A DNA stretch of 64,000 nt, from positions 94,417-158,416 of IMG/VR virus record IMGVR_UViG_3300034072_002212; one strand, given 5' to 3'. Source of the stretch: a virus. This document shows positions 1-64,000 of the stretch, one piece after another; positions within the stretch are counted from its first letter, which is position 1, and the number at the start of each line of letters is the position of its first letter. A program made the position numbers and the translations under genes. The notes under the pieces are model-generated. The model did not search any database, had not been told where the DNA came from, and worked only from the letters and a program-made list of their open reading frames with translations.

Positions 1-1507
1 GGTAGTTGAGAACCTTGCGATGCTTATCGAAGAAGTCATAGCGGTTCTCGACCTGGAAGGCTTCCTCAACGACGCCCTTCAGCTCAAGAAGCTGAGTTGG
101 CACCTTCGCTGGATCACCCTCATCGTATAGGTCCTGAGATTCATATACACCCTCAAGGTGCACCTGGACATTATGATTCATGAGCATCGCGTAGGTAACC
201 ACGTCCCACGTGGAAGTGAACTTGGGGTCCACGTTCACGCAGATGTCACCCATCTTCAACTGCTCACCAATCTTGGTGCGAACAAAGCGCGAGCCCTCGA
301 CATTGTCCAGACGCTCGTGGAACATCTCCTCGAGAACATCGAGGAATGGACGGTCAGCATCTGGGCCCTTGGGTGGCAGCGGGATCTTGTCACCGTTTGC
401 GTCCAAGAGATACTTGATGCGGCCCTTGCCCGTGCCTAGCATTTCATAGCCAATCTGCTCCACACCCTCATCGTCGATGTAGGTATTGGTTGGCAGATAG
501 TTGCGGCCATCCAGCTTCTCACCCTGGATGCTCCAGCTTTCCTTGTTCAGGTTGTAGCCAAGGAACACCTTGCCATAAGCTGCTAGGGTGAACGGAGAGC
601 TCACGTCGTAGCTGATGGTGAAGTTGGGGTTGATGCTCTCACGCACCTTGCGCTGAATCGTTGTGTAGACGCAACCGTGCTGGAACTTGCCAACACCGAG
701 GAAGTGCATCCAGTCTCGGTCCTGTAGGAGACCATCGTCCCTCATGTCCAGGATACGTCCAAGTGCCATCTCAAAGTTTTCCTTGTGATGGCTTGCCAGC
801 GACCAACCCTCGAAAGGATAGTGCTTGACGTTCTCATACCAGTTCTTGGATTCGCTTGGATTACGACCCTGAACGACGTTCAGGAACTTGGTTGCGCCCG
901 GAACGCGATTGGCAACGAAGTAGTCGTTGTTGATGAGAGTCTGAAGCATGCAGGCATAGAACAGGCGAACGTTCTTGTCCTTGGGATCCTTGCCGTTCTT
1001 GATGATCAGATCATCCAATGCCTGCTTGTTGCCCGAATCAACGACATTGGGATCTAGCGGATGCTCAAGACGTGCGAGGTGCTGGTCGATGTTGCCAATC
1101 TGAATACCACCAGTGGGAAAGTCGAGGATCATCGACCAATCGCAGTTGGCTTCCATCCAGCGCATCATGCGCTCGCGGGTCTTGTCACCCTCGAACTTGA
1201 TAGCACCAGTCTGGATCTGGAATCCACCCGAGTCACCCAGAACGGTCGTTGGGCCGCGATCGCGTCCGGTGACCATGTCCTTGCGCTCAGAGAGGCCGGC
1301 ACTCTTTGCTGCCTGACCCGCCGAGTAGAGCGAGCATGGCAGGTAGAACAGGCTGCTGTTCGGGTTAAAGAAGTTCAGCTCTTCCCTAGGAATGGGAGGC
1401 TCACGCTTCGGGTTCTCCGCGTTCACATAGCGGACATACATTTCGGAGATAGCGGGAGTGAATCGCGCATAGTCGCGATACCGCTTGGAGTAGTCAATTC
1501 CGGGCAT
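1..1507 (-). CDS. TGT-superfamily (DpdA-like) base-exchange enzyme, cut by left edge
   Basis: Member of the tRNA-guanine transglycosylase superfamily, which exchanges guanine for a 7-deazaguanine; phage members (DpdA) modify DNA. Read from ATG at 1507 (GAGG 7 bases upstream) with no stop to the left edge, so at least 502 residues and partial. Visible: GDSGGFQ at residues 91-97 (TGT substrate-pocket Asp motif), LDFPT near 128-132, FLNVVQG (TGT: FGIVQGG), then FLGVG followed by SYDVSSPF where TGTs carry the nucleophilic Asp. DpdA fits better than a queuine tRNA enzyme because the sequence is long and diverged, but a tRNA substrate is not excluded. No preQ0 biosynthesis gene (queC/D/E, folE) is in the window. 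A TAAATA box lies about 50 bases upstream. Confidence 0.75.
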   Translation of the reverse strand, partial: MPGIDYSKRYRDYARFTPAISEMYVRYVNAENPKREPPIPREELNFFNPNSSLFYLPCSLYSAGQAAKSAGLSERKDMVTGRDRGPTTVLGDSGGFQIQTGAIKFEGDKTRERMMRWMEANCDWSMILDFPTGGIQIGNIDQHLARLEHPLDPNVVDSGNKQALDDLIIKNGKDPKDKNVRLFYACMLQTLINNDYFVANRVPGATKFLNVVQGRNPSESKNWYENVKHYPFEGWSLASHHKENFEMALGRILDMRDDGLLQDRDWMHFLGVGKFQHGCVYTTIQRKVRESINPNFTISYDVSSPFTLAAYGKVFLGYNLNKESWSIQGEKLDGRNYLPTNTYIDDEGVEQIGYEMLGTGKGRIKYLLDANGDKIPLPPKGPDADRPFLDVLEEMFHERLDNVEGSRFVRTKIGEQLKMGDICVNVDPKFTSTWDVVTYAMLMNHNVQVHLEGVYESQDLYDEGDPAKVPTQLLELKGVVEEAFQVENRYDFFDKHRKVLNY

Positions 1508-1554
1508 TAACGGCCTCTTGTTCTTTTTCGGGTTAACCTCACTTTAGGCTACCC

Positions 1555-1560
1555 TATTTA
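1555..1560 (-). promoter_or_regulatory. late promoter box TAAATA for the DpdA-like gene
   Basis: The minus strand reads CCTAAATAGGG 48 bases before the ATG at 1507. Same core as the boxes upstream of many virion genes here and close to the T4 late consensus TATAAATA. Confidence 0.55.
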
Positions 1561-1566
1561 GGCACG

Positions 1567-2403
1567 TCAACTTCTGAATGTAATCCTGGTGATTTTACCC
1601 TGGTCGGCGGGGAGAACCAGCTCATCGTCCTCGAGCTGCTCATAGGCGTTATAGACCCAGAACCTCACCCACATCAAGTTTGCTTCGATGGAATAAGCGT
1701 GGATCCCGGTATTGTGATCGAACTCATGAGTCTCGATGTCGAACCAGTCCCACAGACCTGGAGTGCCTGGCTCAACGGAACCCTGAACCGTCAGCTTGCC
1801 GGTGAAGTTGTCATTGTGGAGCACAACGGTGTGAAGACCCGCGGTGTTTCCAGTCTGCATGGAACCCGGCAATGCGCTGGAAAAGCGGAACGAAGTTTCG
1901 CCCCCGTCTTCTTCCTCAGCAAAGGTGTGGAGATCTTCATACAAGACAGTCTGGCTAGGACGTGGATCAAAGACAGGACCCTGTAGAAGCTCTAGGAAGC
2001 CCCTCTGACACTCGTTGGCATCAACGTAGAGCATATGAGTGGATCCGTCAGTGTTGGTCACTGTGACGCTGTAGCTGTAGGTCTGAAGCAGCCAGTCAGC
2101 CATGATGTCTGGCTCGATGTTGAGCTTGCAGATGCCTTTGGCTTCATTGACAATCTTCAGATCCTTTGTCCACATCAATTTGTTGGTGCGGTGATCATAG
2201 ATGTTGATCTTGGCGCTGCGACCCATCATATTAACGGGCTTGCGGTCGGTGTTTCTAACCACGAACTCGATGGTATTCTGCACGTCTTTGAAGACACGGA
2301 AGTCATTGGTGTTCATGGGCAGGTTCCAATTCACGACGCCATGGGGAAACTCCCTGAGGGTCAGTTCAATCTTGCGCTTCTTGTCGATGAGAAAGACTGT
2401 CAT
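1567..2403 (-). CDS. putative virion protein, unknown function
   Basis: 278 residues, ATG at 2403. I do not recognise a specific family. The first ~100 residues alternate hydrophobic and polar positions as in a beta-rich domain, with a middle phrase (YSYSVTVTNTDGS) typical of the N-terminal baseplate-attachment domain of BppU-like fibres and related phage structural proteins. The C-terminal half (LTVQGSVEP... FWVYNAYEQL) also looks beta-rich. A late-promoter palindrome lies about 40 bases upstream, which supports a late structural role. Calling it a baseplate or fibre component is inference. Confidence 0.6.
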   Translation of the reverse strand: MTVFLIDKKRKIELTLREFPHGVVNWNLPMNTNDFRVFKDVQNTIEFVVRNTDRKPVNMMGRSAKINIYDHRTNKLMWTKDLKIVNEAKGICKLNIEPDIMADWLLQTYSYSVTVTNTDGSTHMLYVDANECQRGFLELLQGPVFDPRPSQTVLYEDLHTFAEEEDGGETSFRFSSALPGSMQTGNTAGLHTVVLHNDNFTGKLTVQGSVEPGTPGLWDWFDIETHEFDHNTGIHAYSIEANLMWVRFWVYNAYEQLEDDELVLPADQGKITRITFRS

Positions 2404-2434
2404 ATGGGCCCTCAGGAAACCCAGATCGGCTGGG

Positions 2435-2453
2435 CTAAATACCCAGTATTTAG
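2435..2453. promoter_or_regulatory. palindromic bidirectional late promoter
   Basis: CTAAATAC (2435-2442), three bases, GTATTTAG (2446-2453): a perfect inverted repeat that places a TAAATA box on each strand. It sits between the divergent genes starting at 2403 (minus) and 2477 (plus), at 30-45 bases from each start. Confidence 0.6.
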
Positions 2454-2476
2454 TAGAGAGTTCAGGTCAACCTAAC

Positions 2477-2842
2477 GTGCTGCCACAATTGGAAAACTTC
2501 CCATTCCTCACGCTAGGTCGTTACCTAGAGCAGGAATACCTTGGCATCGTAGGAAACTCTGATAATCAGATCACCTCGATGTATATCTACAACTCTCTGC
2601 CCGATGAAGAGCACAAGAAGCTTTTCCTGCAGCTTGGTGATGAGTGGTGGTGGGAAACAAACCGCCAGATGCCAATCAACGTCACCCTCAAGGATCGCTG
2701 GGCTATCTTCCGCCCATACCTCAAGACCTTCATTACCAGCGATTTCGAGATCATCCAGGGACCTTGCGTGTCCCTAGACACTGTGATGGTCAAGCGCGTC
2801 AAGCGCCGTCAGATTCAGCTTGTTCGCAAGACCGACGACTAA
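2477..2842 (+). CDS. conserved phage protein of unknown function
   Basis: 121 residues from a GTG at 2477, chosen because AGG lies about 10 bases upstream and because the frame before it is antisense to the neighbouring gene. Begins LPQLENFPFLTLGRYLEQEY and carries a Trp-rich patch (GDEWWWETNRQMPI). I recall similar short proteins in T4-like cyanophages but cannot name a function. The stop codon overlaps that of the convergent gene at 2839. Expressed from the plus side of the palindromic late promoter, so probably late. Confidence 0.65.
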   Translation: MLPQLENFPFLTLGRYLEQEYLGIVGNSDNQITSMYIYNSLPDEEHKKLFLQLGDEWWWETNRQMPINVTLKDRWAIFRPYLKTFITSDFEIIQGPCVSLDTVMVKRVKRRQIQLVRKTDD

Positions 2843-3237
2843 AAGGTCAGCCTAAACATCAACGCATCGTTGATGTCCTTAAATGTCCAATTGATATAGC
2901 AGCGCGCATCCGCACCTAGGTGTGGAACTTCAAGCGTGAATGCCCAAGAGTCTTTGATGTTAAGATCAATCCAGTTGAGACATTCTTCAAACACCTGAGC
3001 AAAGGTGTTCTCCGTGACGCTCATATCCATGGAGACTTTGTGCTCATGCTCTTCATCCACAAAGTGGAGAAAACGTCCATCCATAAGATGGATTTCATTG
3101 GCTTGAACAGGGCAAAGCGGAATGCTGTAGATGACTTGCTCAGTTGGATAGAGCGTGGATATCACATCCACTTCAAGTCTCGGACCACCGGGAAGGTGGC
3201 AAGCAACTACCTTCTGGTAGCGTCTATTCGGCACCAC
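2839..3237 (-). CDS. small protein with recurring C-terminal motif, unknown function
   Basis: 132 residues from GTG at 3237; no ATG is available near the start, and the start overlaps the preceding gene by 14 bases, implying translational coupling. The C terminus reads WTFKDINDALMFRLTF. This pattern (aromatic-x-D/E-x-x-D-A-x-x-F-K/R-L) recurs at the C termini of the proteins at 6573 and 11455 and, more loosely, those at 43691, 53631 and 54298. Function unknown. Confidence 0.6.
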   Translation of the reverse strand: MVPNRRYQKVVACHLPGGPRLEVDVISTLYPTEQVIYSIPLCPVQANEIHLMDGRFLHFVDEEHEHKVSMDMSVTENTFAQVFEECLNWIDLNIKDSWAFTLEVPHLGADARCYINWTFKDINDALMFRLTF

Positions 3238-3832
3238 TTGGAGTATTCTCCAGCATGAGGTTCATCTGAGTCACGACCACGTGAGCGTAGGAGACCGCGT
3301 GGGCCTTCTTGAAGCCGTACAGGCTCTCATCACCTGGTGTCCAGATCTCTTTCTTGATGTCTTCCCACTCTTGACCAATGAGGTGCTTCTTGCGTGGACG
3401 AATCAACGCCAAGAAGATCGCAATGTCCATAATGCTCCTGGGCTTGTAGGCACTCAAGAGATCGCTTGTTGGAATGCCGTCGATGACACCACCAAGCTGG
3501 AACAACTGTTCAGTGATCAGAGGCTCATCCAAGAGTTCCCACATGGGTTCGCGGGAGATCAGCTCTTGGAGATGTGCTTCGTCCCTTACTCCCTTGTAGA
3601 TGTGGAGGTTGAGGAAGTCCAGCTTGAAGTAGCCGCGTTCCTCTGCCTCTTCATAGGGAATGCTCGCAAAGCCTGTAAGGGGGTCTGTGGGAATGGACTG
3701 TAGGTAAACGCCCACATTGTGCTTGCGAAGGTCATCGCGCTCTACGCGGCTCGCAGGGATATGTAGAATCCCTTTGAGAGCCTCGTCACGATTTGCGAAG
3801 TCAATGTCGACGTCTGGAACAAACTTACCCAT
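3224..3832 (-). CDS. miniature DNA polymerase III alpha-like (C-family) protein
   Basis: 202 residues aligning with separated pieces of the palm/thumb of bacterial DNA polymerase III alpha (over 1100 residues in E. coli). PDVDIDF at 6-12 matches PDFDVDF, which holds catalytic D401 and D403; RKHNVGV at 36-42 matches GKHAGGV; FKLDFLNL at 69-76 matches KFDFLGL with D555; LFQLGG at 110-115 matches VFQLES; ALIRP at 142-146 matches ALFRP; YGFKKAHAVSYA at 172-183 matches YGFNKSHSAAYA. All three palm aspartates are kept, but the PHP, fingers, beta-binding and OB domains are missing, and 62 rather than about 150 residues separate D9 and D72. Homology is clear; activity is not. It could be a mini polymerase, a nucleotidyltransferase or a decoy. 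Confidence 0.8.
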   Translation of the reverse strand: MGKFVPDVDIDFANRDEALKGILHIPASRVERDDLRKHNVGVYLQSIPTDPLTGFASIPYEEAEERGYFKLDFLNLHIYKGVRDEAHLQELISREPMWELLDEPLITEQLFQLGGVIDGIPTSDLLSAYKPRSIMDIAIFLALIRPRKKHLIGQEWEDIKKEIWTPGDESLYGFKKAHAVSYAHVVVTQMNLMLENTPSGAE

Positions 3833-3854
3833 ACGACCAGCTTAAAGAAACTGG

Positions 3855-4205
3855 TTAGCGGGCGTCAATTTTGTTAGCCAATTCTCGCTCGATTTCGCGC
3901 AGCTTGTCCATGATGCGGTTGTTGGCTTTGATCAAACGCTGTTGCTTGGTTTCAAGTTCACGGATCTTGTTGCGCGCTTCCTTGAGCTGTGTCTCCATCT
4001 GAGTCACATACTCAGCCTTGGGAAACGTGTGATATTCCCCATCAATCTCAATCGTCTTGGTGTGGCTGTTCTGAGCCTTAAGACCACCAATCACGCGACT
4101 AGCCATCTTGTCCTTGGACACTGGCGCAGTCGCGGGCTTGGCTGTCTTATTGTCGCGGTAAAGCGGACCGCCATACATCGAGTTGTAGAAGTTATCGTCG
4201 TCCAT
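3855..4205 (-). CDS. coiled-coil protein, unknown function
   Basis: 116 residues, ATG at 4205. The N-terminal 50 residues are low in secondary-structure signal; from about residue 65 to the end is a strongly charged heptad region (METQLKEARNKIRELETKQQ) that should form a coiled coil. It lies in a tight run of minus-strand genes between the polymerase-like gene and the gene at 4214 (gap 8 bases). No family recognised. Confidence 0.6.
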   Translation of the reverse strand: MDDDNFYNSMYGGPLYRDNKTAKPATAPVSKDKMASRVIGGLKAQNSHTKTIEIDGEYHTFPKAEYVTQMETQLKEARNKIRELETKQQRLIKANNRIMDKLREIERELANKIDAR

Positions 4206-4213
4206 GCTTCTAC

Positions 4214-4549
4214 TTATCGGTTGTAGGTGAAGTCTTTCTCAACCAGTGAGGTCTGGCCGTAACGATAACGACCCTTACTCATAAGGTGGATCAACTTTTC
4301 GCCGCCGCTCATATCGTCCATGGCATCCCAATCGATACCAAACTTTGCGTAGGCATCAGCGTCACAGAGTTTGACCTGCATGGCAAGTTTCTGGAGTGCG
4401 GCATCACGCTCTTGGACAGCAAGATCCAAGACAGCCATTGCGGTGTCGTAGGCCGCAAGCGCGCTGGCATAGAACTCGTTGCCAGAACTACGAGCAAAGT
4501 CTGCGATATCAGTCTGGTTAGCGTCGAGGTTGCGCTTGGTCAGCTTCAC
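4214..4549 (-). CDS. helical protein, unknown function
   Basis: 111 residues from GTG at 4549; GGAGA lies 6-7 bases upstream inside the end of the preceding gene, and the two genes overlap by 4 bases. The middle (YDTAMAVLDLAVQERDAALQ) is a long helix. The opening (LTKRNLDANQTDIADFARSS) is polar. No domain recognised. Coupled translation suggests it works with the collagen-like protein upstream. Confidence 0.55.
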   Translation of the reverse strand: MKLTKRNLDANQTDIADFARSSGNEFYASALAAYDTAMAVLDLAVQERDAALQKLAMQVKLCDADAYAKFGIDWDAMDDMSGGEKLIHLMSKGRYRYGQTSLVEKDFTYNR

Positions 4550-5310
4550 TTGCGCTCTCCCATAACCTTGCGGATCAGACGCATGATGAGACCCTCGTCG
4601 ATGACCGCATCCTTGCCAGGATCACCCTTGTCGCCCTTGTCACCCTTGATTCCCTGCATACCCATTGGTCCCACGGGTCCTGGAACTCCGGGAGGACCGA
4701 CTGGACCCACAGTCCCATAAGGATTGGAGATCGTGGTGTTCACACCAATCCCGCCAACATTTGCAGCATAGGTAGTTGGATAGAAGGTGTTCATCTTGCT
4801 GTTCAGGCTTCCATAGGTAGCGTTGAGGTTCAGCTTGGCACTCAGATAGTCCGCATTATCCTTGGCGGCGCGTTCTGTGACAGCATCCATGTCCGTGAGC
4901 TTCACAGCACTTGCGAGCTTGTTCGCGGCCCTGTGGAGGGCTGTCTGGGCGTCCTCGAACTCCTTGAGGACCTGCTCATAGAGTGGATTCAGCTGATCCG
5001 CACGAGCGATATCAACCATGTGATCAAAGTTATCAATTGGTCGGTAGCCTCGAGGGAAGACAGTCTTCAACGCGTCCAGACGTTCGCGATGCTTGGCCTC
5101 ACGAACTTCCTTTTCACGACGATATTCGTCCATCTTCTCAAGCTCTTCCGGCGTGGGCTGGTAAGGAGCCGCGACGGTCCACTGAGTTCCATCATTCACA
5201 TAATACTGGCCGGAGGAGTCGCTAGTGCAGAGATCGCCAGCATGGCCATAAATGCCAGTACCGAGACCGCCACCGAGCGTACCTGGAGAAGTTTTTGGTA
5301 GAATAGACAT
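4546..5310 (-). CDS. collagen-like phage protein
   Basis: 254 residues. ATG at 5310 is chosen because it forms a TGATG overlap with the preceding stop; a longer frame upstream only reads through that gene. Residues from about 200 to 240 are Gly-X-Y repeats (GPVGPPGVPGPVGPMG, then GDKGDKGDPGKD), the signature of a collagen-like triple helix, so the protein is probably a trimer. The part before it is Gly-rich at the N terminus and then helical. Collagen-like segments occur in phage tail fibres and head decorations; which of these applies is unknown. Confidence 0.7.
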   Translation of the reverse strand: MSILPKTSPGTLGGGLGTGIYGHAGDLCTSDSSGQYYVNDGTQWTVAAPYQPTPEELEKMDEYRREKEVREAKHRERLDALKTVFPRGYRPIDNFDHMVDIARADQLNPLYEQVLKEFEDAQTALHRAANKLASAVKLTDMDAVTERAAKDNADYLSAKLNLNATYGSLNSKMNTFYPTTYAANVGGIGVNTTISNPYGTVGPVGPPGVPGPVGPMGMQGIKGDKGDKGDPGKDAVIDEGLIMRLIRKVMGERK

Positions 5311-6050
5311 CAAACACCTGCCTCTTCGAGGATCATGCGGATCTGCTCGACCTCTTCCTTGTTGTCCCGGATCTTGGGCAACCAGTACATGGGATTGATC
5401 CACTCTTTCACCAGGTGTAACTGCTCGTCACTCAATCTGTCAAATAGTGGTTGACCCACGCCGCTGTAGAGCAACCAAGGAGAGATTCGCCCCTTGCGAA
5501 TCCACGCTGTTGCCTGTGCGGTTGGAACCTTGCGGAAAAAGTCTACCCAATTCTCACCATACTCTCGTCCCCACTGTTCCATGAGCAGAATGTTGCGCTC
5601 AACGGCCTTCATGGGAGGCTCTTTCTTGGCGAGCTCTCGAGTCCAGGACTCATACCAAACGTCGTTGGTCCAGTCGTCCAGCTTGACACCACCCTTGATC
5701 AAGAATTCGCAGAACCCTGCGGGTTCAATAGCCATGATATTCTCAATGTGACGACCAAACTTGGTGAATGCGGTGAAGTATTGGCTCTCCATGAAGTCTT
5801 CATAGGTCTTGGGCTTCTTGGAGCGCAGACTCAGTTCATAGAACTTCTGGAAGGCCATGAAACCAATACGGATATACTTCTCGTCACGCCACAACCAGCG
5901 ACGCTTCTTCTCGCACATATGAGCCACCAGACTCTTCTCGCGTGCGAAGTCCTTTTTACAGAACTCGCATGTGAAAAGAGGCTTCTTAGGTGCTTCCTTG
6001 GTTTCAGCCTTCTTGGTGCTCTTGGGCTTTGCCACCGCCGCGTTAGCCAT
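5310..6050 (-). CDS. zinc-finger conserved T4-like protein
   Basis: 246 residues; ATG at 6050 is preferred to a start 21 bases upstream because it overlaps the preceding stop by 8 bases (ATGGCTAA). After a Lys/Ala-rich N terminus comes CEFCKKDFAREKSLVAHMCE, a C2HC zinc-finger pattern. The rest is helical (FMAFQKFYELSLRSKKPKTY, later WINPMYWLPKI). I recall proteins with this same finger plus helical body in T4-like cyanophages, without a defined role. Nucleic-acid binding is inferred from the finger. Confidence 0.65.
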   Translation of the reverse strand: MANAAVAKPKSTKKAETKEAPKKPLFTCEFCKKDFAREKSLVAHMCEKKRRWLWRDEKYIRIGFMAFQKFYELSLRSKKPKTYEDFMESQYFTAFTKFGRHIENIMAIEPAGFCEFLIKGGVKLDDWTNDVWYESWTRELAKKEPPMKAVERNILLMEQWGREYGENWVDFFRKVPTAQATAWIRKGRISPWLLYSGVGQPLFDRLSDEQLHLVKEWINPMYWLPKIRDNKEEVEQIRMILEEAGV

Positions 6051-6573
6051 TGGTCTTCTTGAACTCATCAACTAGCGATTTGGCTTCCTTGTCGTCCATA
6101 GCCATGTCCCTGAGGAGTTGCTTGAACGACTCAACGTCATACTTGCTCTTCAGCAGCGCAAGCTCTTCGTCGTTGATCTGAGGATGAAGGTTCAGGAACA
6201 CCTGATCCACCTTGGCCATGGTCTTCTTGCGACTGGCTAAGGGAACCCAACCATGTCGCTGCTGAACACCAGTGCCAGCCGCGCACATGAGGCGCCACTG
6301 AAGATCAGGATGCTTGGCCAGATCCCAGAAGCCCTGGTTCACGAACTCGTTGACGTTCAGGATCGCATCACTGACTTCATCGGGATTGTAGCTGAACACC
6401 ACGCTCTGCCACTTCATGGCGACTAGCGGGCTGAAGGTCTTTGCGAGCTCTTCGGGCTGTTCTTCCAGCCACGTGAACCGCTTCTTGTCAGCCCAATACA
6501 TCTCGTCCTTGATATCAAGGCTGGGTTTCTTTGGTGCGGCTTCCTTTTTGGTGGTTGCTTTCTTTGCTGCCAT
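6043..6573 (-). CDS. possible clamp-loader small subunit (gp62-like)
   Basis: 176 residues, ATG at 6573 in a TAATG overlap with the upstream gene. A Lys-rich start (KKATTKKEAAPKK) is followed by a helical body. The order of features (a run ending ILNVNEFVN, then DLQWRLMCAAGTGVQQRHGW, then a segment like an I..YY repeat and a C-terminal charged helix) resembles T4 gp62, the small subunit of the sliding-clamp loader. The match is a pattern impression only: no catalytic motif exists in gp62 to test. Alternative: unknown T4-like protein. Confidence 0.4.
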   Translation of the reverse strand: MAAKKATTKKEAAPKKPSLDIKDEMYWADKKRFTWLEEQPEELAKTFSPLVAMKWQSVVFSYNPDEVSDAILNVNEFVNQGFWDLAKHPDLQWRLMCAAGTGVQQRHGWVPLASRKKTMAKVDQVFLNLHPQINDEELALLKSKYDVESFKQLLRDMAMDDKEAKSLVDEFKKTNG

Positions 6574-6836
6574 TATGTTCCACCCCAGGTGAGTTTGAAT
6601 AGTAGGGCGTCTCGGACGTTCTCAAATAACCAGAGAAACAGTCCACCCTCGATCTTCCAGTGATCGACGCCTTGTTCCATATCTATCACGATCTTCTGAG
6701 AGCCTTGGTTCATCCAAAAGCCCTCATGACGGCCAGTGAGGTTCGCACGCATCCAGAGGATGATATCCTCTTCCTTGCTATCGTCCCAGGACCAGATAAC
6801 AGGATAGGGTTGAGCAATGGTGATTTTAACTTCCAT
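6573..6836 (-). CDS. small protein with recurring C-terminal motif
   Basis: 87 residues from ATG at 6836 (a TTG two codons earlier is possible). Ends LFENVRDALLFKLTWGGT, the same aromatic-x-E-x-x-D-A-x-x-F-K-L pattern as the protein at 2839 and related proteins in this window. Trp-rich (IWSWDD, ILWM, FWMNQG). TAATG overlap with the following gene. Function unknown. Confidence 0.6.
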   Translation of the reverse strand: MEVKITIAQPYPVIWSWDDSKEEDIILWMRANLTGRHEGFWMNQGSQKIVIDMEQGVDHWKIEGGLFLWLFENVRDALLFKLTWGGT

Positions 6837-6872
6837 GCCCAACCCTAACGTGGTGACCCCTAGAGAGTCAAT

Positions 6873-7160
6873 TTATCGGACCCGTTTGCTCTCGATGAAC
6901 TCGAGAGCCTGGTTCCTCCAATGTTGCCGCCAGCGACGTAGATCCTTCTCTCTGAAGTCTCTTTCCTCTAGCTTAATCTCTGTTCTCCAGAAATAATCCC
7001 TGATGTAGTGGTGCCACACACCCAGGGGGCCGGGTTCAAACTGTTGCTCGATGAAGACCGCAGTGACTTCCTTCAACATGAGCTCTGCGGCTTCTTCAAC
7101 CAATTCAGCGCGCGAAGGCGGATCTAAGTCAACGCCGGGAAGAAGAATCAGTTTGCCCAT
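6873..7160 (-). CDS. small charged protein, unknown function
   Basis: 95 residues; ATG at 7160 overlaps the preceding stop by one base (TAATG), which decides the start over an upstream in-frame ATG inside the neighbour. C-terminal half is rich in Arg, Glu and Trp (YFWRTEIKLEERDFREKD, LRRWRQHWRNQALEFIE). No family recognised. Confidence 0.6.
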   Translation of the reverse strand: MGKLILLPGVDLDPPSRAELVEEAAELMLKEVTAVFIEQQFEPGPLGVWHHYIRDYFWRTEIKLEERDFREKDLRRWRQHWRNQALEFIESKRVR

Positions 7161-7660
7161 TATACCAGTTGCGTGATGTCCAGAGATTCTGGGATCTTGT
7201 TGGTGTCCTTGACGAAGAAGCAGCAAAGCGGATTCTTGTCATCATCCAGTGGAGCAGCCAGGAGATGCCCATACTTCAGCTTGGGAAAATACCACTTCAC
7301 GTCGGGAAAGACGTTCATGATCTCAATGTCATGAAAGTGTGGCATGTAGCCGTTGATGGGGTTGATGCTGAATGCTTCAAAGGGACGATCGTTGATCTGC
7401 TTCAACGAAATGATCTCGAGGTCACCTGAGTTCTTGTCACCAATCACGATGCTCCAGTCCATTGGCATCTGTATCCTATACTTGCCTAGTCGGAGATCAA
7501 CCGCTGGGCTGTTGAAGGACTCTAGGAACAACAATGGGATGAACTGGTAATCAACATTCTGCTGGTCACTATAGTCCAGCACACAATAACGAATATCATC
7601 CACTTCATCAGGAATGTTATTCATCTCAAAGGTGGTATTGTCAGTAGTTAGGATACGCAT
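7160..7660 (-). CDS. conserved protein of unknown function next to uvsW
   Basis: 166 residues, ATG at 7660, one base after the uvsW stop, so part of the uvsW transcript. Mixed alpha/beta composition, with hydrophobic strand-like runs (FIPLLFLESFNSPAVDL, WSIVIGDKN) and a Cys pair (CCFF) near the C terminus. No catalytic motif seen. Tight linkage to uvsW suggests late expression. Confidence 0.6.
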   Translation of the reverse strand: MRILTTDNTTFEMNNIPDEVDDIRYCVLDYSDQQNVDYQFIPLLFLESFNSPAVDLRLGKYRIQMPMDWSIVIGDKNSGDLEIISLKQINDRPFEAFSINPINGYMPHFHDIEIMNVFPDVKWYFPKLKYGHLLAAPLDDDKNPLCCFFVKDTNKIPESLDITQLV

Positions 7661-7661
7661 G

Positions 7662-9155
7662 TTACGAAAGGTCCTTGAGGTAGTCGACCTTGATCACCTT
7701 GTGAGGATAATTTGCGGCCTTGTAGGTCTTCTTGCGCTCAGTGACGTGCTTGGCACTGAACTTACAGGTAGACGCGATATCGTAGACTTGGACGAAGTCC
7801 TTGTCCTTGGCTTTACGGATGCCACGACCAATTGACTGAATTACTCGCACAAAGCTCTTACCCGGTTCCACGAGGATCAGGTTGAAAATGCGCGGAATGT
7901 TGATGCCAACTGCCGCCACGCCATAGCTGGCGATAACGATTTGGTTCGTGCCCTGGCCAATTTCCTGATAGGATTCCTGCCTGTCCTTGGCCTTGGTGTT
8001 GCCGTAGACGAACGTTGCTTCTGGCATACGCTCAGCAAGTTGCTTACCAGTTTCAACGCGGTTGACGAGGATCAGAGTGTTACCAGTCTGAGCCGTCTTC
8101 TGCGTGAACTCGCTAATCCAGTCCAAGTGGTTGGGATCAGTGACAAGGAAGTTGTTCTCTTCGTGGAAGCTCTCGAACTCCACGCTGTCCATGAGCTGCA
8201 GGATATCAATCTGGAGGTTAGCGAGAACCTCCATGTCCATGAGCTCCTTGGCCGAGAGACGGTTCACGACGGGACCCAGCGAGGCTAGGATTGAGGTAAA
8301 CTCATGCTCTTCCTTGGGAACAGTGCCCGTGAGGCCCCAGCGGATCGGCACATTCTTGAACGGGCCGCAAAGCAGGTTCTTGAGCTCATTGGCCTTGGCC
8401 ATGTGAGTCTCGTCGACCATGATAGCAACGACGTCCTTGGTGAACGTGTCAATGTCCTGCTGGGTGGGCTTTAGCTTGTTCTTCTTGGAATCCTTGTCCA
8501 GGATTGCCAAGCTCTGCCAGGTGCAGATTGTATGCGTCTTACCATAGTCCTTGCGGTCGCCATAATAGACGCCCACATCCAGACCTAGATTTTTGTAGTC
8601 AGCTTCGGTCTGATCGACCAGGCTCTTGTTGGGAACGATGACGATTGTTCGCCCATGAGCCTCACACAAATGGCTTAGAGTCGCAGTGAGCAGCGTCTTA
8701 CCGGCGCCCGTAGCAATCTCTTGAATGCTTTGTGGATTCTCAAGGAACGCCCTAATGATATCTACCTGGTATGAGCGCAGACCAATCTGCTCACCAGCTG
8801 CTGGGTGACCTTCTGGCCACACTGGATTTGGGGCGTTGTTGGCGATGTAATCTTCGTCAACATATGGAAACTCAAAGGTCCTTGGGACGCGATGATCTTC
8901 CAGTTCAATCTCATAACCATTGTTGATAATGATGTCCAGGACTTTGTCCAGGAGATTGACGTGGGTATTCCCATTGAGAGCAAAGAAGCTGACACAGCCG
9001 TCCCACCTGCCCAGCTTGTAGGCTGGCATGTGGCGTGCTGAATGGATGAAAAACTTCAGCGCGGCATTACAGTCGCGCCGGGTCTTGGCATCCAAGTCTT
9101 CAAATGAAGCATTCACCTCGTCACGGATGACGAGCTTGCATTTCTTGATTGTCAT
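7662..9155 (-). CDS. uvsW: UvsW-like SF2 DNA/RNA helicase
   Basis: 497 residues, close to T4 UvsW (about 500). UvsW unwinds R-loops and branched DNA and moves the phage from origin- to recombination-dependent replication. Visible: an N-terminal domain (LGRWDGCVSFF at about 48-58), Q-motif region GLRSYQ, Walker A ATGAGKT at 148-154, motif II DETH at 248-251, motif III LTGT, and motif VI QSIGRGIRK. ATG at 9155 has AGAGG close upstream. A TAAATA box 114 bases upstream agrees with uvsW being a late gene in T4. A hairpin with an SD-like loop lies between box and start. Confidence 0.93.
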   Translation of the reverse strand: MTIKKCKLVIRDEVNASFEDLDAKTRRDCNAALKFFIHSARHMPAYKLGRWDGCVSFFALNGNTHVNLLDKVLDIIINNGYEIELEDHRVPRTFEFPYVDEDYIANNAPNPVWPEGHPAAGEQIGLRSYQVDIIRAFLENPQSIQEIATGAGKTLLTATLSHLCEAHGRTIVIVPNKSLVDQTEADYKNLGLDVGVYYGDRKDYGKTHTICTWQSLAILDKDSKKNKLKPTQQDIDTFTKDVVAIMVDETHMAKANELKNLLCGPFKNVPIRWGLTGTVPKEEHEFTSILASLGPVVNRLSAKELMDMEVLANLQIDILQLMDSVEFESFHEENNFLVTDPNHLDWISEFTQKTAQTGNTLILVNRVETGKQLAERMPEATFVYGNTKAKDRQESYQEIGQGTNQIVIASYGVAAVGINIPRIFNLILVEPGKSFVRVIQSIGRGIRKAKDKDFVQVYDIASTCKFSAKHVTERKKTYKAANYPHKVIKVDYLKDLS

Positions 9156-9193
9156 TGCGACCCTCTTTGTTCTGTTCTTGCGGGTCGTAGGAA

Positions 9194-9236
9194 AGCCCTA
9201 CTGTTACCTCCTGAATATACGGAGTCCAGTAGGGCT
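9194..9236 (-). promoter_or_regulatory. hairpin in uvsW leader holding a sequestered SD-like sequence
   Basis: AGCCCTACTG (9194-9203) pairs perfectly with CAGTAGGGCT (9227-9236); inside, CTCC can pair with GGAG of an AGGAGGTAA on the minus strand. The hairpin is followed by TTTCC on the minus strand. It could end transcription of the gene upstream or control uvsW; the uvsW start itself has its own AGAGG. Confidence 0.5.
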
Positions 9237-9268
9237 GCGTCTATAAACTGGAGGCTATGCCGCCCCCA

Positions 9269-9274
9269 TATTTA
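9269..9274 (-). promoter_or_regulatory. late promoter box TAAATA for uvsW
   Basis: Minus strand reads GATAAATATGGG in the gap between 9155 and 9292. It is the only promoter-like element in that gap. Confidence 0.5.
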
Positions 9275-9291
9275 TCGAAAAATCCAGCTTT

Positions 9292-10821
9292 TTAGCGGAG
9301 TTGTCGGTGAATTTCTTCCTCAAAGAGATCGGTGATCACGCTGGTTACCAGACGAGTGCCGCTTGCTGCCGCGGCTTCCTTGACAGCTTCCATGTAATCT
9401 GGATCCAAGGGCAGTTCACCTATGAAGAGGAAATTGCTGATTTGAAGGATGTTGGGTTCAGCAATCAGATCATCAATCGTGACGATGAGGTTGCTCAGCG
9501 GGCGTAAACCTCTAAGTTGGAGCGGAGTCAGCATCGTTGGGAGATGTGGATAGAGATAGCGAGCCACAGTGAACTGACGATCCCTAGACTGACTCAAGTC
9601 CTCCATCTGTAGGCCGAACTGAAGCGAGAGAACTCGCTTGAGATCCTTGTGCTCAGTGAGGAACACACAACGGGAAAGCCTATTGGCCAAGTTGGTGTGA
9701 ATATGCTTGAGATGCTGACCCTTGAGGTTGGCCCACTGACTACCCATGAGACCCCCTATAAGGGCCTGTGAGGGTCCGTCGCCGCTCAGCGCATCCGCGA
9801 CAACGCTGGATAGCTTTGACCCTGTTTCAGCCTCAATGGCCCGCTCGCGTTCGATGAGCCGGTGAAGCCCGGACTCCTTGCGCTTGTTCTGATTGAGGAA
9901 CTTAACCGTGTTGTCCTTGAACACGATTGGCGCCTTGTGACCCTGAGCATCGTCGAGCAAATGAGTCGACACACCAAACATTGCGAGTAGCTTGATGTTG
10001 TCTAGACCAGTGTAGCCACGAGCGACGAGATAGTCCTCAGCATCTTTGGCCTGACTATACATCAGAACGCCCATGTTGGTCAGACCTCCCCAGAGAAGAT
10101 CAGTGACCTGCTCGCGGATAAAGGTCAGGGCTTTGCTGCCATTGGACTGGAGGCAGGTTGTGATATCCTTACCGTGATCGTTGGGCAAGCTGTTGATGTT
10201 CTGGATGAACACTGGCTTGGGAATTTCATGGAACATACCCTTGACGGCACCATCCCACTTATAATTGATCGCACCAGCGTGATCCAGCTCTTCCACAATC
10301 GTGGAGTTCACCGTCTTCTGCTTCAAGAAGTCATGCCAGATGAGCCCACCATAGCTGCTGATGAAGACGTCGGCCTCAAAGTCAGGCTTCTCGCTGAACT
10401 CTACACCCTCAGGGAATACCAGCTCTTTCTCATGATAACGTGGGTTGCCAAAGACGCTGATCTTGGCATCCGGATAGACATCACGCACCAGCTGCGCCCA
10501 CTGAGCATAGAACTTGGGCTGGGCCATGATGAGCAGCGGACCGCCCTCGATCCACGAGTTCGCAAGCGCAACTTCACGACCACGTTCTGGCTTGCTACAG
10601 AGAATCATGCCTCGTGAATTCCAGTCTCTGATATACTGGAGAGAGCTCAGCTGGACCTGATCCAGCTTGAACGGCAAACCCTCGAGTTCCTTGGGACCCA
10701 GCAGTCCACTCATGGCCAGTTCCACGAGCTCTTCGTTGAAGATCATGTGGTTCATCTGGCTGAACATCAGCAGGCGGCGTGCCAGCCCTGGGGTTGCCTT
10801 GAAGTGCTTGATGTCGTGCAT
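9292..10821 (-). CDS. SNF2/SF2-like protein with degenerate ATPase motifs
   Basis: 509 residues; ATG at 10821 in a TAATG overlap with the upstream gene sets the start. Fold-level resemblance to SNF2 helicases: a helix reading LDQVQLSSLQYI where those have the entry helix, LLIMAQPKFYAQWAQ where they have motif Ia (LVVxPxxxxxQW), DVFISSYGGLIW as the beta strand before motif II, then IVEELDHAG where DEAH is expected. The Walker A position reads KPERGREVALA, without the GK(T/S). So the motor looks inactive, or this is only half of a split enzyme with the gene at 10821. Role inferred from neighbours: recombination or fork remodelling. Confidence 0.55.
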   Translation of the reverse strand: MHDIKHFKATPGLARRLLMFSQMNHMIFNEELVELAMSGLLGPKELEGLPFKLDQVQLSSLQYIRDWNSRGMILCSKPERGREVALANSWIEGGPLLIMAQPKFYAQWAQLVRDVYPDAKISVFGNPRYHEKELVFPEGVEFSEKPDFEADVFISSYGGLIWHDFLKQKTVNSTIVEELDHAGAINYKWDGAVKGMFHEIPKPVFIQNINSLPNDHGKDITTCLQSNGSKALTFIREQVTDLLWGGLTNMGVLMYSQAKDAEDYLVARGYTGLDNIKLLAMFGVSTHLLDDAQGHKAPIVFKDNTVKFLNQNKRKESGLHRLIERERAIEAETGSKLSSVVADALSGDGPSQALIGGLMGSQWANLKGQHLKHIHTNLANRLSRCVFLTEHKDLKRVLSLQFGLQMEDLSQSRDRQFTVARYLYPHLPTMLTPLQLRGLRPLSNLIVTIDDLIAEPNILQISNFLFIGELPLDPDYMEAVKEAAAASGTRLVTSVITDLFEEEIHRQLR

Positions 10822-11489
10822 TAGGGTTCCAGAGACTGAAGGGTGTTGAGCCACGCATTGAGCAGGTCATCGTTGCGAACTGTGATGGCAATCGTCTCAC
10901 CATCAGTCACTATTTCGCTACGGAGGCCCTTGCTGTTCTCAATGTCTAGGAAGAACTGCGCCACGTCATCATCGAAAGCGAACTTGTGGCGCTTGATGAC
11001 GTCCATGACCTGTTCATAGTTGGCACCGGTGACGTCCACGATCCACAGCTTGTGGTCACGGAGGAAGATCGGATACTGAACCGCCGCAAAGGAGTTCTTG
11101 CCCTTGAGGCGCTTGATGTCCTCGACCACGCCTTGGTTATATTTGCACCTGAAGACCAGCTTGTTATCACCGGCCCAACGAACTTCCCTGGGGAGGTCAA
11201 CCGACTGGTAGGGCTGCTTCTCATACTGTGGCATGATGAGCAGCTGGTCGATGGCGCTGCCCTGTAGGCCATCCGCGACAAGCAGGTCCTTGTAGCGGTC
11301 GATCAGCTTGAGAACAATGACGCTCTGAGCCGTTGAGATCGCGCTGCCGTTGAACACATGAACGGCCACGTCCATGAGGAAGCGACGGTCCCAGGTGTTC
11401 GTAATAGCTAGATCATCACCTGCTGGGGCGTTCGTGGGCACATTACAGATGGCCTCAAGCCGTCTGAGGCACGCCTCCACCGTTAACAT
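10821..11489 (-). CDS. accessory protein of split SNF2-like pair (HARP-like domain?)
   Basis: 222 residues, ATG at 11489 with AGGAG about 8 bases upstream; the start lies 35 bases inside the preceding gene. The N terminus (NTWDRRFLMDVAVHVFNGSA) is helical. The middle has the rhythm of the HARP-like domain of SMARCAL1-type annealing helicases (VFRCKYNQGVVEDIKRLKG, then LWIVDVTGANYEQVMDVI). In those proteins this domain directly precedes the SNF2 motor, and here the next gene is the SNF2-like one, joined by TAATG. The split-enzyme idea is inference. Confidence 0.45.
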   Translation of the reverse strand: MLTVEACLRRLEAICNVPTNAPAGDDLAITNTWDRRFLMDVAVHVFNGSAISTAQSVIVLKLIDRYKDLLVADGLQGSAIDQLLIMPQYEKQPYQSVDLPREVRWAGDNKLVFRCKYNQGVVEDIKRLKGKNSFAAVQYPIFLRDHKLWIVDVTGANYEQVMDVIKRHKFAFDDDVAQFFLDIENSKGLRSEIVTDGETIAITVRNDDLLNAWLNTLQSLEP

Positions 11490-11919
11490 CTTTCACACTC
11501 CTCAAGTCAGCGATCGTCATGCGAACTAGCATGGCGTCATCCCGAGAAGCAAAATTGATGTAGAGGTATTTGACCTGATCCACTGGTACCTGGCCTATTT
11601 CACCATCCTCACCCACCCGCAAGACCGCTTGTGGCTGACTGGACGTGGTCAAGGGCTTGCCGTAAACGGTCTCCTCGCAGGTATGCCACGTCCATACGTC
11701 CTTGCTGATGCGACCCACATCATTGAGTGTCGCACGACAGCGATCAGCAAGCTCACCCTGTAGAGACGCGCTGAAGCCCATCACTGACCCAAGGACAAGT
11801 CGATAGGTCAGCGTGTCGGGTCCATGGATCTTATCCATGTGAGCCCAACGCTCCGGATATGGCATTCGGAGCCGGTCGTCGTCGAGGATGTCTCCCATCA
11901 TGGCCATGAGGTCGTCCAT
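11455..11919 (-). CDS. small protein with recurring C-terminal motif
   Basis: 154 residues; ATG at 11919 overlaps the AAA+ gene stop (TGATG). Met/Asp-rich N terminus (MDDLMAMMGDILDDDRLRMP). Near the C terminus reads INFASRDDAMLVRMTI, a variant of the aromatic-x-x-x-x-D-A-x-x-x-R-L/M motif shared with the proteins at 2839 and 6573. The C-terminal 11 codons overlap the next gene in another frame. Function unknown. Confidence 0.6.
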   Translation of the reverse strand: MDDLMAMMGDILDDDRLRMPYPERWAHMDKIHGPDTLTYRLVLGSVMGFSASLQGELADRCRATLNDVGRISKDVWTWHTCEETVYGKPLTTSSQPQAVLRVGEDGEIGQVPVDQVKYLYINFASRDDAMLVRMTIADLRSVKDVNGGGVPQTA

Positions 11920-13076
11920 CACCGCTGCCGCAGCAGGGTGACTTCAGCGACCCGCTCCCAGTTGGGGTTACCAGCGCGCAAGCTCGCAAGCTGGCCGACC
12001 TTGCGGAGGGACAGTTCGCGGAACCGCTTGGCATGCTTGTGCGTCCAGCCCAGCACTTCATCGACCTGTGCCGGTTCCAGCTTGAACTGCGTCTCCAGCA
12101 TCCGCAGGTCACGCGCAACATGGTCGATGCGGACCAGCTTCTCGCGCACGGTGTCGATGGTCAGGTCGAGGTAGAGGCACCGCGACATGATTGCCTCGAG
12201 ATGCGGAGCAAGTCGGGCGGTGCCCTTCTCCACGATGCGCTCGAAGTTGATATTGGTGATGAAGATCACGCTGCCCTTGAACTCGAACTGATCCGGAGCA
12301 TCAGTGGAGTTACGGCTGGCGGACTTCCAGGAGATCATGCGCTTACCTGAGGTGTCGAGCGCAGCTTTGAGCAGGTTGAGCGACGTCTCGTCTCCGAGAA
12401 CCGCGTCACAGTCGTCGAAGACCAGCGTCTCACGACTCTCGCTGTATTCGAACAGGGTCATGTAAAGCGCCGGAGCGGTGCTGTAGCCCTTGATGATATT
12501 GTAGCGGGGCTTGAAGCCACCCTGTCGGGAGACACGCCGCTGGTTCTGATCCTGGGCATCAGCGTTGAAGCTGAGCTTGTCCATCAGCGAATCGCGATTC
12601 AGCGCAGCTTCGACCTCATGCGACTTGCCCACCCCTGAGGCGCCGCTGACGACCAGGCCCTTTATATGGCCGCGCGCAATGTCGCTGGTCAGTCCCTGGA
12701 GGATGGTGAAGCGTTCGATGATGCGCTCACGAATCTGATCATCAGTCTCGTGAACGCGATCAGCCGGAGCCGGGGCGATCTGATCCAGGACGTCGCCTGC
12801 CCCGACGAACTTCTGGATTTGCGGGTCGGGGGAACCCACAAACTCGCGACGCGCACGGGGCGCGAAAATGTCTGCGTGGGGGTCGTCGAGCACCATGTCG
12901 GCCGGGTCAGCAATACCCACGCGGAAATTTCGCTGCGGATAGCCGTCTACCCCTGTTCCGTTCACCGTGATGAACGGACCCTTCTGGCCGATGGACAGCC
13001 CACGAAAGAGGTGGAAAGTCTTGTTCACGATGACCTGATTGTTCCAGTCACCGCGCTTGACTGTCACCTTAACCAT
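11919..13076 (-). CDS. AAA+ ATPase of unknown role
   Basis: 385 residues, ATG at 13076 with GGGAGG 5-6 bases upstream. P-loop GASGVGKS at about 145-152; Walker B LVFDDCD at about 218-224; sensor-1 style FITN in a following strand (VIFITNINF); an Arg-rich stretch (MSRCLYLDL) after it. The N-terminal ~100 residues form a separate domain. Such stand-alone AAA+ proteins are common in phages, where DnaC-like helicase loading, DNA-binding or chaperone work is possible; nothing here chooses between them. Has its own sigma70-type promoter behind a hairpin, so likely early. Confidence 0.75.
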   Translation of the reverse strand: MVKVTVKRGDWNNQVIVNKTFHLFRGLSIGQKGPFITVNGTGVDGYPQRNFRVGIADPADMVLDDPHADIFAPRARREFVGSPDPQIQKFVGAGDVLDQIAPAPADRVHETDDQIRERIIERFTILQGLTSDIARGHIKGLVVSGASGVGKSHEVEAALNRDSLMDKLSFNADAQDQNQRRVSRQGGFKPRYNIIKGYSTAPALYMTLFEYSESRETLVFDDCDAVLGDETSLNLLKAALDTSGKRMISWKSASRNSTDAPDQFEFKGSVIFITNINFERIVEKGTARLAPHLEAIMSRCLYLDLTIDTVREKLVRIDHVARDLRMLETQFKLEPAQVDEVLGWTHKHAKRFRELSLRKVGQLASLRAGNPNWERVAEVTLLRQR

Positions 13077-13122
13077 ACTGCCTCCCGATCGTTAACGAAC
13101 ACTGAACTCTGTAGATGTTCGC

Positions 13123-13150
13123 AGCATACGGCGAGTTATGACAGTGTCAA
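13123..13150 (-). promoter_or_regulatory. sigma70-like early promoter of the AAA+ ATPase gene
   Basis: Minus strand TTGACA (13145-13150), 16-base spacer, TATGCT (13123-13128), about 47 bases before the ATG at 13076. A second TTGACA repeats 6 bases further upstream. Confidence 0.6.
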
Positions 13151-13173
13151 TGTCAATGTGGAGTTGACAAGGA

Positions 13174-13199
13174 GAAAGCCAGCATTTCTGCCGGCTTTC
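13174..13199 (-). terminator. hairpin with GAAA loop, probable terminator
   Basis: GAAAGCC and GGCTTTC arms with an inner GCA/TGC pair and one mismatch; on the minus strand the loop is GAAA. It lies downstream of the gene ending at 13242 and just before the AAA+ promoter. Confidence 0.5.
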
Positions 13200-13221
13200 A
13201 CCACGATTCTGTGAACCAAGT

Positions 13222-13241
13222 TGTGGATAGACTGTGGACAA
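13222..13241. other. two tandem DnaA-box-like sequences
   Basis: TGTGGATAG at 13222-13230 and TGTGGACAA at 13233-13241, 11 bases apart in phase, each one or two mismatches from the DnaA box TGTGGATAA. They lie in the 165-base gap between genes. Could be chance. Confidence 0.25.
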
Positions 13242-13724
13242 TTACGACTTGTGGTCGTCCACCTCATAGTCCTCGAAGCCGGCAGCCTTGAGCTTGGTCA
13301 GATTGCTGATCTGCCAGTTCTTAGCATCCAGGCCCTTCATGATCGCCAGGTACTGGTTACGCACCAGCGCGACCTGATTGATCAATAGCGCGATTTCGAT
13401 GACCTTGTCATCCGCGTCGGCATACTTTTCTGCGTCCCTGGAACTCAGGCTACGGGCGTAACCCTCCAGATACTTCTTGAACGCCGCACCCTTGACCTGA
13501 TCAAAACGGATGTTCAGATACTTCAGGATAGCTTCCACTTCCTGAAGCTGACCAAAACGCTGAGTCGTGATACCTGGGAGACGGCTCGATGCTTTTTCCA
13601 AGCTTCCCTTGAGGTGTGTTTCAAAACGCGCAACTTCCAACTCACTCTCGAAGTAAACAATGGCGTCTACCAAGGGAGAGAAATCGTTGGGGTCAGCGGT
13701 GACCTTGCGATACCAGTAACTCAT
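13242..13724 (-). CDS. conserved protein beside uvsX, possible recombination accessory
   Basis: 160 residues, ATG at 13724. All-helical look, with a distinctive core LPGITTQRFGQLQEVEAILK and later YLEGYARSLSSRDAEKYADA. I recall this core in unannotated proteins of large T4-like phages but no proven function. Position beside uvsX and gp32, size and helicity would suit a UvsY-type mediator that loads UvsX on gp32-coated DNA, but the sequence does not match T4 UvsY, so this is only a suggestion. Confidence 0.5.
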   Translation of the reverse strand: MSYWYRKVTADPNDFSPLVDAIVYFESELEVARFETHLKGSLEKASSRLPGITTQRFGQLQEVEAILKYLNIRFDQVKGAAFKKYLEGYARSLSSRDAEKYADADDKVIEIALLINQVALVRNQYLAIMKGLDAKNWQISNLTKLKAAGFEDYEVDDHKS

Positions 13725-13737
13725 CTGTTTTCCTCTA

Positions 13738-13778
13738 AAATGGTTACACCCAGTCTAACAAACCAGGTGTAACCATTT
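13738..13778 (-). repeat. 13-base inverted repeat overlapping a promoter
   Basis: AAATGGTTACACC (13738-13750) and GGTGTAACCATTT (13766-13778) are perfect inverted copies around a 15-base centre. The minus-strand promoter (-35 at 13776-13781, -10 at 13753-13758) lies within it, so it may be an operator; it could also act as terminator for the gene ending at 13785. Confidence 0.55.
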
Positions 13779-13781
13779 CAA
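13753..13781 (-). promoter_or_regulatory. sigma70-like promoter upstream of the 13724 gene
   Basis: Minus strand TTGAAA (13776-13781), 17-base spacer ending GGTTTG, TTAGAC (13753-13758), 29 bases before the ATG. The spacer end and -10 repeat almost exactly at 35128-35140. Confidence 0.5.
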
Positions 13782-13784
13782 TAA

Positions 13785-14018
13785 TCAGTCTTCGTCTTCG
13801 TCATAGTAGCCATCATCCTCATCCTCGTCTTCGAGGAGGGCTTCAATGGCTTCGTCGAGGTATTCACACTCGCCTTCAATTTCCGACTGTTCGACCTCGA
13901 TGCCGTATTCCTGGAAGAGCCTCAGGAGATGGAGCGCAGCGTCCTGACGCTTACTCGCTCCAATCATATCCCTGAAGTAGTCCCAAAGTTCTACGACCAA
14001 CTTGCTTTCACTGTTCAT
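13785..14018 (-). CDS. small acidic protein following uvsX
   Basis: 77 residues; ATG at 14018 starts one base after the uvsX stop and fixes the start. N-terminal 50 residues are helical (LVVELWDYFRDMIGASKRQD), the C terminus is almost all Asp/Glu/Tyr (EDEDEDDGYYDEDED). I recall a similar small acidic protein directly after uvsX in T4-like cyanophages. The acidic tail could mimic DNA or bind a basic partner such as UvsX; that is inference. Confidence 0.65.
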   Translation of the reverse strand: MNSESKLVVELWDYFRDMIGASKRQDAALHLLRLFQEYGIEVEQSEIEGECEYLDEAIEALLEDEDEDDGYYDEDED

Positions 14019-14019
14019 T

Positions 14020-15123
14020 TCACTCGTTCTCTGCGGCGTCCTCGGCGGCAAGTCGTGCAAGCTCTTCCGCCCTAGCAGCCGCTTCCGCTGCCTCGCGACG
14101 CTCAATGTGAGTTGGGAACTCGAGCATCACCAGGTCCAGCAGTTCGTGACCAATTTGCTTGCGGAAATACTTATGCTCGGTGCCGTCCAGCGCCGTGTAC
14201 TTCAGCTTGTTGCCGTCCTTGACAAACAAGCCCTTAGCTTCAAACATATCCAGGAGACCCGAATAGGGGTCCAGACCGCTGTCCCAAGGAATACGGAGCT
14301 CAACAGTCTCAAACGGCTTGTTGTAGCGGGTCTTCATGATCTTGATCTGAGACCTGATACCGTTGACCGTAGTGGTCTTGTTGCCGTCTGCGTCTTCCTT
14401 CAGCTTGAGCTTACGCATTGCCAGCACGATGGACGAAGCGTAGATGAAGCCCTGACCACCAGTGATCTTGTCGTCTGGGTCGAACATATCCTGGCTAGCG
14501 TAGCTGTGGTTGGTCGCAACCAGACCCACGTCCCACTCACCGAACATATTGACGCAGTTACGCACCAGTGCGTTTAGCGCCTTTGGCTTACGACCCATGT
14601 CGCCCTTCATTTCACCAGCTTCGAACTGGTTAACGTCAGTTGGGGTCAGAAGCATACCAAGCGAGTCAACGACGAAGAGGACCTTGGGACGGTCTTCGCG
14701 CGGAGTGCTGGCGTAGGTGCTCTTGAAGTTCTTCATGAAATCGCTGATGATCTTGGCGACGTCATCAATCATCGCAGCGTTGATCTTCAGTAGCTTGTCT
14801 TCGCTGACGTCCACATCAAGCGCGGTCAGCCAGTCCGAGTCAAGTGCGTTCTCAGAGTCGATGAGAACCACAAAGTAGCCAGCATCCTGAGCGTTCTTGA
14901 CGAGGTTGCCGGAAGCGAGATAGGACTTGCCAGAGCCCGACTGGCCGGCAAACATAGTCACCTTGCCTAGTGGAATACCCTTGGTGAAGTCGCCGCTAAC
15001 GGCATAGTTGAGGGCAAAGTTGCCCGTCGAGACCCAATACTTTGGGTCGTTGAAGCCGACGGAAATACCGTCGAGGCCTTTGGTGATATCTTTCCTGAAT
15101 TTGCTGAGATCAACAGGCTTCAT
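14020..15123 (-). CDS. uvsX: UvsX RecA-like recombinase
   Basis: 367 residues. Strand-exchange protein that coats ssDNA and drives recombination-dependent replication with gp32 and UvsW. Walker A GQSGSGKS at about 60-67; Walker B VLFVVDSLG at about 148-156; VATNHSY in the DNA-binding L2 region. The C-terminal tail is Ala/Glu-rich (EAAEAAARAEELARLAAED), as in other UvsX. ATG at 15123 is chosen because AGAGA lies about 8 bases upstream and the residues before it (from 15201) look non-coding. Followed within one base by the acidic protein. Confidence 0.95.
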   Translation of the reverse strand: MKPVDLSKFRKDITKGLDGISVGFNDPKYWVSTGNFALNYAVSGDFTKGIPLGKVTMFAGQSGSGKSYLASGNLVKNAQDAGYFVVLIDSENALDSDWLTALDVDVSEDKLLKINAAMIDDVAKIISDFMKNFKSTYASTPREDRPKVLFVVDSLGMLLTPTDVNQFEAGEMKGDMGRKPKALNALVRNCVNMFGEWDVGLVATNHSYASQDMFDPDDKITGGQGFIYASSIVLAMRKLKLKEDADGNKTTTVNGIRSQIKIMKTRYNKPFETVELRIPWDSGLDPYSGLLDMFEAKGLFVKDGNKLKYTALDGTEHKYFRKQIGHELLDLVMLEFPTHIERREAAEAAARAEELARLAAEDAAENE

Positions 15124-15254
15124 GGTTATGTTCTCTTTCTTGTCTGGAGCCAAAGTGTCATTGCCCTCTATTTCACGGGCATCCTCCGAACCACGCGGCA
15201 TGACACGCCCGCATAAATGTGGTCACCAGGACGATCTATTTTGTAGAGAAAGGG

Positions 15255-15280
15255 TGTGGGGAGGGAGGTCCCTCCCCACA
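15255..15280 (-). terminator. strong terminator hairpin after gp32
   Basis: TGTGGGGAGGG (15255-15265) and CCCTCCCCACA (15270-15280): an 11-base perfect stem with a 4-base loop, followed on the minus strand by CCCTTTC. Lies 8 bases past the gp32 stop. Confidence 0.8.
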
Positions 15281-15288
15281 TTAGCAGA

Positions 15289-16311
15289 TTACTGATTCAG
15301 ACCAGCCTGCTTTGCCTTGATCCTTGCCAGGATGTCAGCTGCGTCAGGAACGCCAGCTGGACGGGCAGGAGCAGCTTCTTCAGCAGCTGGGGCCGGAGCC
15401 GCAGCCTGTGCGCGCTGGAGAGCAGCAAACGGATCAGCAGCAGGAGCCGCCGGAGCAGCAGGTGCCGCTGGAGCAGCAGGTGCCGAGTAACCACCAGCGT
15501 TACCGCCGTTGTTACCGCCGCCGAACGAGCCCTTTGGCTTGTAGAACTGCGACCAACGAGCTGGATCGTAAGCCTCGTCGTTCACCGACGCCTGGAACAT
15601 TTCCTTGATAGCTTCCAGTGCTTCAGCCGAAGGCTTAGCTGGCAGGTAGTCCTTGAGGTTCTTGAGACCATGGGTCTCAACAGCCTGTGCCTCAACATCG
15701 CTCAGAGCGCGTGGCTTCATCGACCACTTGCTGGTGCTGTAGTTGGCGAAGCCGCCCTTTGTGGTCTTGATCAGACGGAAGTCACGACCAGCGACGTAAT
15801 CGGTGGGCAGATCCTCCATCTCAGGATCCATCAGCGAGCCCTTGATGATCTCAAAGATGCTGGTGTTGATCATGAAGCGACGGATTGGGTTCTCAGGAGT
15901 TTCCTTCTCCTCAAAGCCCGACTGGACAACAAAGCCCTGGAACAGGTAGGACTTCTTCTTCCAGTACTTGCGTGCCAGAGCCTGCAGGCTGTCGTCCTTC
16001 CACCATGGGCGGGTCTCAGCCAGAATTGGGCAGGTCTCACCATACATTTCCATGCAGGGGACTTCGACCAGGACCTCGCGGTCATGCTCGCCCTTCACAC
16101 CCTGGAAAGGAAGCTTGATGACCAGGCGCTCGGCCCAGAAAAACGTGTTGTTGGGATCGCCGTCCGGGAGGAAGCGGAGCATCGAGCTGCCGCCTTCAGG
16201 AACATTCCAGAACGGATACATGGAGTTGTCGCCGCCAGTGCGGTTGTTACCGCCTTCAGCACGGGTCTGCTGGGAGAGAAGCTTTGCTCTGATTTCTTCG
16301 AGAGTTGCCAT
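15289..16311 (-). CDS. 32: gp32 single-stranded DNA-binding protein
   Basis: 340 residues (T4 gp32 has 301). Coats ssDNA during replication and recombination and organises UvsX, helicase and polymerase. The core shows gp32 features: MLRFLPDGDPNNTFFWAERL, then a Cys-containing zinc region (VPCMEMYGETCPI at about 84-96), and NYSTSKWSMKPRAL further on. The C-terminal 90 residues are Gly/Asn then a repeating Ala-Pro linker (APAAPAAPAAPAA) before a final helix; T4 has a short acidic tail there, so the tail is unusual. ATG at 16311. A long leader with an inverted repeat precedes it, as expected for an autoregulated gp32 mRNA. Confidence 0.93.
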   Translation of the reverse strand: MATLEEIRAKLLSQQTRAEGGNNRTGGDNSMYPFWNVPEGGSSMLRFLPDGDPNNTFFWAERLVIKLPFQGVKGEHDREVLVEVPCMEMYGETCPILAETRPWWKDDSLQALARKYWKKKSYLFQGFVVQSGFEEKETPENPIRRFMINTSIFEIIKGSLMDPEMEDLPTDYVAGRDFRLIKTTKGGFANYSTSKWSMKPRALSDVEAQAVETHGLKNLKDYLPAKPSAEALEAIKEMFQASVNDEAYDPARWSQFYKPKGSFGGGNNGGNAGGYSAPAAPAAPAAPAAPAADPFAALQRAQAAAPAPAAEEAAPARPAGVPDAADILARIKAKQAGLNQ

Positions 16312-16370
16312 TTGGGTGGTCCCTTCTTATCTATTATTGGGCTATCTTTGAGCCATTTGGTTGTGCTAAA

Positions 16371-16400
16371 AACGCAATGACCTTCCCGGCCCCTTGCGTT
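16371..16400 (-). promoter_or_regulatory. inverted repeat in gp32 leader, possible autoregulatory element
   Basis: AACGCAA (16371-16377) and TTGCGTT (16394-16400) can form a 7-base stem with a 16-base GC-rich loop in the leader RNA between the TAAATA box and the gp32 start. T4 gp32 controls its own mRNA through a folded leader; the analogy is inference. Confidence 0.4.
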
Positions 16401-16405
16401 ACTCT

Positions 16406-16411
16406 TATTTA
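16406..16411 (-). promoter_or_regulatory. TAAATA promoter box upstream of gp32
   Basis: Minus strand GCTAAATAAGAG, 95 bases before the gp32 ATG and directly before the leader hairpin. Confidence 0.5.
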
Positions 16412-16443
16412 GCATTCTGAACACCAGAATCGCAAATAAGAAT

Positions 16444-16469
16444 TCACCAGTTTCAACTTTCTGGTGAAG
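16444..16469. repeat. 8-base inverted repeat between endonuclease gene and gp32 leader
   Basis: TTCACCAG (16444-16451) and CTGGTGAA (16462-16469) with a 10-base loop. Contains the CTGGTG word seen in the palindromes at 37494 and 38183. Confidence 0.4.
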
Positions 16470-16527
16470 AAAAGAAGAACGTTCCGTCCTCCCTGTAGAC
16501 GCGCTTTCTGCCTTTTGTTGGAGAGAC

Positions 16528-17025
16528 TTATCCCATCCTACGCTCCGACAGAGCCGCTTTCTGTTCCTCCGACCATTGGTAGCCAGTAGCCCGTCCGGGC
16601 TTGCCCTTTAGCGCAGCAGACATCTTAGCCTTTGTGGCTTCTGATTTCGGTTGCGAAGGTAGGGTGCGGTTCTTAGGTTTCCGCATTTTGGATTTGGTTT
16701 CTTCTGTGTGCTTATACCCAGAAGAGCCATCACCTCCTATGGTTAGATTGGTGAGACAACCTGTGCCATCGACCTTTCTACCATACTGAGAGATATACGC
16801 TACCTCTCTTTCCAGGGCAATTTGTTCCTGGAGATTATCCTCCAGGATCTTTACACCTGGTTCCAACCCTTCTGCCCGAATAGCTTTGATGGTAGCCATC
16901 TTTGAGCTGTTCTCATATCGAGCAGAAGGGCGGAGGTGAGATTGTGCTCTATTGCCTACACCCTTACCAATGTAGAAGGGCTCATGGCCCTTGCGTGGAT
17001 CAGTAAGAGCGTAGACATAGAACAT
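16528..17025 (-). CDS. free-standing GIY-YIG homing endonuclease
   Basis: 165 residues. N-terminal GIY-YIG nuclease: VYALTDPRKGHEPFYIGKG at 3-21 holds the two motif strands (VYA and YIG), followed by the conserved Arg and Glu (REVAYISQYG). The C-terminal part holds two NUMOD3 DNA-binding motifs (HTEETKSKMRKPKN and SEATKAKMSAALKGKPG). Such genes cut a cognate phage lacking the gene so that repair copies it in. It sits between gp32 and the 17025 gene, and its start abuts that gene's stop. No intron is evident, as neighbours are intact. Confidence 0.9.
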   Translation of the reverse strand: MFYVYALTDPRKGHEPFYIGKGVGNRAQSHLRPSARYENSSKMATIKAIRAEGLEPGVKILEDNLQEQIALEREVAYISQYGRKVDGTGCLTNLTIGGDGSSGYKHTEETKSKMRKPKNRTLPSQPKSEATKAKMSAALKGKPGRATGYQWSEEQKAALSERRMG

Positions 17026-17468
17026 TAAGGCTCAATCCATTCGCCAGTGGAAACCCTGATCTCATCACGCAACTTCAAACCCAGGGCTTCAAGAAGTTCC
17101 CTGACTGTCTTCGTGTAATAATAGGAAGAAGAGGTGAGATTAGCAACACCTTCATTGTTAACCAGATTTCCACTCAGGACAAGATCTTCAGCGACCATGA
17201 CAAGCGGCTGGTGACGAGTAGCTGCCATATAATTGACAACTGTCCGACCCAGGTAAAAAGCCAGCCCAGATTCAAAAGCCTTCTTTTGTGCTGCGGTGTG
17301 ATCCAATCGGTATGTGTCGTTCTTGATCTCAAGATGATCGCGATTAGCAATCAGGATATCCAGAACGTCATTCACAGGCTTTCCAGAAGCACTAGCTAGT
17401 AGTTCGACGGTAGCTGTCTGACCCAACTGGTCCAGACGTTCTAATGTATTAAAAACTTCATTTGCCAT
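17025..17468 (-). CDS. putative winged-helix protein, unknown role
   Basis: 147 residues from ATG at 17468 (10 codons upstream are possible but lack a ribosome site). The first 55 residues read like a winged helix-turn-helix: LERLDQLGQTATVELLASAS, then a recognition-helix-like VNDVLDILIANRD and a wing (LEIKNDTYRLD). The rest is mixed. Located behind a promoter (17516-17544), ending at the homing endonuclease start. DNA binding or a transcriptional role is inference. Confidence 0.55.
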   Translation of the reverse strand: MANEVFNTLERLDQLGQTATVELLASASGKPVNDVLDILIANRDHLEIKNDTYRLDHTAAQKKAFESGLAFYLGRTVVNYMAATRHQPLVMVAEDLVLSGNLVNNEGVANLTSSSYYYTKTVRELLEALGLKLRDEIRVSTGEWIEP

Positions 17469-17515
17469 AAGGCACCTCATTTTGGTTAAGTGAAGCAAGC
17501 AAGCTTGCTCACCAA

Positions 17516-17544
17516 GTCTAACGTACCCTGTTTCTAGAACTCAA
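17516..17544 (-). promoter_or_regulatory. sigma70-like promoter for the 17468 gene
   Basis: Minus strand TTGAGT (17539-17544), 17-base spacer, TTAGAC (17516-17521), the same -10 as at 13753. It begins right after the terminator at 17551. Confidence 0.45.
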
Positions 17545-17550
17545 GAAAGA

Positions 17551-17576
17551 AGAGGCGAGGATTGCTCCTCGCCTCT
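17551..17576 (-). terminator. terminator hairpin after the 941-residue protein gene
   Basis: AGAGGCGAGGA (17551-17561) and TCCTCGCCTCT (17566-17576): an 11-base perfect stem; on the minus strand the loop is GCAA, followed by TCTTTCTT. Confidence 0.8.
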
Positions 17577-17601
17577 TGCTTCACTTAACCATCAATACTT
17601 A

Positions 17602-20427
17602 TTACATGCGGAAGCGTGCGTTCTTCAGCAGCGCCTCGAGCTCTGCGCGGAAAGCCTCATCGACTTCCTCGTCACCGTGCTGAACCTTGACGTCGTCGAT
17701 TAGGTCTTCGCCCTGGTCACCACCAAGAACTTCTTCATCACCCTCGAAGTGAGCCTTACGGAGAGAATGTGGGTAATCCTTGCTGAGCTGATCCTCCGCC
17801 TCCGGATCGCTGTTCGCGAACACGTGGTTCAGATCAGAGTCGTCCATCTCTTCTTCGCGCATCTTGTTGAATGCGGTCGAGAGACCTGCGTCGCGCTTCT
17901 TGAGACGCAGAGCTGCCTTTTCATCACCCCTAGCGGCCTTTTTCTCCTGACGGGCACGATCGCTCGCAGCCTTCGAGAAGTAGTCACCATACTTGGCTGG
18001 GCTCAGCTCGTCCAGCTGCTCTTCCTCAGTGGTCTTGCGGATGCTGACCTTCTCTGGCTTGCGATAAGCGCCAGCCTTGGTCAGAACGCCCTTGCTCATC
18101 GTCACAGTCTTGTGATCTGGTAGACGAACGTGCGCGTTGTCAAACGCAACCTTTGCCATCTTGTCATCAAGCGCAACGACTTCGCCCGAACCATAGACCT
18201 TGTGAGTCACGCGGTCACCAACTGCGAGGTCCTTGGAGAACTCTGGGTTGGTTGGCTCTGCCTTGGCCTGAGCTGGCATACCATGCGCCCAGTTGACGTA
18301 TGGCTCTTCGCTCAGCAGGTTCTCAGGATCAAAGCTTTCAAACCACTGTGCCAGTTCAGCTTCCTCACCAAACTTGTTGAACGCAGGGATCTTCTCCATG
18401 TCGTCAACATGCATGGTCTTTGCGCCACCATGAAGGAACTCGACCGAAGCAAGGTCACCCTCAATGGAAATCACGGTTGCTGGACCCATGTCGGTCGCAA
18501 CGTGATCACCGGCCGCAATACCGTGATGCTCTGGCTTCTCTTCGTATTCAGCGAACTCCTGAACCTCTTCAGAGATCTTCCAGCCGTTCTGCTCCAGCAC
18601 AGGCTTAACATCCTTGATAAACAGATCCTTTGCGGTATTAACGATGAAATCTTCAGTGCCATGATAGCCGTAGATGTCGTCGTTCTCCAGGGCCTTCACA
18701 ATATCGTGACAAATACCCTTGATAAAATAGTCCGCATCCATAGGATCAGTTTTGTCTTCGGGGCTAATAGTGTCGTCGAGGAATTCCTCGTAACCACCGT
18801 CCTTGAGGAATTCCTCGGCCGAGAAGTTATCTTCAAAATATTCTAGTGAACGCTCGATATCAGCTTCATTATCCTGATCGTATGGATTTGGAGCATAGTA
18901 GGACTCGTCCATTTCACCGCCATTGAGATCGTCCTCGAGGGTCTTGATCAGCTTGTTTGCGATAGTCGACTCTGCGCCGTCCAGCTTCTTGCCCTCAGCC
19001 ATCTTGTCGATGATGGTCGAAACATAGTTGAGCGTTGCGACGTTCGAGAGCGCGTGCTGGCTTACATAGAGGTCCAGATAAAAACGTGCCTTTGCGCCGG
19101 CATCTGCGAAGCCAGGGACGTGCTCTGGGAACTCAGGAGTTTGGAAGTGGCCGCCCAGGATAGCACGGAGACCATCAGCAAGCTCGTCAATACCCTTCTC
19201 GAATTCCTTACGGTCCTTGGGATCCTGGAAGTCAGTGTTGCCGGTTGCTGCGAAGCGGTGCTTGGTCCACTGAGTTGCGTAGTCCATAACAGCGTCAGCT
19301 TCGTTGATCTGGTAAGCCGCCTCGAGCAGATCCAGAACTTCCTGTGCGTCTTCGAAGATCTGTGCTTCATTGAACGCAACGTGGGAACCAAAGCGTGCGA
19401 AAGTTTCAGTGTCGTAGCCATACTCATCCAGGAGAGCTTCGACGAGTGCGTCAGCAGCGTCCTCCTCGAGAGTGAGGACACCGTGGAACATGGAGTTCTT
19501 GTCGGTCATGTTTTCACCCATTGTTAGCAGAGCGACTGGCATCAAAGACTCTGCCAGAGCATGGTTGGAATCAATCTGTAGAAGGGTCTGCAGGTAACCC
19601 AGACGGTCACTGGTTGCTTCACAGAGGTTAGTGGAGACTGATGGAAGACCAGCTTCCTTGATCGCAGCGTAACCACGGGGGCGAGACATGCTCAAAAATG
19701 CCCTACGAAGCTCAACGATGCGGGTCTTGATTGGGCTACGGAGTGCGATAGCCTCCTCGCCCAAGATGTTACGAGAGTGGTGGATATAGCGATTCACGCG
19801 GCCCAGCGCCAAGCTCTCTTGAGCCAAAATGGTCAGCTGGGTTCCCAGTTCATCATGTGGCTTACCGCCTTGATTGATGTGCTGGGCGAAGGCGCGGCCA
19901 GCCGAGAGATGATTCTCAGCAAACTTGAAACGCTCACCTTCCTTGGTCTCGACAAACATGGAAAGAATGTTGCGACCACGAGCGCCAATGACACCCTCGC
20001 GAACTGGCTGATAATGACGGATGATCAGCTTAGTGGGACCAAACTTCTGATAGGAAGTCTTAGTTGTTCCCCACATGCTGGCTTCCATCATAGATGCCTG
20101 ATACGCGAAGTCCTTGGGCTGAAGCTCACGTCCATACTTGCGGACGTTGAACAGAACATTGTAGCGAGTGGTGATCTGTCGGAGGGTATTGATCAGCTTG
20201 CTGATGCCACGAACATCGGTGCTCTGGCTCAAGTAGAGCTTGACCTCAGAGTCCGAGCCCGCCTCGATCACGCTTACCATGATATTATCTGGTGTTGCGA
20301 AAACTCGACGGGCCTTCTTGGGCTCATAAGTCTTGTTGCCATCCTCACCATAAAGAGTCAGAGTCTTACCTGATCCCTTGAGGACCTGGAACAGCTCTTC
20401 ACTCAGGCTATCAAACAACGAGCTCAT
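17602..20427 (-). CDS. large virion-associated protein with two SH3/KOW-like repeats
   Basis: 941 residues, ATG at 20427 with GGAGG about 8 bases upstream. The N-terminal region (TLTLYGEDGNKTYEPKKARR, then PDNIMVSVIEAG) I recall in large structural proteins of T4-like cyanophages. Around residues 640-780 are two similar beta segments, GDHVATDMGPATVISIEGD and GDRVTHKVYGSGEVVALDD, which look like small SH3/KOW barrels. The C-terminal region carries LDELSPAKYGDYFSKAA, and is strongly charged. A TAAATA box is 25 bases upstream, so late. No enzyme motif. Internal head or injected protein is possible but unproven. Confidence 0.65.
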   Translation of the reverse strand: MSSLFDSLSEELFQVLKGSGKTLTLYGEDGNKTYEPKKARRVFATPDNIMVSVIEAGSDSEVKLYLSQSTDVRGISKLINTLRQITTRYNVLFNVRKYGRELQPKDFAYQASMMEASMWGTTKTSYQKFGPTKLIIRHYQPVREGVIGARGRNILSMFVETKEGERFKFAENHLSAGRAFAQHINQGGKPHDELGTQLTILAQESLALGRVNRYIHHSRNILGEEAIALRSPIKTRIVELRRAFLSMSRPRGYAAIKEAGLPSVSTNLCEATSDRLGYLQTLLQIDSNHALAESLMPVALLTMGENMTDKNSMFHGVLTLEEDAADALVEALLDEYGYDTETFARFGSHVAFNEAQIFEDAQEVLDLLEAAYQINEADAVMDYATQWTKHRFAATGNTDFQDPKDRKEFEKGIDELADGLRAILGGHFQTPEFPEHVPGFADAGAKARFYLDLYVSQHALSNVATLNYVSTIIDKMAEGKKLDGAESTIANKLIKTLEDDLNGGEMDESYYAPNPYDQDNEADIERSLEYFEDNFSAEEFLKDGGYEEFLDDTISPEDKTDPMDADYFIKGICHDIVKALENDDIYGYHGTEDFIVNTAKDLFIKDVKPVLEQNGWKISEEVQEFAEYEEKPEHHGIAAGDHVATDMGPATVISIEGDLASVEFLHGGAKTMHVDDMEKIPAFNKFGEEAELAQWFESFDPENLLSEEPYVNWAHGMPAQAKAEPTNPEFSKDLAVGDRVTHKVYGSGEVVALDDKMAKVAFDNAHVRLPDHKTVTMSKGVLTKAGAYRKPEKVSIRKTTEEEQLDELSPAKYGDYFSKAASDRARQEKKAARGDEKAALRLKKRDAGLSTAFNKMREEEMDDSDLNHVFANSDPEAEDQLSKDYPHSLRKAHFEGDEEVLGGDQGEDLIDDVKVQHGDEEVDEAFRAELEALLKNARFRM

Positions 20428-20451
20428 GCGTTTCCCTCCACTAAGTGCTGA

Positions 20452-20457
20452 TATTTA
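20452..20457 (-). promoter_or_regulatory. late promoter box TAAATA
   Basis: Minus strand GCTAAATATCAG, 25 bases before the ATG at 20427. Confidence 0.6.
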
Positions 20458-20471
20458 GCGGAAAAGGAACC

Positions 20472-22058
20472 TTAGACTACGATAGGCATTGGCGCGGTGC
20501 CGCCATCGTCATCCTCGGAGCCAACAGACTTGAGGTTCTCCTCAATCTCCTCTTCCCAGTCAGCGCAAATCTGGAGCAAGCGAACAATCTGAAGCGCACC
20601 CATGACCAAGTCATCATTGACGCCAATCTTGCCCTTGTAGCTACCACCACCGCGCACAAAGTTCTTGAGCTCGCTGAGTAGCGCACGCGACTTCAAAGTC
20701 ATGCGGCGGGTCTCAATGAGAGTCTTGAAGCGAGCGCACGCGGTCATCTTAGTGCGGGTGTTGGTGTTCAGACCCTTACGACCGCGACCACCACCACTCT
20801 TGCGAGGCTCGTGGGTGAAGATGCCGGGGAAGTTTTCTTCACCAATGTTGTCGATTTGAACCAGCGCAGCTTCGCCCAGACTGTTGTTCTCCACTGTCCA
20901 GTAGATCTCTGGATCACCATCTTGTTCAGGGTGATTCGAGAGCATGTGGTGGATGTAGAGCAGACACTTGCGAAGGATCTCGACCTGATCCTGCGTGATC
21001 GTCTTGTTGTGACGCCACTCAGCAACCTGCGTCATAGTGCTCAGATCGAATACCTGAATAGCCGCATAGTCGGAACCAGTGCCCATCGAAGGATCGAGGG
21101 TTGCGCCGTAGATGTGGTTTGGCTTTGGCTCTTCAAACCAACGAACCTGTCCAATCTTAAAGATCGGATCCTGTGGGCTCAGGTTGGCGAGAACCATTGG
21201 GTTGATGAGGGTTTCGTCTTCAGAAACAAACTTACATTCAAACTCGCGCTGGAACTTTTCTTCGCCCAGCTGACCACGCTGAATCCTTGCCCATTCATCG
21301 TCACGCTCTGGGTTCTTGTCCCAAGTGACTCGCAGAGGCTTGTAGCCGTTGCTGCCCAGACCACCAGGAATCTCGTTACCGTGCTCGTCGATGTTGTTGA
21401 TTGCCGAGAACCAGATCTTTGCGAACTGATCTTCGTCGTTGTTTGGCGTCGAGGTGATGATGCAGCTACCACCCGTGGACAGCGTTGGCTGAATAGCCGA
21501 CCAGAACTCTTCTGCCTTGTTGGGCTGAACGAACGCGAACTCGTCCAGGTAGAGCAGGGAGATCGAAAGACCACGACCTGCGTCCTTGGACGTCGCGCGG
21601 CTGATGATCCTGGAGCCATTGTCGAAGGCGATCGTGCCCTTGTTGTATTCCACGACACCACTGCGGAGCCAGTTATACTGCTCGAGGTTTTCGTAAGCGA
21701 AACGGATACGATCCATGATCTCGAGAGCGGCCACGAACTTGTTAGCTGCGATGAGGATTGTGGTGTCGGGCTCAAACATGGCCTTCCAAAGCAGGAAGCC
21801 TGCAGCGCACGTGGTCTTGCCCATCTGACGGGCAGTCAGCGCAATACAATACCTGTTCTTATGGAACGCATCGATCATTTCTTCCTGGTATGGCCAGAGC
21901 TCAAATGGAACTCGACCATGCTTGGGGTGCTGGATCTTGACGTAGTTCTTACAGAAGTAGAGCGGGTCGCTCATGCACTTCTTAAGTTCCTCAATCTGGT
22001 TGAGGTTGAAGCGGTCCTTACTGTACCCCTTCTTAATGATTTCAACTTCTTTAGCCAT
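20472..22058 (-). CDS. 17: terminase large subunit (gp17)
   Basis: 528 residues. ATP-driven DNA packaging motor and headful nuclease bound to the portal. N-terminal ATPase: Walker A TARQMGKTT at about 75-83, Walker B LLYLDEF at about 168-174 with the catalytic Glu, and a coupling motif ITSTPN near 205. C-terminal RNase H-like nuclease: LDPSMGTGSDYAA near 340 (first Asp), VENNSLG near 406, and VNDDLVMG near 495 (last Asp). ATG at 22058 with AGAGGG 8-10 bases upstream. Partner of the gp16-like protein at 24099. Confidence 0.96.
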   Translation of the reverse strand: MAKEVEIIKKGYSKDRFNLNQIEELKKCMSDPLYFCKNYVKIQHPKHGRVPFELWPYQEEMIDAFHKNRYCIALTARQMGKTTCAAGFLLWKAMFEPDTTILIAANKFVAALEIMDRIRFAYENLEQYNWLRSGVVEYNKGTIAFDNGSRIISRATSKDAGRGLSISLLYLDEFAFVQPNKAEEFWSAIQPTLSTGGSCIITSTPNNDEDQFAKIWFSAINNIDEHGNEIPGGLGSNGYKPLRVTWDKNPERDDEWARIQRGQLGEEKFQREFECKFVSEDETLINPMVLANLSPQDPIFKIGQVRWFEEPKPNHIYGATLDPSMGTGSDYAAIQVFDLSTMTQVAEWRHNKTITQDQVEILRKCLLYIHHMLSNHPEQDGDPEIYWTVENNSLGEAALVQIDNIGEENFPGIFTHEPRKSGGGRGRKGLNTNTRTKMTACARFKTLIETRRMTLKSRALLSELKNFVRGGGSYKGKIGVNDDLVMGALQIVRLLQICADWEEEIEENLKSVGSEDDDGGTAPMPIVV

Positions 22059-22068
22059 AGATAGAGGG

Positions 22069-22094
22069 ACCCTGGATAGAAACTACCCAGGGTC
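22069..22094 (-). terminator. weak hairpin between two packaging/virion genes
   Basis: ACCCTGG (22069-22075) and CCAGGGT (22088-22094) form a 7-base stem in the gap after the gene ending at 22106. No U-run follows. Confidence 0.35.
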
Positions 22095-22105
22095 TGAGTC
22101 CTTTC

Positions 22106-23344
22106 TTACTTGTTCTTGAACTCACTCATAAGCGACTCCATGGTGACCTTCTTTTCGGCCTTTGGAGCAACCGGTGCGTTCTTCGTATTGGCTTCCTCGA
22201 CATACTCGCGGAAGCTCTTTGGTTTGATAGTCTCATCAATATCTTCAAAGTCCATATCGTTCAGGTAAACAATGGACTTACCATTCTTGTGACTAACAAG
22301 CCATACTCCGTCCACTACTGGATCTGGACGAGCAGTAGCACCGTCCATGTTGTGGCTGCTCATGAACTTCATGAACTCGATTGCGCCTTGCTCGGTATCA
22401 GGAAACTGACCACGCTTGTCGTCAAATGGACCTTCAGCAAGAGGATTGTCACCCGAGCGAGCCGGAACTGACTTTGTGGCAGGCTGAACGATTTCCTTGG
22501 AAGCCTTGCCAGCAAACTCTTCTGGGCCAACTTCGTGCGTGCGGTAATCGTATTCGGCCGACTCTTCCATTTCTTCGCTGATCCAAGCAACGAAGTAGAG
22601 AGCTGGCTTGGTAAGATCCATGCCACCCTCGACGTCATAGTCGTTTGGCATGAACTGCGCCATGTGGTCTTCAAAGCCAGTTGTATCACCGCCGAGCGCC
22701 ATGCAGCGATCGTGGGCTTCTTCACCAGCACCGTCTTCACCAAACTGCGCGAACTCTTCTGGGGTTACAGTGGTCCAAGCAATGCGTGCGGTCTCGCCGT
22801 AGCCATTCTCTTCCTCTTCGCAACCCTGAGAACCAACCAGCTTTTCCTCCATGAACTCATAGACGAAATCTTCAGCATTCTCGTTGAGAGCCTGCTCTTC
22901 AACTGGCCCCTCGAGGTCCATACCCATATCTACGTCGGCGGCACAATCAACACATGGCTCTTCAGCTGGAACCATTTCTGGTTCAGTAACTGGCTCTTCA
23001 ACTGGGGCTGGGTCAACGATGTGATCATCGTCCATCTCTGCGCCCATGTCGGCAACCTGTGCTTCCATATCACCAACCGCCTGGAACTCTGGCTCCAGCA
23101 TGTTCATGATCGCACGCAGATTTGGTGCGTTGATCGTGGTCGACATGCTATTCAGATCGTCAATGTTCTCGCTGGCAGTCAGGGTTGCTGGACCATTAAA
23201 CATTGCGCTCTTGATACCTGCGTTCTTGAGCAGGGTCACGAGGTCCATCGTAGATGCGGCGTTAATAGTGGTGCTGGAGTTCAGCTCACCATCGGTGCTC
23301 GACACGTTGAGGCTCACGGCCTCATCAAGCTTCTTCTCGGTCAT
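22106..23344 (-). CDS. acidic virion-type protein, unknown function
   Basis: 412 residues, ATG at 23344. Begins with a Ser/Thr-rich segment (LNVSSTDGELNSSTTINAAS) leading to a helix (LVTLLKNAGI), a layout I recall in structural proteins of T4-like cyanophages. The middle is dominated by Glu, Asp and Pro (VEEPVTEPEMVPAEEP), and the last 40 residues become basic. Gap of two bases to the gene upstream, so same transcript as 23347. Probably virion-associated; no enzyme motif. Confidence 0.6.
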   Translation of the reverse strand: MTEKKLDEAVSLNVSSTDGELNSSTTINAASTMDLVTLLKNAGIKSAMFNGPATLTASENIDDLNSMSTTINAPNLRAIMNMLEPEFQAVGDMEAQVADMGAEMDDDHIVDPAPVEEPVTEPEMVPAEEPCVDCAADVDMGMDLEGPVEEQALNENAEDFVYEFMEEKLVGSQGCEEEENGYGETARIAWTTVTPEEFAQFGEDGAGEEAHDRCMALGGDTTGFEDHMAQFMPNDYDVEGGMDLTKPALYFVAWISEEMEESAEYDYRTHEVGPEEFAGKASKEIVQPATKSVPARSGDNPLAEGPFDDKRGQFPDTEQGAIEFMKFMSSHNMDGATARPDPVVDGVWLVSHKNGKSIVYLNDMDFEDIDETIKPKSFREYVEEANTKNAPVAPKAEKKVTMESLMSEFKNK

Positions 23345-23346
23345 GA

Positions 23347-24054
23347 TTAGCCCTTCCTCTTGACGTTCTCGTCATAGTTACCGTGGTTGCCGGCGAGGTT
23401 TGGCTTCTCAGCCTTGGTGCCTGCCTTCTTGGTGTTGCTGTGAACTGGCTTCACAGTGTCGTGATCCTTGTTGAAGTCATCAGCAACGGTCTTGTCCTTG
23501 GGATTGAGCCAGGAGAACTTGTTGGTCTTCTTGACTTCCTCGATTGCTGGAACAGTCTTGGCTTCAGCATCGGCCTTGATCTGGGCAAGATAGTTCAGGA
23601 ACTTCTTGTTGTAGGCATCACCGTAGGCGACTTCCTTGGGCTGGTCTTCAGCCTCATAGAAAGGATCCTCAAGCTTGGCCTTGGCCTCGTCGTCCTTGTG
23701 GATCTCTTCAATCTTCTCTGCCTCGATCTCAACGGGCTCATTCTCACCGCGAACGACAAGCATCTTATCGGCGATTTGGAACGCAGAACGGAGTTCAGTA
23801 GCGAGAACATAGGAAGATGCTGGAACACCAGTCTTGATGTCCAGGACCCAAATCTCTGCCATAGGGAAGTCCTTGAAATCCAGCGGAGCCTTCTGAGCCA
23901 TCAGCTTCTTGGCCTTGCTGACATCCTGGATATCATACTTGAACAGAGCCTTCTTTAGGGTCTCAACGAAGTGGTCATCCATAGGGAGAACCGACTTGAT
24001 GCGATACCCGTAGCTCTTGGCCGACTCGGCCAGATAGTGGTAAAAAGATTTCAT
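23347..24054 (-). CDS. conserved T4-like virion protein
   Basis: 235 residues; ATG at 24054 (MKSFYHYLAESAKSYGYRIK) with GGAG close upstream is preferred over the ATG four codons earlier. N-terminal half is alpha/beta (IWVLDIKTGVPASSYVLATE) and resembles a conserved protein near terminase in T4-like cyanophages; C-terminal half is charged and Lys-rich. A TAAATA box is 28 bases upstream. Function unknown. Confidence 0.6.
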   Translation of the reverse strand: MKSFYHYLAESAKSYGYRIKSVLPMDDHFVETLKKALFKYDIQDVSKAKKLMAQKAPLDFKDFPMAEIWVLDIKTGVPASSYVLATELRSAFQIADKMLVVRGENEPVEIEAEKIEEIHKDDEAKAKLEDPFYEAEDQPKEVAYGDAYNKKFLNYLAQIKADAEAKTVPAIEEVKKTNKFSWLNPKDKTVADDFNKDHDTVKPVHSNTKKAGTKAEKPNLAGNHGNYDENVKRKG

Positions 24055-24081
24055 GGCGCTCCTCACTCTTGGAGTTTCGCC

Positions 24082-24087
24082 TATTTA
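24082..24087 (-). promoter_or_regulatory. late promoter box TAAATA
   Basis: Minus strand CAATAAATAGGC, 28 bases before the ATG at 24054. Confidence 0.55.
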
Positions 24088-24098
24088 TTGGATTTGCT

Positions 24099-24611
24099 TT
24101 AGATCTCGCCCTTGCGGATCTTTTCCATCAGATCGTTGCGGTTCGCCGTGATTGTTGAACCACCATTGTCGATGATTTCACCATCTTCAACGCCCTGATT
24201 CATCTCTCGATCATGCTTTTCTTGTTCCATGATCAGCTTGATACGCTCCATCTTCTTGGTGGCCTTAGACTGAGATGCCTTGAGTGCGATCTCGAGGGCC
24301 TTGAGAGCGGGCTGGAATGCGTTGGGACCAGCGTTCTTGGGTTCGATGTTGAAGCCAAGGTCCATGAGATCCTTGTGAGCCCTCATAGCCTGTTCATAGA
24401 TGTCATCGGCCTCAATCTGATGTTCTTGAACGCCCGCCTTGTCTCCCTGCTTCTGGATAGCTATGGGAGAAGTGTTTGCGAGGGCATTAGCCATCTTCTC
24501 GACCTCGGGATTAGCAGGCGCCGGTGCTTCTTCACCCTGAGCCTCTGCGAGCTCTCTGAGGGCATCCTCGAGGCGTGGCAGGTTCAGTTCGTCTTCTAGT
24601 GATTTGGTCAT
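24099..24611 (-). CDS. 16: terminase small subunit (gp16-like)
   Basis: 170 residues (T4 gp16: 164). Recognises concatemeric phage DNA and stimulates gp17. The core helix-turn-helix region reads YEQAMRAHKDLMDLGFNIEP followed by a second long helix (ALKALEIALKASQSKATKKM), the coiled-coil pattern of gp16 ring subunits. N and C termini are acidic and flexible as in T4. ATG at 24611. The gene is two genes upstream of gp17 in the same direction. Confidence 0.75.
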   Translation of the reverse strand: MTKSLEDELNLPRLEDALRELAEAQGEEAPAPANPEVEKMANALANTSPIAIQKQGDKAGVQEHQIEADDIYEQAMRAHKDLMDLGFNIEPKNAGPNAFQPALKALEIALKASQSKATKKMERIKLIMEQEKHDREMNQGVEDGEIIDNGGSTITANRNDLMEKIRKGEI

Positions 24612-24618
24612 ACTCTAC

Positions 24619-25056
24619 TTACCTGCCTCCACCGGCCTGGCGGTAGAGCTGCTTTTCGGTCATGATGCGGAACTTGATGCCGTTAGCCTTGCACCAATCA
24701 TAAGCAGCTTGCCACTTGGCCTCATTGAGCGTGATAGCGTCCAGGTCCTTTTGGGTCCTTGCAGCTTCTGGAATGCTCTGGCTGAGTGGCTTGATCTCAA
24801 TAATCTCACCGTGGCGAGATCCATTTTTGTCAGTGTAGATGATGAAGAAGTCGGGAATATAGTTGCGGACCTTACCAGTGAAGGGATCCTGATACTGAAT
24901 CTTGATCGACTCTGATGCCCACTGCTCAACATAAGGATGCTGATCGCATAGGTTCATGAACGTCAATTCCCACGCGCTGCGGTATGTGATGGGATAGGTG
25001 CCCACATACTTCTCGGGATTCTTGGGTTCAAAGGCGCCCTGATTGTAATGTGCCAT
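24619..25056 (-). CDS. 4: head completion nuclease-fold protein (gp4)
   Basis: 145 residues, near T4 gp4 (150). Needed to finish packaged heads before tail joining; the family has a PD-(D/E)XK nuclease-like fold. Strong family features: YNQGAFEPKNPEKYVG at the N terminus, YRSAWELTFMNLCDQHP, then IPDFFIIYTD and GEIIEIKP, the Asp...Glu-x-Lys pattern of that fold, and FRIMTEKQL at the C terminus. ATG at 25056 overlaps the preceding stop by one base. Confidence 0.93.
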   Translation of the reverse strand: MAHYNQGAFEPKNPEKYVGTYPITYRSAWELTFMNLCDQHPYVEQWASESIKIQYQDPFTGKVRNYIPDFFIIYTDKNGSRHGEIIEIKPLSQSIPEAARTQKDLDAITLNEAKWQAAYDWCKANGIKFRIMTEKQLYRQAGGGR

Positions 25057-26117
25057 TAGAAAAGCTTTCCGGGCTTACCAAAGAGAGCTCCCTTGAGGAG
25101 TCCCTGGACACCCTGCGTTGCCGCGCCGGTATTGCCGGACACGAGGTTCTTGAGGCTATTGGCTGCGGTCTTACCAATGGCGAGACCGCGATTTGCGTCA
25201 TAGGCACCGGCGACTTCGCTGATGATGCCACCCACACTACCAAATCCTTGTCCAGTGATGCCGCTCATCAGATTGCGCTGGAGAACATTGCCCACAACAT
25301 CACCAAAATCGCTGGTAATTGCGTTGGGTCCATTAGCCATACCGGGCTGGAAATCCAGTGGTGTTTCTACTTCCACGTCCCAGAACAAGCCCATATCAAG
25401 ACCCGCTTCCTGGACCACCTGTGGTGTGATTGGCTCTGGTTCAGCATAAACGATGCCCTCGAAAGCGATGGACATCTGAATCTCGTTGGTAACGGCTGCG
25501 GCAGCGTAGTCGAAGTCGTCTGGATTATAGCTGGTGATCTTGGGATTGATCAGATCGAAGCGTTCCATATACCCGTTGTAGAACTGGTAAACGGAAATGT
25601 GGCTAAAGAAGTAGCCATAGTTCTGATCTTCCAAAGGAGGCAAGAAGCCCCACTTACCAGTCTCAAAACCTTCACCGGTCACAATGTCATAGACAGTGGC
25701 ACCCGATGAGCCAGCACCATAGATCTTGGAGTCACCATAGTAATACTGGTAATACTCGATGAACATGCGGCGCAGGGCAGGATCCATGGTGTCGTGGAAC
25801 TTGACCTGTAGGGGTTCAAAGGTATGATTGGTCTGGACGATGCGCTTGCGGTTATACTGGTTCAGGACCTGAGTCTCGAACTCTACGCGAGGGCGGTCGA
25901 TGTTCTTAACTTCAAAGCCGACCTTGCGAAGCCAGTCGCTTCCACCCGCATTGTCGGGGCGGAGAAACTTCATCCAAAAGAGGAATTTAGACTTCGGGGC
26001 ATTGGCAAAGACCCGCCCCGTAAGTCCATAGTTCGTCGCGGCGGTATGGCTATCAGCCAACATGAGCTGATTGCCATTTGCGTCACTACGACGCCCGCCG
26101 CGAGAAGTGTCAGCCAT
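25056..26117 (-). CDS. baseplate tail-tube cap protein (gp48/gp54-like)
   Basis: 353 residues, ATG at 26117. Located directly after the tube protein gene, where T4-like phages carry baseplate tube-initiator proteins. The first 200 residues have the beta-rich tube-type fold impression: FLFWMKFLRP, VEFETQVLNQYNRKRIVQTN, LQVKFHDTMDPALRRMF, and later EIQMSIAFEGIVY. The C-terminal 80 residues are Gly/Ala/Asn-rich, as in gp54. Which of gp48 and gp54 it replaces is not clear. Confidence 0.7.
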   Translation of the reverse strand: MADTSRGGRRSDANGNQLMLADSHTAATNYGLTGRVFANAPKSKFLFWMKFLRPDNAGGSDWLRKVGFEVKNIDRPRVEFETQVLNQYNRKRIVQTNHTFEPLQVKFHDTMDPALRRMFIEYYQYYYGDSKIYGAGSSGATVYDIVTGEGFETGKWGFLPPLEDQNYGYFFSHISVYQFYNGYMERFDLINPKITSYNPDDFDYAAAAVTNEIQMSIAFEGIVYAEPEPITPQVVQEAGLDMGLFWDVEVETPLDFQPGMANGPNAITSDFGDVVGNVLQRNLMSGITGQGFGSVGGIISEVAGAYDANRGLAIGKTAANSLKNLVSGNTGAATQGVQGLLKGALFGKPGKLF

Positions 26118-26128
26118 AAACTACGACC

Positions 26129-26713
26129 TTACAGGCGGTTACCTGGGATCATCTCAGGCAGAGTGGTCATCAGACCATTTGCTAGAGTTGCGTTGTCGTA
26201 GCGAACGGTCAGCGTGATGGTCTGGAAGCCAGACTCACTGTAGTCGAGTTCGCTGTAGGTAACGTCCTGCAGGAAGCAACCTTCGAGGGTCCAGGTCTCA
26301 ACAACAGTGTCGTTGCCGCCGTCCATGGTCTCGATGATGGTCACAAACTTGTAGTTGATACCAGCTGCGAAAGCAGTCTGCTCAAAGTGGTTGAGCTGCT
26401 TCTGAAGCTGATGGCCAACGAGCTTGCTGACGTTGTTGGTCAGGTCGTCCTTGAGCTCGATCTCGATGGTGTTCCACGAGTGCTTACCGGCATAGTAAGC
26501 GACCGAGTTGTAGGAATCGACCTTGACCTCTTCGTGCGAGATCTTTGGCTTCGAAGCGCGCTGGACCTGCTGGGTGAAGTCGAGACCACCAGCGATTGGG
26601 CCGAAGTTGACCACGCGGACGCGGAAGCGATACTTATACTTGAGCTGGAGCAGACCACCACGGCCTTGGCCGCCGCCTAGTGGAACGCCGAATTTGGAGA
26701 GTGTCTCTGCCAT
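26129..26713 (-). CDS. 19: tail tube protein (gp19)
   Basis: 194 residues (T4 gp19: 163). Hexamers stack into the inner tail tube. Typical phrases: YKYRFRVRVVNFGP, then RASKPKISHEEVKVDSYNS, WNTIEIELKDD, and the last strand GFQTITLTVRYDNA. ATG at 26713 with GGAGG about 7 bases upstream; TAAATA box 33 bases upstream. Sheath (31357) is separated from it by the Ro60/RNA block, unlike T4 where 18 and 19 adjoin. Confidence 0.88.
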   Translation of the reverse strand: MAETLSKFGVPLGGGQGRGGLLQLKYKYRFRVRVVNFGPIAGGLDFTQQVQRASKPKISHEEVKVDSYNSVAYYAGKHSWNTIEIELKDDLTNNVSKLVGHQLQKQLNHFEQTAFAAGINYKFVTIIETMDGGNDTVVETWTLEGCFLQDVTYSELDYSESGFQTITLTVRYDNATLANGLMTTLPEMIPGNRL

Positions 26714-26745
26714 GGTAATCCTCCGATCGAAGTGGGGGTTTCTCT

Positions 26746-26751
26746 TATTTA
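26746..26751 (-). promoter_or_regulatory. late promoter box TAAATA for the tube gene
   Basis: Minus strand GGTAAATAAGAG, 33 bases before the ATG at 26713. Confidence 0.6.
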
Positions 26752-26806
26752 CCTGGCTCTTGACGAATAGGTTGAGATATGGCTGAAACTCTTTATAAGT
26801 AGGAGA

Positions 26807-27511
26807 ATGAATCGCTTCTTTGTTTACGCGCTAGTGGATCCAAGAAACCAGCAGCCCTTCTACATCGGTAAGGGGTGCGGAGAGCGCCCAAAGAAGCATC
26901 TCACAGAGACGCTAGAGCAGACCGACAACGTGAGGAAATTCTACAAGATCCAAGCTTTGCGAGAAGCCGGAGTTGAGCCGACAATCTTGAAGCTCAAGGA
27001 GGATCTCAGTGAAGTTGAAGCATTCCAGTTTGAGGAAGAGCAAATCCGTTACTATGGACGGAAAGGTCTAGAACCAGACGGTATCCTCACGAACCTTGTG
27101 TTCGACAATCAGCCACCAAGCCGTATCGGACGAAAGCATTCTGAGGCCACAAAGCTGAAGATCAGCCAGTCCATGACTGGTAAGCCGAAGTCGTCAGAAC
27201 ACCGCGCTAACATCGGTGCAGCCAAAGCTGGAGAGAATAGCCCACATTGGGGCCAGCCGGTTCCGGAGGAACGCAAAGCAAAGATCCGTCAGGGAAACTT
27301 AGGGAAAAAGCGTTCAGAGGATGTTCGTCGGAACATGGCCCAAGCCCACGCGGTCAAATATGAGGTGATCAGTCCGGAGGGGAAGAGAAGGATCTTAGAC
27401 AGCCTCATGCTACAGAAGCTCTGTGATAGCATGGGGCTGAATAAGACGTCCTTCACAAACTCTTGTAGGGCAGGACGCACCTACAAGGGGTGGGGTATCA
27501 AGCGGCTTTAG
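26807..27511 (+). CDS. free-standing GIY-YIG homing endonuclease
   Basis: 234 residues on the plus strand, against the direction of all neighbours. GIY-YIG core FVYALVDPRNQQPFYIGKG at 4-22, catalytic Arg/Glu region (FQFEEEQIRYYG), then NUMOD3-type motifs (HSEATKLKISQSMTGKPKSS and RSEDVRRNMAQAH) and a C-terminal NUMOD1-like segment (LQKLCDSMGLNKTSFTNSC). A TATAAGTA sequence lies at 26794-26801 and AGGAG just before the ATG. Its stop overlaps that of the convergent gene at 27508. A second, different copy of this enzyme class is at 16528. Confidence 0.9.
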   Translation: MNRFFVYALVDPRNQQPFYIGKGCGERPKKHLTETLEQTDNVRKFYKIQALREAGVEPTILKLKEDLSEVEAFQFEEEQIRYYGRKGLEPDGILTNLVFDNQPPSRIGRKHSEATKLKISQSMTGKPKSSEHRANIGAAKAGENSPHWGQPVPEERKAKIRQGNLGKKRSEDVRRNMAQAHAVKYEVISPEGKRRILDSLMLQKLCDSMGLNKTSFTNSCRAGRTYKGWGIKRL

Positions 27512-27846
27512 CCGCGGCCACGAGGCCCTTCAATATGCTTCGTAGCAATACCGACACCCTTGCGAAGCTTGGCAAAGCACTCGTGGAGACAGTGACCTGC
27601 TGGAAGGCTCTTCTCACTAAGGCTCTCATGCTTCAGGCTTTTGTGGATCATGGCCTCTAGCGACTCGCACATATTGCGAAAGTCGTCGTGGGAAACCTCT
27701 GAACCCCAGCCATCACGGATGGATGCTTTCAGGTGATCATGAAGAGCATCGTAGACGATGTCTACGTTGTCGCAGATCACACTATCCATGATCCAGACCT
27801 GCATGGTCTCAAGCGAGTCTGGAAATGGTCCGGTGTATTCAGGCAC
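27508..27846 (-). CDS. small protein, unknown function
   Basis: 112 residues, ATG at 27846. Helical, His/Asp/Cys-containing (IVYDALHDHLKASIRDGWG, CLHECFAKLRKG). No family recognised. Gap of 12 bases to the gene upstream. Confidence 0.5.
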   Translation of the reverse strand: MPEYTGPFPDSLETMQVWIMDSVICDNVDIVYDALHDHLKASIRDGWGSEVSHDDFRNMCESLEAMIHKSLKHESLSEKSLPAGHCLHECFAKLRKGVGIATKHIEGPRGRG

Positions 27847-27858
27847 AGGTGGGTTCCT

Positions 27859-28029
27859 TTACTGGCGGCCTGCGAACTTCTTCATTGCTTCATAAGCAAT
27901 GCGAGCACTCTCCATGAGCTCCTGGAAGTCGGCATTGTCAGCATTCTGCGCCTTCCAAGCCTCAAGGCGGGCGCGCTGATCAGCGTTAATGGACATAAAA
28001 ATCTTCTCCTGAGAAGTGGGCTTCTGCAT
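27859..28029 (-). CDS. small helical protein, unknown function
   Basis: 56 residues from ATG at 28029, chosen because AAGGAG lies 9 bases upstream. Sequence is one or two amphipathic helices (ADQRARLEAWKAQNADNADF). TAAATA box 110 bases upstream. Confidence 0.55.
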   Translation of the reverse strand: MQKPTSQEKIFMSINADQRARLEAWKAQNADNADFQELMESARIAYEAMKKFAGRQ

Positions 28030-28139
28030 GGTATAACTCCTTTTCACCAGGACCTTCAATATCTTCCTGGTTGGCTAAGTAGGCAGTAACCTTGAAACCG
28101 GCGGGTTCTCAAGTCGACCACCTGCGACTGAACTACCCA

Positions 28140-28145
28140 TATTTA
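28140..28145 (-). promoter_or_regulatory. late promoter box TAAATA
   Basis: Minus strand CATAAATATGGG in the 206-base gap 28030-28235. The rest of that gap holds the terminator at 28200 and nothing else I can support. Confidence 0.5.
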
Positions 28146-28199
28146 TGTATGCAGAAAACTCGGTTGGGACGGAGATAAATTGATTTTCAGTCATGGAAA

Positions 28200-28225
28200 T
28201 GGGGAGGATGTTTCCATCCTCCCCA
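28200..28225 (-). terminator. terminator hairpin after the Ro60-like gene
   Basis: TGGGGAGGATG (28200-28210) and CATCCTCCCCA (28215-28225): an 11-base perfect stem. On the minus strand the loop is GAAA and TTTCC follows. Confidence 0.8.
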
Positions 28226-28235
28226 CACCGTGGCC

Positions 28236-29975
28236 TTACTTCGCGAAGAAGTCCGACATGATCTGCGGAGCAGCCGTGTCGAAACCAACAACGTCCATCA
28301 TACCGCTGTCCTTGGGATCAGCGATGGTCACGTTCGTTGCGGTCATACCAACCACAGCCGACTTCGCGGGGATGCCGGTCTTCTGGCGGTATGCCTTCAG
28401 CGCCTGCGAGGGTGCCTGACGACCCGCATAAGTCTCATTGTCGGTGTAAACCGCAAAGGACTCGACGGGCAGCTTGCGCTCCAGGGCCCACTCGAAGGGC
28501 AGCGAACAATCGGTCGAACCGAAGGGCAGACCGCTGATCGTCTTGATCACGTCGTCCAGCCGCTGACGCGGGCTGATCTTCAGGATCGAAACAGGACCAG
28601 CGTCCACGACGTTGGAGTTCTTCGTGCCGCTCGAACCCCAACCGTAGCCGCCGGAGCGACCACCGGTGAAGCCGATGAATTCGTAAGAGCTCTCAACGTT
28701 CGCCGTGATCAGAGCCATCGCAGCCGAAGCAACGCGAGGGTTCAGACCAGGGATGCCTGCGATGTCGCCCGAGCCCATGGAGCCCGAAACGTCCAGCGCC
28801 AGCAGCGTGTTCTTGCCCGTGGGCGTCACGTTGCCGAACGAACCGTAGAACGCCTGATCCAGTGCGTCGGTAACGCGACCGGTAGGAGTCCAGGTCAGGC
28901 TACCCTTGACACCGCGGCCCTGACCATAGGTCCGGAGCGCAGCGAGGATCGCGATCGGGTGAACGCGAGCCCGGCGGATAGCGTCGGAGTCCGACAGCTT
29001 GCTGATGACTAGCTTCTCGGCCGCCGACATGGAAGTCAGCAGACCAACGCTGGACATCTTGCCCAGGTTGCGGATCATCGCCGTCAGAGGCATGTTGGTC
29101 AGCAGAGCCTCCCAGACCTTGGCATCATTCAGGAACTGAGTGGGGATCGCCTCACGGGGGAGGTTGTGATCCTGGATCAGCTTGATGATGTCCTTGGCCG
29201 AAGTTGCCTGCTTCGCCGCCTCGAAAGCGAGGATCTGCGGGTGGAGGATCGTCGAAGCGTCCTGGCGTGCCAGGCGAACCTCGTCCTCGAGAACTGCAGA
29301 GCCACGGACATAGTCCGAAGCGCCGACCGCGCTCATACCGCCGACCATCCAGCGCAGAACTGCGTCACGTGCCGCGTCGTCCGACTTGGGGTGACCCAGA
29401 CGGAGCATGTCGCGGTGCGACCAGCCATCGCGCTGCTGATATTTGATTGCCTGGTTGGCCAGACGATCCAGCGGCATCTCGAGATACCAGTTGCCCACCG
29501 CGCGACGGAGCGCACGACCCCAACCGCGAACACCATCGACGAACGCAGCGAAGTGGAACAGGTGGGTGCCGATACGCGCGACCTTGGGCAGCGCAGCCAG
29601 AGCAGCCTTGCGGGTTGCCTCACTGTCAGCCGCCGAAGCGAGTGCCAGCACGAACAGCGCAGGGTCGTTCTTGGGAGCGCGACCAGCATCGCTGATCTCG
29701 ACCACACGGTTGACCACACGGACACCGTCCTCGGCGATCAGACGCAGAACGTTCTGAGCCGCAGCCTTGGTCAGTTCCTTCTCACCCACATAGTAGGTGC
29801 CGCCCTCGGTGCCGAGGATCAGGAACCGGTCCAGCTGGTCCCACGGGGAGACGACGAAGCTGAAGCCGCCGGCGTTGTTCTTGGTCATCTCCGCCTCGCG
29901 GCCGGGGATTGCCTGGGTTTGTGGGGTCTGGTTGGGCAGAATTGCGCCCATGAGAGTCTTGGTCGACTTCGACAT
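28236..29975 (-). CDS. rsr: Ro60/TROVE-domain RNA-binding protein (Rsr-like)
   Basis: 579 residues (bacterial Rsr about 530). Ro60 rings bind misfolded RNA ends and noncoding Y RNAs and can gate RNA to exonucleases. N-terminal TROVE signature: QTPQTQAIPGREAEM, NNAGGFSFVV, LDRFLILGTEGGTYYV, then HEAT-like helices. C-terminal von Willebrand A domain with the metal-site DVSGSMG near 410 and later TDCSLPF. ATG at 29975 is preferred over an upstream frame because GGAGG stands 8 bases before it. GC content looks higher than in neighbours, suggesting transfer. Upstream on the same strand are a small gene and the large structured RNA. Confidence 0.9.
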   Translation of the reverse strand: MSKSTKTLMGAILPNQTPQTQAIPGREAEMTKNNAGGFSFVVSPWDQLDRFLILGTEGGTYYVGEKELTKAAAQNVLRLIAEDGVRVVNRVVEISDAGRAPKNDPALFVLALASAADSEATRKAALAALPKVARIGTHLFHFAAFVDGVRGWGRALRRAVGNWYLEMPLDRLANQAIKYQQRDGWSHRDMLRLGHPKSDDAARDAVLRWMVGGMSAVGASDYVRGSAVLEDEVRLARQDASTILHPQILAFEAAKQATSAKDIIKLIQDHNLPREAIPTQFLNDAKVWEALLTNMPLTAMIRNLGKMSSVGLLTSMSAAEKLVISKLSDSDAIRRARVHPIAILAALRTYGQGRGVKGSLTWTPTGRVTDALDQAFYGSFGNVTPTGKNTLLALDVSGSMGSGDIAGIPGLNPRVASAAMALITANVESSYEFIGFTGGRSGGYGWGSSGTKNSNVVDAGPVSILKISPRQRLDDVIKTISGLPFGSTDCSLPFEWALERKLPVESFAVYTDNETYAGRQAPSQALKAYRQKTGIPAKSAVVGMTATNVTIADPKDSGMMDVVGFDTAAPQIMSDFFAK

Positions 29976-29995
29976 ATTGACTTCCTCCATTTTCG

Positions 29996-30014
29996 GCTCG
30001 TGAAACCCACGAGC
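29996..30014 (-). promoter_or_regulatory. hairpin in the leader of the Ro60-like gene
   Basis: GCTCGTG (29996-30002) and CACGAGC (30008-30014), 7-base stem, 5-base loop. A second short one (GGTCC 30021-30025 with GGACC 30035-30039) is next to it. They occupy the 89-base gap before the ribosome site. Confidence 0.45.
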
Positions 30015-30064
30015 AAGGTTGGTCCCTGACATTAGGACCGGATCAGTCTCGATCTGAAGCTCTG

Positions 30065-30361
30065 TTAGAGCGGCAAACGACTTTCGTCAAGTGCCTTTTT
30101 CAGAGCTGACAAGGTTTCTTCCGGAGAAGAAAAAGTCTTGTTCATATGAACCGGCTTGCTGATCATCACGTGGATCATGTTCTCTCCGAAGAATCGAATG
30201 AGACCAAAACCCTCGAAGCGACCGTTGCCGGGCTTGCGGTTGTTCCAACGAGTGCGCCACGCCTTGTTGACGTTGTGCTCGTAATTGCTTTCGACGCCCA
30301 GCAGATCTGCGACGTCCTGGTAGAACTTCTCTTCTACCGACACAGTTTCGTTTTCCATCAT
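30065..30361 (-). CDS. small protein, unknown function, between RNA and Ro60 genes
   Basis: 98 residues from ATG at 30361 (ATG at 30358 equally possible). Reads as a small alpha/beta protein: acidic start (MMENETVSVEEKFYQDVAD), a basic centre (KAWRTRWNNRKPGNGRF), strand-like GLIRFFGENMIHVMIS, and a final helix. No family recognised. A promoter ends almost at the start codon, so the mRNA may be leaderless. Lying between the structured RNA and the Ro60 gene, it could be an RNA-binding partner; that is inference. Confidence 0.55.
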   Translation of the reverse strand: MMENETVSVEEKFYQDVADLLGVESNYEHNVNKAWRTRWNNRKPGNGRFEGFGLIRFFGENMIHVMISKPVHMNKTFSSPEETLSALKKALDESRLPL

Positions 30362-30365
30362 TCCT

Positions 30366-30394
30366 ATTTAAGCACAGGAATGGGAAAACGTCAA
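30366..30394 (-). promoter_or_regulatory. promoter with -35 and TAAATA -10
   Basis: Minus strand TTGACG (30389-30394), 17-base spacer, TTAAAT(A) (30366-30371). It combines the sigma70-like -35 with the late-type TAAATA box, and points at the gene starting at 30361. Confidence 0.5.
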
Positions 30395-30397
30395 CCC

Positions 30398-31240
30398 AAA
30401 AAGAATGGGGTGGAGGGCTGGGCGAACCATACCCTCCGGGTTATTCCCATATAGGGAATTGGTTGAGATTGGTCTGGACCGAGATCCAGCGCCCTACTTT
30501 GCGTCATCAACAACGTAGCACTTTGAGCTCAAGGCTCGAGAGCAAGTGTGAAGGTGGACCGGGCTAGACTATCATGATAGAGATCATGATACCTATATCT
30601 CCCTAGGCAGGCCGAAGCCTGTTTCCACGTTGTTGAGTCAGCGTTTTCGGGTCTTCTCTATTTGTCATAGATAACCCACCAACATCGGCTCTTCGATCTG
30701 TTGACACTTGCCCCTGAAGTGTCAGTAAGTCTCCGGAGACCGGAGTCTCCGGAGGGGCGAGTAGGCTAGGTCTGTCCAGCACCAACCCGCGGGGCTCAAT
30801 TGAGTGGTTCGACTTGGCCCACTCGACCTAGGGAGACTATGCCTTTCATCTCCCGGCGCAGCAAGGGGTGAATTTCCGCTAGGCCCCCATTGTTTCCGAT
30901 CCAGGTAGCTAAGGAGGGACCAAAACCTGGGACTTATGACCGAAGCCAGCCCACCCTCTTTATTCGTTCCTTCCGGTTTTGGCTAGCCGGCGGAACTACT
31001 TACCCGACCCACAAATGCCTAGGGCGGGGCGAGGGGTGATCCTTCCCTCGACAAAGCTACCTTGGAGGGTTTCCCCTCAGATCACTAGAGACCCTGTTAA
31101 GGACCTCGTTGCACTTCATCCGGTCAATTCCGGATCTCTTGTCCTCCCCCGGCGCCACCCGGGCGATACCTTTATGTGTCAGCACACATCCCAGTCACCA
31201 AGAACAAGATATATGGGTTCAAGGGCCGAAGCCCCTCAGT
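30398..31240 (-). ncRNA. large (~840 nt) structured noncoding RNA candidate
   Basis: No supportable gene lies between 30362 and 31356. On the minus strand this stretch packs many helices. Hairpins with UNCG loops on that strand: 31223-31234, 30937-30948, 30731-30754 (10-base stem), 30608-30621. GNRA loop: 31065-31078 (GAAA). Others: 31174-31189, 31118-31135, 31030-31050, 30966-30996, 30901-30930, 30802-30824, 30702-30724, 30657-30671, 30570-30591 (9-base stem), 30443-30459. Long-range pairs: 31087-31094 with 31132-31139, and 30766-30772 with 30825-30831. A TAAATA box precedes it and a hairpin (30412-30437) plus TTTTT ends it. Size and phage setting resemble GOLLD and ROOL RNAs; identity is untested. 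Strand is set by the loop types. Confidence 0.7.
30412..30437 (-). terminator. 3' hairpin of the structured RNA
   Basis: GGAGGG (30412-30417) and CCCTCC (30432-30437) form a stem; the minus strand continues with ACCCCATTC and TTTTT (30398-30402). Confidence 0.5.
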
Positions 31241-31245
31241 GCCTG

Positions 31246-31251
31246 TATTTA
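31246..31251 (-). promoter_or_regulatory. late promoter box TAAATA for the structured RNA
   Basis: Minus strand CTTAAATACAGG, so RNA would start near 31239. The box is embedded in a short AT-rich inverted repeat (31244-31261). Confidence 0.5.
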
Positions 31252-31317
31252 AGGAAATACACAAAAAATGGGCTCAAAGCAACCTTTTTCTGCAGATTTT
31301 CTCACCAGTCATGGAAA

Positions 31318-31341
31318 TGGGCCGACATTTCTGCCGACCCA
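31318..31341 (-). terminator. terminator hairpin after the sheath gene
   Basis: TGGGCCGACA (31318-31327) and TGCCGACCCA (31332-31341), 10 pairs including two G-U on the minus strand, loop GAAA, then TTTCC. The flanking CATTTCCATGACTG repeats after the terminator at 28200. Confidence 0.75.
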
Positions 31342-31356
31342 CTCCCTTTGTGTGCC

Positions 31357-33759
31357 TTACTGGAACAGCGCGCCGAGGTCGTCGCCGGTTGCCACAATAC
31401 GGACTGGAATGTAGATGAACTCAATCGCCTGAACTGGCTGGATCGCAATGTCCACCCACAGTTCGTGACGGTCGATACGCTCTGGAGTGTTGTTGGACTC
31501 GTCGCAGACCACGATGAAGTCGTAGAGACCGCGCAGACCAACAAGGTCAGCCAGGAAGCGTTCGAAGGTCGTCTTGACCGAGTCACGAGTCTGGAAGTCG
31601 TTTGGCTCGAAGAGGAATGGCTTCGAGATGTTATCCAGATTGTAACGCAGGTAGTTGACCAGACGCGCCACGTTGATACGATCCAGCGAGGTATCGAGGT
31701 TGTGACGGGTCTTCTGACCATACACGACCAGACCGCGGTTTGGAATGTATGCGATTGGGTTGATCTTGTTGCTGTAGAGGAGGTCACGCTGACCGTTGTT
31801 CAGCATTGCTGCCTTGAACTCACCCTGGTCATCCAGGTAACCCACGCTAGAAGCGTTGGTGACCAGACCACGAGTGAAACCAGCTGGAGCCATCCACTGA
31901 TAGCTAACAGAGTCGTTGTAAGCGAGGGTGCGGAGTGCGATGGTCGATGGTGGGACCATGATCTCGTTACCGTCGACGTTGGTGCTCAGACCCCATGGGT
32001 AATACATACCCACGTATGGGTTGAAAGTGCTGACGCCTGCCTCACTGTTGCCGTTCGAAGAGTTGGTTGCGAACTTCTGGATTTCAGCACCAGTTGGCTT
32101 CAGACGGGCTGGGGTGTCGCCGACGATGAAAGCAACTTCCTTCATGTCGGTGTTCAGGGTCACCATCTCGTCGATGAGCTCGATGTAACCAGGAGCAGCC
32201 AGCAGGTTGAAGTAAACGGTCTCTGCGCGAATGTCTTCGTTGCTCGAGATCGTGCCAGCGAGTGCCTTGACGATCATCTGACGCTGCGCCTTGCGGCCGA
32301 AGAATGGAACGCCGCTGAGCTGGTAGCCCGAAACGTTCACCCACGAACCGTTGGTGTACTGCTTGACGTCGTTGGTCGAAGCAGCGAGGTCGAACAGCTT
32401 CATACCTTCTGCGTAGTTGACTGCCGAGGTAGAAACTGCCTCACCAAAGGCAATGCCGTCGATTGGGTCGATGTTGTTCTCGACGTTGATCGCCTTCCAA
32501 GCATTGTTGGTGCGACGATACATCTTTGGATAGTTCTCGAGATCCGAAGTGTCCACCCAGAGGTCATTCTCAACCAGCGGAGCGCCAGTGCTCTGAGTGG
32601 TTGGAGCCGAACCAAGTAGGATCACGCCGTTTGCGTCAGTTGCTGGGTAAACCGAACGGTATGCAACCCACTGACCACCCTGGCTGATCTTGACGTTCAC
32701 CGAGAGGTTCTGGTTGTTATACCACAGGGTGCCTTCCTCTGGATCGCTGGTTGGCTCTGCGGAACCAGCCTGCTCACCGAGGTTAACCCAGTTGCTGCCG
32801 TCGAACTTGCGGAAGTTGAAGACCGCACGAGTGTCCTCATGACGCAGGTAAACCGAACCGGTGACCTGTGCCAGAGTGGTTTCACGCTGCTGGCTGTAGA
32901 TTGGAACCAGAGTCTGATCCCAAGCGCCAGTTGCGACGTTGAAGGTCTTCAGCAGCCAAGTTGCTGCCGCAGAGATCGAGGTCACAACGTCTGGAGTGTG
33001 GAGGATCAGAACGCTACCAACTGCGCCGTTCGCTGGGCGGTAGGTGTTGTAGGTCAGGTTCAGGTCAGCCGAAGCACCTGCCGCAACCTTTGCGTTCTTC
33101 CATTCGGAAGTGCCGACAACCTGCCAAGTGCCGTCAACCATCTGGTAGAGGACCTTGGTCTGAGTCAGAACCACCATAGCGAAGTCGCCCTCGACCGCAC
33201 CAGCAATCAGAGGAACTGGAACGCCAGAGATGATCTCAGCAGCTTCAGTGTCAATGGAGTCTTCGTCTTCAACGACCCAGAGATCGCGCTCAGCCCACTC
33301 GCTGCCAGTGTACTCGTAGATGCCCCAGGTGTTGTTCTGAGTGTCGAGCCAGTTGGTGCCGTGAGCAGCTTCAGCACGTGGCGCAGTTGCGCGTGGCATC
33401 AGCTGAGCATAGTCGATCGCTGCGCGAATGACGAACGCGCGGTTAGCAATACCAAGATACTGGTATGCCGCATGGAGACCGAACTCGTTGAGTTCGTAAC
33501 CGTGAACAGCAGAGCCGTTCTTGGTGTAGAAAATTGGGTTGCCGAACGTCTGGAGGAGCTCGCGCTGGCTCGTGATTGGGTAGAGCTTGTTCGCGTTCTC
33601 AGGAAGGGTGCCCTCAGCAACACCGCTACCACTTGGCAGCGACTTGTATTCGTGCGTGCCGATGATGATCAGCGGAACAGTGCCTTCACCAGCCGTTGCG
33701 TAGTTGGATTCGTCGGTTACGGTAACAGAAGTACCGGGCGACACTAGAGGATAAACCAT
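31357..33759 (-). CDS. 18: tail sheath protein (gp18)
   Basis: 800 residues, longer than T4 gp18 (659). Forms the contractile sheath. N-terminal VYPLVSPGTSVTVTDESNYA and LLQTFGNPIFYTKNGSAVHG, and the C-terminal core (NPIAYIPNRGLVVYGQKTRH, SLDRINVARLVNYLRYNL, WVDIAIQPVQAIEFIYIPVR) are typical sheath sequences. The region about 150-500, with repeated phrases such as GTLWYNNQNLSV and NDLWVDTSDLENYPKMYRRT, looks like inserted surface domains. ATG at 33759 is chosen because AAGGGG stands about 9 bases upstream; TAAATA box 39 bases upstream. Confidence 0.92.
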   Translation of the reverse strand: MVYPLVSPGTSVTVTDESNYATAGEGTVPLIIIGTHEYKSLPSGSGVAEGTLPENANKLYPITSQRELLQTFGNPIFYTKNGSAVHGYELNEFGLHAAYQYLGIANRAFVIRAAIDYAQLMPRATAPRAEAAHGTNWLDTQNNTWGIYEYTGSEWAERDLWVVEDEDSIDTEAAEIISGVPVPLIAGAVEGDFAMVVLTQTKVLYQMVDGTWQVVGTSEWKNAKVAAGASADLNLTYNTYRPANGAVGSVLILHTPDVVTSISAAATWLLKTFNVATGAWDQTLVPIYSQQRETTLAQVTGSVYLRHEDTRAVFNFRKFDGSNWVNLGEQAGSAEPTSDPEEGTLWYNNQNLSVNVKISQGGQWVAYRSVYPATDANGVILLGSAPTTQSTGAPLVENDLWVDTSDLENYPKMYRRTNNAWKAINVENNIDPIDGIAFGEAVSTSAVNYAEGMKLFDLAASTNDVKQYTNGSWVNVSGYQLSGVPFFGRKAQRQMIVKALAGTISSNEDIRAETVYFNLLAAPGYIELIDEMVTLNTDMKEVAFIVGDTPARLKPTGAEIQKFATNSSNGNSEAGVSTFNPYVGMYYPWGLSTNVDGNEIMVPPSTIALRTLAYNDSVSYQWMAPAGFTRGLVTNASSVGYLDDQGEFKAAMLNNGQRDLLYSNKINPIAYIPNRGLVVYGQKTRHNLDTSLDRINVARLVNYLRYNLDNISKPFLFEPNDFQTRDSVKTTFERFLADLVGLRGLYDFIVVCDESNNTPERIDRHELWVDIAIQPVQAIEFIYIPVRIVATGDDLGALFQ

Positions 33760-33797
33760 AAACCAGCCCCTTTGCAATCGGTGGATTTCGTTACCAG

Positions 33798-33803
33798 TAT
33801 TTA
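33798..33803 (-). promoter_or_regulatory. late promoter box TAAATA for the sheath gene
   Basis: Minus strand GATAAATACTGG, 39 bases before the ATG at 33759. Confidence 0.6.
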
Positions 33804-33870
33804 TCCAGCGGTTGAAAAGGTGGGTGGATTATGTGCTAGGAGAACCTCTACTCTTTTTCAGCTATACAGA

Positions 33871-34473
33871 TTAGTCTTGAAACCAACCAAACAGGTTGCG
33901 AATGGCCCACTTGCCAGCACTGTTGAGCTCTCGAGTGCCAATGCCCGCCCAGACGCCTTGAGGTTTGGGAGGACTTTCGATGGGCTTCCAACCACCCACA
34001 TACTGGAACCACTGCTCATTGTCCTGATCGAACACATAGAGAGGCAGGGGTTCGAACTGAGCCAGCTGCTCATGACGATCCAAGAACATCTGAACCGCCC
34101 AGCCAGTGCCACCGTTCACAACACCATCATGTCGGAACGATGCCACGGCATAGACAGCTTCAGCCCATTGGACCTGATACCAATTGCGTCTCAGAAGCGA
34201 TTTAACGTTCTGTGAACGCTTACCGGGCCAGGGACGCTTCAGGGGCTTGCTGGCCTTCTTCAGGGCTTCGTCGGCCCTTACAAGCTGCTCTTCGGTGAGC
34301 ACCACGAGCTCCTGAGCCGGGGCTTGGCTTCTGTGCCCATCAAAGGACCAGTGAATCACGCTCTGACCATCCCGGCCAGCATTCATCCCCCACTGAAGGT
34401 CAGCACCGTCAGCACCGCCACTCAGGCAGATGTTGCCCTTTAGAGCTTCAAAAAGTGGTTCTTCAGCAGACAT
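33871..34473 (-). CDS. SLOG-like Rossmann-fold protein
   Basis: 200 residues; the start at 34473 lies 34 bases inside the kinase gene. CLSGGADGADLQWGMNAG at 16-33 is the glycine-rich nucleotide-binding motif of the SLOG/DprA/YpsA-like family (SGGAxGAD), and NGGTGWAVQMF near 121 is the second ligand-binding loop. A phrase like the usual first strand of such proteins (GVWAGIGTREL) appears at the C terminus, near 175, so the order may be permuted. SLOG proteins bind nucleotide-type ligands; substrate here unknown. Confidence 0.6.
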   Translation of the reverse strand: MSAEEPLFEALKGNICLSGGADGADLQWGMNAGRDGQSVIHWSFDGHRSQAPAQELVVLTEEQLVRADEALKKASKPLKRPWPGKRSQNVKSLLRRNWYQVQWAEAVYAVASFRHDGVVNGGTGWAVQMFLDRHEQLAQFEPLPLYVFDQDNEQWFQYVGGWKPIESPPKPQGVWAGIGTRELNSAGKWAIRNLFGWFQD

Positions 34474-35102
34474 TCTGTCTTGTCATACAGGTCTTGGATA
34501 GTGCCGTCATTCTCTACCAGATCGGCTTCTTCACCAAGCCATGCCCATTCTGAGACGTGAACCGTTGGGTAGGCAAATGCCATTTCAGGACGATAGTCAT
34601 CATCGCTCTTGGCAGTCTTGAGAGCCAGATCAAACCACTCGGGCTCTGGGCCCCGCTTCACACGGAACAGGAGACCATTATATTGGCGAACCAGCTTGCA
34701 CTCGTTTGGGAAACGGCAATCAGTGATGACCACGCGCTCCTTGTCACGCAAGCGAGCTTCAAGGCTCTTGATCCAGAGATTATTGTCGAAGTGCTGGCGC
34801 ATCACGTCAGTGCCAATGACCTGCATGGCAGCGCGTGGGGTGAATCGACCCAGATACTTGAACGGGGTCTCATTCCAATTGAGCTTGGCTTCCCACCACT
34901 CGTCAGGCGTTTCGCGCCAAGTGCGGCTGTCAGTTGTGTTGCCCTCGAGAAGCGCACGGTCCCAGCCAAAGACCGCTGCGAGCAGATCCTTGAGAGGGTT
35001 CGCGAAGCTTTCGACAACGAAGCCATGTTCACGGACGAGATATTCGCCCGCGGTGTCCTTACCTGAACCCTTGAATCCAAGGATCCCTACTACCTGAGTC
35101 AT
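34440..35102 (-). CDS. 1: deoxynucleoside monophosphate kinase (gp1-type)
   Basis: 220 residues (T4 gp1: 241). Phosphorylates dNMPs, including modified ones in T4, to feed DNA synthesis. P-loop GFKGSGKDT at 8-16; then an NMP-binding region (ESFANPLKDLLAAVFGW), RAAMQVIGTDVMR near 90-102, and VVITDCRFPNE near 124-134, the Walker B-like segment of this family. ATG at 35102. Where phage DNA carries modified bases, gp1-type kinases must accept them, which may matter given the DpdA-like gene, though DpdA acts after polymerisation. Confidence 0.85.
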   Translation of the reverse strand: MTQVVGILGFKGSGKDTAGEYLVREHGFVVESFANPLKDLLAAVFGWDRALLEGNTTDSRTWRETPDEWWEAKLNWNETPFKYLGRFTPRAAMQVIGTDVMRQHFDNNLWIKSLEARLRDKERVVITDCRFPNECKLVRQYNGLLFRVKRGPEPEWFDLALKTAKSDDDYRPEMAFAYPTVHVSEWAWLGEEADLVENDGTIQDLYDKTECLLKNHFLKL

Positions 35103-35127
35103 AGAGCCTCACCATTATTTTTGGTGA

Positions 35128-35156
35128 GACTAACAAACCAGAGTTCAGAAAGTCAG
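35128..35156 (-). promoter_or_regulatory. sigma70-like promoter for the kinase gene
   Basis: Minus strand CTGACT (35151-35156), 17-base spacer ending TGGTTTG, TTAGTC (35128-35133), 26 bases before the ATG. The CTGGTTTGTTAG word is shared with the promoter at 13753. Confidence 0.5.
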
Positions 35157-35159
35157 TAT

Positions 35160-35492
35160 TCAGGAGTCTTTGGGTTCCATGGCCAACCGCAACGTGTAGA
35201 TGTGCTGCGAGGCTTCCTGGAGGATGGGCACCACGTAGAGCTTGCCAGTGCCCAGAGGGTCCATGGGCTGGATCAGCGCCATACAGAGGTTATTGACCTC
35301 CAGCCACTCGGGCTTGCCGCCAGCTTCGAGCCGCTCAATCATATTGGCAGCTTCGTTGTGGAGAGGCGTGAGAGGCTTGAACTCTCGGGTGAAGATCATC
35401 GAGCCGTCGAGTGGCCCCGCACCATCATTCACTGGCATGTGATAGATGCCGCGGAGCCTGTCGACTAGCCGAAGCGGCTGCGGATCAGTCAT
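35160..35492 (-). CDS. small protein, unknown function
   Basis: 110 residues, ATG at 35492, overlapping the end of the Pth2-like gene by 8 bases. Mixed composition (LRLVDRLRGIYHMPVNDGAG, LYVVPILQEASQHIYTLRLA). No motif recognised. Part of an early-type run of minus-strand genes from 35973. Confidence 0.5.
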   Translation of the reverse strand: MTDPQPLRLVDRLRGIYHMPVNDGAGPLDGSMIFTREFKPLTPLHNEAANMIERLEAGGKPEWLEVNNLCMALIQPMDPLGTGKLYVVPILQEASQHIYTLRLAMEPKDS

Positions 35493-35973
35493 TCGGATAG
35501 AGGCCGAACGACCGCAACAGAACCTTCAGCTGGTCCTTGTCGCCCAGCACATAGGCCGTGGTGATCTCCTCGCGGAAGCACACCTTGAAGCCCGGAGGGC
35601 CACTGACCGGGTCCATCGTGTGGACCTTGGGGTCGATCAGCTTGACCAGCTCATAATCGACCAGGTAGGGGTAGGTCGGATCGACCACCACGTCCGCGAC
35701 GAAGCCCAGCTTCTTCGCTGCCGCGACCACTGCCTGAACCGTTGCGAGATCCAGCTGGCTCTTGTCACCCAGCGCGATGGTCGTACCGAAGCCCTTGGCC
35801 ATCATGTGCCAGTCGACGACTTCCTGAGCCGGCGTCTTGCCCTTCTTCAGAGGCTCGACGACCTCACGCCACGTCAGCTGGTTGCCGGCATGCATCGCAT
35901 GGGCAATGGCCTTACCGGCGCCCAGGCTCGGGAGGTCCGTGCGAACCAAGCAATATGCGTAGATGTCTGCCAA
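35485..35973 (-). CDS. peptidyl-tRNA hydrolase 2 (Pth2)-like protein
   Basis: 162 residues. Pth2 enzymes release peptides from stalled peptidyl-tRNA; they are typical of archaea and eukaryotes, unlike the usual bacterial Pth. N terminus AYCLVRTDLPSLGAGKAIAHAMHAG... (residues 6-30) matches the Pth2 pattern (V-R-x-D-L, then G-K-x-x-A-x-x-x-H-A). Later segments KLGFVADVVVDPTYPYLVD and TTAYVLGDKDQL also fit. ATG at 35973 with AGGAGG upstream; own promoter at 36001-36028. The family call rests mainly on the N terminus. Confidence 0.55.
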   Translation of the reverse strand: MADIYAYCLVRTDLPSLGAGKAIAHAMHAGNQLTWREVVEPLKKGKTPAQEVVDWHMMAKGFGTTIALGDKSQLDLATVQAVVAAAKKLGFVADVVVDPTYPYLVDYELVKLIDPKVHTMDPVSGPPGFKVCFREEITTAYVLGDKDQLKVLLRSFGLYPND

Positions 35974-36000
35974 ATGGGCCTCCTGTTGTTTCTTAGACCC

Positions 36001-36028
36001 GCTTTAGCAGAAAGAACGCACCTGTCAA
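36001..36028 (-). promoter_or_regulatory. sigma70-like promoter for the Pth2-like gene
   Basis: Minus strand TTGACA (36023-36028), 16-base spacer ending CTGC, TAAAGC (36001-36006), 28 bases before the ATG at 35973. Confidence 0.55.
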
Positions 36029-36483
36029 CCAGTTTGGCTAAGGTAGTGAGCCTGTCGCTTCTGCTGGTATTTGATCGCGTCCTTCTGGCTGGTGAAGTAG
36101 ACGTGATTGTAGAAGGTGTTGTTGGAATGTCCCTTGCCCACCGCAATACGATGAAGAGCACCACCTTCGTGATTTTCATACTCGTATTCGCGGATCTTCT
36201 CCACGGTATCCAGGATTTCTCCATTGGCTCCCTTGGGCAGAAAGCTGCGGAGAGCATTGATCTGACTGGAGACCGTGTTGCCCGTGCGAGTCACAATGAC
36301 CTGATAGATCTTGGACTGGTTGAGACCAATGAGTTGCTCGGGGAAGATGATCGCGCTCTTATAGCCGCGGAGCATCTTCTCACGGTCGCGGTAGGTCTGG
36401 GCCCACTCACCGGTTGCGCTCAGGATACGCCAGGCCTTGTAGCCCTTTGCTCCGATCTTCTTGAAGTCAGTTGCCTCAGCCAT
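36025..36483 (-). CDS. small protein, unknown function
   Basis: 152 residues, ATG at 36483, overlapping the preceding gene by 8 bases. Lys/Tyr-rich with mixed alpha/beta character (TDFKKIGAKGYKAWRIL, SKIYQVIVTRTGNTV). No family recognised. Its end overlaps the -35 of the next promoter. Confidence 0.55.
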   Translation of the reverse strand: MAEATDFKKIGAKGYKAWRILSATGEWAQTYRDREKMLRGYKSAIIFPEQLIGLNQSKIYQVIVTRTGNTVSSQINALRSFLPKGANGEILDTVEKIREYEYENHEGGALHRIAVGKGHSNNTFYNHVYFTSQKDAIKYQQKRQAHYLSQTG

Positions 36484-36817
36484 AGGGATCTTTCATATGG
36501 TTTCTGACATAGGCGTCAACCACTTCCTTGGGCTGACTAGCAACAAACATGAGGAACACCTCATGGATAGCATAGCGGGAGCCGCGCGTCGTGATAAAGC
36601 ACTGATCCTCGAGAGCCTGGAGTTGGTGCTTGAGCTTCTCGGCCAGGGTATATTTGGAATACTTGCTGCGGTTGAACTCCTCGGGGTCAACGTGGCGGAC
36701 CACATCCGTGATGTTCATCCAGATCATGCCATCATCGGGAAGGGTTCCAGCGAGCTTGGCAAACACCGTCTGCCGAATAAAGGCATCTAGGACTGCTCGC
36801 GCAGAGTGATCAGTCAT
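36476..36817 (-). CDS. small protein, unknown function
   Basis: 113 residues; ATG at 36817 is chosen for its 8-base overlap (ATGACTGA) with the preceding stop. Contains VFAKLAGTLPDDGMIWMNIT and a helix EKLKHQLQALEDQCF followed by FITTRGSRYAIHEVFLMF, which resembles a small winged-helix layout. No certain function. Confidence 0.55.
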   Translation of the reverse strand: MTDHSARAVLDAFIRQTVFAKLAGTLPDDGMIWMNITDVVRHVDPEEFNRSKYSKYTLAEKLKHQLQALEDQCFITTRGSRYAIHEVFLMFVASQPKEVVDAYVRNHMKDPYG

Positions 36818-37457
36818 CCGACGACCAGCCCGTGATGTAGATGCGCTTGTTTTCCCAGTCCATGTTGGCGTAGGTGCCACAATCATGTCCGTAGCCATCC
36901 GGCCGGCTGGTCAGGATCCAACCGGAAGGCCGGAAGTTCTCGAAGCTCACGCCGGCCGGGATCTCCCAGCCCTTGCTCACGAAATAGTCCTTGGCGGTTT
37001 CGTCCGTGAGGGCCAGCACTTCCTGGTATTCAGGCATCACGCCCTTGAGTTCTTGTTCGAAGCGGGTGTTGACGGCATCGCGAATTGCGGCCGTGCGACA
37101 ATTCTGCCACTCCTCGACCTGAGCACGCCACTCGATGTATTCGGGCATCTTCTTGATGTCGCCAGGCTTGGGCAGCGCCACATAAACCCGAGGCTTCTTG
37201 CCCGATCCCTTGCTGATGGTGAAATTCTTGTGCGACTTGGAGTAGTCGAAATCGCGCAGGGTGAAGATGTTGTAGAACACCTTGCTGGTGTCAACACAGA
37301 CCCTGATGTCGTTGGCCGCACTGTCGATGACTTCGAGCCAAAGCTCAGGATAGCTTGCCTGGAACTCGTTGATGACCTTGGTGCGGGTTTCACCTTCGAT
37401 CTTGCTACGCACAGGGTAGCCAAACATCGCAGTTACCAGGTCACCAATGTCTACCAT
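36810..37457 (-). CDS. protein of unknown function
   Basis: 215 residues, ATG at 37457 preceded by AAGGAGATCGGAA, a ribosome-site phrase repeated at 38160. First gene of a three-gene run coupled by overlaps. Regions: a helical start (DLVTAMFGYPVRSKIEGETR), a basic middle (KNFTISKGSGKKPRVYVALP), and a C-terminal Trp-rich end. No motif recognised. Own promoter with a palindrome. Confidence 0.55.
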   Translation of the reverse strand: MVDIGDLVTAMFGYPVRSKIEGETRTKVINEFQASYPELWLEVIDSAANDIRVCVDTSKVFYNIFTLRDFDYSKSHKNFTISKGSGKKPRVYVALPKPGDIKKMPEYIEWRAQVEEWQNCRTAAIRDAVNTRFEQELKGVMPEYQEVLALTDETAKDYFVSKGWEIPAGVSFENFRPSGWILTSRPDGYGHDCGTYANMDWENKRIYITGWSSDD

Positions 37458-37481
37458 TTCCGATCTCCTTTTCTTGAGATC

Positions 37482-37509
37482 ACAATAGCAGGTCTGGTGT
37501 TCCTGTCAA
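37482..37509 (-). promoter_or_regulatory. sigma70-like promoter for the 37457 gene
   Basis: Minus strand TTGACA (37504-37509), 16-base spacer ending CCTGC, TATTGT (37482-37487), 25 bases before the ATG. Confidence 0.6.
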
Positions 37510-37523
37510 GCCAAGAACACCAG
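37494..37523 (-). repeat. 9-base inverted repeat over a promoter, operator-like
   Basis: CTGGTGTTC (37494-37502) and GAACACCAG (37515-37523) flank the -35 of the promoter at 37482. The CTGGTG word recurs at 38183-38204. Confidence 0.5.
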
Positions 37524-37569
37524 AAAGATCACCAGAAAAGTGAGATACCAGCGAATAAAGTAGAACTTG

Positions 37570-38160
37570 TCAGGCTCGGGGGAGTCGACGAAGTTCTCGG
37601 TTGATATTCTCGTCACGGTATAGGGGACGGGCGGCCTTGTAAGCAGCACGGGTGACTTGCTTGAGGAAAGTTTCCGCTGCGTCGACAGCTTCGCCGAGTG
37701 TCGCATAAGTGCCGATCTGCTCCTTTCCGTTGAGGACCTGGGCGAACTCGCTGTAGAGGCGATATTCGTCTTTAGCGTTCTCGAGCATGTTGATGCCGTT
37801 GAACATCACCGGGCCACGATGTTTGTCGTTCTGAATATAGTAGGCCGAAAGACCGTTCTCACCCTCGCGCGACCACACGCCGGGGTTCTTGGCCGATACC
37901 AGTGGATGCTGGGGCTGGGCCGCGAGCTGCTTCTGCCGTTCGGCTTGGTCCGCAGCACGGATTTCCGGAAGCCAGGAATAAGCCTCGCTCTCACTGGGCT
38001 CGTATCCGGTCTCGGCGACCAGATCTCGAAACTCCTTCATGAGCCGGCGGTGCTTGCGCTCCACTTGGCTGCGCGACAGTTCACCATCGCAGGTCAGGTT
38101 CTCGGGGCTCAGTGCGCTGTAGATGTCCAGAAACTTGCGCTTGTGGTCCAACGTGAGCAT
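37570..38160 (-). CDS. phage protein of unknown function with N-terminal helical domain
   Basis: 196 residues, ATG at 38160 after AAGGAGATCGGAA. The first 60 residues (FLDIYSALSPENLTCDGELS, then RSQVERKHRRLMKEFRDLVA) match a short domain I recall in many uncharacterised phage proteins. The C-terminal half is different and without motif. Own promoter with a palindrome at 38183. Confidence 0.6.
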   Translation of the reverse strand: MLTLDHKRKFLDIYSALSPENLTCDGELSRSQVERKHRRLMKEFRDLVAETGYEPSESEAYSWLPEIRAADQAERQKQLAAQPQHPLVSAKNPGVWSREGENGLSAYYIQNDKHRGPVMFNGINMLENAKDEYRLYSEFAQVLNGKEQIGTYATLGEAVDAAETFLKQVTRAAYKAARPLYRDENINRELRRLPRA

Positions 38161-38182
38161 TTCCGATCTCCTTATTGCCTAT

Positions 38183-38204
38183 GTTCTGGTGATAGCACCA
38201 GAAC
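38183..38204 (-). repeat. 9-base inverted repeat over a -10 box, operator-like
   Basis: GTTCTGGTG (38183-38191), loop ATAG, CACCAGAAC (38196-38204), a perfect palindrome that covers the -10 of the promoter at 38189-38216. Confidence 0.55.
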
Positions 38205-38216
38205 AGGGCGAGTCAA
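38189..38216 (-). promoter_or_regulatory. sigma70-like promoter for the 38160 gene
   Basis: Minus strand TTGACT (38211-38216), 16-base spacer ending GGTGC, TATCAC (38189-38194), 29 bases before the ATG. Confidence 0.55.
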
Positions 38217-38692
38217 CCAGAATATCGAAGATATCTATCCACTGCGCCACGACGGCCAATATAGATGCCCCACGTATCATCCAGAGAGCTTCGGGTGCTC
38301 TCGAGCATCGAGGAACGGCGCCAGCCGGCGATATTGAAGACGTTGGATCTCGCACGATAGCGATTCTGACCATCGTAAGCGATGTCTATGAGGGAACCAA
38401 AGCGATCTCTGATGTCTCGCTTGATCTTCTCTTCCTCGGCAAAACAGGAATTCTTGAGACAACGTAGCGGGCAGTCCAGCTTGAGCGACAGAACTCGTTC
38501 GCGATCTTGCGGCCGCAGGTCATCAAAGTTGGTGTAGAGAACCCGAGCAATATCCTCGGGTGAATAGAACGTGTGATCCTCACCCAAAGCTAGTTCTCTG
38601 AGTCGGAGAGCATAGAGGACACGCCAGACGTCGTAGGGATGCTGACGAAGCATCTTCCTATTGGGATCGATCTTGCGGTTTATAACGCCCAT
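38213..38692 (-). CDS. protein of unknown function
   Basis: 159 residues, ATG at 38692. Arg-rich (LYALRLRELALGEDH, RYRARSNVFNIAGWRR), with two Cys (DCPLRCLKNSC). No family recognised. Its C-terminal codons overlap the next promoter. Confidence 0.5.
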   Translation of the reverse strand: MGVINRKIDPNRKMLRQHPYDVWRVLYALRLRELALGEDHTFYSPEDIARVLYTNFDDLRPQDRERVLSLKLDCPLRCLKNSCFAEEEKIKRDIRDRFGSLIDIAYDGQNRYRARSNVFNIAGWRRSSMLESTRSSLDDTWGIYIGRRGAVDRYLRYSG

Positions 38693-38722
38693 ACCAACTG
38701 GATAGCATGGGCGCTAAGAAGA

Positions 38723-39475
38723 TCAACCGAAAAGGAAGCCGTAGCCTAGGTTCTGTTCAACCTGATTGCTGAGTTCGAGGAGCAGATTGTCCATTTCCTG
38801 CTGGCCTTCTGCCTTGAGGGCATCGCCGTTCAACGTGGTGCCACCCTGTGGACCAATGAAGCTACCAAAGCGCGAACGTGCTTCACCTAGCATGACCTTG
38901 CACTGCGCGGTGGTGAAACGAACCAGCCAAGGGCGGGCATAGGTATCTCCGAGGATCAGCTCATCGGGACGACGCACATACAGCCAAAGCATCACCGTTT
39001 CTGGAGCTCGAGGCTTGCGCTGAATGTCCAAGCGATGGCGAGTTGGGTGCCAGTTGAACATGATATGGAAACCAAACATTCTGCCTACAAGTTCCTGGAA
39101 ACCAGTGAACAGTTCATAGGTCACAAGGCTAGGCATGCCAGCACTCTGTCCCTGACCTAGCAAAAGGTTGTTGTTCACTGCGGCCGCAAATGGCTCAAAG
39201 TCAGCGCCAACTCCGGAAAAAGCACCACCGGTGCCTGCTCGGAAGATCTGACGGACTTCCTGAACTTCCTCAGGCAGGTAATATTCACTTTGTTCAGGCT
39301 GTAGTTCGAGGAAGCCAAAACGCTCTTCCACCGAGTTTGCCGAACGCTGGCGGTAAGTCGCAAGAGCAAAGTCCAGAGCATCTTCATAATGCTCAGGAGT
39401 TAGTTCCACGTTGACCATACCACCACCAAGGCGGCGCCACACTTCCTTGATCAAGATTTCGCGCTGAGTCTTCAT
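38723..39475 (-). CDS. 13: neck protein (gp13-like)
   Basis: 250 residues (T4 gp13: 309). gp13 and gp14 seal packaged heads and join the tail. Family-like phrases: IKEVWRRLGGGMVNVELTPE at the N terminus, EVQEVRQIFRAG, a central strand region with FNWHPTRHRLDI, and LVRFTTAQCKVMLGEARSRF near 190. ATG at 39475 is chosen because GGGAGG lies 8 bases upstream. Divergent from gp14, sharing a 65-base control region. Confidence 0.75.
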   Translation of the reverse strand: MKTQREILIKEVWRRLGGGMVNVELTPEHYEDALDFALATYRQRSANSVEERFGFLELQPEQSEYYLPEEVQEVRQIFRAGTGGAFSGVGADFEPFAAAVNNNLLLGQGQSAGMPSLVTYELFTGFQELVGRMFGFHIMFNWHPTRHRLDIQRKPRAPETVMLWLYVRRPDELILGDTYARPWLVRFTTAQCKVMLGEARSRFGSFIGPQGGTTLNGDALKAEGQQEMDNLLLELSNQVEQNLGYGFLFG

Positions 39476-39501
39476 GTCCGATCCTCCCTCTGGGCTACCC
39501 A

Positions 39502-39507
39502 TATTTA
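39502..39507 (-). promoter_or_regulatory. late promoter box TAAATA for gp13
   Basis: Minus strand ACTAAATATGGG, 27 bases before the ATG at 39475. Confidence 0.55.
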
Positions 39508-39509
39508 GT

Positions 39510-39517
39510 GATAAGTA
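39510..39517 (+). promoter_or_regulatory. late-promoter-like GATAAGTA for gp14
   Basis: One base off the TAAATA consensus, 23 bases before the ATG at 39541, back to back with the gp13 box. A similar TATAAGTA precedes the plus-strand gene at 26807. Confidence 0.4.
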
Positions 39518-39540
39518 GTTGACTGGCTAGGAGGATCGGT

Positions 39541-40665
39541 ATGTCAAAGATGTCGTTGTGGAATCGCAACAAGAATGACGACTACTATTTCATCGACAAT
39601 CAGGTTCGCCAACAGTTTAACATTGGCGGCGTCGAAGTTCTGCTTCACAAATACCTAGGTGTTCATGATCAGGGTGAGCAAGATGATGCCACCCAGCCAA
39701 GCGCAGCCAAGAGCAAGAAGAAGGGCATCAAGCAGATCCAAGATCTGTTCTTCCTCGAGAATCGTGACCGCGCTTACGATGCGAATGTCTACGAGATGCG
39801 TGCGTCCTACAACGTTCAGGACACTGAGTTCGATATTCGTCAGTTCGGTCTCTTCCTGGAGGCTGACACACTCTACTTGGAGTTCCACATCAACGACACA
39901 CTGGAGAAGATCGGCCGTAAGCTGATGTCCGGTGACGTGTTGGAATTTCCTCACCTGCGTGATGATGCGCTTCTTGAAGAAGATGCTCCGGCGGTGAACA
40001 AATTCTATGTGGTTCAGGACGTGAGCCGTTCTGCCGGTGGTTGGTCTCAGGTCTGGCGCCCACACATTTTCCGCGTGAAGTGCAAGCCACTCACTGACAG
40101 CCAGGAATACAAGGACATTCTCGAGAAAGCAGCAACCGACGCCAATGGCGACGACACTGGTTTCAACATTCGCGACCTGATCAGCGACTTCAGGGATCAG
40201 ATTGAAATCAGTGATGCTCTGGTCGAACAGGCCAACAAGGATGTTCACCTACGCAACTTCGAGACTGCTCACTTCTATGTTGTTCCCGGTGACGAAATGG
40301 GCAAGCAATATCCATGGATCTTCGCTGGCGACGGTAAGCCACCAAATGGAGCAAAGCTCGCAGGTTCAGGCATCAGCTTCCCAGAAGAAGCCAAGGATGG
40401 TGATTGGTTCCTACACCTTGGTATGGATCCCAATGTTCTCTACCAGTTCGTAGGCAACAAAGAGTTGGATCAATTTGGTCAGCCAGTTGGCGCAGGCGGC
40501 GGAGTTTGGGAACGCCGTGAAGTTGACCTTCGCAAGAAGTGGCAGGCTGCTCACAGGATCCTGGAGAGTTTCATCAACAACGACAATGTGAATGAAATCG
40601 GCGGCGAGCAGGTCAAGGAGAAGGTCGCTCTCTCCAAGGCCATCAAGCCGCGCGCAGATTTTTAA
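39541..40665 (+). CDS. 14: neck protein (gp14)
   Basis: 374 residues (T4 gp14: 256). Strong gp14 family phrases in the first 190 residues: DLFFLENRDRAYDANVYEMR, FDIRQFGLFLEADTLYLEFH, GRKLMSGDVLEFPHLRDDAL, NKFYVVQDVSRSAGGWS, then RVKCKPLTDSQEYKDIL. The C-terminal part (about 230-374) is extra, with a Gly-rich linker. ATG at 39541 after AGGAGG. First gene of the plus-strand set that also holds endolysin and gp15. Confidence 0.88.
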   Translation: MSKMSLWNRNKNDDYYFIDNQVRQQFNIGGVEVLLHKYLGVHDQGEQDDATQPSAAKSKKKGIKQIQDLFFLENRDRAYDANVYEMRASYNVQDTEFDIRQFGLFLEADTLYLEFHINDTLEKIGRKLMSGDVLEFPHLRDDALLEEDAPAVNKFYVVQDVSRSAGGWSQVWRPHIFRVKCKPLTDSQEYKDILEKAATDANGDDTGFNIRDLISDFRDQIEISDALVEQANKDVHLRNFETAHFYVVPGDEMGKQYPWIFAGDGKPPNGAKLAGSGISFPEEAKDGDWFLHLGMDPNVLYQFVGNKELDQFGQPVGAGGGVWERREVDLRKKWQAAHRILESFINNDNVNEIGGEQVKEKVALSKAIKPRADF

Positions 40666-40676
40666 GGAGAGATCGC

Positions 40677-41117
40677 ATGAAGATTAGTCCTAAGGGCATC
40701 CACCTCATCAAGCACTTTGAGGGCTTCAAGGCCAAGGCTTATATCTGCCCAGCAGGTGTTCTGACCATTGGCTACGGCACCACCTCTGGTGTTAAAAAGG
40801 GCATGGTGGTAACGGAAAGTCAGGCAGAGCAAATGCTTATTGCCGACTGCACCAAGTTTGAAAAGGTCGTCAATGATTCTGTCAAGGTCAAGCTGACCCA
40901 GGATCAGTTCGACGCTTTGGTTGCTTTTGTCTACAACGTAGGCCCAGGCAACTTTAAGACCTCGACCCTATTGAAGAAGCTCAATCTGGGCGACTACACT
41001 AGCGTACCAACTCAGATGGCTCGCTGGAACAAGGGCAACGGTAGGACTCTTGAGGGCCTAGTCCGTCGTCGCAGGTCTGAGGGTATTTTGTTCTCGACTG
41101 GCAAGCTGGCCTACTAA
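40677..41117 (+). CDS. endolysin, GH24 lysozyme
   Basis: 146 residues. Cuts peptidoglycan glycan strands for lysis. Catalytic pattern E-x8-C-x5-T: E15 in HFEGFKAKAY, C24 in YICPAG, T30 in TIGYGTT; in T4 lysozyme the middle residue is Asp, but Cys is common in phage relatives. Later LTQDQFDALVAFVYNVGPGN and RRRRSEGILF are family features. No signal peptide or membrane anchor, so a holin must release it; none is seen next to it. ATG at 40677, AAGGAGAG 5 bases upstream. Confidence 0.92.
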   Translation: MKISPKGIHLIKHFEGFKAKAYICPAGVLTIGYGTTSGVKKGMVVTESQAEQMLIADCTKFEKVVNDSVKVKLTQDQFDALVAFVYNVGPGNFKTSTLLKKLNLGDYTSVPTQMARWNKGNGRTLEGLVRRRRSEGILFSTGKLAY

Positions 41118-41126
41118 GAGGTTCTC

Positions 41127-42515
41127 ATGGCTCTAGATTTTTGGTATGATGGACAGTTGCGCCGTTATTGGTTGCAGTTTGGTCGCATCTTTGAAGGATT
41201 TCAATACGAGAGCGGTGTTGGTGCGAATGGCACCAAGACTCTCCGCACCTTCCCTGTGAGCCTTGGAACCAAGAATCGACAGGTGGGTCATATCCTGAGG
41301 AACAACAGTGAGAACACCGTTCTCAGCACCCCTAGGATTACCTTTGAAATGATTGATGTCCAGCTGTCTCCAGATAGGCGTCAGACTCCAAATCACGTCT
41401 CAACCGTGAACATCTTTGAACGCGCCATTGATCCAGCGACCAATCGCTACACTGGTGAACTAGGCAAGACCTACACGGTCGAACGCTACATGGCTGTCCC
41501 ATATGACATGACCATGAGGGTGAACATCTGGACTTCCAATGAACAGCAGAAGCATCAGTTCATGGAACAGGTCATGGTGCTCTTCAACCCCAGCATTGAT
41601 CTTCAGACTGGCGACAATCCTATTGATTGGACCAGTCTGACCATCGTGGAACTGGACACTATACAGTGGACCAATCGTGAACTGCCAATTGGCACTGACG
41701 ATGACATTGAGATCAGCACTCTCACATTTAAGATGCCGATCTGGATGTCGCCACCTGCTAAGATCAAGCGTCAGAACATCATCCATCAGATCATCACCAA
41801 CATCGGTGAAATGAACAAGACCTATGTGGATGAACAAGCCGGTGGTTACAACTTCTCCAGCAAGGATATGCACACTAGGGTCATCGTCACACCTGGCAAT
41901 CATCAGGCTCGTGCCGAGGTTCTCTTGGATGCTGATGGTCGTCCATACTGTGAAGTCACTCTGCTGAGTGAAGAAGGTCTAGACACTGATCCACAGGGAG
42001 CCAAGTGGGATTGGCGTTCACTGCTGAACCGCTATGGGCAATATCGCAAGGGTGTCAGCCAGTTCCGTCTCAAGACCACCAATGACATGGATGACCATGA
42101 CAGCGATATTATTGGTATCTTTGACTTTCATCCAACTGAATCCAACAAGCTGCTCTGGACTCCTGACCAAGAGACTCTACCAATGAACACGCTTCAGACG
42201 ATCAATGGTATGATCTCTCCCAACGCAGGACATGCTCCGGGACGTGGTTTGCCTGAAGCTGCCGAGGGCCAGCGTTATCTACTGGCCGACGACCTACATG
42301 CGGTTGCTGAGTGGGACAATCTCGTCGCTCATGAGAACGACATTGTGGAATACAAAGATGGCTCTTGGAAGCTGGTCTTTGACGCTTCCATGGTCACTGA
42401 CCCCAAGGTGGTCCTAAACGGTCGCTCTGGTAAGCAGCTACGTTGGACCGGTGAAATGTGGGTTGATGCTATTTCGGCAGATTACAACCCCGGCTATTGG
42501 AGGGTCTTCCTCTAA
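41127..42515 (+). CDS. 15: tail sheath stabiliser/completion protein (gp15-like)
   Basis: 462 residues, longer than T4 gp15 (272). gp15 caps the tail at the head side. N-terminal FWYDGQLRRYWLQFGRIFEG and RTFPVSLGTK..., then a central region with VERYMAVPYDMTMRVNIWTS and FKMPIWMSPPAKIKRQ match the gp15 pattern (FYN..RRY, then strands ending in MYPP). The last 170 residues are an extra domain with a binding-type look (FDFHPTESNKLLWTPDQ). Genes 13, 14 and 15 thus cluster here as in T4. ATG at 41127 with GAGG about 6 bases upstream. Confidence 0.83.
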   Translation: MALDFWYDGQLRRYWLQFGRIFEGFQYESGVGANGTKTLRTFPVSLGTKNRQVGHILRNNSENTVLSTPRITFEMIDVQLSPDRRQTPNHVSTVNIFERAIDPATNRYTGELGKTYTVERYMAVPYDMTMRVNIWTSNEQQKHQFMEQVMVLFNPSIDLQTGDNPIDWTSLTIVELDTIQWTNRELPIGTDDDIEISTLTFKMPIWMSPPAKIKRQNIIHQIITNIGEMNKTYVDEQAGGYNFSSKDMHTRVIVTPGNHQARAEVLLDADGRPYCEVTLLSEEGLDTDPQGAKWDWRSLLNRYGQYRKGVSQFRLKTTNDMDDHDSDIIGIFDFHPTESNKLLWTPDQETLPMNTLQTINGMISPNAGHAPGRGLPEAAEGQRYLLADDLHAVAEWDNLVAHENDIVEYKDGSWKLVFDASMVTDPKVVLNGRSGKQLRWTGEMWVDAISADYNPGYWRVFL

Positions 42516-42518
42516 CAC

Positions 42519-42606
42519 TTGGAGGCTCGTGCGAAACTTTGAACACCTAGCAGGATGAAACGGCAGTCCGTTAAGGTTCCTGTGTAACGTTCTTGCGAGC
42601 CTCCAA
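42519..42606. repeat. 11-base inverted repeat spanning a convergent gene end
   Basis: TTGGAGGCTCG (42519-42529) and CGAGCCTCCAA (42596-42606) are perfect inverted copies 66 bases apart; the right copy is inside the 3' end of the gene at 42571. Confidence 0.4.
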
Positions 42607-42786
42607 TTGCTTTTGATACCACTCCACCGAGTGGATCGGCCCACAGAAATCCAGCTTTACGTCCGTGAACTCCGAGAGTTTGGGGTTGGCCCAATAGAGA
42701 CCATATCCACGCTCATCCTTGCGATAGTTGGAATTCTCCAGCGCCATACCGCAGACATGGCACTTGGTTCCGCTCAAACCAAACAT
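42571..42786 (-). CDS. small Cys-motif protein, unknown function
   Basis: 71 residues from ATG at 42786, chosen because AAGGAG lies 6 bases upstream. N-terminal TKCHVCGM is half of a zinc-binding site; a single further Cys (LDFCGP) with His follows. Antisense to its plus-strand neighbours. Function unknown. Confidence 0.5.
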   Translation of the reverse strand: MFGLSGTKCHVCGMALENSNYRKDERGYGLYWANPKLSEFTDVKLDFCGPIHSVEWYQKQLEARKNVTQEP

Positions 42787-42837
42787 ATTGACTCCTTTGA
42801 TCACCGCTCACTACAGGTTAGGTGAAGGAAGGTCAAG

Positions 42838-43224
42838 ATGCCACAGGTTCAAAGCAAGGTCGTTATCCGCTATCTCGATTGCGATGGTACCTACACCTAT
42901 ATGGGTGCGCCTTGGGAGGACTCATATGGTGATCAAAGGTTTGGCTCTGAATATACATTCGAGGATGCCTTTGATCTCAGTGAATCATCGAACGGGGAAG
43001 TCATGGACTTTCTGGAGAAATACCAGGACGAGAACGAGGGCTTTGACTGCGAACTTGTGAAGATCACGATCTCCACTGAGATTGAAGATCTGATGGAGGA
43101 TGACCCCGAGTTCAAGGAATTGCGTCAGAGGGCTGCGCTCAAGAAGCTCACTGAGGCTGAGATCAAAGCTCTGGGTATCACCAATATCGCTGTCTATATC
43201 AAGACAAAGTATCACAACGTATGA
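42838..43224 (+). CDS. paralogous small protein A1, unknown function
   Basis: 128 residues. C terminus LKKLTEAEIKALGITNIAVY is nearly repeated in the next gene (LKKLSEDEIIALGVGNLAIY) and more distantly in the protein at 51578 (LEKLSPEEQKLLRVEHWAVY). These three are one paralogous family with a variable, acidic N-terminal part and a shared C-terminal helix pair. Overlaps the next gene by 4 bases (ATGA). Function unknown. Confidence 0.65.
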   Translation: MPQVQSKVVIRYLDCDGTYTYMGAPWEDSYGDQRFGSEYTFEDAFDLSESSNGEVMDFLEKYQDENEGFDCELVKITISTEIEDLMEDDPEFKELRQRAALKKLTEAEIKALGITNIAVYIKTKYHNV

Positions 43225-43649
43225 GCAAGGTAGTAGAAGAGCGCAGGGTTATCCGCGTGACCACCACGTGGGGTTATGATCGTGATATGGCTCTGAAATA
43301 CATCTACATTCCCACCAAAGACAATGACCACAAGGGCGCAACCCTTCGCGCCCATGAGGGTTACCGTGGGGTAGATGATCTGCGCGATGCCACGGACATG
43401 AACACCTTTCCCGAAGACCGAGTGATGAGGATGTTCTTCAGCATCAAGGAAAGGCTGTGTGCTAAGAGCTCAATTGATCTTGTGAATCTGAAGCTCACCA
43501 TGGAAGCGACTCCTGTGACCTTCGATGAAGATGAGATGAGGGAATATCTGCGCGCCACGGCTTTGAAGAAGCTGTCAGAGGATGAGATCATCGCTCTCGG
43601 CGTGGGCAACCTTGCCATCTACGACAAGCTGAAGAACCACAACGCTTGA
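43221..43649 (+). CDS. paralogous small protein A2, unknown function
   Basis: 142 residues, start inside the preceding stop (ATGA overlap), so translationally coupled. Shares the C-terminal LKKLSEDEIIALGVGNLAIY signature and the preceding strand (LVNLKLTMEATPV) with A1. N-terminal region differs (RRVIRVTTTWGYDRDMALKY). Tandem duplication followed by diverg­ence is the simplest explanation. Confidence 0.65.
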   Translation: MSKVVEERRVIRVTTTWGYDRDMALKYIYIPTKDNDHKGATLRAHEGYRGVDDLRDATDMNTFPEDRVMRMFFSIKERLCAKSSIDLVNLKLTMEATPVTFDEDEMREYLRATALKKLSEDEIIALGVGNLAIYDKLKNHNA

Positions 43650-43673
43650 CTCCTGAACACAACCTGTTACGGT
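43646..43673 (+). promoter_or_regulatory. sigma70-like promoter for the 43691 gene
   Basis: TTGACT (43646-43651), 16-base spacer, TACGGT (43668-43673). A CTCCT in the -35 region can pair with the AGGAG ribosome site downstream. Confidence 0.5.
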
Positions 43674-43690
43674 GACACAAAGGAGAACGT

Positions 43691-44323
43691 ATGGGCGTTG
43701 TTACAGTCTATAAGGTCAAGGACCTGGAGACCGGCCTCTTTCTGAACAAGAGTTGCGGCTGGGACAAAAAGGGCAAGACCTGGGAGAGTCTCGGTAAGCT
43801 CAAGCTGACGCTGGGTAACAACGGCTACTTCTCCGATCGCCACAACGGCGAGAGGCTCTTTGGTGACGACGTAAAGATCATCTCAATCAAGATAGTCGAA
43901 ACCGAGGACAACACCAGCGACATCGACGACTTCATCGAAAAGCATCGGCGCTATCAGGCGCTGGGCAAGAAGTTCGGCCGGTCGTTTCAGGACCTAGTCG
44001 AGCGCATCGAAGCCCAGGGACAGAACGAACAGTTCCAGTGGGTCCTAGCCGCCGAGGGAAGCTGGGACTGGACCAACAAGGTTCCCACGGGCGACTTCGC
44101 AGAGCTGCTTCAAATCTGCAAGGACCTCAAGCTCAAGCAGAACAAGGATTTCAAGCGCGCCAGCAATTATGGTGAAGGCGGCTGTGTGGCCTTCGCAAGC
44201 AAGCAGGTGGCGATGACGGTGCGCCTTTCGATGCGCGGTCGGTGTAAGGGTATCGACATCAAAGAATTTGTGGAAACAAATCTTGACGAGACCGAAACGG
44301 ACGCGCTAAATAGTAGCACATAA
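43691..44323 (+). CDS. paralogous small protein B1, unknown function
   Basis: 210 residues, ATG at 43691 with AAGGAG 6-7 bases upstream. Paralogue of the protein at 53631: both begin with a short strand plus K-x-K/R-D-x-x-T-G and a G-K-x-W phrase (here KGKTWESLGKLKLTLG), both have D-x-S-D-x-x-x-F around residue 80, and both end with the A-x-x-x-R-L motif (here ASKQVAMTVRLSM). The C terminus overlaps the promoter of the NAD genes. Function unknown. Confidence 0.6.
   Translation: MGVVTVYKVKDLETGLFLNKSCGWDKKGKTWESLGKLKLTLGNNGYFSDRHNGERLFGDDVKIISIKIVETEDNTSDIDDFIEKHRRYQALGKKFGRSFQDLVERIEAQGQNEQFQWVLAAEGSWDWTNKVPTGDFAELLQICKDLKLKQNKDFKRASNYGEGGCVAFASKQVAMTVRLSMRGRCKGIDIKEFVETNLDETETDALNSST
44283..44312 (+). 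promoter_or_regulatory. promoter in front of the NAD salvage genes
   Basis: TTGACG (44283-44288), 18-base spacer, TAAATA (44307-44312), about 78 bases before nadE and inside the end of the preceding gene. Same hybrid layout as at 30366-30394. Confidence 0.5.
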
Positions 44324-44389
44324 CAAGCGTGGATCCCAGGGTCGCACCTTGTTATAGACAACAACCTATCAAACGGTAAGGTGAGTAAA

Positions 44390-45373
44390 ATGAATCTCAA
44401 GAACCAAATCCTCGATCTTTCGCGTCAGAACAACATCGGCGCACTCTCCCCATTCATCGACAAGATGTTCGACGAACAGCTCGCTGCAGGCGTCTTCCCG
44501 ACCACTGCCAAGCTGGAACAGGTTCGCGACGACATCATCGCTTTCCTCGTCGGCTATCGCGAGCAGACGGGACGTGACACGGTGGTCCTCGGAATGTCGG
44601 GCGGTGTTGACTCGGCTCTGACCGCAGCACTGTTCAAGAGCGCCGGCTGGCGCGTGGTCGGCTTCACGCTGCCCATCAACCAGAACCCAGACGAGACGGC
44701 GCGCGGCATCGAGGCTTGCGAAGCCCTCGATATCGAGCATTTCCAGAAGGACCTGACCAAGGCCTACAATGCTCTGCTCGATGAAGTCGCCGAGCATGAT
44801 CCCCTGCTGCTCGATCTCGACAGCAAGGACACGGCAGTTCTCATCCGTCGCGGCAACATCCGCGCCCGTGCTCGCATGATCACGCTCTACAACATGGCCA
44901 ATTTCCACAACGGCATCGTGGCCTCGACCGACAACTTCAGCGAACTGGCGGCCGGCTTCTGGACCCTCCACGGCGACGTAGGCGACGTTTCGCCCATCCA
45001 GGCTCTGCTGAAGAGCTGGGAGGTCCCCTACATTTCGAGCATCGCCGGCGTGCCCGAGAGCACCTATCGCGCCACGCCGACCGATGGTCTCGGCATCAGC
45101 AATGGTGACGAAGCGCAGCTGGGCGCCAGCTACCTCGAATGGGACATCATGGTCAACGCCATGATCCAGTATGATCTGGCCTCGCTGGAGGCAATGATCG
45201 CAGAGAGCGGCGACATCCGCGCTGCGGAGGTGTTCGAGGCAGTCACGCGCCGCCTAGGCGGCAGCTGGTTCAAGCGCATGAATCCGGTCAACACCAAGCA
45301 CCCGCTCTTCCCCGAGCGGTATGAGCAGCTGGCCGGCGTCGACCAGGAGTTCCATCCCGCGGTCGTCCGCTAA
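44390..45373 (+). CDS. nadE: NAD+ synthetase, ammonia-type
   Basis: 327 residues. Converts nicotinic acid adenine dinucleotide to NAD+ with ATP and ammonia; no glutaminase domain is present. PP-loop SGGVDS near 69-74; RGNIRARARM near 155-164; STDNFSELAAGFWTLHGDVG near 178-197; TPTDGLGISNGDEAQLG near 228-244. ATG at 44390 is preferred over an upstream GTG because AAGGTGAG stands 5 bases before it. Last step of the phage's NAD+ salvage set. Higher GC than the flanking small genes, suggesting acquisition. Confidence 0.95.
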   Translation: MNLKNQILDLSRQNNIGALSPFIDKMFDEQLAAGVFPTTAKLEQVRDDIIAFLVGYREQTGRDTVVLGMSGGVDSALTAALFKSAGWRVVGFTLPINQNPDETARGIEACEALDIEHFQKDLTKAYNALLDEVAEHDPLLLDLDSKDTAVLIRRGNIRARARMITLYNMANFHNGIVASTDNFSELAAGFWTLHGDVGDVSPIQALLKSWEVPYISSIAGVPESTYRATPTDGLGISNGDEAQLGASYLEWDIMVNAMIQYDLASLEAMIAESGDIRAAEVFEAVTRRLGGSWFKRMNPVNTKHPLFPERYEQLAGVDQEFHPAVVR

Positions 45374-45385
45374 CCACCTTTCGGT

Positions 45386-45413
45386 TGCGATAGCATGGAA
45401 ACATGCTATCGCA
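45386..45413 (+). other. 12-base GAAA hairpin between nadE and pncB
   Basis: TGCGATAGCATG (45386-45397), loop GAAA, CATGCTATCGCA (45402-45413): perfect stem, GNRA loop only on the plus strand. No U-run follows, so an RNA processing or stability element, or attenuator, is more likely than a plain terminator. Confidence 0.7.
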
Positions 45414-45441
45414 CCAATTGTAACCAGAAAGGAGGCCAGCA

Positions 45442-46755
45442 ATGACCGATCTCGCGCTACGCGCCCATAACAAGAACTGGCGCATCGACCCGATCGTCCG
45501 ATCGCTCCTCGATACAGACTTCTACAAGCTCATGATGGGGCAGTTCATCTGGGAACGCTACCCCATGCACGTCGTCACCTTCGGCCTGAAGAACCGGACC
45601 AAATCCGTGAATCTCGGCCGAATCATCGACGAAGCAGAACTCCGCGCACAACTCGACTACGTGAAGTCGCTGCGCTTTACCAAGAACGAGCTCATCTGGC
45701 TCCAGGGTGCGACCTTCTATGGCCAGGAGCAAATCTTCAAGCCCGGCTATATCGACTTCCTCCGCCGGCTTCATCTGCCCGACTATGACCTGTCGCGCAA
45801 TGATGACGGCGACTATGTGCTGACCTTCACGGGAACCTGGCCACACGTCACGTTCTGGGAGATCTACGCACTCTCGATCATCAGCGAGCTCAAGAGCCGG
45901 GCGGCAATGCGTTCGCTCAGCAAGTTTGAGCTGGACGTTCTCTACTCCTGCGCCAAGTCCAAACTGTGGGGCAACCTTCAGAAGATCAAGGTCGCAGGCG
46001 TTCGGGGTCTCTCGGACATGGGCACCCGCCGGCGCCACTCGTTCCTCTGGCAGGAATGGGCTGTTGGTGCGGCGCGCGAGGTGCTGGGCGAGGGTTTCAT
46101 CGGAACCTCGAACGCATACATGGCGATGACCATGGATCTCGAGGCAATCGGCACCAATGCCCATGAACTGCCCATGGCCCTCACGGCTATCAGGGCTGGC
46201 CAGGGCGCCACGGACGATGAGCTCAAGCAAGTCCAGTATGAGGTCCTCAAGGGCTGGCAGAACCAATACTCGGGCAATGTGCTCGTGGCCCTGCCAGACA
46301 CCTTCGGAACCACGCAGTTCCTCAAGGACGCCCCACAGTGGGTCAGCCAGTGGCGTGGTTTCCGCCCCGACAGCAAGGCTCCCGATGCGGCGACCGAAGA
46401 GCTCATCGGCTGGTGGAAGCGCATGGGTATGGACCCAGCTAAGAAGCTGGTTCTCTACAGCGACGGTCTGGATGCGGACGAGATTGTCCGCATCTGGAAC
46501 AAGTGGAATGGCGTCGTTCAGGTCGGCTTCGGTTGGGGCACCAACCTTACCAACGACTTCAAGGGATGCCATCCGCGCGGTGAGCACACCCTGGACCCGC
46601 TCTCGCTGGTCTGTAAGGTCACGGCGGCCGACGGTCACCCGGCGGTCAAGCTCTCGGACAACTATACCAAGGGCACCGGCCCCGAAGATGAGGTAGCTCG
46701 CTATCGTAAGATCTTCGGCAGCGAGGGCATGAAGGATGCCCCGGTCTTCGTCTAA
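45442..46755 (+). CDS. pncB: nicotinate phosphoribosyltransferase
   Basis: 437 residues (E. coli PncB: 400). Joins nicotinate and PRPP to give nicotinate mononucleotide, with ATP hydrolysis. Family features: SLLDTDFYKLMMGQ at 21-34; GTRRRHS at 194-200; GTSN at 221-224; GTNAHELPMAL at 237-247 where H241 matches the phosphorylated His of PncB; FGWGTNLTND near 370. The sequence favours PncB over nicotinamide phosphoribosyltransferase. ATG at 45442, AAAGGAGG 8 bases upstream; follows the hairpin. Confidence 0.93.
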   Translation: MTDLALRAHNKNWRIDPIVRSLLDTDFYKLMMGQFIWERYPMHVVTFGLKNRTKSVNLGRIIDEAELRAQLDYVKSLRFTKNELIWLQGATFYGQEQIFKPGYIDFLRRLHLPDYDLSRNDDGDYVLTFTGTWPHVTFWEIYALSIISELKSRAAMRSLSKFELDVLYSCAKSKLWGNLQKIKVAGVRGLSDMGTRRRHSFLWQEWAVGAAREVLGEGFIGTSNAYMAMTMDLEAIGTNAHELPMALTAIRAGQGATDDELKQVQYEVLKGWQNQYSGNVLVALPDTFGTTQFLKDAPQWVSQWRGFRPDSKAPDAATEELIGWWKRMGMDPAKKLVLYSDGLDADEIVRIWNKWNGVVQVGFGWGTNLTNDFKGCHPRGEHTLDPLSLVCKVTAADGHPAVKLSDNYTKGTGPEDEVARYRKIFGSEGMKDAPVFV

Positions 46756-47093
46756 TGGCTAAGAGCAATCCTCGATACGAGTGTTCTGGTTGTAAGATGC
46801 GGAACACTCGTAACCAGCTCAAGGGCACCAACGGCCATTGTCTTCACTGTAAGACACCGATGCCCAATGCGGCTTGGATGGGAGGCCAACAAGCTTCCCT
46901 GTGTCAGCTGCTCATGGTCCCCAGGGCTGATGAGGATGAGCTCAAGAATATCAGTCAGCAGTCCGGCCTTTCTGAGGCTGAAATCATGAGCGCCGCAATT
47001 CAGATTCAACTACAAAAGTGGTTGCTCGAACCAGAAAATGTTGTAAAGCAGGTGAAGCAAGATCTAATGCTGGCCAAGCTTTACAGGAGATAA
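46755..47093 (+). CDS. zinc-ribbon protein, unknown function
   Basis: 112 residues, ATG in a TAATG overlap with the pncB stop. Two Cys pairs (YECSGCKMRN and GHCLHCKTPM) form a zinc ribbon in the first 35 residues; the rest is helical (LSEAEIMSAAIQIQLQKWLL). Embedded in the NAD operon, so perhaps a regulator or partner of those enzymes; that is inference. Confidence 0.6.
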   Translation: MAKSNPRYECSGCKMRNTRNQLKGTNGHCLHCKTPMPNAAWMGGQQASLCQLLMVPRADEDELKNISQQSGLSEAEIMSAAIQIQLQKWLLEPENVVKQVKQDLMLAKLYRR

Positions 47094-47096
47094 CAA

Positions 47097-47921
47097 GTGG
47101 CATACCTTTATCCTTTCCGCATGGCCAGTGGCACCGCAACCATGCTCCCCATCGACGCAAAGCGCCAGCGGGTCCTTCTCGGTGTCCGTTCCAAGAATGC
47201 GTGGGTCTATCCCGGCAAGCTGAGTCTGGCCGGTGGCTTCATGGAAGCCCGCTTCACCGAAGAGCAGAACACCGACCTTATGTCGCAGGCGCGGCAGGCT
47301 GTTCTGAACCTGCTAGGTTGGAAGCTGGTCGCTGACGAGTTCTCCGAAGGTGAGAATCTCGAGGAGTGCGCGGTTCGCGAACTCGGCGAAGAGATGCTCA
47401 TCAATGTCGCAATCGATCAGCTCAAGATGTTCAGCGTTCGGTCCAACGCGCGCACGGACACTCGTGCTCACGTGATCAACGCCTGCTACTATTTCGAGAT
47501 GACCGACGAGCAGATTGAAGCGGCAACTGCCGGCGACGATCTTGAGGAACTGGTCTGGCATGACATGGCGGACTTCGACATCGAGATCCCCTATGCTGCC
47601 CTGGAAGCCAAATATGACATGGCGTTCAACCACTTCGAGGTCATGCTCCAGGGCATCGCCGCGTGGCGCAAGGAACAACGGTTCAAGATCCTAGAGGCCC
47701 AGGTCGCCTCTATGGAGAATGTCCGCGGGTGGCAATACTTTCCGATCATGATGCCCCTGACCGCTAAGGGCGATGGACCTGCAACGATTGGCCATGATGC
47801 CACGCAAATCAAGTTCGAGGTCTGGGACCAGGCTCTGGAGACCTACGGATCGTTTGAATTCCTTCCGGACGCGATCAATGAAGCAATGCGTCTCAATCGC
47901 AAGGCAATGCTCGATGACTAA
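47097..47921 (+). CDS. Nudix hydrolase in NAD operon
   Basis: 274 residues from GTG at 47097, with GGAGA about 8 bases upstream. Nudix hydrolases split nucleoside diphosphates linked to X (ADP-ribose, NADH, dinucleotides). The catalytic helix is clear, ENLEECAVRELGEEMLINV at about 84-102 (RExxEE), but about 36 residues are inserted between the usual GG (LAGGFMEA near 49) and this helix. Overlaps nadM by 8 bases. In other phages Nudix and adenylyltransferase domains travel together, so clearing ADP-ribose or controlling NAD intermediates is plausible. Confidence 0.85.
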   Translation: MAYLYPFRMASGTATMLPIDAKRQRVLLGVRSKNAWVYPGKLSLAGGFMEARFTEEQNTDLMSQARQAVLNLLGWKLVADEFSEGENLEECAVRELGEEMLINVAIDQLKMFSVRSNARTDTRAHVINACYYFEMTDEQIEAATAGDDLEELVWHDMADFDIEIPYAALEAKYDMAFNHFEVMLQGIAAWRKEQRFKILEAQVASMENVRGWQYFPIMMPLTAKGDGPATIGHDATQIKFEVWDQALETYGSFEFLPDAINEAMRLNRKAMLDD

Positions 47922-48519
47922 GAGGACAGCTCTCGCAATCATGCGGACCATGCCTCTCCACAAGGGGCATACCACTATCGCCCAGCAGATGATTGACAAC
48001 TATGATACAGTCATCATCGGCAATGGTTCTGCGGACAAGCCGATCAGCATCCAGAATCCCTTCCCCGTGGAAGTGCGGATGGAGATGTGGAAGCGCGTCT
48101 ATGGCGATCGCATCAAGCTGGTCCCTCTGACTGACCTCGGCGCGACCAAGGACACCAACGAATGGTGCGACTATGTGCTGAAGAAGATCAGGGGTCTCGG
48201 CCTGCCTGATCCCACAGACTATTGGACGGGTTCGCCCGCCGACGCCGTGTGGTATCGCGGTCGCTTCTTCAACAAGGAGTGCGGTTCACCGGCTGACGAC
48301 AATCCTGAGGATTTCATCGCCCGCTACATGCCCAACGGTGTGTTCCGGCAGCTTCACATGGTCGAGCGCACGGGCAACTATATCCCAAGCGCCACTGAAC
48401 TGCGTCAGTTCATGGTGACGCGAGACGACGGTTGGAAGCGTTGGGTTCCTGCTGTAATCCATGATCTCGTCGAGGAGCATTTCCCCGAAGAGTTCAAGGT
48501 AGCGCACGAGGACAAGTAA
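47914..48519 (+). CDS. nadM: NMN/NaMN adenylyltransferase (NadM/NadR-type)
   Basis: 201 residues. Transfers AMP to nicotinate (or nicotinamide) mononucleotide. HxGH nucleotidyltransferase motif HKGH at 16-19 in MRTMPLHKGHTTIA; NGSADKPISIQNPFPVEVR near 37-55 resembles the archaeal NadM pattern (GSA...NPF...ER); IPSATELR at 157-164 is the (I/V)SxTxxR ATP-binding motif. ATG at 47914 overlaps the Nudix stop by 8 bases; the longer upstream frame is Nudix sequence in another frame. Third step of the salvage route. Confidence 0.9.
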   Translation: MTKRTALAIMRTMPLHKGHTTIAQQMIDNYDTVIIGNGSADKPISIQNPFPVEVRMEMWKRVYGDRIKLVPLTDLGATKDTNEWCDYVLKKIRGLGLPDPTDYWTGSPADAVWYRGRFFNKECGSPADDNPEDFIARYMPNGVFRQLHMVERTGNYIPSATELRQFMVTRDDGWKRWVPAVIHDLVEEHFPEEFKVAHEDK

Positions 48520-48851
48520 TGGGCGATATGGGAGATCTGTTCAACGATCTCAAAGACATGCGGAAGACTCGAGCCGAGGAACGCACCGCTGAGTTCATGG
48601 CGCGCAAAGCTGATCTTGCGGACAAAATTCGCGAGATTGCGGAAGGTCGCCGTCACGAACTCTACACGGATATCGACGCCAGTGGAACCTGGAATATCAG
48701 GATTTACGGTCGACAAGCCGGACGAAAGGGCGCTACGATCCAATACTATCCCACCAAGGGCACTTGGCAGGTCAAGGGTAGGATGTGGCACGGTGGTCTT
48801 GACTCGTTTGAGAACTGGATCACCAAGAAGCTCGAGAAGCTTTTGTTTTAA
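48519..48851 (+). CDS. small basic protein, unknown function
   Basis: 110 residues, TAATG overlap with nadM. N-terminal charged helix (RKTRAEERTAEFMARKADLA), then a beta-type segment TWNIRIYGRQAGRKGATIQY and GTWQVKGRMWHGGLDSFENW, a strand-turn pattern found in many small phage proteins. Function unknown. Confidence 0.6.
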   Translation: MGDMGDLFNDLKDMRKTRAEERTAEFMARKADLADKIREIAEGRRHELYTDIDASGTWNIRIYGRQAGRKGATIQYYPTKGTWQVKGRMWHGGLDSFENWITKKLEKLLF

Positions 48852-48860
48852 GGGAAGACA

Positions 48861-49319
48861 ATGTCCGCAGTAGTTCAGAGCATCGTATCGGTTGAGCCCC
48901 ACGGGGAGAACCTGAGCATCGTGACCACCAGCGAAGGCCACAAGGTCATCGCCAACAAGCGGGAGGATGGCTCGTTCCGCTGGACTGTGGGCGAACCGGT
49001 GGTCTATGTCAGCGAAGGTTCAATCCTTCCTGAGGACGTGCTCAAGGAGCGCGGCTACTGGGACACCGAGAAGGATCGTGGTCTGCTGGACGGTGGCCCT
49101 CGCAATCGCGTCAAGATGAAGAAGCTCGCGGGCTTCGAGTCGCGCGGCCTTCTGTTCAAGGTCGGCCATCCCGGCGAGGACTGGACCGACGACAACAAGG
49201 ATCCTGAGGTCATCGGCTGGGTTCTGCGTGAGGGACTTCAGCCCGAGGAAGACACCTTGTATGTCAAGATGGGCCAGGACGTCTCTGAGTTCTTCGGCAT
49301 CACTGAGTTCCAGGGATGA
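48861..49319 (+). CDS. OB-fold protein like the N-terminal domain of some RNA ligases
   Basis: 152 residues, ATG at 48861 with AGGGAAG close upstream. Begins VVQSIVSVEPHGENLSIVTT and continues WTVGEPVVYVSEGSILPEDV, then NRVKMKKLAGFESRGLLF, the layout of the OB-type domain that precedes the catalytic domain in a class of RNA ligases. Here it is a separate gene about 1.5 kb before the RNA ligase at 50859. Whether the two proteins join in one enzyme is inference. Confidence 0.6.
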   Translation: MSAVVQSIVSVEPHGENLSIVTTSEGHKVIANKREDGSFRWTVGEPVVYVSEGSILPEDVLKERGYWDTEKDRGLLDGGPRNRVKMKKLAGFESRGLLFKVGHPGEDWTDDNKDPEVIGWVLREGLQPEEDTLYVKMGQDVSEFFGITEFQG

Positions 49320-49618
49320 TCCGCGAGACTGAGTTCAAGCTCTGGTGTGAGGACATTCGTACGCGCTTCGAAGAGGCGTTCAGTGAGCGTCCTAACCCCA
49401 CACCCAACTTGGTCAATCTGACCTCCCCGGTTCAGGAGCGCATCATGCGGTGCGCCGTCGAAGCACGATATTTCGGGATGGACGACAACCGAGATCACCT
49501 CGCTATCCTCGCGCATCACACGCTTTTGAAAGACGATCTCCGCTTCAAAGGATATCGTCGCTTGAACTTTCTGGAGCACCTGTATGGTATCCAGGAAAAG
49601 CAGGGGCTCTTGACATAG
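49316..49618 (+). CDS. small protein, unknown function
   Basis: 100 residues, ATGA overlap with the preceding gene. Arg/Glu/His-rich, helical (VQERIMRCAVEARYFGMDDN, HLAILAHHTLLKDDLRFKGY). No motif recognised. Its last codons overlap the promoter of pncA. Confidence 0.5.
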   Translation: MIRETEFKLWCEDIRTRFEEAFSERPNPTPNLVNLTSPVQERIMRCAVEARYFGMDDNRDHLAILAHHTLLKDDLRFKGYRRLNFLEHLYGIQEKQGLLT

Positions 49619-49647
49619 AGCTAATCCTGTGTTATCGTAGGTAAATA
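49610..49647 (+). promoter_or_regulatory. promoter(s) for pncA
   Basis: TTGACA (49610-49615), 17-base spacer, TATCGT (49633-49638), with a TAAATA box just downstream (49642-49647). Transcripts would start at or inside the leader hairpin at 49648. Confidence 0.55.
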
Positions 49648-49710
49648 GGGATGGAAGCTAATCGCAAGGTTGAGCAACCATCCCTTGAAACCTCAATGTA
49701 AGTTGGAGGT
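49648..49710 (+). promoter_or_regulatory. structured pncA leader, two hairpins
   Basis: GGGATGG (49648-49654) pairs with CCATCCC (49678-49684); then ACCTC (49690-49694) can pair with GAGGT (49706-49710), hiding the GGAGG ribosome site of pncA. The pairing suggests translational control; a metabolite ligand is speculation. Confidence 0.45.
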
Positions 49711-49714
49711 CATT

Positions 49715-50341
49715 ATGACGATTCAAATCGTGGGCACGGACGCCCATATCATCATCGACATGCAGAACGGCTTCGTGCCCGGTGGCGGTCTTCCCGTCGC
49801 AGGCGGCATGGATATCCTACCCGTCATCAATCGCGTGAACAAGAAGTTCGAGCGCGCGTTCATGAGCCAGGACTGGCACCCCGCAAATCATGGTTCCTTC
49901 GCATCGCAGCACGGCGTGGCTCCCTTCACGATGGTCGAGCTCGACGGTCTGCCGCAGGTCGCATGGCCGGACCACTGTATCCAAGGCACCCACGATGCGG
50001 CCTTTGTCGAGGGGCTCGATGACAGCAACGTGGCCGCGATCATCCGCAAGGGCATGGATCCGCTGGTCGACTCCTACAGCGCATTCTACGACAATGCGCG
50101 TCGCAACACTACCGGTCTGACCGACCTGCTCAAGGCACACGGCATCTGGCGCGTGTTCCTCTCGGGGCTGGCTCGCAACTATTGCGTGGCGTTCAGCGCG
50201 CTCGACGCGGTCACCGATGGCTTCACGGCCTATATCATCGAAGATGCCACCAAGGCAATCGACGATGGAACCAACGACGCAATGACGGAGCGACTGAAGG
50301 CGGCGGGTGTGAGCCTGATCACCTCGGCTGATCTTGCGTAA
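49715..50341 (+). CDS. pncA: nicotinamidase
   Basis: 208 residues. Hydrolyses nicotinamide to nicotinate and ammonia. Catalytic triad visible: D15 (IIDMQNGF), K112 (IIRKGMD), C157 (GLARNYCV). Metal ligands D53, H55 and H59 (DWHPANHG). WPDHCIQGT near 85-93 is also a family feature. ATG at 49715 with GGAGG 6 bases upstream decides the start. First step of the phage route to NAD+, and it makes the ammonia that NadE needs. Confidence 0.95.
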   Translation: MTIQIVGTDAHIIIDMQNGFVPGGGLPVAGGMDILPVINRVNKKFERAFMSQDWHPANHGSFASQHGVAPFTMVELDGLPQVAWPDHCIQGTHDAAFVEGLDDSNVAAIIRKGMDPLVDSYSAFYDNARRNTTGLTDLLKAHGIWRVFLSGLARNYCVAFSALDAVTDGFTAYIIEDATKAIDDGTNDAMTERLKAAGVSLITSADLA

Positions 50342-50814
50342 TGGGCACGATCTTCAAGAGCCCTGCGCCGCTCCAGCCGCAATGTAATCGCACCATCTTC
50401 CTCGCCGGCGGCATTTCCAATTGTGCCGACTGGCAGGAAGGGGTTGCGGTGCGAATCGCCGCCGAAGTCCCCGATTGCGTGATCTACAATCCGCGCAGGG
50501 ACGACTTCGATATGTCGGCCTATGAAGAGGTTTCGCGTCAGCAGATCATTTGGGAGTTTCATGCTCTCCGAATGTCCACTGTGAACCTCTTTTGGTTCCC
50601 GGCCGAAACCCTCTGCCCCATCACGCTCTTTGAGTATGGAAGCGCCATCGAGCGTCTCCATGCTGGGGCTGTGATGTGTGGCACTCATCCCGACTATCAG
50701 CGTCGCTTCGACCTCATTGAGCAGACCCGTTTGCGTAACGGCATGCCGATCTTCGATGATCTGGATCATCTGGTCAGCGAGACGATCATCCTGCTCAAAA
50801 GCATTCCTGCTTGA
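50341..50814 (+). CDS. nucleoside 2-deoxyribosyltransferase-like protein
   Basis: 157 residues, TAATG overlap with pncA. IFLAGGISNCADWQ at 19-32, NPRRDDFD near 50-57, then QQIIWEFHALRMS and LFWFPAETLCPITLFEYGSA, which match the family of nucleoside 2-deoxyribosyltransferase-like proteins (glycosidic-bond exchange on nucleosides). The Glu in FEYG would be the nucleophile by family knowledge. In this operon a role on nicotinamide riboside or another nucleoside is possible but unproven. Confidence 0.7.
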   Translation: MGTIFKSPAPLQPQCNRTIFLAGGISNCADWQEGVAVRIAAEVPDCVIYNPRRDDFDMSAYEEVSRQQIIWEFHALRMSTVNLFWFPAETLCPITLFEYGSAIERLHAGAVMCGTHPDYQRRFDLIEQTRLRNGMPIFDDLDHLVSETIILLKSIPA

Positions 50815-50838
50815 CAGTTCTCCTTTCCTTGCTAGATA
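50811..50838 (+). promoter_or_regulatory. sigma70-like promoter for the RNA ligase gene
   Basis: TTGACA (50811-50816), 16-base spacer ending TTGC, TAGATA (50833-50838), 21 bases before the ATG at 50859. Confidence 0.6.
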
Positions 50839-50852
50839 GGTGAGGAAAGGAG
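50820..50852 (+). promoter_or_regulatory. ribosome-site-masking inverted repeat before RNA ligase
   Basis: CTCCTTTCCT (50820-50829, inside the promoter spacer) is a perfect inverted copy of AGGAAAGGAG (50843-50852), which contains the ribosome site. Only transcripts reading through from upstream contain both arms; the local transcript lacks the left arm. Confidence 0.65.
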
Positions 50853-50858
50853 ACATCA

Positions 50859-51518
50859 ATGGCACCGCCCAAATATCCGCGCACGTTCCATTGGCCGTGG
50901 TCCCAACAGGTCCACAGCGATGACTCCTACCATCAGGATCCCAGCTTCTTCGTCGGCAAGGACGTCTACATCAGCGAAAAGCTAGACGGTGGCAACACCG
51001 CGCTGAACGCAGGCGAAGTCTACGCGCGCTCCACTGGTCAGGCAGCAACGCAGGGCTGGTTTGCCCATGTGAAGAAGTATCACGCCTGGAAGACCGCAAC
51101 GCTGGATCCCAGCATCACGATCTATGGTGAGGACCTCGCGGCACTTCACTCCATTCCCTACCAGCTTCCCATGGACGAGACCTACAAGGTCTTTGCCGTG
51201 CGCGAAGGGGATGAGTTTCTGCCCCTCTATAGTGTCCTCGCTATCGCGGCACAGCTGAACCTCGACGTGGCACCTCGGGTCCACTATGGGACGTTCAATT
51301 CGGTCGAAGAGATCACCAAGTTCTTTGAGACTGAGATTCAGAAGCCTAGCGTCTACGGCACCCAGCGCGAGGGGTTCGTGATGATGACGCCCTATGGCTT
51401 CATGGCCGATGAGTTCAGCCAGAACGTCTGCAAGTATGTTCGCAAGAACCACGTTCAGACGGATGAGCACTGGACCAAGAACTGGCAGTGGAATGATCTG
51501 ACTCCACCCAGCTACTGA
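50859..51518 (+). CDS. RNA ligase, Rnl2-like family
   Basis: 219 residues. ATP-dependent ligase that reseals broken RNA. Covalent nucleotidyltransferase motifs: I, EKLDGGN at 40-46 with adenylated K41; III, ITIYGEDLAAL near 87-97; IIIa, YKVFAVRE near 109-116; IV, EGFVMM near 169-174; V, CKYVRKNH near 188-195. Compact, without a C-terminal domain; the OB protein at 48861 may supply one. T4 uses RNA ligases to repair host tRNA-cutting defences, and the same purpose is likely. ATG at 50859 after AAAGGAG. Confidence 0.9.
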   Translation: MAPPKYPRTFHWPWSQQVHSDDSYHQDPSFFVGKDVYISEKLDGGNTALNAGEVYARSTGQAATQGWFAHVKKYHAWKTATLDPSITIYGEDLAALHSIPYQLPMDETYKVFAVREGDEFLPLYSVLAIAAQLNLDVAPRVHYGTFNSVEEITKFFETEIQKPSVYGTQREGFVMMTPYGFMADEFSQNVCKYVRKNHVQTDEHWTKNWQWNDLTPPSY

Positions 51519-51531
51519 ATAATGACTCCGA

Positions 51532-51557
51532 GGGTGGACTGATAGCAAAGTCCACCC
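51532..51557 (+). terminator. hairpin after the RNA ligase gene
   Basis: GGGTGGACT (51532-51540) and AGTCCACCC (51549-51557): 9-base perfect stem with 8-base loop, in the 59-base gap to the next gene. Confidence 0.6.
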
Positions 51558-51577
51558 GAAGAGTTATGAGGTGACTG

Positions 51578-52099
51578 GTGTCTTTCAAACAGGGTAAGTT
51601 CTACGCTATTCAGTGCGTTGACCGGGACGGCGAAGTCCTGTTCGTTGAGGCCTCAGGTCGCTCTGGAGATCATGCGGAGCGGTTGAAAGCCATTGCGCGC
51701 AAAGCCGGTCGCTTCAATGCCAAGACCTACAACCTCATGGATGATGAGGACGATGACGACTTTGATTACAAACCCGTCCGCGTCAATCAGAACCCATTTG
51801 CTCTTCGCACCTTCTCCATTGATAGTGAACCCAAGCTGATCATCGATCACATGCGGCAGATCCGCAAGAACTGCGGAAATCAGGGTATTGATCCCAACAG
51901 CCTCAAGATTGTGATCGTAGAGACCAGCGTGTCCACGTATGTGCCTGAGAGCCCCAGCGATGAGGAGACAGAACTTCGTCGCTATGTTCTCGAAAAGCTG
52001 AGCCCGGAAGAGCAGAAGCTTCTGAGGGTGGAGCATTGGGCTGTCTACAATAAGCTGGCTGATCGCTCAATGCTGCCAGACGATGAAGAACAGGGTTGA
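51578..52099 (+). CDS. paralogous small protein A3, unknown function
   Basis: 173 residues from GTG at 51578 (GAGGTG 8-9 bases upstream). C-terminal LEKLSPEEQKLLRVEHWAVY is the third copy of the family signature in the genes at 42838 and 43221; the strand before it (LKIVIVETSVS) also corresponds. Contains an acidic patch (DDEDDDDFD). Function unknown. Confidence 0.6.
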   Translation: MSFKQGKFYAIQCVDRDGEVLFVEASGRSGDHAERLKAIARKAGRFNAKTYNLMDDEDDDDFDYKPVRVNQNPFALRTFSIDSEPKLIIDHMRQIRKNCGNQGIDPNSLKIVIVETSVSTYVPESPSDEETELRRYVLEKLSPEEQKLLRVEHWAVYNKLADRSMLPDDEEQG

Positions 52100-52106
52100 C
52101 ACCAAG

Positions 52107-53204
52107 ATGTCTGGCATTATTCGCAAGCTGGTGAGCAAAGGTAAGAGTTCCTCTGTGGTTCTCCCTAAGGGTGTGCCTCTTTCGGGGCAGACCAACGCCA
52201 CCAATCCTACTTCTCTCGGAAGCCTGATGCAAGCTTATCAGGATTTGGAGAAGGCAGAATCTGTTCCCCACAAGGGTAAGCCAGCAAAGCCTCAAGAGCT
52301 CAAGCTGACCATTGATCAAAAGTATGTCACCATGGGTGACATACTTGGTATCTGCCCCTATGAACTCCGTGAGATCATGGGAGCAGAGTTCAAGGAAGAT
52401 CAGACGCTGATCATCACTCTTCTCAAGAAGTTTGTAAGTGCGGCCAAGCTGGCTAACGCGGTTGATCTCAAGCCGGTTCATGATCGGCTTAAGGATGTGG
52501 CCAAGAAGAATCGCGATAAGGAACATGACTGGCGGCAATCCTGTGACAAGGTGGACAAGGACAATACCGCGATTGACAATCAGGTAAAAGCCAAACGAGC
52601 TGCCTTCAGCAAAGCCTGGGGTGATATCCTGATTGATCTGACGCAGAAGCTTTCCCGCAATCCCAAGGTTTCAAGCCTCGGTGAATGGGACAAGCTCATG
52701 GTTATGGCCATCAGCTTGACCGGTGACAAATACTGCGTCATCGACAAGGTTACCAACGAAGCTCAGCTCAACTTTGCTGAGTGCAAGAACATGCCGCCTG
52801 TGACGGTCTCGAAGTTACCCACAAAGGCTCGAGCCATTCAGCAGGAGTTTGAAGAAGCCAAGTGGCAGAGCTGGTTGTCTTCTGCTTCTGTAGAAGAGCT
52901 CATGAAAGAGCTTTGGAACTTTGATCTCAGGGATGATGACGATTGGAGGCGTGAGCAGCTGGAATGGGCAATCACTGCCAAGACTGGCCGGGTTCCTGTT
53001 CGCGATAAGTGGGGCAATCTCAATTGGCATACCACGTATCAGCAGGCTCCCGATTTCGGCTTTGATGACTTCCTCTATCAGGATGAAGAGGAAGAATATC
53101 GGATTCAGTGTATGAAGGACCTGATCAACTCTAGGGTCGCCCTGGGCGTGAATCCCAAGAGCAAAGGCAAGGTCAAGAGTGGGTCGGGCAAACCTACCAG
53201 GTGA
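52107..53204 (+). CDS. helical protein of unknown function
   Basis: 365 residues from ATG at 52107; an ATG at 52083 would add 8 residues but has no ribosome site, while AGGG stands 10 bases before 52107. Lys-rich ends; a long charged central helix (DRLKDVAKKNRDKEHDWRQS, VKAKRAAFSKAWGDILIDL). A Trp/Glu-rich part follows (EEAKWQSWLSSASVEELMKE). No family recognised; basic C terminus could bind nucleic acid. Confidence 0.55.
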   Translation: MSGIIRKLVSKGKSSSVVLPKGVPLSGQTNATNPTSLGSLMQAYQDLEKAESVPHKGKPAKPQELKLTIDQKYVTMGDILGICPYELREIMGAEFKEDQTLIITLLKKFVSAAKLANAVDLKPVHDRLKDVAKKNRDKEHDWRQSCDKVDKDNTAIDNQVKAKRAAFSKAWGDILIDLTQKLSRNPKVSSLGEWDKLMVMAISLTGDKYCVIDKVTNEAQLNFAECKNMPPVTVSKLPTKARAIQQEFEEAKWQSWLSSASVEELMKELWNFDLRDDDDWRREQLEWAITAKTGRVPVRDKWGNLNWHTTYQQAPDFGFDDFLYQDEEEEYRIQCMKDLINSRVALGVNPKSKGKVKSGSGKPTR

Positions 53205-53210
53205 ATATAG

Positions 53211-53230
53211 ACAGGTGACGTAACACCTGT
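53211..53230 (+). terminator. terminator hairpin
   Basis: ACAGGTG (53211-53217) and CACCTGT (53224-53230), 7-base stem, 6-base loop, followed by TTAA. Confidence 0.55.
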
Positions 53231-53268
53231 TTAACCAACTCTAAAGGCAAAGCCTCTTGGAGTTGAAT

Positions 53269-53631
53269 GTGTCCGACGAAGTCAATGAAGACCTTGAAGT
53301 TCTCAAGGAAGAACTCAGCAATAAGACCTACGCCGCAGTGGCTCAGATCCTGCGTCTCTATGCCACATCCTATGTTGGCCGGTTCAACAATACACTCGAA
53401 CTGAACAACACTCTACTCCGGGTCATGGCTCAGATGGTTGGCGAGATGATCGCTTGCTATCCCGAGGATGAGCGAGAAGATGTTTCCATGTGGGTTATTG
53501 ATGAGATGTCTGACGCCGAGGCCGTAATGGCCGCTAGTTTGGATGCGCGCAGGGCAGAGGCCAAGGAACCAGAAGCCAAAGCCGACGACAAGTATGATCT
53601 GGCTCGCATGAAGCCACAGGGGCGGTGCTAA
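53269..53631 (+). CDS. small helical protein, unknown function
   Basis: 120 residues from GTG at 53269 with GGAG about 7 bases upstream (a TTG at 53257 is the alternative). Acidic helical N terminus (VNEDLEVLKEELSNKTYAAV), then NTLELNNTLLRVMAQMVGEM, and an Ala/Glu/Lys tail. No family recognised. Confidence 0.5.
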   Translation: MSDEVNEDLEVLKEELSNKTYAAVAQILRLYATSYVGRFNNTLELNNTLLRVMAQMVGEMIACYPEDEREDVSMWVIDEMSDAEAVMAASLDARRAEAKEPEAKADDKYDLARMKPQGRC

Positions 53632-54215
53632 TGGGCCAGAAGCTTTTCAAGATCCGAGACAAGGTCACCGGCAAGTATTGGAATGGTGATGTCCGTCGAT
53701 CCACATTCAACGATGCCGGCAAGTCCTGGAAGAAGCGTGATCAAGCCGAGAACGCGGTAGGCTATTTCCTGCGGTATCGCAGCCGCTACAGTTTTCAGAC
53801 CACACATAGTCTTCCGGATAGCTGGGAGATTGTTGAGGTCGAACTTGTGGAAAAGGAAGTCAGCAAGTCTGACATGACCGAGTTCCTTAAGTTCCAGCTA
53901 CTTCGCAACGAACTCGAGAAGATTGATAGCTCTTTCGTGTATTTCGTTGAGAAGATGCGCGCAAAGAAAGTGCTTGATAAGATTGAATTCCTCTTGGCTC
54001 TCAAGCCGGCTGAGGATGCCTACTATGTGGACATGAGCCGCATCGTAGAAGCACGGTCGCAAATTCGTGGTCTAGGCATTAAGACTCGCACGTTCCGCGA
54101 GGGCAATGGCGTGTTCGGCATGATGGACCGTCAGCAGGCTTTGAGGGCTAGACTGACACTTGATGTCAAGCATGTGGTGGACCTGGCTGCTTTGAGGACT
54201 AAGCTGGGCATCTAA
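53631..54215 (+). CDS. paralogous small protein B2, unknown function
   Basis: 194 residues, ATG in a TAATG overlap. Paralogue of the protein at 43691: FKIRDKVTGKYWN matches YKVKDLETGLFLN, GKSW matches GKTW, SKSDMTEFLKFQLLRNELEK matches DIDDFIEKHRRYQALGKK, and the C terminus MDRQQALRARLTL corresponds to ASKQVAMTVRLSM. Function unknown. Confidence 0.6.
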   Translation: MGQKLFKIRDKVTGKYWNGDVRRSTFNDAGKSWKKRDQAENAVGYFLRYRSRYSFQTTHSLPDSWEIVEVELVEKEVSKSDMTEFLKFQLLRNELEKIDSSFVYFVEKMRAKKVLDKIEFLLALKPAEDAYYVDMSRIVEARSQIRGLGIKTRTFREGNGVFGMMDRQQALRARLTLDVKHVVDLAALRTKLGI

Positions 54216-54220
54216 CCTAA

Positions 54221-54288
54221 CCTTTGCCTTTCTGGTTGACAAACTATCTCCTGGTTGTACAAACAGGACATAGGCAGCAAGGCAAAGG
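54221..54288 (+). promoter_or_regulatory. ribosome-site-masking inverted repeat
   Basis: CCTTTGCCTT (54221-54230) is a perfect inverted copy of AAGGCAAAGG (54279-54288), which overlaps the AAAGGAG site of the gene at 54298. The promoter at 54236-54263 lies between the arms, so only read-through RNA contains both. Confidence 0.6.
54236..54263 (+). promoter_or_regulatory. sigma70-like promoter for the 54298 gene
   Basis: TTGACA (54236-54241), 16-base spacer, TACAAA (54258-54263), 35 bases before the start. Confidence 0.55.
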
Positions 54289-54297
54289 AGATCGAAA

Positions 54298-54666
54298 TTG
54301 GGCACCACGACGCTTAAGGACTACGGTCGCCATTCCGAACGTCACGGCGACATTCCCTTCTACTATGGCTTCCCGTTCCGCTTCTGGTTCGGTGAACACC
54401 AGCTGGCTCCCGACGATGTCGAGACGTGGTGCCGCGAGAACTGCAACGGCTATTACAAGACCGTTTCCTACACCCACAAGTCGAGCACCCGCATCAAGGG
54501 CCAGCCCAGCAAGTTCGACACCAAGGTGGTCTTCATCGACAAGATCTATCTCCAGGACGAGACGGACGTGATGCGCCTCAAGCTGGCGTTCGACGTCAAG
54601 GACGAGGTCGTCAAGCGGCCGGAGCGCATGAAGGCGCGTCGGAAGAAGCGCGCGAAGAAGGCCTAA
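54298..54666 (+). CDS. small basic protein, unknown function
   Basis: 122 residues from a TTG start; AAAGGAG 7 bases upstream supports it. Aromatic N terminus (DIPFYYGFPFRFWFGEHQLA), then a variant of the recurring motif (IYLQDETDVMRLKLAFDVKD), and a very basic tail (RMKARRKKRAKKA) that suggests nucleic-acid binding. Ends at a strong terminator. Function unknown. Confidence 0.6.
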   Translation: MGTTTLKDYGRHSERHGDIPFYYGFPFRFWFGEHQLAPDDVETWCRENCNGYYKTVSYTHKSSTRIKGQPSKFDTKVVFIDKIYLQDETDVMRLKLAFDVKDEVVKRPERMKARRKKRAKKA

Positions 54667-54692
54667 AACCTCTTCAAAACCAATAGGTTTGA

Positions 54693-54720
54693 GATAGGGT
54701 CCCCTGGACCCTATCTTTTT
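54693..54720 (+). terminator. canonical rho-independent terminator
   Basis: GATAGGGTCC (54693-54702) and GGACCCTATC (54706-54715), 10-base perfect stem, then TTTTT. The clearest terminator in the window. Confidence 0.92.
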
Positions 54721-54734
54721 CTCACCTAAGAATA

Positions 54735-54763
54735 TTGATCCTTCGGTTCGTCGCCCTTATGTA
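54735..54763 (+). promoter_or_regulatory. promoter for the outer-membrane protein gene
   Basis: TTGATC (54735-54740), 17-base spacer, TATGTA (54758-54763), 39 bases before the ATG at 54802. Confidence 0.5.
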
Positions 54764-54801
54764 ACGTTCTATCCAATGAACATTCAGAAAGGATATCGTT
54801 C

Positions 54802-55305
54802 ATGAAGGCTTTTGTTATCGCGGCTGTTGCCGCTCTGGCCGCCGTTGCCACCCCTGCCGCCGCTCAGGATTTCACCGGCGCTCGCGTCGGCGTCGTCGGT
54901 GGCTATGACAACATCCAGGCTCGCGAAGGCGTGACCTACGGTGTGGTCGCTGGTGTGGATGCTCCGGTTGCTAAGGGCGTGACCCTGGGCGTGGAAGCCA
55001 CCCTGGAAGATTCGACCACCGACGCTGCTGGCGTTGATGCGTCGCGTGAACTTGGCGTTGCCGTTCGCGCCGGCGTTGTGGTCCTGCCTCGCACCCTCGC
55101 TTTCGCGAAGGTTGGCTACACCAATGCTCGTTTCGACCTGGGCCGCACTGGCTCGGTGACCCTCGAGGGTCTGCGTTACGGCGCTGGTGTCGAATATGCT
55201 CTGACCAAGAACACCTACGTGACTGCTGAATACCGTCGCTCGGAACTCGAGAACGGTGCCGGCGGCCGTGATGGCGCTCTGGTTGGCGTTGGCTTCCGCT
55301 TCTAA
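54802..55305 (+). CDS. outer-membrane beta-barrel protein with signal peptide
   Basis: 167 residues. Residues 1-21 are a classic signal peptide (MKAFVIAAVAALAAVATPAA, cut after AAA). The rest alternates small and hydrophobic residues in strands separated by short turns and ends in Phe (VGVGFRF), the C-terminal signal for outer-membrane insertion. Resembles small OmpA/Opa-like barrels of sphingomonads. Monocistronic, with own promoter and terminator, so a moron-type gene. Blocking receptors against superinfection is a known job of such phage proteins; here it is inference. ATG at 54802 after AAAGGA. Confidence 0.85.
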   Translation: MKAFVIAAVAALAAVATPAAAQDFTGARVGVVGGYDNIQAREGVTYGVVAGVDAPVAKGVTLGVEATLEDSTTDAAGVDASRELGVAVRAGVVVLPRTLAFAKVGYTNARFDLGRTGSVTLEGLRYGAGVEYALTKNTYVTAEYRRSELENGAGGRDGALVGVGFRF

Positions 55306-55324
55306 TACAAGCGAAGTCTACAGA

Positions 55325-55353
55325 AGGGGCGGCCGGAAACGGTCGCCCTTTCC
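55325..55353 (+). terminator. terminator hairpin after the barrel gene
   Basis: GGGCGGCC (55327-55334) with GGTCGCCC (55341-55348), one G-U pair, loop GGAAAC, followed by TTTCC. Confidence 0.7.
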
Positions 55354-55397
55354 TATGAATATAGCACTCTGAGTGATCGGCATGTTAACCAGATCGG

Positions 55398-55952
55398 ATG
55401 CTGACACTCTTTCTCCTTGCCGCTGCCCTTTCGGCTGACGGCTTCGCGGTTTCAATCTGCCGCGGGGCAGGCACCAGCCATAAGTGGCGCAATGCGATCG
55501 GCACGGGCATCGTGTTCGGCTTTGCTCATGCGGTAATGATCAGCTTGGGCTGGATCGTAGGTGACATTGTGGATGCGTGGAAAGACTTCGCACCATGGAT
55601 TGCTTGCGCGATTCTGTGTCTGCTGGGCGGCAAAATGCTCTATGAGAGCATGGAGGATGAGGACGAAGCACAAGACGTTGTTCGCCCATCTAGCCCTCTC
55701 TTGGCCCTTGTAGGGCTTGTGAGTGCGAGTATCGCGACCAGTCTCGATGCTGCGGCTGCGGGCATCACTTTGCCACTGATGGGTCTTCCCCTCTGGTTAG
55801 ACGCCCTAGTGATAGCCGGCGTCACAGGAGCGTTCAGTGTAGTGGGCTACCGCGCAGGTGCCCTCATTGGGGCTCGCTGGGGCAAATATGCGGAGTTCTT
55901 GGGCGGTGCCGCACTCATCGGCATTGGCGTCAAGATGGTCCTTTTCCCTTGA
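55398..55952 (+). CDS. mntP: MntP-type manganese efflux pump
   Basis: 184 residues, about the size of bacterial MntP (188). Six predicted membrane helices in two similar halves. Family features: LSADGFAVSICRG at the first helix and SIATSLDAAAAGITLPL in the fourth, each with the conserved Asp of the ion path, and AEFLGGAALIGIGVKMVL at the end. MntP exports Mn2+. Phage use could be to change Mn/Fe balance or protect from Mn stress; unknown. Start ATG 55398 lacks a strong ribosome site. Confidence 0.85.
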   Translation: MLTLFLLAAALSADGFAVSICRGAGTSHKWRNAIGTGIVFGFAHAVMISLGWIVGDIVDAWKDFAPWIACAILCLLGGKMLYESMEDEDEAQDVVRPSSPLLALVGLVSASIATSLDAAAAGITLPLMGLPLWLDALVIAGVTGAFSVVGYRAGALIGARWGKYAEFLGGAALIGIGVKMVLFP

Positions 55953-55976
55953 CATTGGAATCCTATCCGCTACATT
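55949..55976 (+). promoter_or_regulatory. sigma70-like promoter for the 56001 gene
   Basis: TTGACA (55949-55954), 16-base spacer, TACATT (55971-55976), 25 bases before the ATG. Confidence 0.6.
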
Positions 55977-56000
55977 CGTGACTCCCAAGAGGAGGAATGA

Positions 56001-56342
56001 ATGTTCGAGAAGACCCAGGAGGCCGCAAACAAGCTTGGAGCGGCGGTTACGGAAGACGCAACCCAGGCTCTAGCGGTGGCCAAGGCTGTGGTCATCCCGG
56101 CGGTGAGCGGCTTCTTCAGCAAGATCGCAAATGCTGCCCAGACGGTGGCTGAGGGCGTCGAGGACGGTTCGCTGTTCAAGCCTGCGGCGGCTCCGGAGCC
56201 CAAGGCAGATCCGCTTCCCACCCCGGAGCAGAATGCGGCAATCGCGTCGCTTCGTGCGCTCGGCAAGACCGACGAAGAGATCGCTCAGACGGTCGGCGTG
56301 TCGGTTCTGACGGTCAAGATGGCAACGCCCGTCGAAGGCTAA
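56001..56342 (+). CDS. small protein with C-terminal helix-turn-helix-like segment
   Basis: 113 residues, ATG at 56001, AGGAGG 5 bases upstream. N-terminal 50 residues are Ala-rich and helical (TQALAVAKAVVIPAVSGFFS); a Pro-rich linker follows; the C-terminal ALGKTDEEIAQTVGVSVLTV reads like a small helix-turn-helix of the kind that recognises DNA. Ends at a terminator facing the capsid gene. Regulatory role is inference. Confidence 0.55.
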   Translation: MFEKTQEAANKLGAAVTEDATQALAVAKAVVIPAVSGFFSKIANAAQTVAEGVEDGSLFKPAAAPEPKADPLPTPEQNAAIASLRALGKTDEEIAQTVGVSVLTVKMATPVEG

Positions 56343-56355
56343 TCCAGACACAAAA

Positions 56356-56387
56356 ACGGCCGCCCCGTTAAGGAGCGGCCGTCTTCT
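56356..56387 (+). terminator. terminator hairpin
   Basis: ACGGCCGC (56356-56363) and GCGGCCGT (56375-56382), 8-base stem, then CTTCTTT. Confidence 0.7.
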
Positions 56388-56403
56388 TTACCTTTGTGCC
56401 TCG

Positions 56404-56430
56404 TTGGTGGGGGCCGAAGCCCCCAACCAA
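56404..56430 (-). terminator. terminator hairpin after the capsid gene
   Basis: On the minus strand a stem of 11 pairs with one bulged T closes a C-UUCG-G tetraloop; it starts 3 bases past the capsid stop. Confidence 0.75.
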
Positions 56431-56432
56431 TC

Positions 56433-57650
56433 TTAGAGGAACTTCAGGTTGTTGGTGTTGATCGCAACCAGACCCAGGTAGTCTGCAGCGTTACCCAGCG
56501 ACGATGCGCTGTTGGTGAGCTCCAGGTAGCCGTAACGGGTCATGAACGAAACCACTGGCTCGAAGGTCTGTGGGTCGATAACGACGCCCGACGAGGTCAG
56601 AGGAACGTATGGGCAGTAGTATGCCGCTGCGTCAATCTCGCCCTGGCCCTTGTAGCCGACCAGAACAGGAGTGTCGTCCTGTGCGTACTGGTCAACGTAG
56701 ACGCGGAGCGAGTTGTTCAGAGTACCAACATACTTGGTGTTGGTTGGAGCCTCGAACACACCCTCAGTGGTGCGAGCGAAAGCCGAGGTGGTTGCCGACT
56801 GGAGGATGGTCAGCGCGGTTGGCGAGACAACAATCCAGTTAGCTGCGCCACGACGGGTGCGCTGTGCGATGAGGTTTGCCTGACGGTTGATCAGAACCGA
56901 CAGAGCAGCGTGCTCGTCACCGACGAAAGTTGCGGTGCCGGAGACAGCGCCCTGGTCGTAGGTCGAGGTAGCAGCGCCTGGGAGCATACGCAGCGAGTTC
57001 AGGATTTCCTGGTCGATTTCTGCGGTGATTTCCTGAGCGAGAGCTGCCATGATCTCAGCCTCGATGTCGATGCCCTGCTGAGCCTGTGCGTCCTGCTGAG
57101 CCTCGAAGGTCCAACGTGCCGACAGCCTGCGGGTCTTGGCTTCGACGGTTTCCTTCAGGATCTGGATCGACAGGCGGTTACCTGGGCGACCTTCCAGAGC
57201 TGCGGTCGAAGCAGCGCGTGGCAGCTGAGCGTTGCCGTTGCCCGAGTATGCCTTAGCAATCTCGAATGGGCTCAGAGCTTCCGCACCAGCGGTAACACCA
57301 GCAGCGTTGTCAGCATAGCGGACGCGCAGGGTGTGGATCTGTGCCACTGGACCGGTCATTGGCTGGACGCCGATGATCTCGTTCGCAATGACGGTTGGCA
57401 TAACGCGACGCAGAACAGGAAGGATAACCTTGTTCATGGTAGCGACGTTACCCGAAGCGGTAGCACCTGCCGAAGCAGTTTCCATCAGTGGGTTACGACG
57501 CATCAGGTCGTTGCGGGTGTTCTCCAGAACGGTCTCCATGACCTTCTGCTTGTTTGGGTTTGGCGAGCCATCCATGTTGACCTGCAGGTCGCGACCCTCG
57601 CAGAGAGCCTCCTTGGTGGCCTTCCAATTGCTTTCAAAGAGCTTAGTCAT
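56433..57650 (-). CDS. 23: major capsid protein (gp23)
   Basis: 405 residues, shorter than T4 gp23 (521). HK97-fold coat protein. Phrases shared by gp23 relatives: NTRNDLMRRNPLMETASAG near 45-64, VILPVLRRVMPTVIANEIIG near 76-95, VQPMTGPVAQIHTLRVRY, then KTRRLSARWTFEAQQDAQAQ near 172-190, and YCPYVPLTSSGVVIDPQTFE near 345-364. ATG at 57650. A protease site near the N terminus is expected by analogy but not identified. Followed by a UUCG terminator. Confidence 0.93.
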   Translation of the reverse strand: MTKLFESNWKATKEALCEGRDLQVNMDGSPNPNKQKVMETVLENTRNDLMRRNPLMETASAGATASGNVATMNKVILPVLRRVMPTVIANEIIGVQPMTGPVAQIHTLRVRYADNAAGVTAGAEALSPFEIAKAYSGNGNAQLPRAASTAALEGRPGNRLSIQILKETVEAKTRRLSARWTFEAQQDAQAQQGIDIEAEIMAALAQEITAEIDQEILNSLRMLPGAATSTYDQGAVSGTATFVGDEHAALSVLINRQANLIAQRTRRGAANWIVVSPTALTILQSATTSAFARTTEGVFEAPTNTKYVGTLNNSLRVYVDQYAQDDTPVLVGYKGQGEIDAAAYYCPYVPLTSSGVVIDPQTFEPVVSFMTRYGYLELTNSASSLGNAADYLGLVAINTNNLKFL

Positions 57651-57664
57651 TGTAAAGAATCTCC

Positions 57665-59071
57665 TTATTCTTCAATTCCAGCCAGTCGGCGTAGCTCTGC
57701 GATTTCATTCGACTTCGCAGGGACTTCCTCCGCGCGGGCAGATTCGGCAAGTGGGTTGACGCGGTTGCCAGTTACGGCTACCGTCTTCTTAGGTTCGGCG
57801 GCAGTCTCAGACAGCACGCGACGACCCTGGTTTGCGGTCCTCGTGCCCTCGTTGAGGACAGTTGGAAGGTACTTCTGGAATGCTTCCTTGAGCTTGTCAG
57901 TCTTGACAGTATCAAGGAGTTCTTCCATCACGTTCCTCTTCTCCTTACTTAGTGGAGCAAGAAGTTCGTTCTTAATCTGGACGCGAGCAGCACGCTCTTC
58001 TGCCAGCTTCACCTTGCGGGCGGACTGGACAATCTGATCGTTCTTCTCTGCCAGAATCTTGTTGGCAGCTTCCAGCTGAGCAGCCGATTCGTTGAGCTGC
58101 GCCTGCAGCTTACGAACCTCGGAGCCTTCGCTGAGGTAGCTGGTCATGAACTCGGCCTGGAAGGCTTCAAACAGTCGACGACCGAAGAGGTTCTCACGAG
58201 CTGCCTTGATGTCTTCCTTCAGCTGGGTCAGTTCGCCGCGGATCTGAGCTTCGATGGTCGATTCAACGAGCTTGCTTGCGCGAGCGATGAATGCCTTCTT
58301 GGTCTCATCCAGCTTTGCCTTGGACTCAGCAATCAGTCGAACCTTGGCATCAACAAGCGCCTGCTTGTCTTCTTCCAGTTCGCCGATTTCCTTGTTCAGC
58401 TGCTCAAGGACAAAGCCCTCAAGCTTGTTGATGCGAGCAGCAGTCTGCTCGTTCATCTGAATGCGGTGTTCGCGAAGCTTCTTGGCGTCTGCGACGCGCT
58501 GCTCTGCGAGCGCCTTCTCCTGCGACTTAACCGAAGCAATCTCTTCCGAGAGCTTGGCCATCACAAACTGCTCAATACGAGCGGTGTGCTCAGCAAGCTT
58601 GGCATCGTAGTTGCTCTGGGCTTCTGCGATTTCCTTAGCCAGCTTAACACGCTGAGCCTGCATCTCACGGTGGTCTTCAGCGACCTCCTTGAGTTCCTCT
58701 GCCAGCTGCGACATGACAAACTGCTCGAGCATCTTGGTGTGCTCTGCGGTCTTTGCCTTGTAGGAAGCGCGAGCCTCCTTGATAGCAACAGTGAGGTTTG
58801 CGCGCTCTTCGTTGAGTGCCTTGGTTGCGGCAACCGACTCAACTGCGTACTGCTTGACAGCATCAGTGAGCATGTTGTCCATTGCTTCGACTAGATTGTT
58901 CTTATCTGCTTCGAAACGAACCGAGAACTCTTCACGGACCTGTGCTTCAACTTCCTCGCGGAGGTTAGCACGGACCTCGTCCAGCTTTGCATTCCATGCT
59001 TCTTCAAGTGCGGTCTTAGTTTCCTCGTTGAGGAGACCGGACTCCAGAAGCGTATTCAGTCCATTATCCAT
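57665..59071 (-). CDS. 22: prohead scaffold protein (gp22-like) with internal repeats
   Basis: 468 residues (T4 gp22: 269). Forms the core on which the head assembles, then is degraded. Almost entirely helical. Around 110-290 there are three or four diverged repeats of about 50 residues, each with a phrase like EQFVMSQLAEELKE, EQFVMAKLSEEIAS, EGFVLEQLNKEIGE, and finally ASKLVESTIEAQIRGELTQL. C-terminal LSKEKRNVMEELLDTVKTDK and a final charged helix match gp22 ends. Lies between protease and capsid genes as in T4. Confidence 0.85.
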   Translation of the reverse strand: MDNGLNTLLESGLLNEETKTALEEAWNAKLDEVRANLREEVEAQVREEFSVRFEADKNNLVEAMDNMLTDAVKQYAVESVAATKALNEERANLTVAIKEARASYKAKTAEHTKMLEQFVMSQLAEELKEVAEDHREMQAQRVKLAKEIAEAQSNYDAKLAEHTARIEQFVMAKLSEEIASVKSQEKALAEQRVADAKKLREHRIQMNEQTAARINKLEGFVLEQLNKEIGELEEDKQALVDAKVRLIAESKAKLDETKKAFIARASKLVESTIEAQIRGELTQLKEDIKAARENLFGRRLFEAFQAEFMTSYLSEGSEVRKLQAQLNESAAQLEAANKILAEKNDQIVQSARKVKLAEERAARVQIKNELLAPLSKEKRNVMEELLDTVKTDKLKEAFQKYLPTVLNEGTRTANQGRRVLSETAAEPKKTVAVTGNRVNPLAESARAEEVPAKSNEIAELRRLAGIEE

Positions 59072-59082
59072 TAGACCACTCC

Positions 59083-59721
59083 TTAGGCTTTTAGGTTATG
59101 GATCCAGTTCAGAAGCTCTTTTGCAAGATGCGTCTGTGCCTTCGGATCATGCTTCACGGCATGTGCCAGGTCTTCAATGACTGCGCCACGACGCCTCATG
59201 TTGAGTGCTTCGTAGACTGCCTTTGGATAAGCTTCGGGAGCCGATGGACGGGCGACAATGTCGACAGTCACAATCTCGAAATCCGAAACTTCACCACGCT
59301 CGTTCACGTTACCGGAACCGCGCGACGAAACACCAAGCTTCACACCATTCTCAAGAAGGGTGCGAACGATGTTACCCATTGGAGTTGGGAGGATCTTGAG
59401 CTTACCCATACCATTTGGGCCGTCCATATACATCTCGGTGATCATGTGAGAAACACGGTCAATGTTGATGTTCAGCTCTTCTGGATGGTCAGCTTCACCA
59501 AGAACGCTCTCGCCCCTGCGAAGGGTGTCATTGATGCTATCCACTGCCATACGAATTTCGTTGACGGGATAGACTCGCTGGTTATGGTTCTTGACTCCAC
59601 CCTGAACAAAGATGCCGCGCATGAAAAGGTCCTTGGCCTTTCCATCGACACCCAGTTCGCCGGCCTCAACGATGCACTTAGCCTCGTCGAAGTTCATCCT
59701 TTCGGTAAGAACCAATGCCAT
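59083..59721 (-). CDS. 21: prohead core protease (gp21)
   Basis: 212 residues, like T4 gp21 (212). Serine protease that processes the prohead. HK97-type assembly protease fold: GEADHPEEL near 75-83 carries the catalytic His, and GVSSRGSGNV near 129-138 the catalytic Ser; NHNQRVYPVNEIRMAVD near 45-61 is also a family phrase. ATG at 59721. Upstream gene ends 6 bases away. Confidence 0.92.
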   Translation of the reverse strand: MALVLTERMNFDEAKCIVEAGELGVDGKAKDLFMRGIFVQGGVKNHNQRVYPVNEIRMAVDSINDTLRRGESVLGEADHPEELNINIDRVSHMITEMYMDGPNGMGKLKILPTPMGNIVRTLLENGVKLGVSSRGSGNVNERGEVSDFEIVTVDIVARPSAPEAYPKAVYEALNMRRRGAVIEDLAHAVKHDPKAQTHLAKELLNWIHNLKA

Positions 59722-59726
59722 GTTGC

Positions 59727-60707
59727 TTACTTCCTCTTGAAGTCCGAACCGCGCAGGTCAGTTGCCTGACCAATTGGGCTCTTTGGCGAATCCGAACCGA
59801 AACCTGCCTTGGAGTTCAGCATAGCGGACTTGTCGCCTTCCTTGCTGACCTTGGTGCGGCCGTCGGTGCTCTTCTTGACCTGGTTCTTCAGGAGTGGCTT
59901 GCTCTTGACTTCTGGAGCAGGCTCACGGTCATAACCGTGATGCTCTTCAGCGTGGATCTCAACTGCGGCACCACCAACGCGAGCGTCAGCGTCGTGCTCT
60001 GGCAGAGGGGACTTGTCGTTCAGAGCGACCTTTGCGCCGTCTGCACCGATTTCCTTACCGCCGTTCAGATTTGGATCCTTAACTGGCTCGAGAGTCCAGC
60101 TCTCTTCGAGGTCTGCGAAGTCGTCCTCAGACTCGGTGACTTCTTCTGCTTCCTCTTCAACTTCCTCAGACTCGAAAGTCAGGGACTCGTCAGCAACGAC
60201 TTCTTCGTCGCCGCCAAAGTCGACAGGCTCAGCTGCGTCAACTTCCATCTCGCCGTCCATCTCAGGACCCTCGACTTCGTCGCCAGCAACTTCTGCGCCA
60301 GTGATTTCTGCAAACTCAGCCTTGAGGCGAGCCATCACAGCTTCGAGGTCCTCAATGGTGTCTGCCACGGTTTCTTCAGCTGGAAGCTCTTCGCCACCAA
60401 CCATGTCTGCGTCAACGTCAGCAACTGGCTCTTCACCAGCAACTTCTGCGTCGGCATCAGCCTCGAGGTCTTCTTCACCAGCTTCTGCGTCGGCGTCATC
60501 GCCTTCTGCTTCGCTGTAGAACTCCTCAGACTGGATTGCTTCCTGGTCATCCTCGATGTCCTGGGAAAGCGTATTGTCCTCTGCCATCAGTTCTTCGTGG
60601 ATCTGCTTGCTGCGCTCCACGAACCACTCATGAAGAAGACCAGCTGCCTCGGTGTGCTCCTCATTGACGAGCATCTCGAGAACCTTGTTCAGGTCAACAG
60701 TCTTCAT
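59727..60707 (-). CDS. acidic prohead core protein, paralogue of the next gene
   Basis: 326 residues from ATG at 60707 (GGAG about 7 bases upstream). Begins with a helix (LNKVLEMLVNEEHTEAAGLL) ending HEWFVERSKQIHEEL, then a very acidic middle, then ARVGGAAVEIH and a basic tail with LNSKAGFGSDSPKSPIGQ. The neighbour at 60874 has the same plan (HEWFVDAAKQVHTNL, KRVGGEAVEIK, SPISGKG). Probably internal core proteins comparable to T4 gp67/gp68, processed by gp21. TAAATA box 49 bases upstream. Confidence 0.65.
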   Translation of the reverse strand: MKTVDLNKVLEMLVNEEHTEAAGLLHEWFVERSKQIHEELMAEDNTLSQDIEDDQEAIQSEEFYSEAEGDDADAEAGEEDLEADADAEVAGEEPVADVDADMVGGEELPAEETVADTIEDLEAVMARLKAEFAEITGAEVAGDEVEGPEMDGEMEVDAAEPVDFGGDEEVVADESLTFESEEVEEEAEEVTESEDDFADLEESWTLEPVKDPNLNGGKEIGADGAKVALNDKSPLPEHDADARVGGAAVEIHAEEHHGYDREPAPEVKSKPLLKNQVKKSTDGRTKVSKEGDKSAMLNSKAGFGSDSPKSPIGQATDLRGSDFKRK

Positions 60708-60755
60708 TGTTGCTCTCCTTAATCCATTGAACATCGCGTGGCTCTGTTCACGAGG

Positions 60756-60761
60756 TATTTA
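60756..60761 (-). promoter_or_regulatory. late promoter box TAAATA
   Basis: Minus strand GTTAAATACCTC, 49 bases before the ATG at 60707. Confidence 0.55.
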
Positions 60762-60836
60762 ACCAGAATGTTTCTCAGCTAAGAGAAAAGGGTCAAAAAC
60801 CGCGTTTTTGGAGTCTTGATGTTCAGATAGTGGAAA

Positions 60837-60861
60837 GTGGGAGATCACTTAGATCTCCCAC
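60837..60861 (-). terminator. terminator hairpin
   Basis: GTGGGAGATC (60837-60846) and GATCTCCCAC (60852-60861), 10-base perfect stem, followed on the minus strand by TTTCC; 12 bases past the stop at 60874. Confidence 0.8.
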
Positions 60862-60873
60862 CAGTTTAGTCTC

Positions 60874-61563
60874 TTACTTCTTGAGACCCTTCGCACCCTT
60901 GCCGCTAATTGGGCTCTGGGTATTCACCGAACCATCCATCTTGTTCAGCAGGGCCGACTTTTCAGCCGAGACCTTCTTTGGATCGTCCTTGGAATTCTGC
61001 ACGTGATGCTTCACAGGAGCATCCTTGACCTTTGGCGCCTTCTCAAGTGCGTGGCCCTTGTGGCCGTTGCTCTTGATTTCAACGGCTTCACCGCCGACGC
61101 GCTTGTCACCCTTCTTGGAAGGCAAGGTGGACTTGGTGTTCACAGGGACCTTGCCCTCTTCACCAACCTGTGCACCCTCGACGTTCTGAAGCTTGTCCGA
61201 AACGGTTTCCAGACCAGCGAAGGATTCAGAGAGTTCTGCGATCAGGTCGTCAATCGACTCCTCAACAGTCTCTTCCTCTTCGACTTCCTCAGCCTCTTCC
61301 TCGACAGCTTCGTCAATCTGCTCTTCGGTCTCTTCGACTTCCTCAGCTTCTTCGACGACTTCGTCGGTTTCCTCGACGGCCTCTTCGACCTTCTCCTCTT
61401 CGCACTCGTCGGTTTCTTCCGACTCAGCGACAGGCTCTGCGGTCAGGTTGGTGTGAACCTGCTTGGCGGCATCAACAAACCACTCATGTAGAGCGGCCTG
61501 AGCGTCTTCCATGTTGTCGCTGTTCAGCGATTCCATGATGTCCATAAGAGTGATCTTGTTCAT
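60874..61563 (-). CDS. acidic prohead core protein, duplicate
   Basis: 229 residues, ATG at 61563. N-terminal helix (MDIMESLNSDNMEDAQAALH) then HEWFVDAAKQVHTNL, a long Glu/Val-rich acidic run, and VNTKSTLPSKKGDKRVGGEA leading to a basic C terminus. A shorter tandem duplicate of the protein at 59727. Likely internal head protein; function unproven. Confidence 0.65.
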   Translation of the reverse strand: MNKITLMDIMESLNSDNMEDAQAALHEWFVDAAKQVHTNLTAEPVAESEETDECEEEKVEEAVEETDEVVEEAEEVEETEEQIDEAVEEEAEEVEEEETVEESIDDLIAELSESFAGLETVSDKLQNVEGAQVGEEGKVPVNTKSTLPSKKGDKRVGGEAVEIKSNGHKGHALEKAPKVKDAPVKHHVQNSKDDPKKVSAEKSALLNKMDGSVNTQSPISGKGAKGLKK

Positions 61564-61615
61564 TGTTTCTCCTTCGCGAAAGGATATGGGACTCCTGGCC
61601 CCAGATATTCTTTTG

Positions 61616-61621
61616 TATTTA
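61616..61621 (-). promoter_or_regulatory. late promoter box TAAATA
   Basis: Minus strand GGTAAATACAAA, 53 bases before the ATG at 61563. Confidence 0.55.
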
Positions 61622-61648
61622 CCCCAATAGGGTTAACCGCTTTGGCGT

Positions 61649-61677
61649 TTGACAAAGCTGGAGGAGTAGGCTAGTTT
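61649..61677 (+). promoter_or_regulatory. sigma70-like promoter for the 61697 gene
   Basis: TTGACA (61649-61654), 17-base spacer, TAGTTT (61672-61677), 20 bases before the ATG; next to the divergent late box at 61616. Confidence 0.55.
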
Positions 61678-61696
61678 GTGGCACAAGGAGAACAGC

Positions 61697-62149
61697 ATGG
61701 TGCAGATTCAAAGTGCGCTGGCTGAGGGCGTGAAAGCGTTCCTCGAAAGCGGAGATCGTTCGTTTCTAGAGACCATGCGTGGCCTGGATCGTCAGGATAT
61801 CGAGGGTCAGGCAACCGTTCGGTATCTGATGCAGCTCAAACACTGGCCCTTTACCCCGGACAGTGATTTCGCAGGTCTTCTGGACCATTTCTTCGGGGCT
61901 TTTCCCGACCGGAAGAGTCTGTCGCCTGAGGAGTATCAGGCCAAGACCTTCGACCTCATCAAGTCCACGTGGGGCTATGAATGTGTGGTCGTCGTTCCCG
62001 AACCTCGTCCTGAGCCGGAAGCCAAGAAGCCGGCTGTGAAATCAAAGGCTTCCAAGAAGCCTTTGACCGTCAAGGAAGACAGCGAGGAAGAAGGTGAAAG
62101 CGGCTCGCGCACCTTCAAGAGCATCCGACAGCAAGAGGCTGAGTCTTGA
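61697..62149 (+). CDS. small protein, unknown function
   Basis: 150 residues from ATG at 61697, AAGGAG 6 bases upstream (an ATG does not precede it usefully). Helical first 100 residues (LAEGVKAFLESGDRSFLETM, YLMQLKHWPFTPDSDFAGLL), then a Pro/Lys/Glu linker and a polar tail. No family recognised. An early-type gene inserted within the late head cluster on the opposite strand. Confidence 0.55.
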   Translation: MVQIQSALAEGVKAFLESGDRSFLETMRGLDRQDIEGQATVRYLMQLKHWPFTPDSDFAGLLDHFFGAFPDRKSLSPEEYQAKTFDLIKSTWGYECVVVVPEPRPEPEAKKPAVKSKASKKPLTVKEDSEEEGESGSRTFKSIRQQEAES

Positions 62150-62150
62150 T

Positions 62151-62171
62151 CTAACGCCCCAGAGGCGTTAG
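62151..62171 (+). terminator. hairpin between two plus-strand genes
   Basis: CTAACGCC (62151-62158) and GGCGTTAG (62164-62171), 8-base stem, 5-base loop, just after the stop at 62149. Confidence 0.55.
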
Positions 62172-62198
62172 GTCAGGTGTGCTCGAGGAGTTCGGCGT

Positions 62199-62492
62199 AT
62201 GGGCATGGAAAGCGATAAGATCAAAGCCATCGTGGCTAAAGTCAAAGCATTAACTCGTGGCGAGGAAGAACCAGAATCGGTTATGAGCGCCATGGTCAAA
62301 GACATGGGAAGATCACCCACGTTCGCGGTGGCAATCATTCAGCGGCTGCGGGACGAGGGGATCGATCTCTTTGAAAAGGATGGGGAAGAGGCGGAAGCCT
62401 TCAAGGCCAAGTTCCGTCCTCAGGTAGAAAAACTGGGTGAGCGTGAACTCACCCAGTCTCAAAAGATTTTATCTAAGCTATTTCAGGCTTAG
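62199..62492 (+). CDS. small helical protein, unknown function
   Basis: 97 residues, ATG at 62199, GAGGAG 8 bases upstream. Lys/Glu-rich helices (SDKIKAIVAKVKALTRGEEE, FAVAIIQRLRDEGIDLFEKD). Its 3' end contains a 9-base-stem hairpin, and its stop overlaps that of the convergent gene at 62489. Function unknown. Confidence 0.55.
   Translation: MGMESDKIKAIVAKVKALTRGEEEPESVMSAMVKDMGRSPTFAVAIIQRLRDEGIDLFEKDGEEAEAFKAKFRPQVEKLGERELTQSQKILSKLFQA
62433..62456. terminator. hairpin at convergent gene ends
   Basis: CTGGGTGAG (62433-62441) and CTCACCCAG (62448-62456), 9-base perfect stem, inside the 3' coding end of the 62199 gene; AAAAG and TTTT lie just after, so it may stop transcription from both sides. 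Confidence 0.5.
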
Positions 62493-62752
62493 ACTTCTTC
62501 GTCTGATCCGGCTCCGCCAAGACCATACATGATACCTAGAAGCTCTTGCTTCTTGGTCATCTCAAGGTTCTTGGTGGAACGGATCTTCTTGAGACGATTG
62601 ATCATCTTCAACGTAAGCTTGGGCTTGCGCTCATCTTCAATGTCGATGCCAGTCATCTTGTCATCTTCTGGAGAGTAGCGAGTAGCTTCGTCCCTAGGGT
62701 TTTCTACCCTCTGGGCGTCTTCGTTGAGCTTGGCAAATTCACGATACCTCAT
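62489..62752 (-). CDS. small prohead-cluster protein (gp67-like position)
   Basis: 87 residues, ATG at 62752 overlapping the portal stop by 4 bases (ATGA). Core ERKPKLTLKMINRLKKIRST is a phrase I recall in small proteins just after the portal gene of T4-like cyanophages, where T4 has gp67. Basic helix plus acidic end. Role in prohead core assembly is inferred from position. Confidence 0.6.
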   Translation of the reverse strand: MRYREFAKLNEDAQRVENPRDEATRYSPEDDKMTGIDIEDERKPKLTLKMINRLKKIRSTKNLEMTKKQELLGIMYGLGGAGSDEEV

Positions 62753-64000
62753 GCTGCTTCCTCCCCGTCATCTGCTGAATCATCACCGCTGATTGGGCTC
62801 ATCGAGCCATCATCAGCGCCATCTTCTGCTGGTGCTTCTTCATCACCCATGTCATCACCCATGTCCAGTTCGTCAGTGGGACGAATACCCACTGAGTCTA
62901 GACCAGCTGGGGCGGCGCCGGCAAAGCCATCATCAGCACCAGTGCCCTTGGTAGCATCACGATTCTCTTCACGCCACATGCGCTCGTTTTCGTTGATGTC
63001 CTCTTCGGTCATACCCATGATGTTGATCATCAGCCAACGCTTACTGAAGTGTTTCATCTCTGCCAACTGGGTGTAGACACTAATAGCAGCACCATCCTTT
63101 TCCAGCTTCGCAAACGTGCTGAAGTTCTCAGGCGTGTTGAAGTTCAGTTCGTAGAGGCTGGCGTCGATGTTGTAACCGCGACGGCGAACGAACAGCTTGA
63201 ACTCATCATCAAAGATTGGAGCCAGGAGGTTCTGTAGACGCGAGCAATACTGCGCGAAGTTGAACTCCTGAATGTAAGCAGTACCAACGCGACCGTCAGT
63301 AAAGCTCTGAGTGCCATCTTCTGGGCCACTTGGGAGGTAGCTAGAAGGAACGCGGAGACCGCGTTTCAGCTTGTTATCCCAGTAGCGAAGATCGTCAATC
63401 TGACCTAGGTTCTCACCGGCGGGCAGAGTCTCAACGCGCGAACCACGACCTTCAGCCGACTGAGCAAAGAAGAAGTCTTCCATCATGCTCATTGGATTGT
63501 AGGTTGCGTCACCAATGTTAGCACCACCGCCGGTGCGGCTTGGATACCTGCGCTGATGAATCTCGTTCTTGACCTTCTCGAGGTAGCCACCCACCTTGTG
63601 AAGAGGCATACCACCCACGTCCACGTAGAAAACTCGGCGTTCAGGGGCCCTCTGAATACGGTAGATAATGATTGCTTCCTCGAGCAATCCCTTCTCGCGC
63701 CATACCTTGTAGACGCTCTCAAGGATGCTCGTGCCGAATGGCCAGTTAGCATCAAGACCTTCCGAGAGGCTCAAGTGAACGATATGGGTTGCCTCGATAG
63801 CAGTCTGAGTGGAATCACCATCGAAGCGACCATTGTTTGGGCTACCATGACCCCAACGCTTGAGGTCCTTGGTTGGCCTCTGAATGCTCATCTGACTGCT
63901 ACCACCGGTGAGGTTCTGACCATACTTGTCAGGAGCCGTTGCGGTGAAGCTGGAGAGATTCACATCAAGATCACTGATGATGTAAGCTTCAGGCATCTTG
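62749..64000 (-). CDS. 20: portal vertex protein (gp20), cut by right edge
   Basis: At least 416 C-terminal codons; the frame is open to position 64000, so the gene begins outside the window and an internal ATG at 63996 is not the start. The portal is the dodecameric gate for DNA packaging and tail joining. Typical phrases: WPFGTSILESVYKVWREKGL, YRIQRAPERRVFYVDVGGMP, YPSRTGGGANIGDATYNPMS, SRVETLPAGENLGQIDDLRY, and LRVPSSYLPSGPEDGTQSFT. The C-terminal 70 residues are very acidic and likely disordered. Confidence 0.96.
   Translation of the reverse strand, partial: KMPEAYIISDLDVNLSSFTATAPDKYGQNLTGGSSQMSIQRPTKDLKRWGHGSPNNGRFDGDSTQTAIEATHIVHLSLSEGLDANWPFGTSILESVYKVWREKGLLEEAIIIYRIQRAPERRVFYVDVGGMPLHKVGGYLEKVKNEIHQRRYPSRTGGGANIGDATYNPMSMMEDFFFAQSAEGRGSRVETLPAGENLGQIDDLRYWDNKLKRGLRVPSSYLPSGPEDGTQSFTDGRVGTAYIQEFNFAQYCSRLQNLLAPIFDDEFKLFVRRRGYNIDASLYELNFNTPENFSTFAKLEKDGAAISVYTQLAEMKHFSKRWLMINIMGMTEEDINENERMWREENRDATKGTGADDGFAGAAPAGLDSVGIRPTDELDMGDDMGDEEAPAEDGADDGSMSPISGDDSADDGEEAA

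What the first reader, a model, noticed from the sequence alone, without database searches (positions are those of the whole stretch)
1..1507. DpdA/TGT-like enzyme: candidate DNA hypermodification
TGT catalytic-pocket motifs are clear in a long, diverged protein in a phage late region. DpdA enzymes insert 7-deazaguanines in phage DNA and protect it from restriction. The protein is at the window edge and lacks preQ0 synthesis genes nearby, so precursor supply or partner genes may lie outside.
Basis: partly seen in the sequence, partly recalled or inferred. Interest (0 to 1): 0.72.

Follow-up and report, generated by a model that had tools for sequence, protein, structure and literature searches.

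The report
Jumbo-phage DNA guanine-swapping enzyme family
A giant bacterial virus carries an unrecognised relative of the enzymes that swap guanine in DNA for a modified base, and its relatives keep that enzyme together with genes that make the base and a sugar-transferring enzyme, which suggests a sugar-coated DNA base not yet described.

Summary
Window 2-1507 (minus strand) is the first 502 codons of a 559-aa protein that no family library recognises. Its AlphaFold model (pLDDT 91.6) matches tRNA-guanine transglycosylases and the DNA preQ0 insertase DpdA above everything else in the PDB. The TGT catalytic aspartates are invariant in all 76 phage relatives aligned. Profile comparison relates it to phage DpdA2 (E 1.6e-8), but it forms a separate family of jumbo phages and Alphaproteobacteria.

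The contig is a 182-kb fragment with only a QueD-like gene. Its 436-469-kb relatives carry FolE, QueE and a QueD-like gene but no QueC, so 7-carboxy-7-deazaguanine (CDG) is the likely base.

New here: a GT-B-like glycosyltransferase and a small QueD-fold protein are encoded beside FolE/QueE, and in most phages beside dpdA. The glycosyltransferase occurs in exactly 20 of 50,697 phage records, and all 20 also carry this DpdA, its distant Xanthomonas/Erwinia relative or DpdA2. I predict glycosylated 7-deazaguanine in DNA. Fold, residues and gene linkage are well supported; the base's identity, glycosylation and the DNA target are inferred.

The parts
1..1507 (-). DpdA/TGT-like DNA-guanine transglycosylase, codons 1-502 of 559; gene ends 172 nt left of the window (G000:94244)
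1217..1234 (-). DSGGFQ motif (residues 92-97), TGT general acid/base Asp; D92, S93, G95, Q97 76/76
1121..1123 (-). D129 of M-x-L-D-x-P, substrate-recognition Asp; 76/76
866..880 (-). NVVQG (residues 210-214), aligned with E. coli TGT IIQG
695..706 (-). HFLG (268-271), aligned with E. coli TGT YLMG
593..616 (-). ISYDVSSP (298-305) with D301 the predicted nucleophile, aligned with E. coli TGT FDCVMPT; D301 76/76
173..247 (-). D421-x-C423...H445, where TGTs carry CxCx2C...H zinc ligands; only part of the site is kept
1567..2403 (-). 278-aa virion-protein-like gene, conserved upstream neighbour in this clade (context)

Best explanation
The protein is a DNA-guanine transglycosylase of a new DpdA family. 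It should flip a guanine out of phage DNA, cut the glycosidic bond with D301 to form a covalent enzyme-DNA intermediate, release guanine, and put a phage-made 7-deazaguanine in its place. The base is most likely 7-carboxy-7-deazaguanine (CDG), made by FolE, a QueD-like protein and QueE, because QueC is missing. A GT-B-like glycosyltransferase and a small QueD-fold protein encoded with FolE/QueE then probably decorate the base with a sugar, giving a hypermodified guanine that blocks restriction enzymes. A phosphoribosyltransferase in the same cluster may recycle the released guanine. Shown: predicted fold, catalytic residues, gene linkage. Inferred: DNA as target, CDG as base, glycosylation, protection. 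My step-by-step odds: base exchange 0.9; a 7-deazaguanine into DNA 0.85; CDG rather than preQ0 0.55; glycosylation 0.5-0.55.
For: Fold: model pLDDT 91.6, pTM 0.90; all nine PDB matches with E<0.001 are TGT/QTRT chains or DpdA 7ui4; Z 19.2 to archaeosine TGT, rmsd 4.5 over 293 residues. Residues. Relatives: DpdA2 profile, prob 95.5, E 1.6e-8. Pathway linkage: of about 91 family loci, FolE lies downstream on the same strand in 45 and QueE in 32, none upstream. In the window phage's own clade (G001-G003, Phosso) FolE, QueE, GT and the QueD-fold protein form one cluster. Vibrio 2.275.O has its homologue near QueF, YhhQ, QueC and FolE. No true QueC in G000-G003, Phosso, PA5oct or 10 of 11 long contigs. 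Partners: GT in 61 and QueD-fold protein in 62 of about 90 loci. GT in 20 of 50,697 phage records, all 20 with a DpdA-type protein, with GT directly beside, or one small gene from, DpdA2 in ACP17, X1 and BUCT-ZZ01 together with a QueD-fold homologue, FolE and QueE. Bacterial relatives in seven loci sit with a VUT-type transporter and the same GT.
Against: No nucleoside chemistry. The contig is a fragment; GT, FolE and QueE for this very phage are inferred from close relatives. The host could supply QueC. GT Pfam scores are weak (best 3e-7 among members; the own-clade copies 0.02 or none). The acceptor of the GT is unknown. PhiXhv has Gat-QueC plus GT, and Vibrio 2.275.O and L084's contig have QueC, so CDG cannot be assumed throughout. 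Vibrio 2.275.O shows no GT.
Confidence: 0.6

Rival explanations
1. The enzyme inserts preQ0 (or ADG) in DNA as in known DpdA phages; the host's QueC finishes the phage-made CDG, and the glycosyltransferase serves another base or the host surface.
For: PAO1 and Sinorhizobium make queuosine and encode QueC (own knowledge, not tested). Vibrio 2.275.O and L084's contig carry QueC. Mycobacterium phage Bipper lacks only QueC and was left open between preQ0 and CDG (PMC6884629).
Against: QueC is absent again and again in diverse phages that keep FolE and QueE. The GT is found in phages only together with a DpdA-type protein and mostly close to it or to FolE/QueE, which is hard to explain if it serves something else.
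Confidence: 0.25
2. It is a tRNA-guanine transglycosylase that changes tRNA of the infected cell.
For: The fold matches tRNA TGTs as well as or better than DpdA. The 2019 authors proposed tRNA effects for phages with pathway genes but no DpdA (PMC6884629).
Against: No Pfam TGT match; zinc motif mostly lost; clear profile similarity to DpdA2, whose phage nt-1 has deazaguanines in DNA (PMC6884629); gene overlaps a primase gene, with a helicase after it; in most relatives a few kb from a DNA polymerase B gene; no tRNA gene in the window.
Confidence: 0.08
3. A TGT-fold protein that no longer catalyses exchange and acts as a DNA-binding or structural protein near the replication genes.
For: Long, diverged, half of the zinc site lost.
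Against: All catalytic residues invariant in 76 phage and about 50 bacterial members; tight linkage to base-synthesis genes.
Confidence: 0.03

Closest known systems
Phage DpdA2 (Vibrio phage nt-1, YP_008125322; Hutinet et al. 2019, PMC6884629)
   Same: TGT-type motifs in register: DSGG[FL]Q, LD-x-IP, H-x-LG-x-G and ISYD; neighbours FolE, QueD; in ACP17, X1 and BUCT-ZZ01 even the same GT and QueD-fold partners
   Different: Not found by plain hmmsearch either way; about 100 aa longer; nt-1 has QueC (and ArcS per the paper), where the window phage's clade has no QueC
Phage DpdA of 9g/CAjan type
   Same: Same proposed chemistry
   Different: No detectable profile similarity to 9g DpdA (E 0.44); 9g DpdA is 317 aa and sits with Gat-QueC
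Bacterial DpdA (PDB 7ui4) and the dpd island
   Same: Matched by the model, E 1.5e-5
   Different: Sequence similarity undetectable; the PADLOC scan of the protein and of its bacterial neighbours gave nothing
tRNA-guanine transglycosylase (Tgt, PF01702)
   Same: Fold and catalytic Asp positions
   Different: Fails the Pfam TGT model; zinc CxCx2C replaced by DxC; association with phage DNA replication and GT genes

Membership tests
DpdA (DNA-guanine transglycosylase, broad sense) | TGT-type fold | tested here: met
DpdA (DNA-guanine transglycosylase, broad sense) | TGT catalytic residues (DSGGFQ Asp, nucleophile Asp) | tested here: met
DpdA (DNA-guanine transglycosylase, broad sense) | gene linkage to 7-deazaguanine synthesis genes | tested here: met
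DpdA (DNA-guanine transglycosylase, broad sense) | 7-deazaguanine in phage DNA, lost on deletion | not testable with these tools
   needs nucleoside mass spectrometry
DpdA2 subfamily (nt-1 type) | direct sequence-level membership (hmmsearch hit) | tested here: not met
   profile of the new family does not hit DpdA2 proteins and the other way round; profile-profile comparison does, E 1.6e-8, prob 95.5: related, but a separate family
DpdA2 subfamily (nt-1 type) | QueC or an amidotransferase in the genome | tested here: inconclusive
   no QueC in the window's clade; amidotransferases not searched genome-wide; ACP17 and X1 clusters also show no annotated QueC
9g-type DpdA | detectable profile similarity | tested here: not met
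   (against one 9g sequence)
tRNA TGT (PF01702) | Pfam TGT score over cut-off | tested here: not met
tRNA TGT (PF01702) | CxCx2C...H zinc site | tested here: not met
   (the PhiXhv relative L022 keeps CxCx2C...H)
Glycosylated-base DNA hypermodification system | glycosyltransferase linked to base-modifying genes | tested here: met
Glycosylated-base DNA hypermodification system | sugar on the base | not testable with these tools
   needs nucleoside mass spectrometry

The most novel reading that the evidence does not exclude
A widespread phage pathway that writes a glycosylated 7-deazaguanine (sugar on CDG or a CDG derivative) into DNA: DpdA-type exchange of guanine for CDG, then a GT-B glycosyltransferase with a QueD-fold partner; several separate DpdA lineages share the same GT.
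Probability: 0.5. Interest if true: 0.87.

Novelty: new variant of a known kind. Interest (0 to 1): 0.74.

Why it matters
Hutinet et al. 2019 listed 48 phages with deazaguanine-pathway genes but no DpdA; a family that sequence searches miss could supply the missing enzyme for some such phages (here Vibrio 2.275.O, PA5oct and Phosso carry pathway genes with this protein annotated 'hypothetical'). If the sugar step is real it joins two known DNA-armour strategies, base exchange and glycosylation, in one pathway, and offers a possible reason why some jumbo phages resist restriction. It is directly testable: cultured phages exist (Phosso, PA5oct, Paride, ACP17).

Tried and rejected
QueC-like hit in the window contig (window ORF 44381-45373): rejected, it is NAD synthase, PF02540 E 5.6e-40. 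Radical SAM gene at G000:168071: rejected as QueE, it is RlmN-like. PIG-L deacetylase as a general partner: only in PhiXhv. Sequence-only searches for the DpdA-like protein or its alignment against PDB, Pfam, PHROGs, NCBIfam and PADLOC found nothing useful. Close-relative scans with the PA5oct and Vibrio proteins found nothing in viral contigs; the alignment query did. hhalign of the QueD-fold alignment with a single QueD failed; structure settled the fold. The 2023 NAR paper on further 7-deazaguanines in phages (doi 10.1093/nar/gkad657) is not held, so its DpdA subfamily names, phages and bases could not be compared; from memory it reports dCDG among phage bases. The substrate-pocket change (GG to SH/HH at 239-241 in the window clade) was considered as evidence for CDG binding and left out as too speculative.

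Full report
Observation. The window ORF 2-1507 on the minus strand is the first 502 codons of a 559-codon gene, G000:94244-95923. It overlaps the start of a DNA primase gene by ATGA, and a DnaB-like helicase follows. No Pfam, PHROGs, NCBIfam, PADLOC or PDB sequence match was found.

Family. Close relatives are jumbo phages of 436-465 kb and Sinorhizobium phage Phosso (469 kb, 55%). Eleven PA5oct-like Pseudomonas phage records (31%) and Vibrio phage 2.275.O follow, all annotated 'hypothetical protein'; Xanthomonas PhiXhv phages and Erwinia Ep032 match weakly. An alignment query found at least 593 relatives in IMG/VR. A 76-sequence alignment keeps D92, D129, G214, H268 and D301 in every member.

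Fold. AlphaFold2 on window and IMG/VR sequences only gave pLDDT 91.6, pTM 0.90. Foldseek's nine PDB matches below E 0.001 are TGT/QTRT chains or DpdA 7ui4. VIA-align gives Z 19.2 to archaeosine TGT and about 18 to bacterial TGT. BFVD matches include nt-1 DpdA2 and a Motura phage TGT. hhalign puts the VQG, FLGVG and YDVSSP motifs in register with E. coli TGT. Against a DpdA2 profile it gives prob 95.5, E 1.6e-8; against 9g DpdA nothing. The TGT zinc ligands CxCx2C...H are reduced to DxC...H.

Precursor genes. The contig is a 182-kb fragment. It has a QueD-like gene (G000:48798-49283) with HGY in place of the HGH zinc motif. It has no FolE, QueE or QueC. Near-complete relatives G001-G003 and the complete phage Phosso have FolE and QueE close together. 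Of about 91 family loci, FolE is downstream on the same strand in 45 and QueE in 32, neither ever upstream. QueC is absent from G000-G003, Phosso, PA5oct and 10 of 11 long contigs, but present in Vibrio 2.275.O, which also has QueF and YhhQ, in L084's contig, and as a Gat-QueC-like fusion in PhiXhv. FolE, QueD and QueE without QueC end at CDG (pathway: PMC6884629, PMC13329287).

Partner genes. Clustering neighbours gave a roughly 370-aa family in 61 loci and a 144-aa family in 62. Members of the first match Pfam glycosyltransferase group 1, best E 3e-7. The second folds as a QueD/PTPS-type T-fold (model pLDDT 89.2; top PDB matches PTPS and QueD, Z 11.5 and 10.2). In the window phage's own clade both sit in the FolE/QueE cluster: in Phosso the QueD-fold gene starts at 150419, GT at 150799, FolE at 152414, QueE at 154955; the same order holds in G001-G003. 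That cluster also holds a phosphoribosyltransferase in G001-G003 (PF00156, E 1e-18 for the G001 copy).

Specificity of the link. A tblastn with the GT against 50,697 phage records matched exactly 20. Sixteen carry the new DpdA or the PhiXhv-type relative. The other four, ACP17 (two records), Xanthomonas X1 and Synechococcus BUCT-ZZ01, carry DpdA2, with the GT directly beside it in ACP17 and X1 and one gene away in BUCT-ZZ01, each with a QueD-fold homologue (E 8e-40 or better), FolE and QueE. DpdA phages without the GT exist (nt-1/KVP40 type, Vibrio 2.275.O). So the GT follows DpdA-type proteins of separate lineages. This is the strongest argument that it belongs to the deazaguanine pathway. 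The tally counts records, many of them near-identical phages (11 Pseudomonas, 4 PhiXhv/Ep032), so independent cases are about six.

Bacteria. A scan of bacterial genomes found 61 relatives, mostly alphaproteobacterial, with catalytic residues kept. A few of these contigs look phage-like (L200, L202, L203, L207, L208, which carry the phage gene set). Seven bacterial loci combine the gene with a VUT-type transporter (PF02592, scores near the cut-off) and the same GT.

Mechanism. Shown: predicted TGT fold, catalytic residues, gene linkage. From established TGT chemistry: covalent Asp-nucleic acid intermediate, guanine release, base exchange. Inferred: DNA as target (replication-gene coupling, DpdA2 kinship), CDG as the base (no QueC), sugar addition (GT linkage), restriction protection (as in CAjan, PMC6884629), guanine salvage by the phosphoribosyltransferase.

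Verdict. A real DpdA family, absent from the libraries searched, in a pathway with a constant glycosyltransferase partner: new variant of a known kind. Whether the 2023 NAR paper already names this family could not be checked.

Noticed in passing
L182-L199, L209-L238 (alpha- and betaproteobacterial chromosomes): Bacterial DpdA-like genes sit beside an uncharacterised ~500-aa protein (38 loci) and often a 189-aa catalytic-only tyrosine recombinase (28 loci); may be a mobile DNA-modification island, with no PADLOC match.
   Followed up: partly
L175:3411-6645 (Xanthomonas phage PhiXhv-12): Gat-QueC, a PIG-L de-N-acetylase and the glycosyltransferase form a run of genes; hints at an amino sugar on the base.
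   Followed up: partly
L118:1498-2031 (G000:48795-49328) and relatives: QueD-like proteins of these phages have HGY where QueD has HGH, and FRQW near the first zinc His; function may differ from QueD.
   Followed up: partly
window 44381-45373 (+): NAD synthase (PF02540, E 5.6e-40) in the phage.
   Followed up: no
L143:1138-2019 (G000:167708-168589), right of the window: RlmN/Cfr-like radical SAM enzyme in the phage.
   Followed up: no
L177:10098-10664 (G001): Ogg-HhH DNA glycosylase-like gene (PF22175, E 6e-8) near the FolE/GT cluster.
   Followed up: no
L255:4010-5350 (Synechococcus phage BUCT-ZZ01); L196:13065-14297: A second, different GT-B-like protein starting with a QH-[HY]-[IF]-P-x-GGIG pattern beside DpdA2 in the phage; a similar-looking protein lies near the bacterial DpdA-GT loci.
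   Followed up: no
L002:10287-11957 (G000:84786-86456): A 556-aa PAS-sensor-like protein in the phage; Phosso has a gene annotated PAS domain S-box protein in the same neighbourhood.
   Followed up: no

Follow-up and report, generated by a model that had tools for sequence, protein, structure and literature searches.

A large structured RNA of a jumbo phage shares a pseudoknotted core with compact phage RNAs

The locus and its putative transcription signals

The window analyzed here is a stretch of 64,000 nucleotides (positions 94,417 to 158,416) of the IMG/VR record IMGVR_UViG_3300034072_002212, a virus record of 181.8 kb. Based on the list of open reading frames and on family searches, it contains a gene-free kilobase between two minus-strand genes, the tail sheath gene (31,357–33,777, minus strand; Pfam PF17482, PHROG 10581), upstream of the RNA described here, and the gene of a 98-aa protein (30,065–30,361, minus strand), downstream of it, which has no Pfam or PHROG match and whose encoding stretch finds matches in several homologous loci. 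Next come a Ro60 gene with TROVE and vWA domains (28,236–30,032, minus strand; PF05731, E 2.6e-43; PF25045, E 8.7e-52) and the tail tube gene (26,129–26,713, minus strand; PHROG 4542); a GIY-YIG/NUMOD3 homing endonuclease is encoded on the plus strand at 26,807–27,511, amid the minus-strand tail genes. The preliminary description of this DNA had called the kilobase gene-free, and this holds: no credible gene lies between the 98-aa ORF (ending at 30,361) and the sheath gene (starting at 31,357), and a search for a conserved reading frame, named there among the findings that would speak against an RNA, yielded no ORF of the interval that recurs across homologues. Instead, the interval harbors a non-coding RNA gene of ~840 nt (30,405–31,245, minus strand), as indicated by homologous DNA in the corresponding position of 9 IMG/VR loci and by 201 consensus pairs in 5 full-length homologues; judged from the sequence, its 5' end would lie near 31,245 and its 3' end just past 30,412.

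Upstream of the RNA, the homologues carry TTGnnn-17-TATAnn at a nearly constant distance (L058, L061, L059, L083, L052, and L136), with a spacer of 15 nt in L055/L056, and when single sites were compared with shuffles, L136 alone beat them (11/12). The matching position in the window is occupied by TTGCTT-17-TATTTC (31,254–31,282, minus strand), which is better placed as a promoter than the "TAAATA box" first proposed but is itself weak and not significant alone. No terminator was called, and none is conserved, in the window RNA and its homologues; of the hairpin and TTTTT first described on the 3' side, the terminal hairpin (30,412–30,437) is real and covaries, whereas the TTTTT is not conserved and was not called as an intrinsic terminator. 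These promoter and terminator observations are suggestive only. The 98-aa gene is itself preceded by a promoter-like TTGACG-17-TTAAAT, read directly from the sequence (30,366–30,394, minus strand), suggesting that the RNA is not simply the leader of that gene. An annotated 81-aa protein of Sinorhizobium phage Phosso (XYS97552.1; L052, 5938–6183) may be spurious, with its gene possibly overlapping the RNA in the 3' part.

A family with a pseudoknotted core

A query with the sheath protein retrieved 50 IMG/VR loci, in 9 of which the window RNA aligns with the DNA after the sheath gene at 68–75% identity. Among these homologues, the 5' part is strikingly constant and the remainder varies in length, the gap measuring ~480 nt in L009/L012, 680 nt in L007/L008, and 940 nt in L003–L005. 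A 19-base search pattern drawn from the constant stretch, TGAACCCATA-N6..20-GTGACTGGG, matched 42 IMG/VR stretches versus 2 in 84,980 cellular genomes, neither of the latter with a significant model match, and the RNA family therefore appears to be restricted to phages. With a looser pattern, 84 IMG/VR stretches were obtained, and ~80 contigs with the core were retained once false positives had been removed; because some bases are set by the discovery pattern, their constancy partly reflects how the members were found, whereas the helices are unaffected. The false positives removed by inspection were L159, L176, and L177, which have no model match, and L091, L092, L093, L102, L112, L123, L125, and L126, of which L091, L102, L125, and L126 were run against the model without a significant match (L125, E 0.68).

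The covariance model, R1, was built from 7 sequences (alignment A3); the MAFFT alignments A1 and A2 were kept out of it because the 3' strand of helix P2 was misaligned. Run against 100 loci totaling 1.03 Mb, R1 returned 64 matches, with E values down to 6e-21 and all three genomic contexts (see below) covered, and it matched the 181.8-kb record once only, at the window core (31,137–31,222, minus strand; 74.1 bits, E 1.3e-15). More generally, 17 of 17 contigs carry one significant copy of the core each. Among 11 named phages searched whole, Phosso was the sole positive (E 4.4e-10, core at 288,298–288,387 of PV764938.1); R1 had no match in T4, ICP1, Atu_ph07, PA5oct, Paride, PBECO4, Munch, XbC2, or CBB and reached a chance-level score in GAP32 (E 0.36), PA5oct, Paride, PBECO4, Munch, XbC2, CBB, and GAP32 being sheath relatives. 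Searches of named phages by blastn with compact cores and by tblastn with the class-B polymerase returned nothing.

The core spans ~90 nt and forms the 5' part of the RNA in the window (31,137–31,236). It is composed, in this order, of the P0 hairpin, UGAACNYAUA, the 5' strand of P2, YGACURNG, P4, UAANGRUA, P5, and the 3' strand of P2, and it is pseudoknotted by pairing of the RNG of YGACURNG with the CNY of UGAACNYAUA across P2. In the window (all on the minus strand), P0 is GGGGC-UUCG-GCCCU (31,221–31,236), precedes UGAACCC and has compensated pairs in alignment A5; the pseudoknot is formed by CCC in UGAACCCAUA (31,215–31,217) and GGG in GUGACUGGG (31,190–31,192); P2 (31,137–31,209; 31,200–31,209 with 31,137–31,146) crosses the pseudoknot and encloses both P4, the hairpin UGUGUGCUGACACA followed by the conserved UAAAGGUA (31,174–31,189), and P5, often with UGGC in its loop (31,148–31,163). 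Covariation is seen in P2 and, across 61 cores, in P4 and P5. The constant unpaired bases are UGAAC, UAA, GGUGACU, and UAANGRUA. The window thus combines the features by which the new family is recognized, namely the core sequence, the nested helices P2, P4, and P5 (74.1 bits), and the CCC/GGG pseudoknot. Family members range from ~120 nt in compact forms, where a long stem, P1, with as many as 20 bp closes the core (significant in 27 of 70), to giant forms such as the ~840-nt RNA of the window, jumbo-phage members having several hundred extra nucleotides after P2.

Some smaller observations concern the ends and loops of family members. The idea of a tRNA-like RNA with a CCA end was rejected, as the ...CACCAUA of members in tRNA arrays is the 3' arm of P1 (UAUGGUG/CACCAUA, UAUGGCG/CGCCAUA); T-arm-like hairpins in L129 and L181 are a loose lead for tRNA-likeness. 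By eye, the P0 loop UGCUCA is complementary to the P6 loop UGAGCA in tRNA-array members (L131, L148, L158, and L170), with UGCC/GGCG as the counterpart in L144, a possible kissing interaction.

Over the 61 distinct cores, 92.1% of base-pair cells are paired compared with 48.8% after shuffling, 509 cells compared with 158 are changed on both sides, and the covariation score is 1.06 compared with 0.23 (at most 0.14 in slid controls), although the core alignment was fitted to the scored helices, which flatters these statistics. The 7 modelled pairs of P2 are 98.4% paired, with all pair types and two-sided change at every pair, and in the raw sequences P2 is complementary with unrelated sequence in member after member. 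The pseudoknot, which is absent from R1, is 100% paired in 61 sequences, one pair comprising 59 CG and 2 UA and another 34 CG and 27 UA. The search pattern had forced its pair 1, limited pair 3 to Y-R, and left pair 2 free; at pair 3, C-A and U-G were permitted by the pattern yet are absent among model-supported members. A scan designed with R-Y at pair 3 recovered two new model-positive members with swapped pairs, L212 (G-C) and L209 (A-U), whereas a control scan with mismatching Y-Y gave none (0/12).

The minus strand of the window RNA folds at -342.2 kcal/mol (z -2.70, 0 of 20 shuffles as good), so that the dense folding noticed at the outset does surpass that of shuffled sequence. The plus strand folds nearly as well (-327.1 kcal/mol, z -2.20, 1 of 20 shuffles as good), and single-sequence folding alone therefore leaves the strand unsettled; it is conservation that fixes it, since helix P2 contains 39 G-U pairs against 7 non-pairs in the 61 cores, identifying the minus strand of the window as the functional one.

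The giant form and its genomic settings

With RNAalifold, 62 of the 201 pairs of the five jumbo-phage homologues show two-sided compensation. Giant forms retain the core at their 5' end. After it come, on the minus strand of the window, the P6 hairpin CCGG-AAUUGA-CCGG (31,118–31,135), with compensated pairs in the jumbo homologues, and, in the RNAalifold structure of the five homologues, the hairpin H7 GAGGUCC...GGGUCUC (31,088–31,107), a large middle domain with GGUAGNUU/AACUACC as its closing pairs (30,901–31,064), and a 3' domain for which CCC/GGG and ACAACGUGG/CUACGUUGU provide the closure (30,492–30,651). A 3'-domain module, GAUCGAAGAGCCGA-N8-GGGUUAUC (30,668–30,699, minus strand), is also present in L002, L003, L005, and L010 and, four times, in an RNA-like region of L066 (see below). 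The terminal hairpin mentioned above is GGAGGG/CCCUCC in the window and GUCGGG/CCCGAC or GCCGGG/CCCGGC in homologues. The large structured non-coding RNA proposed from the window alone is thus strongly supported by homologues and covariation, relatives having been found in which pairs covary over the whole RNA, and it lies on the minus strand as proposed. Individual elements fared unevenly. The UNCG loops read on the minus strand are present, and those at 30,940–30,945 and 30,612–30,617 are largely kept, whereas the remaining ones are swapped for other loops in homologues. A long-range helix between 30,766–30,772 and 30,825–30,831 is partly kept. The other one proposed, between 31,087–31,094 and 31,132–31,139, was dropped as it is not conserved, with 8 of 8 pairs in the window and merely 3–5 of 8 in homologues; its arms are parts of other conserved helices, H7 and P6/P2.

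The family occurs in three contexts, and homology between them, as read from the sequences, runs through the core only. In jumbo myophages (the window, L015, L017, L095, L098, L106, L114, L119, and Phosso), the RNA lies in the interval from the tail sheath gene to the tail tube gene, where additional genes are sometimes found. In smaller phages (L096, L100, L101, L103, L104, L115, L121, and L124), it is found between a ParB-like and a DNA-polymerase-like gene, both named from their translations rather than by family search. Other members (L128, L129, L131/L172, L141, L142, L148, L163, and L170) reside inside phage tRNA arrays, where an adjacent reading frame is often absent. Other RNAs were seen near some of these cores: the tRNA array of L144, which also holds a compact core, includes a permuted tmRNA (899–1278; RF04321, 116 bits), ARAGORN marked a tmRNA in L163, and L110 has, at 3400–3695, a class A RNase P RNA (185 bits) together with a tRNA, ~1.3 kb from a compact core.

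A Ro60 gene next to the RNA, as first described, is true of the window but does not extend to the family. A TROVE protein is encoded in 8 of 21 RNA-bearing contigs; Ro60 is next door in the clade of the window and ~160 kb away in the 607-kb contig of L114, and it was not found in RNA-bearing contigs of 561, 415, 198, and 153 kb, which can be fragments. Agrobacterium phage Atu_ph07, in turn, has Ro60 at the corresponding place and lacks the RNA. Together, these data indicate that the adjacency characterizes a single clade of jumbo phages. A group I intron (89.1 bits) lies near a close Ro60 relative in L054 (3625–3842). In the distant relative L066, a 296-kb phage, a second gene-free, RNA-like region of ~1.5 kb (2980–4540) adjoins Ro60; it contains a wcaG RNA (RF01761, 56.2 bits, E 4e-9), which is unrelated to the core and was not detected in the window. 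The GATCG..GCCGA..GGTTATC module, single in the window RNA, occurs four times in this region.

Relation to known RNAs and possible roles

The stable RNAs C and D of T4, ~120–140 nt long and located in the phage tRNA cluster, resemble compact members in size and setting but have no UGAAC..GACU core, and R1 has no match in T4. GOLLD assembles into a 14-mer RNA cage. It is described as a large phage RNA of unknown function that is often found in tRNA arrays, can exceed 800 nt, and has a universally conserved 3' region (PMC12286853). ROOL, an RNA of phages and prophages near tRNA islands, has several pseudoknots and likewise no known function (PMC12286853). Abundant non-coding RNA of ~800 nt, also with no known function, comes from a 1-kb gene-free gap of the lytic myophage ICP1 (PMC7567579), and a large RNA of similar size and setting, with no known function, has been reported in phage K (PMC9241854). 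The window RNA is like that of ICP1 in size and in its gene-free gap in a myophage, but R1 finds nothing in ICP1; neither this RNA nor those of T4 were retained as homologues. Using cmscan with all 4227 families of Rfam 15, including the YrlA model RF02553, we found no family that matches the RNA, and none of GOLLD, ROOL, OLE, Y RNA, or YrlA in the window at the gathering score; down to E 10, positions 30,000–31,700 gave merely two chance matches to microRNA models, far below cut-offs, and the homologues matched none of GOLLD, ROOL, YrlA, and Y RNA. By this test, membership in the Y RNA, GOLLD, ROOL, and OLE families was rejected, GOLLD and ROOL being the RNAs to which a likeness was first noted. 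Literature searches did not find a description of the family; "undescribed" is provisional, large lists of unnamed candidates such as PMC8040213 lying outside the comparison.

Our analyses establish the homology, structure, and strand of this RNA, its three contexts, and its single copy per genome, and it follows from the sequence evidence that a structured RNA is encoded on the minus strand. With moderate confidence, we interpret the region as a jumbo-myophage non-coding RNA gene, the giant form of a phage-restricted, undescribed family, whose product would be a stable, trans-acting RNA in lytic infection. It would be transcribed during lytic infection, probably from its own promoter, and action in trans is its likeliest role, since members precede different genes or sit among tRNA genes. 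The invariant core, with its constant unpaired bases, may be the recognition site for a partner (protein, ribosome, or another RNA copy), and the added domains of the giant forms may serve as a scaffold.

Several alternatives bear on this interpretation. The core might be a cis-acting leader (riboswitch, translational operator, or antitermination RNA) of the next gene, as the compact RNA lies directly upstream of the start codon of the polymerase-like gene in smaller phages and a pseudoknot with invariant unpaired bases would suit ligand or polymerase binding; this we consider doubtful, because the downstream genes differ (98-aa gene, tail tube, polymerase-like gene, tRNAs), tRNA arrays often offer no adjacent reading frame, the downstream gene in the clade of the window appears to have its own promoter, and 840 nt is an unusual size for a leader. 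The compact pseudoknotted fold and the many invariant unpaired bases would also be in line with the core being a new catalytic RNA, for instance a self-cleaving ribozyme, and several small ribozyme classes are found in phages, but the single copy per genome, the mixed contexts, and the persistence of the core at the 5' end of giant forms make this unlikely.

Homology to GOLLD or ROOL is already disfavored, and a divergent RNA of that type, forming RNA-only cages, seems quite improbable. Size, phage location, and the tRNA arrays of relatives fit the description of both RNAs (PMC12286853), ROOL sharing a pseudoknot as well, and a palindromic hairpin stem at ~30,732–30,754 could aid self-association; on the other hand, Rfam gives no match even when E values up to 10 are admitted, members have a core at the 5' end in common as opposed to the conserved 3' region of GOLLD, compact relatives of ~120 nt exist, and, in contrast to ROOL, the family has another core and is, by the pattern scan, all but missing from cellular genomes. 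That the RNA is a Y RNA, the partner of the neighboring Ro60 protein, is suggested by Ro60 adjoining it in the clade of the window and lying near it in L066, and is very improbable given that neither YrlA nor any Rfam Y RNA family matches and that Ro60 is so often absent from RNA-bearing contigs or, in Atu_ph07, present without the RNA. An origin, a packaging site, or another DNA element, or else an unrecognized coding region, would account for a gene-free region, and inverted repeats form in DNA too; the strand-specific G-U pairs of P2 and the lack of a recurring reading frame leave this scarcely credible.

Beyond the trans-acting RNA favored here, a less probable reading is that the family is a categorically new phage RNA class in which the 90-nt core works in its own right, by catalysis, by binding a ligand, or by recruiting phage or host machinery. 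Unrelated large phages would have reused this core, and jumbo phages would have enlarged it into an RNA particle of ~840 nt. GOLLD, ROOL, and similar RNAs have no known function, one reason being their size, which makes them difficult to dissect. The existence of compact and giant forms with clear covariation, kept in unrelated phages, makes the function of the core separable experimentally from that of the added domains, and Phosso, a cultured carrier, provides a direct experimental route.
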